DNA of 24,568 nt from a virus. The notes beneath the pieces were generated by a model, which was not told the origin of the DNA, did no database searches, and saw only the letters and a program-made list of their open reading frames with translations. The translations under genes were made by a program, and so were the position numbers. Where the stretch lies: positions 1 through 24,568 of IMG/VR virus record IMGVR_UViG_3300033148_001747, one strand, 5' to 3'. Position 1 is the stretch's first letter. Each line of letters starts with the position of its first letter. Positions 1-24,568 of this stretch are shown here, in pieces.

Positions 1-2
1 GG

Positions 3-143
3 CATAGAAAGACCAAAAGATATTGTCTCGAACTACCAAAGGACGGCAAGCCGTATAAGTTTTATGAACTAAAAGATAAAGACGATTTACCATATTTTCA
101 CGCGAAATTATTCGCATATAAGTACGACCAAAAACGGAGGTGA
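3..143 (+). CDS. 3' end of an unidentified gene (46 residues visible)
   Basis: An open frame enters from the left edge and stops at TGA 141-143. Its last codons contain the CGGAGG ribosome binding site of the next gene, as expected for tightly packed phage genes. The visible residues are rich in Lys, Tyr and Asp (YCLELPKDGKPYKFYELKD), with no motif I can assign. Because the next gene is of a type often found beside phage recombination genes, this could be the C-terminus of a recombination nuclease or annealing protein. That is context only and nothing in these residues proves it. Confidence 0.6.
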   Translation, partial: HRKTKRYCLELPKDGKPYKFYELKDKDDLPYFHAKLFAYKYDQKRR

Positions 144-148
144 GCCAA

Positions 149-982
149 ATGGAGTCAGTAATCGAAGCACAGGTAACGAAAGAACAGCAACAAGGTATCG
201 AGGAAATTGAATCAACCCAAGACAAAGAGCTCGTTCAGGCCGGAGAATTTTCTATTGAGAGCCAAGAGGACTTGGGGGAGGCGCGGGAGTTCGTCAAGCA
301 TTTAAAGGAGCGCATTAAGAAGGTCAAAGAGACTTTCGGCGCAGTCAAGGATGCTAACCATAAGGCTTGGAAATTATCAGTCGCTATGGAGGCGAAATTT
401 ATTGACCCGCTGGATACCGCTATCGATGGCATTAAGCTCAAGGCGAATACTTTTTTAAACGCCGAGGAAGAAAAGAGACTCGCCGAGGAAGCGCGCCTTC
501 GGGTTGAGGCTGAGAAGGATCGCGAAAGAATTGAAAAGGCACTCTCTAAGAGGATTGACAAGCTCTTTGAGGGCGTGAAGGACGATTCAAAACAACTTGA
601 GATTCTCGAAGAAGAACTCACTCTTGTTGATGCGGATTCCCCAGAAGCTATTATGCTTGATAACAAGATTGGTTTTCTCAAGCGCAAAATCGAGGGTTCA
701 ATCACTAAGGCCGAGGCTCATAAAGAGGCCGCCGAGCCCACGCCGTCATTTGTACAGCCTTCCGTAGCTCCGGCAGAGAAAACAAAGGGAGTAACTAGCA
801 AGATGAAAAATGTCGGAACGGTTGTCGATAAGCTCGCGCTCATAAAGGCGATAGCCGATGGCAAGCTCGGTTTAGATATTGTCGAGGTTAGCCAGCCGAA
901 GATAAATGCTTTGGTCAAAGCTGGAATGACTGTAATCCCCGGCGTTAAAATCACGGAGGAGCGAAATACTTCGTTTAGGTAA
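149..982 (+). CDS. Coiled-coil phage protein, probably of a recombination module
   Basis: A 277-residue protein. ATG 149 is preferred over GTG 140 because CGGAGG (135-140) sits 8 nt before it. Residues ~50-200 are highly charged and helical, with heptad-like stretches rich in Glu and Lys, so a long coiled coil is likely. A Pro-rich linker follows at ~205-220. The C-terminal ~60 residues (V-x-D-K-L-A-L-I-K-A-I-A-D-G, then I-P-G-V near the end) resemble a C-terminal block seen in hypothetical phage proteins encoded near RecT/Erf-type annealing proteins and YqaJ/PD-(D/E)XK nucleases. I recognise the pattern but not a named family. The role (accessory recombination or nuclease partner) is inferred. 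The next gene starts 12 nt downstream. Confidence 0.75.
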   Translation: MESVIEAQVTKEQQQGIEEIESTQDKELVQAGEFSIESQEDLGEAREFVKHLKERIKKVKETFGAVKDANHKAWKLSVAMEAKFIDPLDTAIDGIKLKANTFLNAEEEKRLAEEARLRVEAEKDRERIEKALSKRIDKLFEGVKDDSKQLEILEEELTLVDADSPEAIMLDNKIGFLKRKIEGSITKAEAHKEAAEPTPSFVQPSVAPAEKTKGVTSKMKNVGTVVDKLALIKAIADGKLGLDIVEVSQPKINALVKAGMTVIPGVKITEERNTSFR

Positions 983-994
983 AAAGGAGGAGGC

Positions 995-1306
995 ATGGCA
1001 AAGAAAAGGACAGTCAATGTTGATGAGATTTGGAATATTAAAGGAACAGCTTTTGCTAGTGCTAAAAGCGTTCTAACATTCGAATCTTCAAATCATAAAA
1101 TTAATCTTCATCTTGGCGCATATAACATTGGTAATATTGCTGATGTATTATGGGAAATAGTTAAAGAACGGCCCCGAAGGGTGTGTAGAGATCAAACCCC
1201 CTCTCGATATGAGCTTATAGAAGATATGCCGACTATCCCTTATGGGAAACTCTATAGTGGTTGGATAAAAGATATTGATGGCGAGGGGCATTTGCTACCT
1301 ACTTAG
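995..1306 (+). CDS. Unknown 103-residue protein, probably truncated by a frameshift
   Basis: Starts at ATG 995 after a strong AAAAAGGAGG site. I do not recognise the family. The frame stops at TAG 1304-1306, but the -1 frame stays open from the GGGG run at 1285-1288 to TAG 1399-1401. That frame encodes a protein-like tail (ATYLDGICGEEV, then NENLWVWVGEFKEMK) that would overlap the next gene's ATG (1389) by 13 nt, like other junctions here. One missing G would join the two into a protein of about 140 residues. This could be a sequencing or assembly error, a real inactivating mutation, or less likely programmed -1 frameshifting, since the GGGG run is not a classic slippery heptamer. Confidence 0.65.
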   Translation: MAKKRTVNVDEIWNIKGTAFASAKSVLTFESSNHKINLHLGAYNIGNIADVLWEIVKERPRRVCRDQTPSRYELIEDMPTIPYGKLYSGWIKDIDGEGHLLPT

Positions 1307-1388
1307 ATGGGATATGCGGCGAAGAAGTTTGGAATGAGAATCTTTGGGTTTGGGTAGGGGAATTTAAAGAAATGAAAGGAGAAAAGAG

Positions 1389-1832
1389 ATGGAAGAACTA
1401 GATTTTATCAAAGTAGAGACGCATCCGAATAGGGATATACAGACTTATCATGTTCGGTGTCCGCTGTTGAAACGAGAAAAGTATAAGGAACATCGTTATG
1501 ATGCCAAGGAAGATATTTTTAGAGCGACTAAATTTATCCTTCAATCGCTAAAAGAGGTAATCGGCATAGAGGATGCCTATTGTCATAATATGTATTCTCT
1601 ATCAGTCGAGAAAGGTCAGGCGTTTACATGGGATGAACTGACCCCAATGATCATTGAGATTATATTTAGTCTCGATAAAGCAAGCGAGAATAAAAAGAAA
1701 CAACCAGTATGCTTACGGCATATCGGGGGTGAGAGGCGGCGCAGGGATGCCCCTTGTATTTGCGGAAAGCATAGAGACTCCATTGAGTTTTTAATAGAGA
1801 TTAACCATGTAATGTATGAGGCTTGCAAATGA
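1389..1832 (+). CDS. Unknown 147-residue protein with a weak Nfu N-domain-like stretch
   Basis: ATG 1389 follows AAAGGAG. Residues ~45-95 alternate a helix (ATKFILQSLKEVIGIEDAY), a strand ending in SVEK, and W-x-E-L-x-P-M-I-I-E-I-I. This layout recalls the NifU-like N-terminal (Nfu_N) fold, where a GV-x-x-V turn, an ITV strand and W-x-x-L-x-P-x-I helix occur in that order. The resemblance is by eye and could be chance. The C-terminal part has a basic GGERRRR stretch and cysteines (VCLRH, APCICGKH) that might bind metal. Its stop overlaps the start of the next gene (ATGA at 1829-1832), so the two are probably translationally coupled. No function is assigned. Confidence 0.7.
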   Translation: MEELDFIKVETHPNRDIQTYHVRCPLLKREKYKEHRYDAKEDIFRATKFILQSLKEVIGIEDAYCHNMYSLSVEKGQAFTWDELTPMIIEIIFSLDKASENKKKQPVCLRHIGGERRRRDAPCICGKHRDSIEFLIEINHVMYEACK

Positions 1833-2131
1833 AAAAATATCCAGCGTTTAGATTTATAGATCATATGACTGGCCTTGACCCTTGCCTAGAGTCTTGGTTC
1901 GAACACTTCGTTGATCTTGGTCAGCCAGTTGCGATTATCGAGGAAAAGGCCACGCTCTCTTGTCACTTTTCTGTTTGGGTAATCGGAGAGGAGGCGCAAG
2001 GAGGAGATAGCAAAGGTGAAGGGAACAAAGACATCATGAGGGGTCGAATTGTCAGAGAGGCAAACGACTTTAGTGTAATACTCGCTAGTGAGTTAAACAA
2101 CCAAAAACTAGACAAGCAAAGAGAGGAGTAA
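1829..2131 (+). CDS. Unknown 100-residue protein
   Basis: ATG 1829 overlaps the TGA of the preceding gene in an ATGA junction. TTG 1823 is an in-frame alternative start but less likely. A GAGG at 1818-1821 can serve as ribosome binding site. The N-terminal half is hydrophobic and aromatic (FRFIDHMTG, ESWFEHFVDLG, SVWVIGEE) and looks like a small folded domain. The C-terminal half is charged. I see no recognisable motif. After it, 2132-2243 contains only two tiny frames with fair ribosome binding sites (2136-2177, 13 codons; 2174-2209, 11 codons) that I do not call. Confidence 0.6.
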   Translation: MKKYPAFRFIDHMTGLDPCLESWFEHFVDLGQPVAIIEEKATLSCHFSVWVIGEEAQGGDSKGEGNKDIMRGRIVREANDFSVILASELNNQKLDKQREE

Positions 2132-2243
2132 TCGAATGGCAAAGACCATCAACAAGAAGGAGAACATAAGCACATGAAGTTTGAGAGCGCAGGAGAGGAC
2201 GTGGCTTAAGCCCTGCCAATACTAATTTGAAAGGAGAAAAAGG

Positions 2244-2453
2244 ATGGACTCAACAGACAAAGCTACTAATATAGTTTTATGCACCATAGTCATAGGTATT
2301 GTAATTCTTTTTATAGGATTAATGTTTTATTCCCAACATAAAAATGAAATTATAGCGAAGGTTTTAATAGAAAGCAATGCCGAGCCTCTGGAAGTGAAGG
2401 CATTATTCCGAGGCACGGTAGATGCTGAAAATCCCCGGCCCCGCAAACTTTAA
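2244..2453 (+). CDS. Small single-pass membrane protein
   Basis: A 69-residue protein from ATG 2244, preceded by AAAGGAGAAAAAGG. Residues ~9-29 form one long hydrophobic segment (NIVLCTIVIGIVILFIGLMF) flanked by a short acidic N-terminus and a basic SQHKNE stretch. The C-terminal tail is polar and ends in a basic RPRKL. The pattern fits an N-out/C-in inner-membrane protein. Such proteins are common in phages (superinfection exclusion, lysis accessory or unknown roles), and nothing here decides between them. The next gene starts 22 nt downstream and encodes an exported protein, so the pair may act together in the envelope. Confidence 0.65.
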   Translation: MDSTDKATNIVLCTIVIGIVILFIGLMFYSQHKNEIIAKVLIESNAEPLEVKALFRGTVDAENPRPRKL

Positions 2454-2475
2454 CCCTTAACAGGAGGAAAGAACA

Positions 2476-2892
2476 ATGAAAAAGCTCATGTGGTGTTTTA
2501 TTTTTATTTTCGCTCTATGCGTATTCGTGCCGGGGACGGCCTCAGCCTTAGATTTAAAGGCTAGAGTTAATACCGTCTCAGTCGGTATTACGACAGCCCC
2601 ATTGCCCTTCATGGAACATAGCGTTGACGATCTTATAAACGATATAAAGTTCGATGTTGAGGTAGATGCTTCTCTTATAAGGAACGTATTTCTTTTGGGC
2701 GAGGTCGGCGCGGATGCCGAGTTCCAGATCACAAAAAGCAAATTGAGTGATCTAAATTCTTTCAATCAGGAAACCTTTGCTTATCGAGCCTTCGTTTATG
2801 CACAGCCAGTATCATGGTTTCGTACCGGCCCGATTCTCAGGGATGGCCTCGTTGAATACTCGGTTCGAGTAGGATACCCGCGAGGTAGATAA
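2476..2892 (+). CDS. Small exported protein with Sec signal peptide, possibly beta-barrel-like
   Basis: A 138-residue protein from ATG 2476 with CAGGAGG upstream. The N-terminus is a clear signal peptide: MKKL, a hydrophobic core (MWCFIFIFALCVFVPG), then T-A-S-A followed by LDLK, with cleavage expected after residue ~25. There is no lipobox cysteine at the cleavage site. The mature part alternates short strands with polar turns (SVGITTAPLPF, VFLLGEVGADAEFQI, FAYRAFVYAQPVSWFRTGPI, VEYSVRVGYP) as in small outer-membrane beta-structured proteins. A phage-encoded periplasmic or outer-membrane protein could alter the receptor or aid lysis; this is inference. It is the last gene before the tRNA-like element and the new promoter. 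Confidence 0.7.
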   Translation: MKKLMWCFIFIFALCVFVPGTASALDLKARVNTVSVGITTAPLPFMEHSVDDLINDIKFDVEVDASLIRNVFLLGEVGADAEFQITKSKLSDLNSFNQETFAYRAFVYAQPVSWFRTGPILRDGLVEYSVRVGYPRGR

Positions 2893-2907
2893 TATAACTT
2901 TAGCTTT

Positions 2908-3001
2908 GGCGGGGCGGGTGGCCTTGTAGCTCAATTAGGTAGAGCGTTGCTACCAAGCGACAGGTTGCCGGTTCGAATCCTGTCATTGCTCCCACCTCGC
3001 C
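2908..3001 (+). repeat. Long inverted repeat enclosing the tRNA-like element
   Basis: GGCGGGGCGGG (2908-2918) pairs with CCCACCTCGCC (2991-3001) at 10 of 11 positions, counting one G-U. The helix stacks almost directly on the imperfect acceptor stem of the tRNA-like element. A 5' leader/3' trailer helix is possible in precursor tRNAs, but one this GC-rich that includes the CCA would oppose normal 3' maturation. No T-run follows, so it is not a typical terminator. Confidence 0.5.
2920..2994 (+). tRNA. Degenerate tRNA or tRNA-like element (possible anticodon ACC)
   Basis: Seen directly: T8-A9, a D arm GCTC (2929-2932)/GAGC (2942-2945) with a GG-containing loop, a T loop TTCGAAT (2972-2978) and 3' CCA (2992-2994) at 75 nt, all in tRNA spacing. 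Oddities: the acceptor GGCCTTG/CATTGCT has two mismatches and a G-U. The T stem has one mismatch. The anticodon stem GTTGC (2946-2950)/GCGAC (2957-2961) pairs well, but the loop has only 6 nt (TACCAA) and base 26 is missing. The flanks 2908-2918 and 2991-3001 pair over 10 of 11 positions, burying the CCA in a longer helix. This suggests a decayed tRNA or a structural mimic. Anticodon ACC would read Gly GGU, which is rare in bacteria. Confidence 0.5.
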
Positions 3002-3009
3002 AAACCTTA

Positions 3010-3039
3010 TTGACAAACCCCTCTGTATTCTGGTATAAA
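3010..3039 (+). promoter_or_regulatory. Strong sigma70-type promoter before the packaging genes
   Basis: TTGACA (3010-3015, perfect -35), an 18-nt spacer, then TATAAA (3034-3039, 5 of 6) preceded by TGG, which gives an extended -10 (TGnTATAAA). Transcription should start near 3046, about 22 nt before ATG 3068. The -35 and -10 lie inside the arms and loop of the terminator-like hairpin at 3015-3063. A small inverted repeat CTGGT (3030-3034)/ACCAG (3043-3047) covers the -10 and might also serve as an operator. It probably drives the terminase-portal operon. Confidence 0.75.
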
Positions 3040-3067
3040 AGAACCAGTAACGCAGGGGGGTTTTTTT
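3015..3067 (+). terminator. Intrinsic-terminator-like hairpin enclosing the promoter
   Basis: AAACCCCTCTG (3015-3025) pairs with CAGGGGGGTTT (3053-3063) over 11 bp with one G-T wobble. An inner hairpin CTGGT/ACCAG (3030-3034/3043-3047) closes much of the loop. Seven T (3061-3067) follow immediately and run into ATG 3068. Transcripts arriving from upstream could fold the full hairpin. Transcripts starting at the embedded promoter (~3046) would lack the 5' arm and could not. The large loop makes it weaker than a compact terminator, although the nested hairpin helps. Confidence 0.6.
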
Positions 3068-3253
3068 ATGGCAAAGAAAGACGCGCCGCTAAAGATAACA
3101 GTTCAAATGGTTGGCATGAAGAACCTTAAGATAACCGGAGGATGGCGCTTAGAGTTTGACCTCTTTGAAAGCAAGCTTGTAGATATTCTATCAGTTACGG
3201 CCTTAGTCAATGAACAAAAGACAGTCGAGATAACGATTCGGCCTCTTGAGTAA
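3068..3253 (+). CDS. Unknown 61-residue protein, first gene of the late operon
   Basis: ATG 3068 lies directly after seven T. The only ribosome binding site candidate is AGGGGGG (3054-3060), 7 nt upstream, which is also the 3' arm of the terminator-like hairpin. Long transcripts may therefore hide this site, while transcripts from the embedded promoter expose it. The protein starts MAKKDAPLKITVQMVG and reads as alternating strands (LKITGGWRLEFDLF, VDILSVTALVN, KTVEITIRPL), suggesting a small beta-fold. I do not recognise the family. Its position just before the terminase genes suggests a late or packaging-related role. Confidence 0.65.
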   Translation: MAKKDAPLKITVQMVGMKNLKITGGWRLEFDLFESKLVDILSVTALVNEQKTVEITIRPLE

Positions 3254-3271
3254 AATACACAAGGATTGCAC

Positions 3272-3607
3272 ATGGCAGAAGGAAAAGGGAAAAACGGTAA
3301 CTTTACTAACGCTGGGAAGGGTCGCCCCAAGGGTGCGAAGAATAAATTAACTAACCTTAAGGATGCTTTCCTTAAAGCCTTTGACGACATAGGCGGGACG
3401 GAAGAACTTGTCGTGTGGGGAAAGAAACCACAGAACCGAGGCGAGTTCTATAAGATGATTACGAAACTCTTTCCGAAAAACATTGAACTCTCAGGAGAAG
3501 ATGGTGGAGCACTTCCTCTCTTACTTGTACTCCCGGAGATAGATGAAGCGCAAGACAGATACGAAAAAGAAAACAAGCCGAAAAAAGCCGAGGGCAAAAA
3601 AAAGTAA
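3272..3607 (+). CDS. Putative terminase small subunit
   Basis: ATG 3272 is chosen over TTG 3266 because AAGGA lies 7 nt before it. The 111-residue product has a basic N-terminus with an AT-hook-like GRPKGAKNKLT motif, typical of small phage proteins encoded directly before the large terminase (DUF5681-like and TerS-like proteins). Helical segments follow (LKDAFLKAFDDIG, REFYKMITKLFPKNIE in outline), then a Lys-rich tail. The small subunit would bind phage DNA and recruit the large subunit at the packaging start. The call depends mostly on position and the basic motif, since small terminases diverge quickly. Its end overlaps the next gene by 65 nt in another frame. Confidence 0.6.
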   Translation: MAEGKGKNGNFTNAGKGRPKGAKNKLTNLKDAFLKAFDDIGGTEELVVWGKKPQNRGEFYKMITKLFPKNIELSGEDGGALPLLLVLPEIDEAQDRYEKENKPKKAEGKKK

Positions 3608-4991
3608 CTTAATCATCTTCCCTAAAAAGAAGAAAGAGCCTTTGCCTGATGTGCCTATTGGCTGGACTCCGCAACTCGGCCCACAGACTCTATTCTGTCG
3701 GTCAAGTGAGTTTGAGGTATTCTACGGAGGAGCCGCTGGTGGAGGTAAATCGGATGCACTCCTAATGGAGGGCGCTCGGTACGCATGGCATCCGAAGTAT
3801 CGCGGTATTATCTTTAGACGTACAACCCCACAGCTTAAAAAAATCATAGATAGATCAGAAGAACTATTCCCGCATTTCTTCCCCGGCTGTATCCTCAGAG
3901 ATACTAAGCGTTATGGCCTTCATTGGCTATTCAAGGGCGGCGCTCGGCTCGGCCTTTCCCATATGGAGAATGAGAAGGACAAGTTCAAGCAAGACGGTAT
4001 GGAGTATCATTTTATCGGATTCGATGAGCTCCAACACTTCTTATTTACTCAGTATAAATATATGTACTCCCGCGCGAGGTCGAGCGTAGCGGAGCTTAAA
4101 CCGCGCATCCGCGCAACTGGTATGCCTATCGGCCCCGGCGTTATATGGGTAAAGGATAGGTTCATTAATGACGATCCTACGCTCATAGAGAAGGTGGTCT
4201 ATGATGAGGAATCCGGCCTAACCCGGCGCTTCATCCCTGCCAAGCTCGATGATAATCAAATCCTAATGAAATCAGATCCCCAATATGAGAACGTATTAAA
4301 ACTCATGGGTAAGAAGCTCTATCATGCTTTACGTCATGGTGATTGGAATTCTATAGAGGGCGCGAGCTTTGAGGAGCTCAACAAAGAGGATCACGGAAAG
4401 CCTCCGCATGAACCGCCAGAGGGTGTTCAGGTCTATCGATGCCTCGATTGGGGCTATGCCAAGCCCTTCTCGGTGGGCTGGTACTATCTTGACAACGATA
4501 AGAACTTGGTTCGCTTCAAAGAATGGTATGGTTATGGTGGAGAGCCGGACAAGGGACTCCGCATGGAAAGCAGGGACGTTGCGAGGAAAATACTTGAAAT
4601 TGACAAGAGATATAATGTAGCATATGGAGTAGCGGATCCCTCCATCTGGTCTAAAGACGATGGGCCGAGTATTTACGAGAATATGAGGGATGAGGGGGTC
4701 GATTGGAATCCCGCTATCAACGACAGGGTGAACGGTAAGATCGAAATTCATACAAGGTTGCAAGGAGAAGGGGGTGTTCCTTGGGTTTATGTTACTTTAG
4801 ACTGCCATCATTGGTGGCGGACTGTTCCGATGCTACAGGCCGCGCCGAACAAGGCCGAGGACGTAGATACCAAAATGGAGGACCATTGTTTTGATGAATT
4901 TCGCTATATGTGTATGAACTTTCCTATCCATAAAGGCACTACCGAGATATGGACAGGCGATATAAGGACAACAGCTAAACAGGACTTTTGA
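3543..4991 (+). CDS. terL: Terminase large subunit (packaging ATPase/nuclease)
   Basis: A 482-residue protein that pumps DNA into the prohead and cuts it. Walker A is GGAAGGGKS at residues 62-70. Walker B is HFIGFDE at 156-162, ending in the catalytic acidic pair. The C-terminal RNase H-like nuclease shows its expected acidic residues in CLDWGYA (Asp302), VADPSIW (Asp365) and HCFDEFRY (Asp451). Layout and length fit the Terminase_6/6C type. ATG 3543 has GGAG 4 nt upstream. The first ~35 residues are Lys-rich and overlap the small-subunit gene, and no better downstream start exists before the ATPase domain. No key residue appears to be missing. Confidence 0.95.
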   Translation: MKRKTDTKKKTSRKKPRAKKSNLIIFPKKKKEPLPDVPIGWTPQLGPQTLFCRSSEFEVFYGGAAGGGKSDALLMEGARYAWHPKYRGIIFRRTTPQLKKIIDRSEELFPHFFPGCILRDTKRYGLHWLFKGGARLGLSHMENEKDKFKQDGMEYHFIGFDELQHFLFTQYKYMYSRARSSVAELKPRIRATGMPIGPGVIWVKDRFINDDPTLIEKVVYDEESGLTRRFIPAKLDDNQILMKSDPQYENVLKLMGKKLYHALRHGDWNSIEGASFEELNKEDHGKPPHEPPEGVQVYRCLDWGYAKPFSVGWYYLDNDKNLVRFKEWYGYGGEPDKGLRMESRDVARKILEIDKRYNVAYGVADPSIWSKDDGPSIYENMRDEGVDWNPAINDRVNGKIEIHTRLQGEGGVPWVYVTLDCHHWWRTVPMLQAAPNKAEDVDTKMEDHCFDEFRYMCMNFPIHKGTTEIWTGDIRTTAKQDF

Positions 4992-4993
4992 TA

Positions 4994-5194
4994 ATGGTTG
5001 CTAATAATGATATGTGTGAACATATACAAACTGGTGGTAAAGCCATTTGTAATCACAAACGCGGCATGGCGAGATATATTCAGGGCAAAGACACAGGAGA
5101 ATATCCTTCTACTAAAATAGAATTCATTGAGCCGAAACCAAAAGAAAATACTAGAGAAGCCCGAAGATTAAGAAATTCAAGCAGACCATTCTAA
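4994..5194 (+). CDS. Unknown 66-residue protein with a Cys/His motif
   Basis: Starts at ATG 4994, 2 nt after the terminase stop, with AGGA near 4981. The N-terminus has C-x-H (8/10) and C-x-H (19/21) pairs (MCEH, ICNH) that could coordinate zinc. The rest is basic and Pro-rich and probably disordered (IEPKPKENTREARRLR). I know no family for it. It is the first of several tiny Cys-rich proteins in this genome. It is probably co-transcribed with the terminase and portal. Confidence 0.55.
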   Translation: MVANNDMCEHIQTGGKAICNHKRGMARYIQGKDTGEYPSTKIEFIEPKPKENTREARRLRNSSRPF

Positions 5195-5209
5195 AATTGA
5201 CAGGATAAT

Positions 5210-5512
5210 ATGACTTCATTAATCCATTGGTTATTGGGTACTTCTTGCGGTGTAAGTTATATTATCGGCGTGATTATATGTTTTTTAATTATTAAATATC
5301 TCGCATCTTTAAAGGCAGAGAAGCTAGCCGAGAGCTGCGATATTATCCTTCCGAGTTTGATAGGTATACCGGGGAATTCCGGCAGACCATATATTTGTAC
5401 TTGTAACAATACTTCATTTTATAGAACTGGAATTGAGAATCATTATGAGTGTGCGACTTGTGGACGTATCGCTGAGATAGATTTTGGAGTTCCTTTAAGG
5501 GAGGATTTATAA
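5210..5512 (+). CDS. Membrane-anchored zinc-ribbon-like protein
   Basis: A 100-residue protein from ATG 5210 with AGGA 7 nt upstream. Residues ~13-33 form a transmembrane segment (CGVSYIIGVIICFLIIKYL). The C-terminal domain carries C63-x-C65 and C81-x2-C84 (YICTCN, YECATCG), a plausible zinc ribbon facing the cytoplasm. Its stop is directly followed by the portal start at 5513. The function is unknown. Confidence 0.65.
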   Translation: MTSLIHWLLGTSCGVSYIIGVIICFLIIKYLASLKAEKLAESCDIILPSLIGIPGNSGRPYICTCNNTSFYRTGIENHYECATCGRIAEIDFGVPLREDL

Positions 5513-7714
5513 ATGTTTGAAGGATTAAAAAAACTGTTCGCAAAGAGCGACCTTGGAACTCCCAAAATGGGAGAAGTCGGGGTGACGGAATTAGGGATTT
5601 ATAAGAATACGACATTCGGACAATACAACCCCGATAAATTAGCACAGCGCAAAGGCGGCCTTCTTATCTATGACAAGATGAGGACAGACGATCAAGTCAA
5701 AGCTTCCCTTGCTCTCAAAGTAAACGCAGTTCTTGCCCCCGGTTGGGATATTGAGCCAGCCTCACAAGATCCGATAGACATAGAGATAGCCGATTTCACT
5801 AAGAACGTGATAGAAGGCATCGAGGGAACAATAAACAATACCCTTAGAGAGACTTTGACTGCTCTTGAATATGGTTATTCTGTATCTGAAATAGTCTGGA
5901 AGCTTGAGGAGCGTGGGGAGCACGCGGGCAAGATCGTTATTGATAAGATAAAAGGTAAGAGGCCACATAATTATTATTTTGATGCAGACGAGTTCGGTAA
6001 TCTAAAGCCGGACGGTCTATTGAGTAAGCTTTTTATGGGAGCTACTCAAGATAGACTTCCAGTTGATAAGTTCGTTATATTTTCCTATCGCAAAGAGTTT
6101 TCAAACCACTACGGACGTTCCGATCTCCGTGAGGCTTATCGTTCGTGGTGGAGCAAAGACAATATCATTAAATGGTGGAATATCTATCTTGAGAAGTTTG
6201 GTTCGCCAATTATGCTAGGTAAATATAAAACCAATGACACTGCCGAGCAAGAAAAGCTTAAAACTATTATGAGTAATATCCAGAACAATACCGCTGTAGC
6301 TTTTAAACAAGGTGATTTTGAAATAGAGTTACTTGAAGCTATGAGGCGGGGCGGGGGTAATGACAGTTATGAGAAGGCGCTCAATTATCATGATCGCGGT
6401 ATAGCGCGCGCCATCCTTGTGCCTGATAAATTAAGTGAGGGCGGTCAAACAGGAGCGTTCGCTCTTGGTAAGGTGCATTTTGATATGTTCCTCTGGACGG
6501 TGAAGGAGGTACGAGGAACGCTCGCTGAGACTGTCATGGACGATCAGATTATTAAAAGGCTGATTGCTTGGAACTTTGCCGATGTTACAGACTATCCTAA
6601 ATTCAAATTCAATCCACTTACAGATGATGAGCGCGTGAACCTTGCAAAGACCTTTGGTGAACTTGTCCAGAAAGGCGCGGTAACAAGTACCTTTGAGGAT
6701 GAGAACTATCTTAGGGGCGTTCTTAATATGCCTGAGCTTGATGAGGAGCCGGAGGACGAGGACAAAGACAAGAACCCAGACAACCCCGGCGATAAAAAGA
6801 AACCCAAGCCCGGAGTCAATCCCGAAGATGCCGAGCCAGCTAAGGAAATGTCATTCGCTAAGAAAAGAAAAAAGACCAAGTATGAGAAGGAAGTCAATTT
6901 CGTTAAAATCGAGGAAGGACTCAACGAAGGCGAGGCCAAGGCGGTAGATGCGCTCCAAACCACTCTCACGAAACAGAGGGATGCTCTTACGGCGTTTATA
7001 GCTGGTAAGATGGTCAAGGGCAAGCTCACGACCTCTCTTGTGAATACAGGGGTAACGCTTCAATTCAGCGCCGAGCTTAAAAGAACGATAAGAGAAATGT
7101 ATGAGGCTTCCTATATGGCGGGTATAGATACAGCCAAGACAGAAATTTCGAAGTCTTTTGTTGCTGGTAAACAAGGGATCGCGCTTCCGGCAGATAAATC
7201 GCTTTCATATTTCAACGATAAGGCTGATTTCGTTGTCGCTGGTATCCAATCCCCTCTTACTTTGGAAACGAAAAGTATTCTTTATGATGCTATCAAGACA
7301 GGGGAAGCTGTCAATATCACAACCAAGAAGCTACAGGATGCTTACATCCCTTATCTGTCCGAGGGTGATGTTATTATCGATGATAAGCAGTTGACCTCAT
7401 ATCGGCTCAATGCTATCGTTAGGACTAGCATGAGCGAGTCTTTCAACTTTGGACGGCTCGCTTTGGGTAAGGAGCTCGGCGATTTCGTTATCGGCTATCA
7501 GTATTCCGAGATCATAGACGATAGAACAGTAGAGATAAGTTTATTTGTTGACGGCAAGATTATCTCCGCGAATCATCCGTTACTGCCTCAACTCTCTTAC
7601 CCGCTACATTGGAACGAGAGAGGGGTCTTTGTATTCGTTACAAAAGACGAGGGCGTTGTTACCTTTATGAGTGATGCTGAGATTGCACAGGCAATCAGTA
7701 TGAAAGGAATATGA
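5513..7714 (+). CDS. Portal protein (DUF935, Mu gp29-like) fused to a MuF domain
   Basis: A 733-residue fusion from ATG 5513 (GGGAGGATT upstream). Residues ~1-400 match the DUF935 portal type: DDQVKASLALKVNAVL and PGWDIEP near the start, then LEYGYSVSEIVW, YGRSDLREAYRSWW, YLEKFGSP and GGQTGAFALGKVHFDM in order. The portal forms the dodecameric DNA entry ring at a capsid vertex. Residues ~406-445 are an acidic/Lys/Pro linker. Residues ~450-733 look like the Mu gpF/SPP1 gp7 family (helical part, then RTSMSESFNFGRL and DDRTVEISLFVDGK), a minor head protein linked to DNA ejection. The cysteines usual in the C-terminal MuF motif are absent (EISLF, HWNERG). In Mu these are two genes. Confidence 0.9.
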   Translation: MFEGLKKLFAKSDLGTPKMGEVGVTELGIYKNTTFGQYNPDKLAQRKGGLLIYDKMRTDDQVKASLALKVNAVLAPGWDIEPASQDPIDIEIADFTKNVIEGIEGTINNTLRETLTALEYGYSVSEIVWKLEERGEHAGKIVIDKIKGKRPHNYYFDADEFGNLKPDGLLSKLFMGATQDRLPVDKFVIFSYRKEFSNHYGRSDLREAYRSWWSKDNIIKWWNIYLEKFGSPIMLGKYKTNDTAEQEKLKTIMSNIQNNTAVAFKQGDFEIELLEAMRRGGGNDSYEKALNYHDRGIARAILVPDKLSEGGQTGAFALGKVHFDMFLWTVKEVRGTLAETVMDDQIIKRLIAWNFADVTDYPKFKFNPLTDDERVNLAKTFGELVQKGAVTSTFEDENYLRGVLNMPELDEEPEDEDKDKNPDNPGDKKKPKPGVNPEDAEPAKEMSFAKKRKKTKYEKEVNFVKIEEGLNEGEAKAVDALQTTLTKQRDALTAFIAGKMVKGKLTTSLVNTGVTLQFSAELKRTIREMYEASYMAGIDTAKTEISKSFVAGKQGIALPADKSLSYFNDKADFVVAGIQSPLTLETKSILYDAIKTGEAVNITTKKLQDAYIPYLSEGDVIIDDKQLTSYRLNAIVRTSMSESFNFGRLALGKELGDFVIGYQYSEIIDDRTVEISLFVDGKIISANHPLLPQLSYPLHWNERGVFVFVTKDEGVVTFMSDAEIAQAISMKGI

Positions 7715-7718
7715 TTTT

Positions 7719-7734
7719 CTATCAGGCAGATAGA
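7719..7734 (+). repeat. Left arm of a perfect 16-bp inverted repeat
   Basis: CTATCAGGCAGATAGA is the exact reverse complement of 8090-8105. The pairing ends at both sides after 16 bp. It begins 5 nt after the portal-MuF stop. The following bases to 7760 are tetranucleotide-like (GATA, GACA, GGTA units). Confidence 0.85.
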
Positions 7735-7761
7735 TATAGACAGACAGAAAGGTAGGTAGAT

Positions 7762-8085
7762 ATGTATGTAAGTATTGTTACCCCAGAACACGGTACGGAG
7801 ATGTTTGCTGATGTTAAAAGTTATAGATTTGAAGTAGGTTATACTTACTTCCACATGGACAAAGGCTTAGAATTTTGGGATGGCAATCGTTCCCCTGCTC
7901 GGAAATTAGGAGATGAATCGTATCAGCGTATCTCCATAAGAAAAACCGAGAAAAACCCATCCAAAGAGAATCCCGGTTTCTGCCAGAGATTGATTATAGA
8001 CTTTGGCGATAGACGGTTAACTTACATGGTGAATACTAAGGTTTATATCCTGAACAATGAGGGCAAGACTATAGGTAAACACTAA
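7762..8085 (+). CDS. Unknown 107-residue protein bracketed by inverted repeats
   Basis: Starts at ATG 7762 with AAAGGTAGG 10-16 nt upstream. The protein alternates strands and basic loops (MYVSIVTPEHG, SYRFEVGYTYFHM, RLIIDFGDRRLTYMVNTKVYIL) and looks like a small beta-rich domain. I recognise no family. The gene lies alone between two perfect 16-bp inverted repeats (7719-7734, 8090-8105). That arrangement suggests either a gene inserted as a unit or a transcript whose ends pair around the reading frame. It is the first gene of the accessory island after the portal. Confidence 0.65.
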   Translation: MYVSIVTPEHGTEMFADVKSYRFEVGYTYFHMDKGLEFWDGNRSPARKLGDESYQRISIRKTEKNPSKENPGFCQRLIIDFGDRRLTYMVNTKVYILNNEGKTIGKH

Positions 8086-8089
8086 TCCT

Positions 8090-8105
8090 TCTATCTGCCT
8101 GATAG
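8090..8105 (+). repeat. Right arm of the perfect 16-bp inverted repeat
   Basis: TCTATCTGCCTGATAG is the exact reverse complement of 7719-7734. It starts 4 nt after the stop of the enclosed gene. Its last bases run into GATAGGATAATATG, which is the ribosome binding region of the next gene at 8112, so pairing with the left arm could hide that site. Confidence 0.85.
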
Positions 8106-8111
8106 GATAAT

Positions 8112-8282
8112 ATGAAGAAGCCTTTAATCGAAACGAATCCATGTCTTAAAGACCCTAAAATAAGGTTAGAGATGTTGGAGCAGTCGGTCTTATCATCTAC
8201 GGCGATTGAGGGCGTACATATTAATAAAAGAAAGAAGTTAACTAGAACCCCAAAGGAGGGTCAAGATGGTAGAGACAAATGA
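8112..8282 (+). CDS. Small protein with a SSTAIEGV motif (56 residues)
   Basis: Starts at ATG 8112 with AGGA 4 nt upstream and overlaps the next gene by 17 nt in another frame. The core (NPCLKDP, RLEMLEQSVLSSTAIEGV) resembles small phage proteins with an N-P-x-L-x-D-P then S-S-x-A-I-E-G pattern. The SSxIEG part also recalls the N-terminal helix of Fic-domain proteins, but no Fic catalytic HPFx(D/E)GN motif is present. The C-terminus is basic. The function is unknown. I call it real because of the motif, ribosome binding site and dense packing. Confidence 0.6.
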   Translation: MKKPLIETNPCLKDPKIRLEMLEQSVLSSTAIEGVHINKRKKLTRTPKEGQDGRDK

Positions 8283-8958
8283 CAGGTGTATATTTTCAAA
8301 ATGTGAACGAGAAGCTTTTGACGAAGGATTTTGCGAAGAACATCTAAAGAATAAAGAAAGGGTCGGAGATGGTTCTCGCGCGCAAAGCCAAGTAAATGCG
8401 GTTGAGGGTGTCGAACAAACTGTCTGTAAGATATGCGCTTGCTCCCCGGCAGATGCTAAACCTCACTTCAATAAGAAGCATGGGCAATGCCAAAAGCATC
8501 TAACGAACGCTCATAATCGAAAGAAGGCCGCCGAGAAGAAAGCGGCGAAGAAAGAAGAAAAAGAAATCTCTTCTACGATTTATAAATGCCCTGTAAAAGG
8601 GTGTGACAATAAAAGACTTGACGGATATAAAGATTGTTTAAAGCACTGCCTCGATAGCCATTGTAACGAGGCAATCTATCAGATAGGGCTTTGCAGAAGG
8701 CATTTTGAAGAGCTTCCTCCCGAACTCGAACTTACCGAAATAAAGCTCGACCTTGCCGATTACCCCAAGGTTCTTGAAAACGTCAAAGACCTTGCCAAGG
8801 AACAGATACGCTCCATCCCGCATCAGATTATATTCATCCTTAAGGACTACTTTGAGGTTGCGGAGGAACTATCAGGAGATGGAGATAGGCTTAAGGTTTT
8901 CAGTAAAGAAGATACAGAAGAACTTAAGCAAAAGGAGGCCAATCATGATAATAGTTGA
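8266..8958 (+). CDS. Protein with four zinc-knuckle-type motifs
   Basis: A 230-residue protein from ATG 8266 with AAAGGAGGG upstream. Three motifs follow CX4CX9-10CX2H: C8-C13-C23-H26, C108-C113-C124-H127 and C128-C133-C143-H146, the last two directly adjacent. A fourth variant is C54-C57-C75-H78 (CX2CX17CX2H). The repeated G-x-C-x-x-H end resembles short Cys/His knuckles found in many phage hypothetical proteins. A Lys/Ala/Glu-rich helix links motifs 2 and 3 (~84-100). The C-terminal ~80 residues are acidic and helical without motifs. Binding of nucleic acid or a protein partner is plausible but not shown. The end overlaps the next gene by 14 nt. Confidence 0.7.
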   Translation: MVETNDRCIFSKCEREAFDEGFCEEHLKNKERVGDGSRAQSQVNAVEGVEQTVCKICACSPADAKPHFNKKHGQCQKHLTNAHNRKKAAEKKAAKKEEKEISSTIYKCPVKGCDNKRLDGYKDCLKHCLDSHCNEAIYQIGLCRRHFEELPPELELTEIKLDLADYPKVLENVKDLAKEQIRSIPHQIIFILKDYFEVAEELSGDGDRLKVFSKEDTEELKQKEANHDNS

Positions 8959-9250
8959 CCATAAAACCCCGACTACGAAAACCGTTGACGATTATCATAA
9001 GAACGTAGATCCAAACTATAATCGGGATATTGATAGGAACACTTCCTTTGAGAAGATAAGTCTAGTTTTCGATTTAATTAATAAATCTTGTAATCATCGT
9101 GAACGATATTTAATAGTTTTAAATCTTGTTCATCGATATATGATGGTTCATGTAAAAAAAAATAATTACGAAGCCTTTCTTAAAGATATTAATAGATTCA
9201 TAATGGATTATATTAAAAAGGAGGCTTCCAATGAAACCGACAACGATTAA
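8945..9250 (+). CDS. Unknown 101-residue protein coupled to the radical SAM gene
   Basis: ATG 8945 is chosen because AAAAGGAGG (8931-8939) lies just upstream. The same frame is open further upstream, but that part overlaps the zinc-knuckle gene and has no good start. The product begins MIIVDHKTP, then is largely helical with basic and aromatic residues (SLVFDLINKSC, RYLIVLNLVHRYMMVHVKKNNY, FLKDINRFIMDYIKKEAS). Its last 20 nt overlap the start of the radical SAM gene, so the two are probably translated together. It could be a partner or substrate of that enzyme, which is inference from position only. Confidence 0.6.
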   Translation: MIIVDHKTPTTKTVDDYHKNVDPNYNRDIDRNTSFEKISLVFDLINKSCNHRERYLIVLNLVHRYMMVHVKKNNYEAFLKDINRFIMDYIKKEASNETDND

Positions 9251-9905
9251 CTCAATAGAAGTTTCCTCAATATGCGATAACAAGTGTCCGTACTGTCCCG
9301 CCCCAACTCAGATGGAATATCGAAGCATCGGCAATATGAGCCTTGAGACTTTTAAAAAGGCGCTTCTCTGGGTCGATTACTTCGTCAAGCAGGGCTCACA
9401 AAGGGAGCTCAACCTTCACGGCATAGGAGAGCCGACACTCAATCCCGATCTAGTCGAGATGATTCATCTCGCGCGCGAAGTTACGCCGGGACAGATTAAT
9501 TTCAATACCAATGGCAACCATATGACGGAAGCTCTCGCGCTCAAGTGTAAGCTCGCGGGTATTTCGACAATCAACGTTACTGGTCATGATGCACGCATGA
9601 CAATGGAGGCTATCAAAGCGATTAAGAGGGCTGATATTCCTGTATTCTCAAATCAGGACTTCGCAACCGCGCCTAACAATTGGGGCGGTCAAGTTGATTG
9701 GACTCCGAAGGTTGATTATACTCTCCGTTGTAACTGGCTCTATGTCGGTCAAGTATTTGTCATGTGGGATGGACGAGTCTCGCGCTGTTGCCTCGATGCT
9801 CGGGGGGACGGCGTATTTGCTACTCTGGACGAAGATATATCCGAGTTCGATCTTACGCCGTTCGTTCTCTGTAAGGACTGCCATCATGAAAGGCCGGGGC
9901 TGTAA
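9231..9905 (+). CDS. Radical SAM enzyme with a short C-terminal cysteine cluster (SPASM/twitch-like)
   Basis: A 224-residue protein from ATG 9231 (AAGGAGG 6 nt upstream). It has the radical SAM signature C15-x3-C19-x2-C22 (SICDNKCPYCPAP), which holds a 4Fe-4S cluster that cleaves S-adenosylmethionine. HGIGEP (63-68) is the SAM-contacting GGEP-type motif, followed by the FNTNG strand (91-95). The C-terminus has C167, C186-C187, C214 and C217 in SPASM/twitch-like order (RCNWL, VMWDGRVSRCCLD, LCKDCHH), suggesting an auxiliary cluster as in peptide- and sugar-modifying members. At 224 residues it is shorter than most SPASM enzymes. The substrate is unknown. Neighbouring GT2 and small Cys-rich genes leave peptide, virion-protein or nucleotide modification open. 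Confidence 0.85.
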   Translation: MKPTTINSIEVSSICDNKCPYCPAPTQMEYRSIGNMSLETFKKALLWVDYFVKQGSQRELNLHGIGEPTLNPDLVEMIHLAREVTPGQINFNTNGNHMTEALALKCKLAGISTINVTGHDARMTMEAIKAIKRADIPVFSNQDFATAPNNWGGQVDWTPKVDYTLRCNWLYVGQVFVMWDGRVSRCCLDARGDGVFATLDEDISEFDLTPFVLCKDCHHERPGL

Positions 9906-9919
9906 ATACTAATTTTGGT

Positions 9920-9940
9920 TTTACTAGTAGTTTACTAGTA
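9920..9940. repeat. Two palindromic TTTACTAGTA repeats, 11-bp spacing
   Basis: TTTACTAGTA occurs at 9920-9929 and 9931-9940, one helical turn apart. Each contains the 8-bp palindrome TACTAGTA. They lie in the 58-nt gap between the radical SAM gene and the gene at 9964, one of the few clear gaps in the island. Repeated palindromic half-sites on one DNA face resemble an operator. No convincing -35/-10 pair is visible beside them. Confidence 0.5.
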
Positions 9941-9963
9941 ATTTAATTCTAAGGAGAAAGAAA

Positions 9964-10302
9964 ATGGAAATCACAGTAAAAGATAAGATTACTTACCAGA
10001 TTATATCGGAAATTTACCAAGCAGTAGAGCTTTTGGGAGGGGAAAGTGATTTACTCGGTACGATAGGTTCTTGGGGCGATACCATGTCTGATGAAGATAC
10101 TTTGTCTGGTTTAAGAGCTTGGAGGAAAGGAATGGAAGCAGATATTTTAAAACAGAATCTAAAAATGGCACAGCAAAGCTTATGCCCCGACACTTACGAA
10201 AAGTTTGTTGATACCTATAATGAGCTTATTAAAACGAGAAAACTTAGACTCGAACCTTTACCAGAATGCAACAGAGCAAAGGAGGCTCAATGCCCGGAGT
10301 AA
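9964..10302 (+). CDS. Unknown 112-residue helical protein
   Basis: Starts at ATG 9964 with AAGGAGAAAG upstream. The sequence is mostly helical (YQIISEIYQAVELLG, LSGLRAWRKGMEADILKQ, YEKFVDTYNELIKTRK) with a central Gly/Asp stretch (LLGTIGSWGDTMSDEDTLSG). I see no catalytic or metal-binding motif. Small helical phage proteins of this kind are often uncharacterised. Its last 13 nt overlap the next gene, whose ribosome binding site lies inside it. Confidence 0.65.
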   Translation: MEITVKDKITYQIISEIYQAVELLGGESDLLGTIGSWGDTMSDEDTLSGLRAWRKGMEADILKQNLKMAQQSLCPDTYEKFVDTYNELIKTRKLRLEPLPECNRAKEAQCPE

Positions 10303-10514
10303 GCCTAAAATGTAGAGAGTGCAAAACCGATATGCGCGTTACAACCAAAGAGAAGGTTCGCTCTTATATAGATTGTCCTCAATGTAGAACTCGCCATCCT
10401 GTCTTTGCCTGTAGCGAGTGTTTCTCTCTTTTGGCGTTACCTAATCTTGACAATGAATTGTCGGCTTCGGTTAAGTGTACCCGCCGAGGTTGCGGAAAGT
10501 TGAATATGATATGA
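10290..10514 (+). CDS. Double zinc-ribbon mini-protein
   Basis: ATG 10290 is chosen over in-frame ATG 10266 because AAAGGAGG lies directly upstream of it. The 74-residue product has eight cysteines in four pairs: C8/C11, C29/C32, C41/C44 and C63/C68 (KCRECK, DCPQCR, ACSECF, KCTRRGC). This fits two zinc ribbons. Charged residues in the first ribbon could contact nucleic acid, as in the Com-like translational activators of Mu-type phages, but I cannot claim that homology. It overlaps the next gene in an ATGA-type junction (10511-10514). Confidence 0.65.
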   Translation: MPGVSLKCRECKTDMRVTTKEKVRSYIDCPQCRTRHPVFACSECFSLLALPNLDNELSASVKCTRRGCGKLNMI

Positions 10515-10696
10515 GTAAAGTAAATCTTATTGATTTTGGACTTACCGTTCATGATAAAGAATGTCCTTCTTGTAAAAGTAACGAAATTTTTTTAATAGAA
10601 AATAATTATATCAACCTCCCCTTCAAAGATTATAAGAAAGGCTTCCAATGTCAGGACTGTTTTGTTATATGGCCTTATGAGGTTAACCCTAAATGA
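10511..10696 (+). CDS. Single zinc-ribbon mini-protein
   Basis: ATG 10511 overlaps the stop of the previous gene. The upstream open part of this frame is only a shadow of that gene. The 61-residue product has C18-x2-C21 (ECPSCK) and C47-x2-C50 (QCQDCF), a classic zinc-ribbon spacing with strands between the pairs. No further domain fits in this length. It sits in a run of four genes joined by stop/start overlaps (10290 to 10917), so co-translation is likely. Confidence 0.6.
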   Translation: MSKVNLIDFGLTVHDKECPSCKSNEIFLIENNYINLPFKDYKKGFQCQDCFVIWPYEVNPK

Positions 10697-10917
10697 CAGC
10701 CTTAGATTACATGGTTTCTGTGCATGACAACGGTGTCGGTTTTCGTACTATAGAAAGAGGTATAGGGAAAGCCTCGCGCTCAGAGATTCGAAGATGGCTA
10801 AACAATGGGTCTATAATTATCAATGGTAAGACTCCTACTTCAAAAGAAGAAGTAAATCTTCCTGTCAATGAACTTGTACTGTTCCCAAGAGGGAAACAGA
10901 AAACCACTATTTTATAA
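10693..10917 (+). CDS. Stand-alone S4-like RNA-binding protein
   Basis: ATG 10693 overlaps the previous stop (ATGA). The 74-residue product contains I-G-K-A-S-R-S-E-I-R-R-W-L-N-N-G-S-I-I-I-N-G-K (about residues 24-46), the S4 domain pattern in which a helix with S-R-S-E-x-R-R precedes G-x-V/I-x-V/I-N-G. A strand and a basic end (LVLFPRGKQK) complete the fold. S4 domains bind structured RNA (rRNA, tRNA). A free-standing S4 protein could act on translation or bind an RNA made by the phage. A second S4-like gene lies at 11696. Confidence 0.65.
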   Translation: MTALDYMVSVHDNGVGFRTIERGIGKASRSEIRRWLNNGSIIINGKTPTSKEEVNLPVNELVLFPRGKQKTTIL

Positions 10918-10930
10918 AAAAGGATTAAAA

Positions 10931-11602
10931 ATGAAAGTATCCGTCTTTATGCCTGTCCTTATCCGTGATGATGCCGGACTCGCTATGACAAAGGCTTGTG
11001 TTGAGTTAATGCGCGGTATGACCGAAATAGACTTTGAGCTTGTCATTGTCGAGACTATTTCAAAGCATTGTATGAATCTCGCCGACAAATATATCTGGCA
11101 AGAAGAACAGCCGGGCATAGGTCGGACTCATAATGTAGGCTTCGGGGCGTGCTCTTATAGTCTTATAGCCCTTATGAGCAATGATGTCTTTGTAACTAAG
11201 GGATGGCTAGAGGCGCTTATCGCTCCCTTTAAAAAGTATGACGATTGCGGAGCTTCGACTCTCGCGGCTTGTGAGCTAGGCCATAGGCGCACCGCTGAAC
11301 CATGTTTCGCTGAGGGGATATATTTTCCTTGCTCGATGTGGCGCAAGCAATTTGCACACTATGACGAGGACTTTATTGATACTTGGTCAGATGCTGATAT
11401 GTGTATGCGAATGTATCTTGAGGGGTATCGGATGATTCGGAATTTCAACGCTATGGCTCACCACTTTTGGGCGGGCACGATTAAGCCCGGCGCTAAATAC
11501 GATATAAACCTATTAGATAATTTTGATCGGTTTAAAAAGAAGCACGAAGCCCACAAAGACAAGTATATTTACAAGGTATTTACGGAGGGGTTGGTGGTAT
11601 GA
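10931..11602 (+). CDS. Family 2 (GT-A) glycosyltransferase
   Basis: ATG 10931 is preferred because AAAAGGA lies upstream. The frame is open before it, but that part overlaps the S4 gene. The 223-residue product starts with a Rossmann-like strand (MKVSVFMPVLIRDD), has the N-terminal nucleotide-sugar half (QPGIGRTHNVGFGA), an S83-N84-D85 sequence at the usual DxD metal site, GWLEALIAPF after it, and a W-S-D-A-D-M-C-M-R acceptor/catalytic segment (152-160). A His pair follows (HHFW, 177-180). It should transfer a sugar from a nucleotide-sugar to an unknown acceptor. It ends in an ATGA overlap with the small gene at 11599. Confidence 0.8.
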   Translation: MKVSVFMPVLIRDDAGLAMTKACVELMRGMTEIDFELVIVETISKHCMNLADKYIWQEEQPGIGRTHNVGFGACSYSLIALMSNDVFVTKGWLEALIAPFKKYDDCGASTLAACELGHRRTAEPCFAEGIYFPCSMWRKQFAHYDEDFIDTWSDADMCMRMYLEGYRMIRNFNAMAHHFWAGTIKPGAKYDINLLDNFDRFKKKHEAHKDKYIYKVFTEGLVV

Positions 11603-11691
11603 ATCGTCTTTTAGAAGCACTACCTGTACTCATATATGGAATTATTATGTCAATGGTAGGGATCGGGATAGGCTGGTTAATTCGGAGGTAG
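11599..11691 (+). CDS. 30-residue single-transmembrane peptide
   Basis: ATG 11599 overlaps the GT2 stop (ATGA). The peptide is one hydrophobic helix (about residues 8-27) between a polar start and a basic LIRR end. The CGGAGG near its end is the ribosome binding site of the next gene, so translation of the two is probably linked. Short membrane peptides sometimes anchor or assist a neighbouring glycosyltransferase, but that is speculation. I call it because of the overlap, the clear helix and the lack of any gap it could otherwise fill. Confidence 0.5.
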   Translation: MNRLLEALPVLIYGIIMSMVGIGIGWLIRR

Positions 11692-11695
11692 TACT

Positions 11696-11983
11696 ATGAA
11701 TATCGAGGAAGTGCAGATAGCTTTCAAAAAAAACAAAGGTATCTATAAGGCTTACGGAGTAGATGGCTCTCAATGTGAAATAAAAACTACCATTATTGAT
11801 GGTCTTGAAATTCTACTAATAGGAGTCGCCAACACTTTAAGGCTCGCGGGTTTTGTTAAAAGTAATTCTGAGGCCATGAGACTCATAAAACAAGGTGCTG
11901 TGAAGATGAACGAGAAGCGAATTGTTAACCCTAAATTAATGCTTGGACTCTATCGAAATGGCAAGGTTTTGGAGTTCCTTTAA
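11696..11983 (+). CDS. Second S4-like protein, resembling the tyrosyl-tRNA synthetase C-terminus
   Basis: ATG 11696 has CGGAGG 8 nt upstream. The C-terminal half of this 95-residue protein reads L-A-G-F-V-K-S-N-S-E-A-M-R-L-I-K-Q-G-A-V-K-M-N-E-K, closely following the S4 domain at the end of bacterial tyrosyl-tRNA synthetase (V-x-S-x-S-E-A-R-R-L-I-x-Q-G-G-V-x-V-N). A strand with NGKVLEF closes it. The N-terminal ~45 residues are unrelated (NIEEVQIAFKKNKGIYKAYG) and carry no synthetase motif, so this is not a truncated enzyme. RNA binding is likely; the target is unknown. Confidence 0.75.
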   Translation: MNIEEVQIAFKKNKGIYKAYGVDGSQCEIKTTIIDGLEILLIGVANTLRLAGFVKSNSEAMRLIKQGAVKMNEKRIVNPKLMLGLYRNGKVLEFL

Positions 11984-11992
11984 GGGAGATAA

Positions 11993-12145
11993 ATGGATTA
12001 TCGAAAGTTATTAAGAAAATATCTAGCTCATATCAACGAAGTAGAAGGGGCAAATTTCTTTGGTCAGCCTTCTAAACATCTTAACGATGAAGACCTTGAA
12101 GAACTTGAAAAATTAGAGGAATTAAATCTTAAAGCGATAGGATAA
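11993..12145 (+). CDS. Small acidic phage protein (50 residues)
   Basis: ATG 11993 has AGGGAG a few nt upstream. The sequence MDYRKLLRKYLAHINEVEG, a short Gly/Pro loop and an acidic helix (NDEDLEELEKLEEL) match a type of small protein seen in many phages (R-K-L-L-x-K-Y-I-x-H-V near the start, acidic W/L-rich end). I know no function for it. Its stop lies in a perfect palindrome, ATAGGAT-A-ATCCTAT (12137-12151), that ends in the start codon of the next gene. Confidence 0.65.
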   Translation: MDYRKLLRKYLAHINEVEGANFFGQPSKHLNDEDLEELEKLEELNLKAIG

Positions 12146-12149
12146 TCCT

Positions 12150-12353
12150 ATGAGTGAAGCTATGAAGTGTCCAAGATGTCAAGGGGTTATCATAGTTAAA
12201 ATAAGTTTTCTTGCGATTGAAAATCAACTCAAAGGAATAAAATTACCAGACAAATTATTTCTTTGTACTGGTATATGTCGGAACAGTCTGTATCCTTCTC
12301 ATCCAGTGATTAAGTGGGAGTCTTTTAATGAATCCTCTATGAGTCCTCCATGA
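12150..12353 (+). CDS. Zinc-ribbon-like mini-protein with repeat-derived C-terminus
   Basis: ATG 12150 has only AGGAT upstream. A second Met at residue 5 is an alternative start. The 67-residue product has C7-x2-C10 (KCPRCQ) and C39-x3-C43 (LCTGICR), probably a zinc ribbon. Its last codons are encoded by three tandem 11-bp repeats (12328-12360). Since 11 is not a multiple of 3, the C-terminal residues (ESSMSPP) and the stop position depend on repeat number. The function is unknown. Confidence 0.6.
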   Translation: MSEAMKCPRCQGVIIVKISFLAIENQLKGIKLPDKLFLCTGICRNSLYPSHPVIKWESFNESSMSPP

Positions 12354-12360
12354 GTCCTCG
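12328..12360. repeat. Three tandem 11-bp repeats
   Basis: Units ATGAATCCTCT (12328-12338), ATGAGTCCTCC (12339-12349) and ATGAGTCCTCG (12350-12360) differ at one or two positions. They span the 3' end of the preceding gene and its stop codon, consistent with replication slippage. Confidence 0.8.
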
Positions 12361-12365
12361 CGCAC

Positions 12366-12395
12366 GATAGGATAGGATAGTACAGGATAGGATAG
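12366..12395. repeat. GATAG pentanucleotide tandem repeat
   Basis: Six 5-bp units, GATAG x3, TACAG, GATAG x2, followed by GAAAA. They lie 42 bp upstream of the -35 box of the promoter at 12437 and 6 bp after the 11-bp repeats. A slippage-prone tract or a protein binding array are both possible. Confidence 0.75.
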
Positions 12396-12436
12396 GAAAA
12401 GAAACAATACAGAGCGCAGAGTGTTTTAAAATATAT

Positions 12437-12466
12437 TTGACAGAACAGTAAAAATAGTTCTATTAT
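12437..12466 (+). promoter_or_regulatory. Strong sigma70-type promoter before the head-maturation genes
   Basis: TTGACA (12437-12442, perfect -35), an 18-nt spacer and TATTAT (12461-12466, 5 of 6). Start of transcription is expected near 12473. An inverted repeat AGAAC (12442-12446)/GTTCT (12457-12461) fills the spacer and touches both boxes, so a repressor could bind there. It lies in the only sizeable non-coding gap of the region (12354-12572) and should drive the exported-protein and capsid genes, subject to the terminator at 12512-12549. Confidence 0.7.
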
Positions 12467-12472
12467 TGAGAA

Positions 12473-12549
12473 AACAGGGACAGCTTCCAAAAAACTAATT
12501 AGAGCCTTCCAGAAGGGCCGCGACTTTAAAACGTTGTGGCTCTTTTTTT
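12473..12549 (+). ncRNA. Predicted leader or small RNA ending at an intrinsic terminator
   Basis: Transcription from 12437-12466 would begin near 12473 and meet the terminator ending at 12549, giving an RNA of about 77 nt. An AGAGCC at 12501-12506 can pair with GGCTCT (12538-12543), competing with the terminator stem, so an antiterminator form is possible. A small CCTT/AAGG hairpin (12505-12516 region) adds further structure. It contains no clear leader peptide. It may be an attenuator for the downstream capsid operon or a free small RNA. The ends are predictions. Confidence 0.4.
12512..12549 (+). terminator. Intrinsic terminator upstream of the exported-protein gene
   Basis: AAGGGCCGCGAC (12513-12524) pairs with GTTGTGGCTCTT (12533-12544) over 12 positions with three G-T wobbles. 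The loop is TTTAAAAC, and seven T (12543-12549) follow, partly shared with the stem end. It lies 24 nt before ATG 12573 and after the promoter at 12437, so it either stops read-through from the island or attenuates the new transcript. Confidence 0.75.
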
Positions 12550-12572
12550 GTGCTCACTAAATGGAGGATTAA

Positions 12573-13874
12573 ATGAAAAGATTATCTTTCCTATTTACTT
12601 TACTTCTCGTTTTATTTTTTACCGTTCCAGCTTTCTCGCGTGGTCAAAATCGTAATGTCTGGATGCTTGATGCAAACGGCACTCCTTATGGACAGAGACA
12701 TGAGGTTTCAGCTTTTGGCGAATTAATAACCGTCAACCCTTCCCCTGTCTTTCAAGGCACATTCGAATATACCGTAAGCAACACGGACTTAATTGAAAAT
12801 ACAGTTGTTGATGGAGGCACGGTTACACAGGCCACAGGCATGGCTGTCCTTACATCTTCAACGACAACCGCAAGTACAGCCATGCTTATCAGTAAGCATC
12901 ACGCCAAGTACCGATCTGGACAAGGGGGTATGTCAAGGTTTACCGCTCTCTTTACTACAGGAACGGCTGGCACTGAACAATTTATCGGCCTTATGGATGA
13001 AGCCGGGAGTTCAGAGGCTTTTAAAAATGGCTATGGTGTCGGCTATGACGGCGCGGTGTTTGGGATTCATCGCTGGCAGAACGACACTCTTACTACCGTA
13101 GCTCAAGCGAATTGGAACGATCCTCTGGATGGCACAGGGGATAGTAAAATGACACTCGACCAAACCAAGCTCAATGTATTTCAGATAAAATTTCAATATC
13201 TAGGTAGTGGAGCAATTACCTTTGCCATTGAAGATGACTCCACAGGACACTTTGTTATTTTCCATACTATTCTTTATGCCAATCTAAATACCACTCCGTC
13301 TGTCTATAACCCGAATTTCCATCATACGATATGGGTAAATAATGGTGCGACCACAGATAACGTAATTTTAAAGAGCGCGTCTTACGCTTACTTCGTTGAA
13401 GGGGTAACAAATTATAGAGAGATACATCAACCTCAATTTTCTTCGGCTAATCAGTCAACAGCCTCAATAACTACAGAGTTGGCTATCTTCACAATAAGAA
13501 GTAAAGCCACTTACGCATCAAAGACAAACTTCGTTGATGTTTTAATAGAGAATATCACGGCTTCCATTGAGGCAAGTTCAGCAAACAATCTTGGAAATAT
13601 TAGGCTAGTAAAGAATGCGACTCTCGGAGGCACACCGTCTTATGCAGATATTAACGCCACAAATTCAACAGTTGAAATAGATACGGCAGGGACTACGGTA
13701 ACAGGAGGAAGCGAGCTTTTTACAATTCCTCTCGCTGGGAAGAACGATAAATATATTCAGGATATATCAGGGTTGACGATTATTCTTAGAGATGGAGATA
13801 GTCTCACGTTAAGCGGAACGAGTGCAAATAGTGCAACCATCGAAGGGTCTTTGCTTTGGAAGGAATTATTTTAA
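12573..13874 (+). CDS. Exported beta-rich phage protein (433 residues)
   Basis: ATG 12573 has GGAGG 7 nt upstream. The N-terminus is a Sec signal peptide: MKR, a hydrophobic core (LSFLFTLLLVLFFTVP), then A-F-S before RGQ, with cleavage expected after residue ~22. The mature part is Thr/Ser/Asn-rich and strand-forming. Blocks GTVTQATGMAVL, AKYRSGQGGMSRFTALF, QFIGLMDEAG, NVFQIKFQYLGSGAITFAIE and ANLNTTPSVYNP resemble a family of metagenomic phage proteins of presumed structural role that I recall without a name. A signal peptide is unexpected there. It ends SLLWKELF and sits just before the protease gene. It may be a surface-displayed or virion protein. Confidence 0.75.
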   Translation: MKRLSFLFTLLLVLFFTVPAFSRGQNRNVWMLDANGTPYGQRHEVSAFGELITVNPSPVFQGTFEYTVSNTDLIENTVVDGGTVTQATGMAVLTSSTTTASTAMLISKHHAKYRSGQGGMSRFTALFTTGTAGTEQFIGLMDEAGSSEAFKNGYGVGYDGAVFGIHRWQNDTLTTVAQANWNDPLDGTGDSKMTLDQTKLNVFQIKFQYLGSGAITFAIEDDSTGHFVIFHTILYANLNTTPSVYNPNFHHTIWVNNGATTDNVILKSASYAYFVEGVTNYREIHQPQFSSANQSTASITTELAIFTIRSKATYASKTNFVDVLIENITASIEASSANNLGNIRLVKNATLGGTPSYADINATNSTVEIDTAGTTVTGGSELFTIPLAGKNDKYIQDISGLTIILRDGDSLTLSGTSANSATIEGSLLWKELF

Positions 13875-13885
13875 ACGGAGGAATT

Positions 13886-15103
13886 ATGGATTTTGAATTA
13901 ACAAAAATAGAGTGTTATATCAAAGATTTTTCGGAAGAAGAAAAAACTCTCTGGATTAAAACCGCAAAGAAACATTTTAACGAAGGAAACCAGAAGCTTG
14001 ATGTTGCTATCGAAAAAGCAAATCAAGCCGTAAAAGACTTTAAAGCCGAGCAGACTTTCAATATCGAGGAGGTTGAGATATTCTCAGTTGGTAAATGGAA
14101 CGGCGACTCTTACACCCAGAAAGACCTTGACGCTATGGTCGCGGCTTTTGAGGATGTAGGTTTTCAGCCTCCACTAAAGTTAGGCCACAATAAAGAACAA
14201 GAGAAAGAGATTCACCAAGACGGTCAGCCCGCGCTCGGCTGGGTTGAGAAATTATCAACAAAGGGCGGCAAGCTCTTGGCTGACTTCTCACACGTTCCGC
14301 AGAAACTATACGAGGCTATTAAGCGGAAGAATTATACCACTATCAGCGCGGAGATATATATTGATTTTGATTTCAACGGTGCTAAGTTTTCAAAAGTTTT
14401 GAGGGCGGTTTCTCTGCTCGGTGCTGATATTCCCGCAGTCGGCGGGTTAGAGCAGATTGTTGATCTATATACCAAAGAGGGAGAGCACGCATCCAGCGAT
14501 GATTATAAAATTTATTTTACCAAAGACGAGGACACAAACAAGGAGGCTGAAAAGATGGAAAAGGCAGAGCTCGAAAAGAAATTAGCAGAGGAGAAAGTGG
14601 CAAGGGAAGCGTCCGACAAGGCTCTTAAAAAGTCCGAGGATGAGAAAGCACTTTCAGAGAAAGCTACAAAGGAGGCTGAGGCCAAACTTGCCGAAGTGCA
14701 AGCGGAGGCCAAGCTGAAAGGGACAGATACACTCATAGAGACACTCAAGAAAGAAGGCAAGCTTACTCCCGCGTTTGAGGAAGAAGCAAAAGCCCTTTTG
14801 ATGAGCGCTTCTGATACCAAATGCTTTACCTATAAGGCCGATGGCGGCAAGGCCGTTGAGCTCTCTCAGCGTGAGACAGTTGAACGTCTGCTTAATGCTC
14901 TTGGAAAACAGGTCGATTTCGGTGAGAAAGGTAAGGCTGGCGGTGATGGTAGTGACAATTACACCACGAAGAAAGAGGCCGGGGACGAAGTTCATAAGCG
15001 CGTTACGGAGTTGATGAAAAGTGATTCCAATATCAAGAGTTATAGCGAAGCGTCAAAGAAAGTTCTTGATGCTGACCCCGATCTTAAGAAGGCTTACGTT
15101 TAA
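13886..15103 (+). CDS. Head maturation protease/scaffold (Mu gpI-like)
   Basis: ATG 13886 is chosen because CGGAGG lies 6 nt before it. The 405-residue product has an N-terminal helical part (~1-55) slightly like a ChaB domain. The protease domain follows: FSVGKWNG, PPLKLGHNKE (His101), GWVEKL, KLLADFSHVP and YTTISAEIY (Ser154), the GH...S-x-E pattern of the Mu gpI-type serine proteases. Residues ~210-290 are a Glu/Lys/Ala coiled coil, then a Gly-rich, Lys-rich tail. The protein would scaffold the prohead through its C-terminus and then cleave itself and other head proteins. Catalytic residues are assigned by analogy. Decoration and capsid genes follow directly. Confidence 0.85.
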   Translation: MDFELTKIECYIKDFSEEEKTLWIKTAKKHFNEGNQKLDVAIEKANQAVKDFKAEQTFNIEEVEIFSVGKWNGDSYTQKDLDAMVAAFEDVGFQPPLKLGHNKEQEKEIHQDGQPALGWVEKLSTKGGKLLADFSHVPQKLYEAIKRKNYTTISAEIYIDFDFNGAKFSKVLRAVSLLGADIPAVGGLEQIVDLYTKEGEHASSDDYKIYFTKDEDTNKEAEKMEKAELEKKLAEEKVAREASDKALKKSEDEKALSEKATKEAEAKLAEVQAEAKLKGTDTLIETLKKEGKLTPAFEEEAKALLMSASDTKCFTYKADGGKAVELSQRETVERLLNALGKQVDFGEKGKAGGDGSDNYTTKKEAGDEVHKRVTELMKSDSNIKSYSEASKKVLDADPDLKKAYV

Positions 15104-15135
15104 GCCAATACAGAATAAAGTAAGGAGGAACACAA

Positions 15136-15501
15136 ATGCTGAATGACGAAACATTTAAGGCTAACGCTGATCTTTCAGGCAACCAGTTTAAGTTCATGGT
15201 GAATTCGGGAAGCGATTCTCGCGTTGATCTTGCTGGAACTGCCGGAGAGAAGGTAATAGGCGTTTTACAGAATAAGCCAGCCGCCGCAGGGCGTGGCGCG
15301 TCTGTAAGAGTAAGAGGAAAGTCAAGAATCAGGGCTGGCGGTACGATTGTCGGTGGCGGTGGTTTCCAGACTGACGCGGTAGGAACTGCTATTGCGACCA
15401 CTTCTGGAAGTCAGGAGATCGGAACAGCCATTACAAGCGTTGCGAGTGGCGGTATTTTTGAGGGTGAGATCAATCAGCCGGGAATAGTATCTCTCGCCTA
15501 A
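15136..15501 (+). CDS. Capsid decoration protein (DUF2190-like)
   Basis: A 121-residue protein from ATG 15136 with AAGGAGG 9 nt upstream. It is Gly/Ala/Val-rich and has the feel of the small head-stabilising proteins encoded between protease and capsid: FKFMVNSG, DLAGTAGEKVIGVLQNKPAAAGRGASVRV in outline, then a Gly-rich loop (GGTIVGGGGF) and GEINQPGIVSLA at the end. Such proteins trimerise on the outside of the capsid. The position directly before the major capsid gene supports the call. It is an obvious candidate acceptor if the virion is glycosylated. Confidence 0.75.
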   Translation: MLNDETFKANADLSGNQFKFMVNSGSDSRVDLAGTAGEKVIGVLQNKPAAAGRGASVRVRGKSRIRAGGTIVGGGGFQTDAVGTAIATTSGSQEIGTAITSVASGGIFEGEINQPGIVSLA

Positions 15502-15532
15502 TCAGCAAATAAATATTAAGGAGGTTTAATCG

Positions 15533-16483
15533 ATGGACGCACAAGACGTACATATAGACGTACCGCTCTCGAATATGGTGATTGGCTTTGAGCCGAAAAA
15601 TATCATAGTCGATCAAATATTTCCGAGCGTTCCAGTAACAAAGCAGTCTGATAAGTATTACATTTGGGATAAGGGTAATTTCTTCCGCGTGCCGAAATCT
15701 ACGCTAAGAGCGCCTAAGACCAAAGGACAGGAAGTAATCTACACCGTAAGTTCAGATAGTTTCTTTTGCGACAACTATGCCCTTCGTCATGAGGAGGCTT
15801 TTGAGGCAATGGCGAACGCTGATACAATCCTCGCCGGGCGCGAGAAGAAAGTCAGAAGTTTAAAAAACACTCTCATGCTCGACAAAGAAATCAGGGTAGC
15901 GAATCTCGTTGGTTCAACTTCAAATGTTGGTTCTTCAACGACTCTTTCAGGAAATAGTCAATGGAGCGACTACACGAATAGCGATCCGATTAACGATATA
16001 GAAGTCGCTAAGGAAGCAATCCGTTCAACAACTGGGCTCGATGCGAATCTTATGATTATCAGCCAGCCTGTTTACAGGAAGTTGCTCCACCATCCTGACC
16101 TTATTGACCGTCTCAAATATGTTCAGAAGGGTATTCTTACCGTGAACAATCTTGCCGAGATATTCGAGCTTGAGAGGATTCTCATTGGTAAGACCATCAA
16201 GAATACAGGGGAGGAAGGACATGCTGATTCCTTTGCTGACGTATGGGCGAAAGACGCAATTCTTATGCACACTACAAGTGCTCCTGACCCAGATGGTCAA
16301 GACCCATCAGCGGGCTATGCTTTCGATTGGACTTCGCCGTTGCTTGGTGGTTTACCGATGGCGGCTGAAATCTGGAATGACCCTGATGGTGGTAACTTCG
16401 AGAACAGGCGTGTCCAGTATTACAGCACAGAAAAGATCACAGCATCTGAGTTGATCTATACAATCAAAGCCGCAGTAGCTTAA
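15533..16483 (+). CDS. Major capsid protein (HK97 fold expected)
   Basis: A 316-residue protein from ATG 15533 with AAGGAGG upstream. Features typical of capsid proteins in Mu-like and related phages are present: IVDQIFPSVPV near the start, YYIWDKGNFFRV, a helix with REKKVRSLKNTLMLDKEIRVA, a Gly/Ser loop with SQWSDY, ANLMIISQPVYRKLLHHPDLIDRLKYV in outline, and LPMAAEIWND near the end. There is no long N-terminal delta domain, which fits a separate scaffold (the preceding protease gene). It would form the icosahedral shell. This call rests on family pattern and gene order. Confidence 0.9.
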   Translation: MDAQDVHIDVPLSNMVIGFEPKNIIVDQIFPSVPVTKQSDKYYIWDKGNFFRVPKSTLRAPKTKGQEVIYTVSSDSFFCDNYALRHEEAFEAMANADTILAGREKKVRSLKNTLMLDKEIRVANLVGSTSNVGSSTTLSGNSQWSDYTNSDPINDIEVAKEAIRSTTGLDANLMIISQPVYRKLLHHPDLIDRLKYVQKGILTVNNLAEIFELERILIGKTIKNTGEEGHADSFADVWAKDAILMHTTSAPDPDGQDPSAGYAFDWTSPLLGGLPMAAEIWNDPDGGNFENRRVQYYSTEKITASELIYTIKAAVA

Positions 16484-16512
16484 GCGCCACAGCGCGTTAG
16501 AAAGGATTGAAC

Positions 16513-16737
16513 ATGAAAGTCGAGGTTCTAGGTAGTATCAATAGTGGGAAGCATAACAAGGGGGATATTATTGACCTCCCTACTCCCGAAGCCGAACAGC
16601 TTATAAAACAGGGCGCGGCTAAAGCTACTAAAGAGAAGGTCAGTAAAAAAGAACCTTCTAAAGAGAAACCCATACTAAACACCAAAGCCCCAAAGAAGGC
16701 TAAAAAGGGCAAGGGGAAATCCAACGGCGGGAAATAA
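16513..16737 (+). CDS. Small basic phage protein (74 residues)
   Basis: ATG 16513 is preferred to TTG 16507 because AAAGGA lies 7 nt before it. Residues 1-40 form a small domain (MKVEVLGSINSG, KGDIIDLPTPEAEQLIKQGAAK), a pattern I know from small proteins encoded after phage capsid genes. The remaining half is a Lys-rich, disordered tail (KKAKKGKGK). A basic tail may contact packaged DNA or acidic capsid surfaces. The function is not established. Confidence 0.65.
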   Translation: MKVEVLGSINSGKHNKGDIIDLPTPEAEQLIKQGAAKATKEKVSKKEPSKEKPILNTKAPKKAKKGKGKSNGGK

Positions 16738-16763
16738 GTACGACTCGCAAAGGGAGGTTTTAA

Positions 16764-17084
16764 ATGGGTATCGATAAGCATTATAGGAACGTGGTTGCAA
16801 AGGGTAATATGACCACCCTCAAGCTGAGAAAAGGTTCTGATAAGAACAGGGGGATAGCCTCAGTTGCAAGCGGCGATTCAACTGTTACCGTTTCACAGGC
16901 GAATCTTGGTTGTAGAAGCGGTTTCCCTATTCTTTTGAATCTGGGAGTTACTACCGTTGCAAGTCATAGACATTTGAGTCCGTCTGTCAATAGTCTAGTG
17001 GACGATACGAGTTTTGAAATCGTACTCCATGAAGCTACAAGTGGCGGCTCTCAAGAAGTAGTATTTGATATAATCGGAGGTTAG
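16764..17084 (+). CDS. Unknown 106-residue protein, probably structural
   Basis: ATG 16764 with GGGAGG 8 nt upstream. The sequence is strand-rich with polar turns (NVVAKGNMTTLKLRKGSD, SVASGDSTVTVSQANLG, PILLNLGVTTVASHRHL, TSFEIVLHEATSGGSQEVVFDII), suggesting a small beta-sandwich. The position between capsid and glycosyltransferase genes suggests a minor virion protein. I do not recognise the family. Confidence 0.65.
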   Translation: MGIDKHYRNVVAKGNMTTLKLRKGSDKNRGIASVASGDSTVTVSQANLGCRSGFPILLNLGVTTVASHRHLSPSVNSLVDDTSFEIVLHEATSGGSQEVVFDIIGG

Positions 17085-17096
17085 CCGTGAACTTAA

Positions 17097-17116
17097 AACC
17101 CTCACAGATAAGGGTT
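17097..17116 (+). terminator. Weak hairpin in the gap before the glycosyltransferase fusion
   Basis: AACCCT (17097-17102) pairs with AGGGTT (17111-17116), loop CACAGATA, followed by AAATTTTAA rather than a clean T-run. It could be a weak attenuator or mRNA end structure separating the capsid genes from the next gene. The stem is only 6 bp. Confidence 0.25.
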
Positions 17117-17141
17117 AAATTTTAAAGGAGAATAGATTGCC

Positions 17142-20045
17142 ATGAGCAACCACAAGTTGAATATAGTATTTTATGTATCAGGTATGCCTTTCAATGGAGA
17201 TTCATTAAAACAGCAGTCCTTGGGAGGTTCAGAAACGGCGGGGCTTTGTATGGCGCGGGAACTCGGTAAGAGAGGACATTCTGTGACCGTTTTTTCTAAT
17301 ACTGATAAAGTCGGCAAGTTTGAGGGCGGGGTCAAGTACCGCAAGTGTGCTGATTTTATGGCGCATATGGCTTATAGCCCTGTTGATATTTGTATCGGTC
17401 AGCGCGATCCTTCCATCTTTACTAATCGTTATAATTCTAAAATTAATATCTTATGGATGCACGATATAGCTCTCAAGAGAAACCGTTCGGCCTTCCGTTC
17501 CGTCCTTTGGAATGTTGACGAAATAATGGGAGTCTCGATGTTCCATGTGGAACAAATGGCAAAGATATATGGCCTTCCTGTTGAAAAATTCTGGCCTACT
17601 ACCAATGGCATTGACAAAATCAATTATAAAGAAAGAGAACGCCATCCGAAGCGCCTCATGTATACAGCGCGCCCTGAGCGCGGGATGGATATTCTCCTTA
17701 ATGATATTATGCCTAAAATATGGAAGATAGACCCAGACGTAGAACTCGCGCTCGCAGGATACGATAACACCGTTCAGGCGATGATTCCATTTTACAACAG
17801 CATCAAGGCCAAGATTAAAGAGTATGTCGATCAGGGTCGCAAGGTCGAATTCTTAGGCCATCTCAAGAAAGAGGAGCTTTATAAGGAATATCAGAAATCT
17901 ACGGCCTACGTTTATCCAACAAAATTTGAGGAAGTCTCATGTATAACCATGATGGAGTGCATGGGGAACGGCCTTCCTATGATCATATCAAAGAAAGCCG
18001 CCTTGCCTGAGACTGTACCCTCAGATTGCGCCGTATTCATCGAGGGAGACGCGAAGAACGAAGTATATCAGGAATCCTTCGTAAAGGCCGTTATGGAGCT
18101 CCTGAACAACACAAACCAGCAGAATGAGCTTCGCTCGGCGGGTTTAAGCCATTCTAAGGGGCTTCTTTGGAGTCAAGTCGCGGAAAAGTGGGAAAATCAC
18201 TTTTACGATATGTTCAATGACAGGACAGAGAACAAGGACGCGCTCGCTCGGCACTTCTACAGGACGGAGAATATCGTTGCTTTAAATCATATGGTCAAGA
18301 ACTCGGTATTCAATAACGATATGACTCATTTTTATTGGAAAGAAAAAATGAAGTCTCATTATCCGCAATTTGATTGGTTAGATTATACGAGTGAACTTCA
18401 TATCGAACAAGGGGAGAATTACGCCAAGCAATTCAAAGATAAACTTCCTGAACTCAAAGTCGATCTTAGGATAAAGACCGTTCTCAAACAAATAGGTAAG
18501 GCTGTCAGCATCCTTGATTATGGTGGTGCGATAGGTAATGAGGCGTGCTTATTTGTAAACGAGACTAACGCCAAGGTTACGAGCGTCAACGTATCCCCTC
18601 ATGAAATCGAGGTCGGCAAGCGTCTCGCTAAAGAAAGATGCAAAGACCCTGATAAAATTACCTTCGTAGAGGCTAATTCGCCAGAAGCGGTTGAGGGAAT
18701 GTTTGACGTTGTATTCGCGGGAGAGATACTAGAGCACATCAAAGACCCTCATATTTTTATTGACCAGCTTGAGGCCAAGTGCATGGAAGGCGGGAAGATG
18801 GTCTTTACTGTGCCTCTCGGCGCTTGGGGAGATACTAAAGAGCCCGCTGAGTACAGAGGCCACTTATGGGGCTTTGACAGGACAGATTTATACGATTTGT
18901 TCGGTGCTAAAGAGGATTACAACCCGCTTATTGTTACTGGCCCACTTAATCAATTCAATCAGGAATTGCTCGGCTGGGTCGTCATAACCTATAAGAAGAA
19001 CTCCAAGAGATCAACTGGAACAATCGACCTCGATAGGAAGCTTGCTATCCAAGCACCACGACAGACCGTGAGTGCTTGTTTGATTCTCGGCGGCCCTAAC
19101 GATAAGAAAATGCTTCATAGGTGCTTATCATCAATTTATGACGTTGTGGATGAAATAATTATTTGCGATACAGGGATTGACGATATTACGAGAGAGATCC
19201 TCGCTCACTATCAGCACGAAGGAAAGATAACATTAATTCCAAATGTCGGAGATCCGAAAGAGATAGGTTTCGATGCCTCGCGGAACGCTGGCCTTGAGCA
19301 CGCTTCATGCGATTGGATATTCTGGATAGACTCCGATGAGGAGCTTTTAAAAACCTCGAATATTTTTAAATATCTTAAGGCGAATACTTATAACGGCTAT
19401 TCAGTCCGTCAACATCATTTCTCTTGCGATCCTCCAAATGCTTTCCGCGCCGATGTGCCGGTACGTTTCTTTCGCAATAATATGGGTATCAAGTTTTGCG
19501 GGCTCGTACATGAACATCCTGAACTTGGCATGAATGAAGGGGTCGGCCCTTCTGCCATTATGAATGATGTTGAGCTCGCCCATGATGGTTATTTGACTGA
19601 GGAAGTGAGAAAAGGGCGCTTCGTTAGAAACTATAAGCTCATGGTTAAAGACCGCGAGAAATATCCAGATCGCTTGCTCGGTAAATTTCTCATGTGTCGA
19701 GATTGGATGCACCTTGTCAAATATCAGTTAGGCCGTAATGGAAATCAGGCAACTTCGGAAGTTGTTGAGTATTGCCGTAAGACGATTGAGCTTTACGAGG
19801 AAGAACTCCTTATCAAAGAGACTGTCGTCCAGCGCGAAGGATTAGAATACTATGGTGAGGCTTTAAGAATTCTAGGCGAGGGGCTTGATTATGAAATTTT
19901 AGTCGGTGCTATTAATCCCGACCCCAAACTGAGAACAGAAGAACCGATTATGACTGTTAGGTTTCGAACTCCTGAAATGCTAACGAAGTTTTTGAGCGCG
20001 AGAGTAGAAGCCGTTTCAGAGCCTTATACAGGGGATTATGTATAA
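17142..20045 (+). CDS. Three-domain enzyme: GT4 glycosyltransferase - SAM methyltransferase - GT2 glycosyltransferase
   Basis: A 967-residue fusion from ATG 17142 (AAAGGAG 11 nt upstream). Domain 1 (~1-360) is GT-B, GT4-like: GGSETAGLCMARELGKRGH (28-46) is the N-terminal Gly-rich motif, and FEEVSCITMMECMGNGLP (~264-281) holds the E-x7-E motif of retaining enzymes. Domain 2 (~420-630) is a class I methyltransferase: ILDYGGAIGNE (~456-466) binds SAM and VVFAGEILEHI (~522-532) is motif IV-like. Domain 3 (~640-800) is GT-A, GT2-like: SACLILGGPND, DEIIICDTG, ASRNAGLEH and FWIDSDEE (~727-734) with the DxD metal motif. The tail (~800-967) is helical. It could build and methylate a glycan. Capsid or fibre proteins are the nearest candidate acceptors, by position only. 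Confidence 0.85.
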   Translation: MSNHKLNIVFYVSGMPFNGDSLKQQSLGGSETAGLCMARELGKRGHSVTVFSNTDKVGKFEGGVKYRKCADFMAHMAYSPVDICIGQRDPSIFTNRYNSKINILWMHDIALKRNRSAFRSVLWNVDEIMGVSMFHVEQMAKIYGLPVEKFWPTTNGIDKINYKERERHPKRLMYTARPERGMDILLNDIMPKIWKIDPDVELALAGYDNTVQAMIPFYNSIKAKIKEYVDQGRKVEFLGHLKKEELYKEYQKSTAYVYPTKFEEVSCITMMECMGNGLPMIISKKAALPETVPSDCAVFIEGDAKNEVYQESFVKAVMELLNNTNQQNELRSAGLSHSKGLLWSQVAEKWENHFYDMFNDRTENKDALARHFYRTENIVALNHMVKNSVFNNDMTHFYWKEKMKSHYPQFDWLDYTSELHIEQGENYAKQFKDKLPELKVDLRIKTVLKQIGKAVSILDYGGAIGNEACLFVNETNAKVTSVNVSPHEIEVGKRLAKERCKDPDKITFVEANSPEAVEGMFDVVFAGEILEHIKDPHIFIDQLEAKCMEGGKMVFTVPLGAWGDTKEPAEYRGHLWGFDRTDLYDLFGAKEDYNPLIVTGPLNQFNQELLGWVVITYKKNSKRSTGTIDLDRKLAIQAPRQTVSACLILGGPNDKKMLHRCLSSIYDVVDEIIICDTGIDDITREILAHYQHEGKITLIPNVGDPKEIGFDASRNAGLEHASCDWIFWIDSDEELLKTSNIFKYLKANTYNGYSVRQHHFSCDPPNAFRADVPVRFFRNNMGIKFCGLVHEHPELGMNEGVGPSAIMNDVELAHDGYLTEEVRKGRFVRNYKLMVKDREKYPDRLLGKFLMCRDWMHLVKYQLGRNGNQATSEVVEYCRKTIELYEEELLIKETVVQREGLEYYGEALRILGEGLDYEILVGAINPDPKLRTEEPIMTVRFRTPEMLTKFLSARVEAVSEPYTGDYV

Positions 20046-20083
20046 TGGCAAGGGCGGGGATTAAAATAGCAAAAGGAAAGTAA

Positions 20084-23000
20084 ATGGCGTTTGAAGCACA
20101 AGACTTTATGACCTTTACAGAGGCCGACACTAACAATCGAGGGACTGTTACGGCCTCCTCTATTGTCATTAGTGGCCTTACTCGTAATGAGAATATGCAC
20201 TGGACTAAGCAAATGGAGTGGCAAGCCTTTGGAGGGGCGAGGTTTAGATTCTCTACAAAAGTAACAGCCGCTACAAAGACTACTAACAATCCTATCGGTG
20301 GTCTCCTTGCAATCTCAAATGAAGTAGAAGACCTAAATAGCTTTGGCAACGGTGTGCGTGCCTATTGGGAGTTTGACGGAACTAACTACAACTTAAAACT
20401 TCAAAACTCAATAGGGTATGTTGTTGACGGTAGAACCTTTGCTCACAAAAAGAAGGTGACTATTAATGGTACGAGTCTGTCAAATAATGTTGGCAATCCT
20501 ATGTGGGCTATCACCTTTAATAGTGGTGATTCGGACTTTTGGACAAATAACCCTCCTGTAGACCCTAATGCTGTTCGTTTCATAGACGGACAGTTTAAAG
20601 TTTTAAAATTTCATACTGAGTCCTACAATACAACAAGCGATGATGCCATATGGCATGTTACTTCGCCAATCATTCATGAAGCACTCGCTGATGATATTTG
20701 GATATACTATAACACTTCTTCTAGTGAGGTTGATGGTTCGGACATAACAGGAACTTTTGACGGTGAAGCCGCTTACCATCTTAACGGTGGCGCAGATACT
20801 GATACCTCGGCAGGAGATGATATAACAGGTAATCATGATTTAACGGACACAGGGACAGATGATATTGCGGGGCAGATAGGCCAAGGGCGAGATTTCATTA
20901 GAGCCAATGTTGATTATATGACCGCCGCTACTGCTTCTGGTTTGAGTTTTGGAAATGGCTCTACAGATACACCTTTCCATTTCGGCGGTTGGGTTAATAT
21001 GGATGATGCCAGTACTCAGGTTTGGGTTCATAAAGGAACTTCCGCCGATAGGGAATACAGTTTCAGGACAAGAGGAACAGATGTAATAACTGTAGAGTTA
21101 AGAGATGATTCCGCTGGGGCAACAATAGGTAGAGACTCAGATAGTGCCGTAACTGCTGACGAAGGTTCATTCGTTTATTTTTCTGTTAATTACGATGGTA
21201 GTGGTTTAGACACAGGGCTGGAACTCCGCAGAAATGGTGTAGTATTACCCTCGTCTTCGGCAAGCTCAGGTTCTTATACTGCTATGGAGTCTACCGCTGA
21301 ATTAATGACATTAGGTAGGTTCTTTGACAGTGGTTCTGCTACACAAGACGGCCCTATGGATGAGTGGACTATCTCTAGGGTAGAGCGTAGTTTAGATTGG
21401 GATAAGGCTCGTTACCTGTCAGGACTAGGAACTTCATTAACAATCGCCGCTAAAGAAGACGCTCCTTTTGGAACGGCTGGTACTGATACAAGTATAAACC
21501 TTTCTATAAATACTTTATATTATTGTGAATTTAGAAGAACGGGAGCATTAGCAAAACTCTTTATTTATTCCGATGCTTCATTTAGCACCCTAGTCGATAC
21601 TCTTAATCTGACAGGCTTGTATGATATGGACATTTACGAGACTCTTTACGGCCCTGTCTCGTATAACTCTAGTAACGCCTCCGATACTATATCTTATGAA
21701 ATTAATGACTTGGTAAGGGATAAATTTACGATTGAAACTTTCGTAGAACCAATGAGGGCTGTAGCTGGTACTTTCTCAGATGATTTTGCTTCTGGTGATT
21801 TTCAGGAGTGGACAGAAACCAATACTCCCGCTAGCACTACTTTAGAAGTTACAGGTGGGGCATGCCACATAGTAGGTAAGACAGACGGTTCTGACGCACC
21901 ATATATTAAAAAGAATTTTGGGGCTACAATACTAAATCTTTATTTTGATGCAGATAGTGAGACAGATGGCTCTGACAGGGCGGGTACTTACGAATCTAAT
22001 TTTGAGGCTGTCTACCATATGAACGGTGGTGCTGATACAGAGACTTCGGCTGTAGATGATGCAACAGGCAATCACGATTTAACCGATGTGGGTTCGGATG
22101 ATGTTGCGGGGCAGATCGGACAAGGTAGAAGTTTTATAGAGGCTAATAGTGATGAAATGACTGCCCCCGACCATATTGACCTTAGTTTTGGAGATGGCTC
22201 AACGGATACCGCTTTTACTTTTGAAGGTTGGGCTAATCTTGATGATGCTACAAACAACCTAATGATACATAAAGGAACTACCGCAGATAGAGAGTATAGT
22301 TTTAGAACTAATGCTAGTGATGTTTTAGTTTTAAATCTTTATGATGATTCTACTGGTGGAAGAATTGGTAGAATTTCAAGTGGTTCGTTTACTGCTAGTG
22401 AGGGGTCTTGGGTTCATATAGCCTGTTCTTATGATGGTGGTGGTGCAGACTCAGGGGTAACCCTTTATAAGAACGGAATTGATGTAACCGCGGGCACTGA
22501 TAATAGTGGTTCGTATACTGCGATGGAAAATTTATCTGGTGCAATGACTATCAACAGATTTTTTGCTGATACGGCTGTCTATGGTGATGGGGATAAAGAC
22601 GAATGGACAATCTCAAGAACTAAACGTAGTGCTGATTGGATAAAAGCCAGAGTCCAATCTGGGCTAGGAACTTGGATAACTAAGACCCCCGTACAGACAG
22701 GGGTATATTCTATAGATGGTGGAACATATAGAAAATTAATAAGGATTGAAATTAAAGCTGACAAAACAATAACTGCTGATGTTACTGATGCGGTTGTAGC
22801 CATAGTTTTTGATAGTAGTGATTCAGGCTTTTGGGATAATACACCACCAGTAAACGCTAATGGGGTGCGCTTTACTGACGTGGTGGGAACGGTATTAAGT
22901 TTTGACCCCTCAGCCTACAACACTACCTCAGACGATGGAATATGGCATGTTCAGCTTCCGACTCTCTCCGCTGGTGTAGTGGACGACCATTGGCCTTTAC

Positions 23001-24487
23001 TTGGAAAAGTAAATATAGCTTCTATTGCTACTAATAATGCCGCTCAACTAATAACAATGGAGGCTTCTGATGGAATCAGGAGAGCAACAATAGCGGCTGT
23101 AGAAAAAGACGGAGTTTATCGGTGGGCGTTATGGATTTACAATGGTACAAATTGGGTGGAGCATTTAAGCGAATCAAGCAAAACACTTTCACTTGATACC
23201 GATTATGAAATAAAAATACTCGCATATATCTCTACCGTTAACCCTAATCAAAGTTCTTATATCGGAGCATATGTAAATGGGGAACTGTTTGCCTCTGTGA
23301 GGGGTGAGACTAATAAAGGTTCAGACTTTAGAACTTATTTCCCTGATGCCCTTTATGTGGGAAAGATTACTGATGCGGTAAGAGATATGAATGCCGAATT
23401 TACTGTTGATGATATTTGGACACATAAGAGAAACGTAATCAGACATAATGGGCTTGGCCTTAATGCCGCTGGTGATTTATTTATTACACCTAGATTCTCG
23501 GTACTTCATGGACACGATGCTGATGCAGACGGAATACAGGTTTTGAAGTCAACAGTTGACCCCCCTGTATTTTCTCTCAATACTGTTATCAATCGTGCTA
23601 GTCCAGAAGATGATAGATGTATAGGCGGTTGGTACTTGCATACCAATGATGATATTTATATTTTTAATACAGCTAGAAACGATGATAGGGTGGGTGGTTT
23701 AACATGGAGAACCTATACTAATAAATCAACAGATGCTGGTGATTCCTTTGCAGAGCTTGGGAGTGGGGGTGATATGGATGATTACCGCTTCATACCCTCA
23801 GAGATTTTCGAGGGTGGGGACGTGTTCGGAGCTTCCTATCTTATTGATATAGGTAATAATCCTGCTAATTTAGTAAAGTTTACGAAGTATAATATAGCGG
23901 CTAATACCTTTACTCATATTAATACATTGGGAGCATACGAAGCTATCGAGGCTAATGCTTACGGAAATGAGGTTGTTTTATACGATAGACCTTCCGATGG
24001 TAAACTTGTGGCCATTATAAGATGGGACGGTGGAGCAAACTCTGCTTTTCAGACCTATAGAGTGTCGGACGACAGAGGGGTTACATGGGGAGCGCACAAC
24101 AGTCTGTTAACTGCTTGGGGGCATAAATCAGGAAGTATAAGCGCAAGAATCATCGGGGATGAGTTATGGGTAATAGGGAGGTCAGCCCATACCTCTACCG
24201 AAGGGCGGAGGGGAGGGCCAGATGCCGTCCTAAACTTTGGTTGTAACTGGATAGCTGTATGCGACCCCGATACATTAGAAATTATAAGTGAGTTCAGGTG
24301 GGCTTATACCACTTTTGGTGGGGATACTGCCAACGGAGACTTTGGAAATGTAACAGATGCTGGTGGTGGAGATTGGACAGTAGACTGTGTAATGAACGCG
24401 GGTTCAACAGGATTTTTCAGGGTTACGAGAGCAAGTGAGGACGTAAGCGTTGGTAGCCCTTGGTATTATTATGCTCAACAACAATAG
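20084..24487 (+). CDS. Giant adhesin/fibre-like protein: DUF2341 and LamG-like repeats plus Asp-box domain
   Basis: A 1467-residue protein from ATG 20084 (AAAGGAAAG upstream). Residues ~119-210 look like DUF2341 (KKKVTINGT, FWTNNPPVDPNAVRF, DDIWIYYNTSS). Residues ~230-455 and ~643-861 are two LamG/concanavalin-like domains that are clear duplicates. A second DUF2341-like segment is at ~883-968 (YRKLIRIEI, FWDNTPPVNANGVRF). The last ~350 residues carry Asp-box motifs, STDAGDSF (~1214) and SDDRGVTWG (~1327), as in sialidase-like beta-propellers. No signal peptide is seen, so it is probably a virion component binding or cutting glycans. It lies immediately after the glycosyltransferase fusion, possibly its acceptor or receptor-side counterpart. 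No catalytic sialidase Arg triad could be assigned. Confidence 0.8.
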   Translation: MAFEAQDFMTFTEADTNNRGTVTASSIVISGLTRNENMHWTKQMEWQAFGGARFRFSTKVTAATKTTNNPIGGLLAISNEVEDLNSFGNGVRAYWEFDGTNYNLKLQNSIGYVVDGRTFAHKKKVTINGTSLSNNVGNPMWAITFNSGDSDFWTNNPPVDPNAVRFIDGQFKVLKFHTESYNTTSDDAIWHVTSPIIHEALADDIWIYYNTSSSEVDGSDITGTFDGEAAYHLNGGADTDTSAGDDITGNHDLTDTGTDDIAGQIGQGRDFIRANVDYMTAATASGLSFGNGSTDTPFHFGGWVNMDDASTQVWVHKGTSADREYSFRTRGTDVITVELRDDSAGATIGRDSDSAVTADEGSFVYFSVNYDGSGLDTGLELRRNGVVLPSSSASSGSYTAMESTAELMTLGRFFDSGSATQDGPMDEWTISRVERSLDWDKARYLSGLGTSLTIAAKEDAPFGTAGTDTSINLSINTLYYCEFRRTGALAKLFIYSDASFSTLVDTLNLTGLYDMDIYETLYGPVSYNSSNASDTISYEINDLVRDKFTIETFVEPMRAVAGTFSDDFASGDFQEWTETNTPASTTLEVTGGACHIVGKTDGSDAPYIKKNFGATILNLYFDADSETDGSDRAGTYESNFEAVYHMNGGADTETSAVDDATGNHDLTDVGSDDVAGQIGQGRSFIEANSDEMTAPDHIDLSFGDGSTDTAFTFEGWANLDDATNNLMIHKGTTADREYSFRTNASDVLVLNLYDDSTGGRIGRISSGSFTASEGSWVHIACSYDGGGADSGVTLYKNGIDVTAGTDNSGSYTAMENLSGAMTINRFFADTAVYGDGDKDEWTISRTKRSADWIKARVQSGLGTWITKTPVQTGVYSIDGGTYRKLIRIEIKADKTITADVTDAVVAIVFDSSDSGFWDNTPPVNANGVRFTDVVGTVLSFDPSAYNTTSDDGIWHVQLPTLSAGVVDDHWPLLGKVNIASIATNNAAQLITMEASDGIRRATIAAVEKDGVYRWALWIYNGTNWVEHLSESSKTLSLDTDYEIKILAYISTVNPNQSSYIGAYVNGELFASVRGETNKGSDFRTYFPDALYVGKITDAVRDMNAEFTVDDIWTHKRNVIRHNGLGLNAAGDLFITPRFSVLHGHDADADGIQVLKSTVDPPVFSLNTVINRASPEDDRCIGGWYLHTNDDIYIFNTARNDDRVGGLTWRTYTNKSTDAGDSFAELGSGGDMDDYRFIPSEIFEGGDVFGASYLIDIGNNPANLVKFTKYNIAANTFTHINTLGAYEAIEANAYGNEVVLYDRPSDGKLVAIIRWDGGANSAFQTYRVSDDRGVTWGAHNSLLTAWGHKSGSISARIIGDELWVIGRSAHTSTEGRRGGPDAVLNFGCNWIAVCDPDTLEIISEFRWAYTTFGGDTANGDFGNVTDAGGGDWTVDCVMNAGSTGFFRVTRASEDVSVGSPWYYYAQQQ
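20773..22668 (+). repeat. Internal duplication of the LamG-like domain
   Basis: The blocks beginning AYHLNGGADTDTSA (~20773) and VYHMNGGADTETSA (~22012) align without gaps for 52 residues with 40 identities, and similarity continues through GSYTAMES/GSYTAMEN and DEWTISR to SGLGT. The DNA copies differ at many third positions, so the duplication is old or under protein-level selection. The offset is about 1.24 kb. Confidence 0.8.
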
Positions 24488-24496
24488 GAGAGACTT

Positions 24497-24568
24497 ATGC
24501 CTGATTTATGGTTAGATGTAGACACCGCAGTAAATATACCAGTTAATATTATTGCATTGACTGATGAT
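24497..24568 (+). CDS. 5' end of a probable virion gene (24 residues visible)
   Basis: ATG 24497 has AGGAGAGA upstream, 9 nt after the adhesin stop. The frame is open to the window edge. The visible start MPDLWLDVDTAVNIPVNI resembles N-termini of phage structural proteins that begin P-D-x-W-L-D-V-D-x-A with V-P-V-N-I shortly after. I recall the pattern but cannot name the family. Confidence 0.6.
   Translation, partial: MPDLWLDVDTAVNIPVNIIALTDD

Follow-up and report, generated by a model that had tools for sequence, protein, structure and literature searches.

A putative fused promoter, terminator and Shine-Dalgarno-masking hairpin before the terminase operon of a viral contig

At positions 3010–3067 of the viral DNA analysed here, a sigma70-type promoter, a terminator-like hairpin with its T-tract and the Shine-Dalgarno (SD) sequence of the next gene share one short stretch. 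The window is a whole viral contig of 24,568 nt (IMG/VR record IMGVR_UViG_3300033148_001747, positions 1–24,568). We consider it probable that this element is a boundary in which promoter, terminator and SD masking are fused into one combined mechanism. The sequence, its pairing, the statistics and the recurrence with preserved pairing are direct observations.

We propose that polymerase arriving from the upstream tRNA/early-type block transcribes both arms of the hairpin, whereupon hairpin and U-tract would terminate transcription. In RNA that escapes, the SD of the first downstream gene would remain paired as part of the 3' arm, with little translation. A sigma70-type host polymerase would start at the embedded promoter near 3046, within the hairpin. 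Since such promoter-born RNA lacks the 5' arm, it would form no terminator hairpin and its SD would be far more accessible. By termination, SD locking and internal restart the terminase/head operon would thus be shielded from transcription coming from upstream and driven by a promoter of its own. Start site, termination, the effect on translation and timing are predictions of this model.

Parts of the element and gene context

The relevant features of the window are:
140–2892, + strand: early-type region, including an exonuclease-like protein (phrog_10477)
2920–2994, + strand: degenerate tRNA gene, last gene of the upstream block
3010–3015, + strand: -35 hexamer TTGACA (6/6), from the sequence
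3015–3063, + strand: hairpin with arms 3015–3026 and 3052–3063 and inner stem 3028–3034/3043–3050
3031–3039, + strand: extended -10 TGGTATAAA (TGG plus TATAAA) in the inner stem/loop of the hairpin
3054–3060, + strand: SD AGGGGGG in the 3' arm, 7 nt before ATG 3068
3061–3067, + strand: T7 tract, predicted terminator U-tract and spacer between SD and AUG
3068–3253, + strand: 61-aa ORF, first gene of the downstream operon, from codon usage
3272–3607, + strand: probable terminase small subunit (phrog_11043, function unknown; named from its position before TerL)
3543–4991, + strand: terminase large subunit, TerL (phrog_979, E 4.9e-51)
12437–12549, + strand: second junction, before the head operon (gene 12573), with promoter TTGACA-N18-TATTAT
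12511–12546, + strand: terminator hairpin and T7 of the second junction, 3' of the promoter and not overlapping it

The genes of the window lie on the + strand, and those upstream of the element are co-oriented with it. TerL is followed by the portal gene and, beyond 12.5 kb, by head genes. The element is located between the tRNA gene and the 61-aa ORF and hence at the junction of the early-type region and the terminase-portal operon, where 'early' and 'late' are putative labels based on gene content. ARAGORN calls the tRNA gene tRNA-??? with anticodon (cc), and its Rfam RF00005 score of 29.5 bits lies just above the gathering score of 29. It has a 6-nt anticodon loop, an encoded CCA and mismatches in the acceptor and T stems; an inverted repeat TTTGGCG/CGCCAAA flanks it (window 2905–3004). 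Codon usage of the 61-aa ORF is coding-like, with a value of 0.199 (0.290 for TerS; -0.82 and -0.26 for the other frames of the ORF). No homologue of its product was found in phages, PHROGs or Pfam, and an AlphaFold model calculated without alignment was uninformative (pLDDT 49).

The promoter has an 18-nt spacer and a -10 matching at 5/6 positions plus a TG extension, which agrees with sigma70-type hexamers and spacing. With 13/14 it is the best sigma70-like promoter of the window, both strands considered, compared to 0.03 expected per window. From the spacing to the -10, RNA is predicted to start at about 3046. A preliminary description of the window had named TTGACA, the -10, both arms, T7 and ATG 3068; a check against the sequence found all of these coordinates to be right. 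The 5' arm reads AAACCCCTCTGT and the 3' arm GCAGGGGGGTTT, and A3015 belongs to both the 5' arm and the -35, as had been noted. The -10 was said to lie in the loop. It does lie within the hairpin, but this loop is not open, as it contains the inner stem 3028–3034/3043–3050.

The hairpin consists of 12 outer pairs and the inner stem. Its minimum free energy (MFE) is -26.6 kcal/mol, whereas shuffled sequences reach -11.7 ± 2.9 kcal/mol (z -5.2; 0/200 as good). Its stable GC-rich stem of 12 bp, directly followed by a U-tract, agrees with an intrinsic terminator. The first three T of T7 are able to pair with AAA 3015–3017. The window contains two stems of 11 bp or more that include 5 or more GC and are followed by T5, at 3015 and 12511, with 0.0 expected from 60 shuffles. 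Only three T7 runs exist on the + strand, two of them preceded by a hairpin. Both terminator hairpins are situated at module boundaries, the one at 3015 before packaging and the one at 12511 before head assembly. The - strand side of the element contains no T-run, hence the element is one-directional. A dyad centred near the -10 might also be the operator of a DNA-binding repressor or activator, for which a T-run on one strand is unexpected; we regard this as highly improbable, for a further reason given below. In summary, the -10 lies in a hairpin, the -35 at or before the 5' arm, and a G-rich 3' arm is followed by a T-run and an ATG at 6–12 nt, which together define the class of elements considered in the following.

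At the second junction the terminator (z -5.0) follows the TTGACA-N18-TATTAT promoter by ~45 nt. It could give rise to a terminated RNA of ~77 nt or belong to an antitermination/attenuation leader. In the predicted fold, CUUCC of the leader pairs with the SD of gene 12573.

Folding and accessibility of the Shine-Dalgarno sequence

AGGGGGG is the sole SD candidate for the gene at ATG 3068. The preliminary description held that upstream transcripts can form the whole hairpin, and this agrees with the MFE and with the computed fold of read-through RNA, in which the SD is fully paired and costs 16.5–18.1 kcal/mol to open. For RNA starting at 3045–3047 the cost is 4.5–5.9 kcal/mol, with a mean probability of being unpaired of 0.17–0.50. 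The SD is only partly open in this promoter-born RNA because of weak pairing with early codons. Consequently, the idea that RNA from about 3046 exposes AGGGGGG applies as far as the lower opening cost is concerned, but the motif stays partly paired. The switch is large and its active state imperfectly open. The difference in opening cost between the two RNAs, folded separately as had been proposed, supports a switch of the kind known from T4 gene e, where the SD is paired in upstream-started RNA and freer in RNA from the embedded promoter (here ~18 vs ~6 kcal/mol).

The same behaviour was found in 33/33 distinct elements, including that of the window. In each of them opening of GGGG is more than 3 kcal/mol costlier in read-through than in promoter-born RNA, with means of 14.3 and 2.6 kcal/mol, respectively. 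These values bear on a rival explanation, in which the hairpin serves the tRNA/early block as its terminator and nothing else, and the overlap with promoter and SD results from genome compactness, with no role in SD masking. The tRNA gene directly preceding the hairpin fits this explanation. However, given any read-through, masking of the SD follows physically from the opening costs.

Recurrence of the layout and preserved pairing

The sequence AGGGGGGTTTTTTTATG (G6T7ATG), as present at the start of the 61-aa ORF, has 53 matches in viral contigs, and in 51 of these it forms the 3' arm of a hairpin resembling a terminator; therefore, the sequence at the ATG of the window is a terminator signature. 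A strict pattern TTGACA..CCCC..TATAA..GGGG gave 0 matches. Viral contigs were scanned with CCCC-N-TATAAT-N-GGGGnTTTTT, which yielded 108 sites. Since CCCC, TATAAT, GGGG and T5 are fixed by this pattern, independent support comes solely from the -35, the inner pairing and the ATG. A -35 with at least 4/6 matches at 16–18 nt is present at 70/108 viral sites (13% expected), and 41 have at least 5/6. Hairpin, -35 and an ATG ORF occur together at 46/108 sites, before 20 unrelated protein families as counted from uncurated contigs. An arm-swapped control pattern produced 65 sites, 2 of them complete. Bacterial genomes contain at least 122 sites, with at least nine complete among the matches listed. 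Complete fused elements precede ORFs of 212–715 aa in five contigs of bacterial genomes (L380, L421, L434, L337 and L392).

Of the distinct hairpins with a promoter, 34/40 are followed, behind the G-rich 3' arm, by an ATG ORF, compared with 5/15 of those without, and 33 of the 34 have a spacing of 6–12 after the last G. This coupling, together with the few complete cases in the arm-swapped control, is not expected if the hairpin is a terminator only. On the other hand, two elements of an 88-kb phage contig (G001, at 67100 and 73778; locus L469) consist of hairpin and T-run with a separate AGGAGG behind, so that termination is possible without masking of the SD; in one of these variants the -10 itself lies within the stem. 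Altogether, we judge a role in termination alone to be rather unlikely for the window.

Strong hairpins that enclose the -10 of a perfect promoter were also collected with no T-run demanded. In seven of the eight, the 3' arm runs into four or more T (3% background), all seven being from two related phages, G001 and G002. These T-runs speak for termination and against a protein operator. Accordingly, a translational switch of the T4 gene e type without termination, in which the SD is merely hidden in upstream RNA, is very unlikely. Its geometry would be that of T4 e, soc, 49 and I-TevI (PMC3014915, PMC2988022), but it accounts neither for undemanded T-runs far above background at the 3' arm nor for G6T7ATG being nearly always within a terminator-like hairpin.

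G001 carries six elements with differing arms before six genes and its relative G002 carries four, whereas the elements are absent from Enterocloster phages related to G001. The operator explanation was rejected because the arms vary among the copies of one phage and among relatives, while the hexamers are constant. Pairing, in contrast to arm sequence, is kept. In the seed interiors, arms form 4.91/7 Watson-Crick pairs with their own partners and 2.61 ± 0.28 with permuted ones. Compensatory changes are found within families, for instance CCCCGTAAGT/ACTTACGGGG versus CCCCATG/CATGGGG before the same gene in L145 and L152. Judged from such comparisons across the class, selection appears to act on pairing and not on the sequence of the arms.

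The layout is also present in cultured phages. Pectobacterium phage CBB, Cronobacter phage GAP32, Serratia phage BF and Xanthomonas phage XbC2 have it before one virion gene, and so do Kaldavass and several Erwinia phages. TTGACA, arms, TATAAT and T-run are kept in these phages; the inner stems differ yet still pair. In Serratia phage BF the element lies before BF_0027. In CBB, mass spectrometry of virions identified CBB_38, the product of the gene behind the element (PMC5259590). For CBB, 18 RpoD-like promoters and 74 terminators have been listed, with no mention of an overlap between the two in the passages considered here (PMC5259590). Taken together, folding, the 46 viral sites and the cultured giant phages favour the insulate-and-restart design suggested in the preliminary description as the best reading of the element.

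Scans of viral contigs with TerL, the MCP and the 61-aa protein and a phage BLAST search revealed no close relatives of the window, the best TerL match having 43% identity over the alignment and 41% by BLAST. Therefore, covariation evidence at the locus of the window itself is lacking. This leaves some room for a chance overlap with no function in this phage, as conservation could not be shown there. Such a coincidence is nevertheless extremely improbable in view of the joint improbability and the position of promoter and hairpin and of the recurrence of the layout.

At 17 of 65 distant TerL loci, a perfect TTGACA-N16–18-TATAAT lies 0.8–2.6 kb upstream of TerL (0.12 expected) without a hairpin of the window type. 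Relatives with the promoter retained and the pairing absent, which had been named as a refutation of the proposed switch, thus do exist, although at 31–41% TerL identity only. At this distance, they tell us only that the ancestor of the family lacked the fusion. In five of the loci (L008, L018, L025, L066 and L074) a separate terminator is located ~460–640 nt further upstream of the promoter; hence the order terminator, sigma70 promoter, terminase operon recurs. Among the window and the 65 distant loci, terminator and promoter are fused in the window only. A perfect promoter on the opposite strand at 15/65 loci indicates that the upstream region is promoter-rich in general. A survey for a -10 within a hairpin gave three cases besides the window in the first 91 sequences (null 0–2), so the layout is not general among TerL relatives. 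One similar-looking site (L027, 4139) was rejected, as neither a T-run nor a gene follows; the promoter of that terminase operon is likely at 4620. At six loci (L061, L062, L069, L078, L082 and L083) perfect sigma70 promoters upstream of TerL have an ATG ~6–10 nt after TATAAT, which suggests leaderless terminase operon mRNAs.

Comparison with known systems and implications

In T4 e, soc, 49 and I-TevI the late promoter is placed such that its own RNA lacks the 5' arm of the hairpin hiding the SD (PMC3014915, PMC2988022). As in these genes and in mobE of phage Aeh1, read-through RNA of the window would hide the SD and RNA from the promoter between the arms would be translated (PMC3014915, PMC2988022). 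The promoter of the window, however, is of the sigma70 type and not a gp55-type late promoter as in T4; TATAAATA, the T4-type late promoter, is not present in the element, whose sequence is a -35/-10 of the sigma70 type. In addition, it has the U-tract of an intrinsic terminator, and its first gene is in a packaging operon. Because of the sigma70-type promoter and the terminator U-tract, we do not assign it to the T4 type.

Like intrinsic (Rho-independent) terminators at operon junctions, the element has a GC-rich stem and a U-tract after the last gene of a block. In contrast to ordinary ones, its loop holds the -10 of the next promoter and its 3' arm is the SD of the next gene. Fold-back control is also known from IS10 and IS50, where the transposase ribosome binding site is hidden in RNA entering from outside and free in RNA from the inner promoter. 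There, hiding is due to the inverted repeat of the element, and a fused terminator is not implied.

In a contig related to T4-like cyanophages (L093, 5484–5525), CTAAATA is found in the loop of a terminator-like hairpin, the 3' arm of which is the SD of a 471-aa ORF directly downstream. For phage Aeh1 this motif has been proposed as the core of late promoters (PMC1524935), hence an equivalent fusion may have evolved with a different type of promoter. As a single case, this fusion with a T4-type late promoter is suggestive only.

No description of the fused promoter/terminator/SD form was found in the literature, in a search of open-licence papers only. The element can be read as a T4 gene e-like switch to which an intrinsic terminator has been added. 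Annotation pipelines list promoters and terminators separately, so a fusion of both would go unreported.

After termination at a hairpin, bacterial RNA polymerase can stay on the DNA and re-initiate at the nearest promoter (PMC11347151). This recycling resembles the present case in that the terminator is very near a promoter, but it does not involve a family of elements. A promoter overlapping a terminator would provide the shortest possible distance for re-initiation. It is conceivable, if doubtful, that host polymerase terminating at this hairpin is not released from the DNA and begins a new RNA at the promoter just passed. If so, the fused element would not only insulate adjacent phage operons but also link them.

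The layout amounts to a compact, searchable rule for how phages relying on host polymerase could keep transcription units apart: a single element of ~60 bp would end one RNA, mask the SD and start the next. Searching with this rule retrieves the design from many unrelated phages; some are cultured giant phages, in which it is testable.
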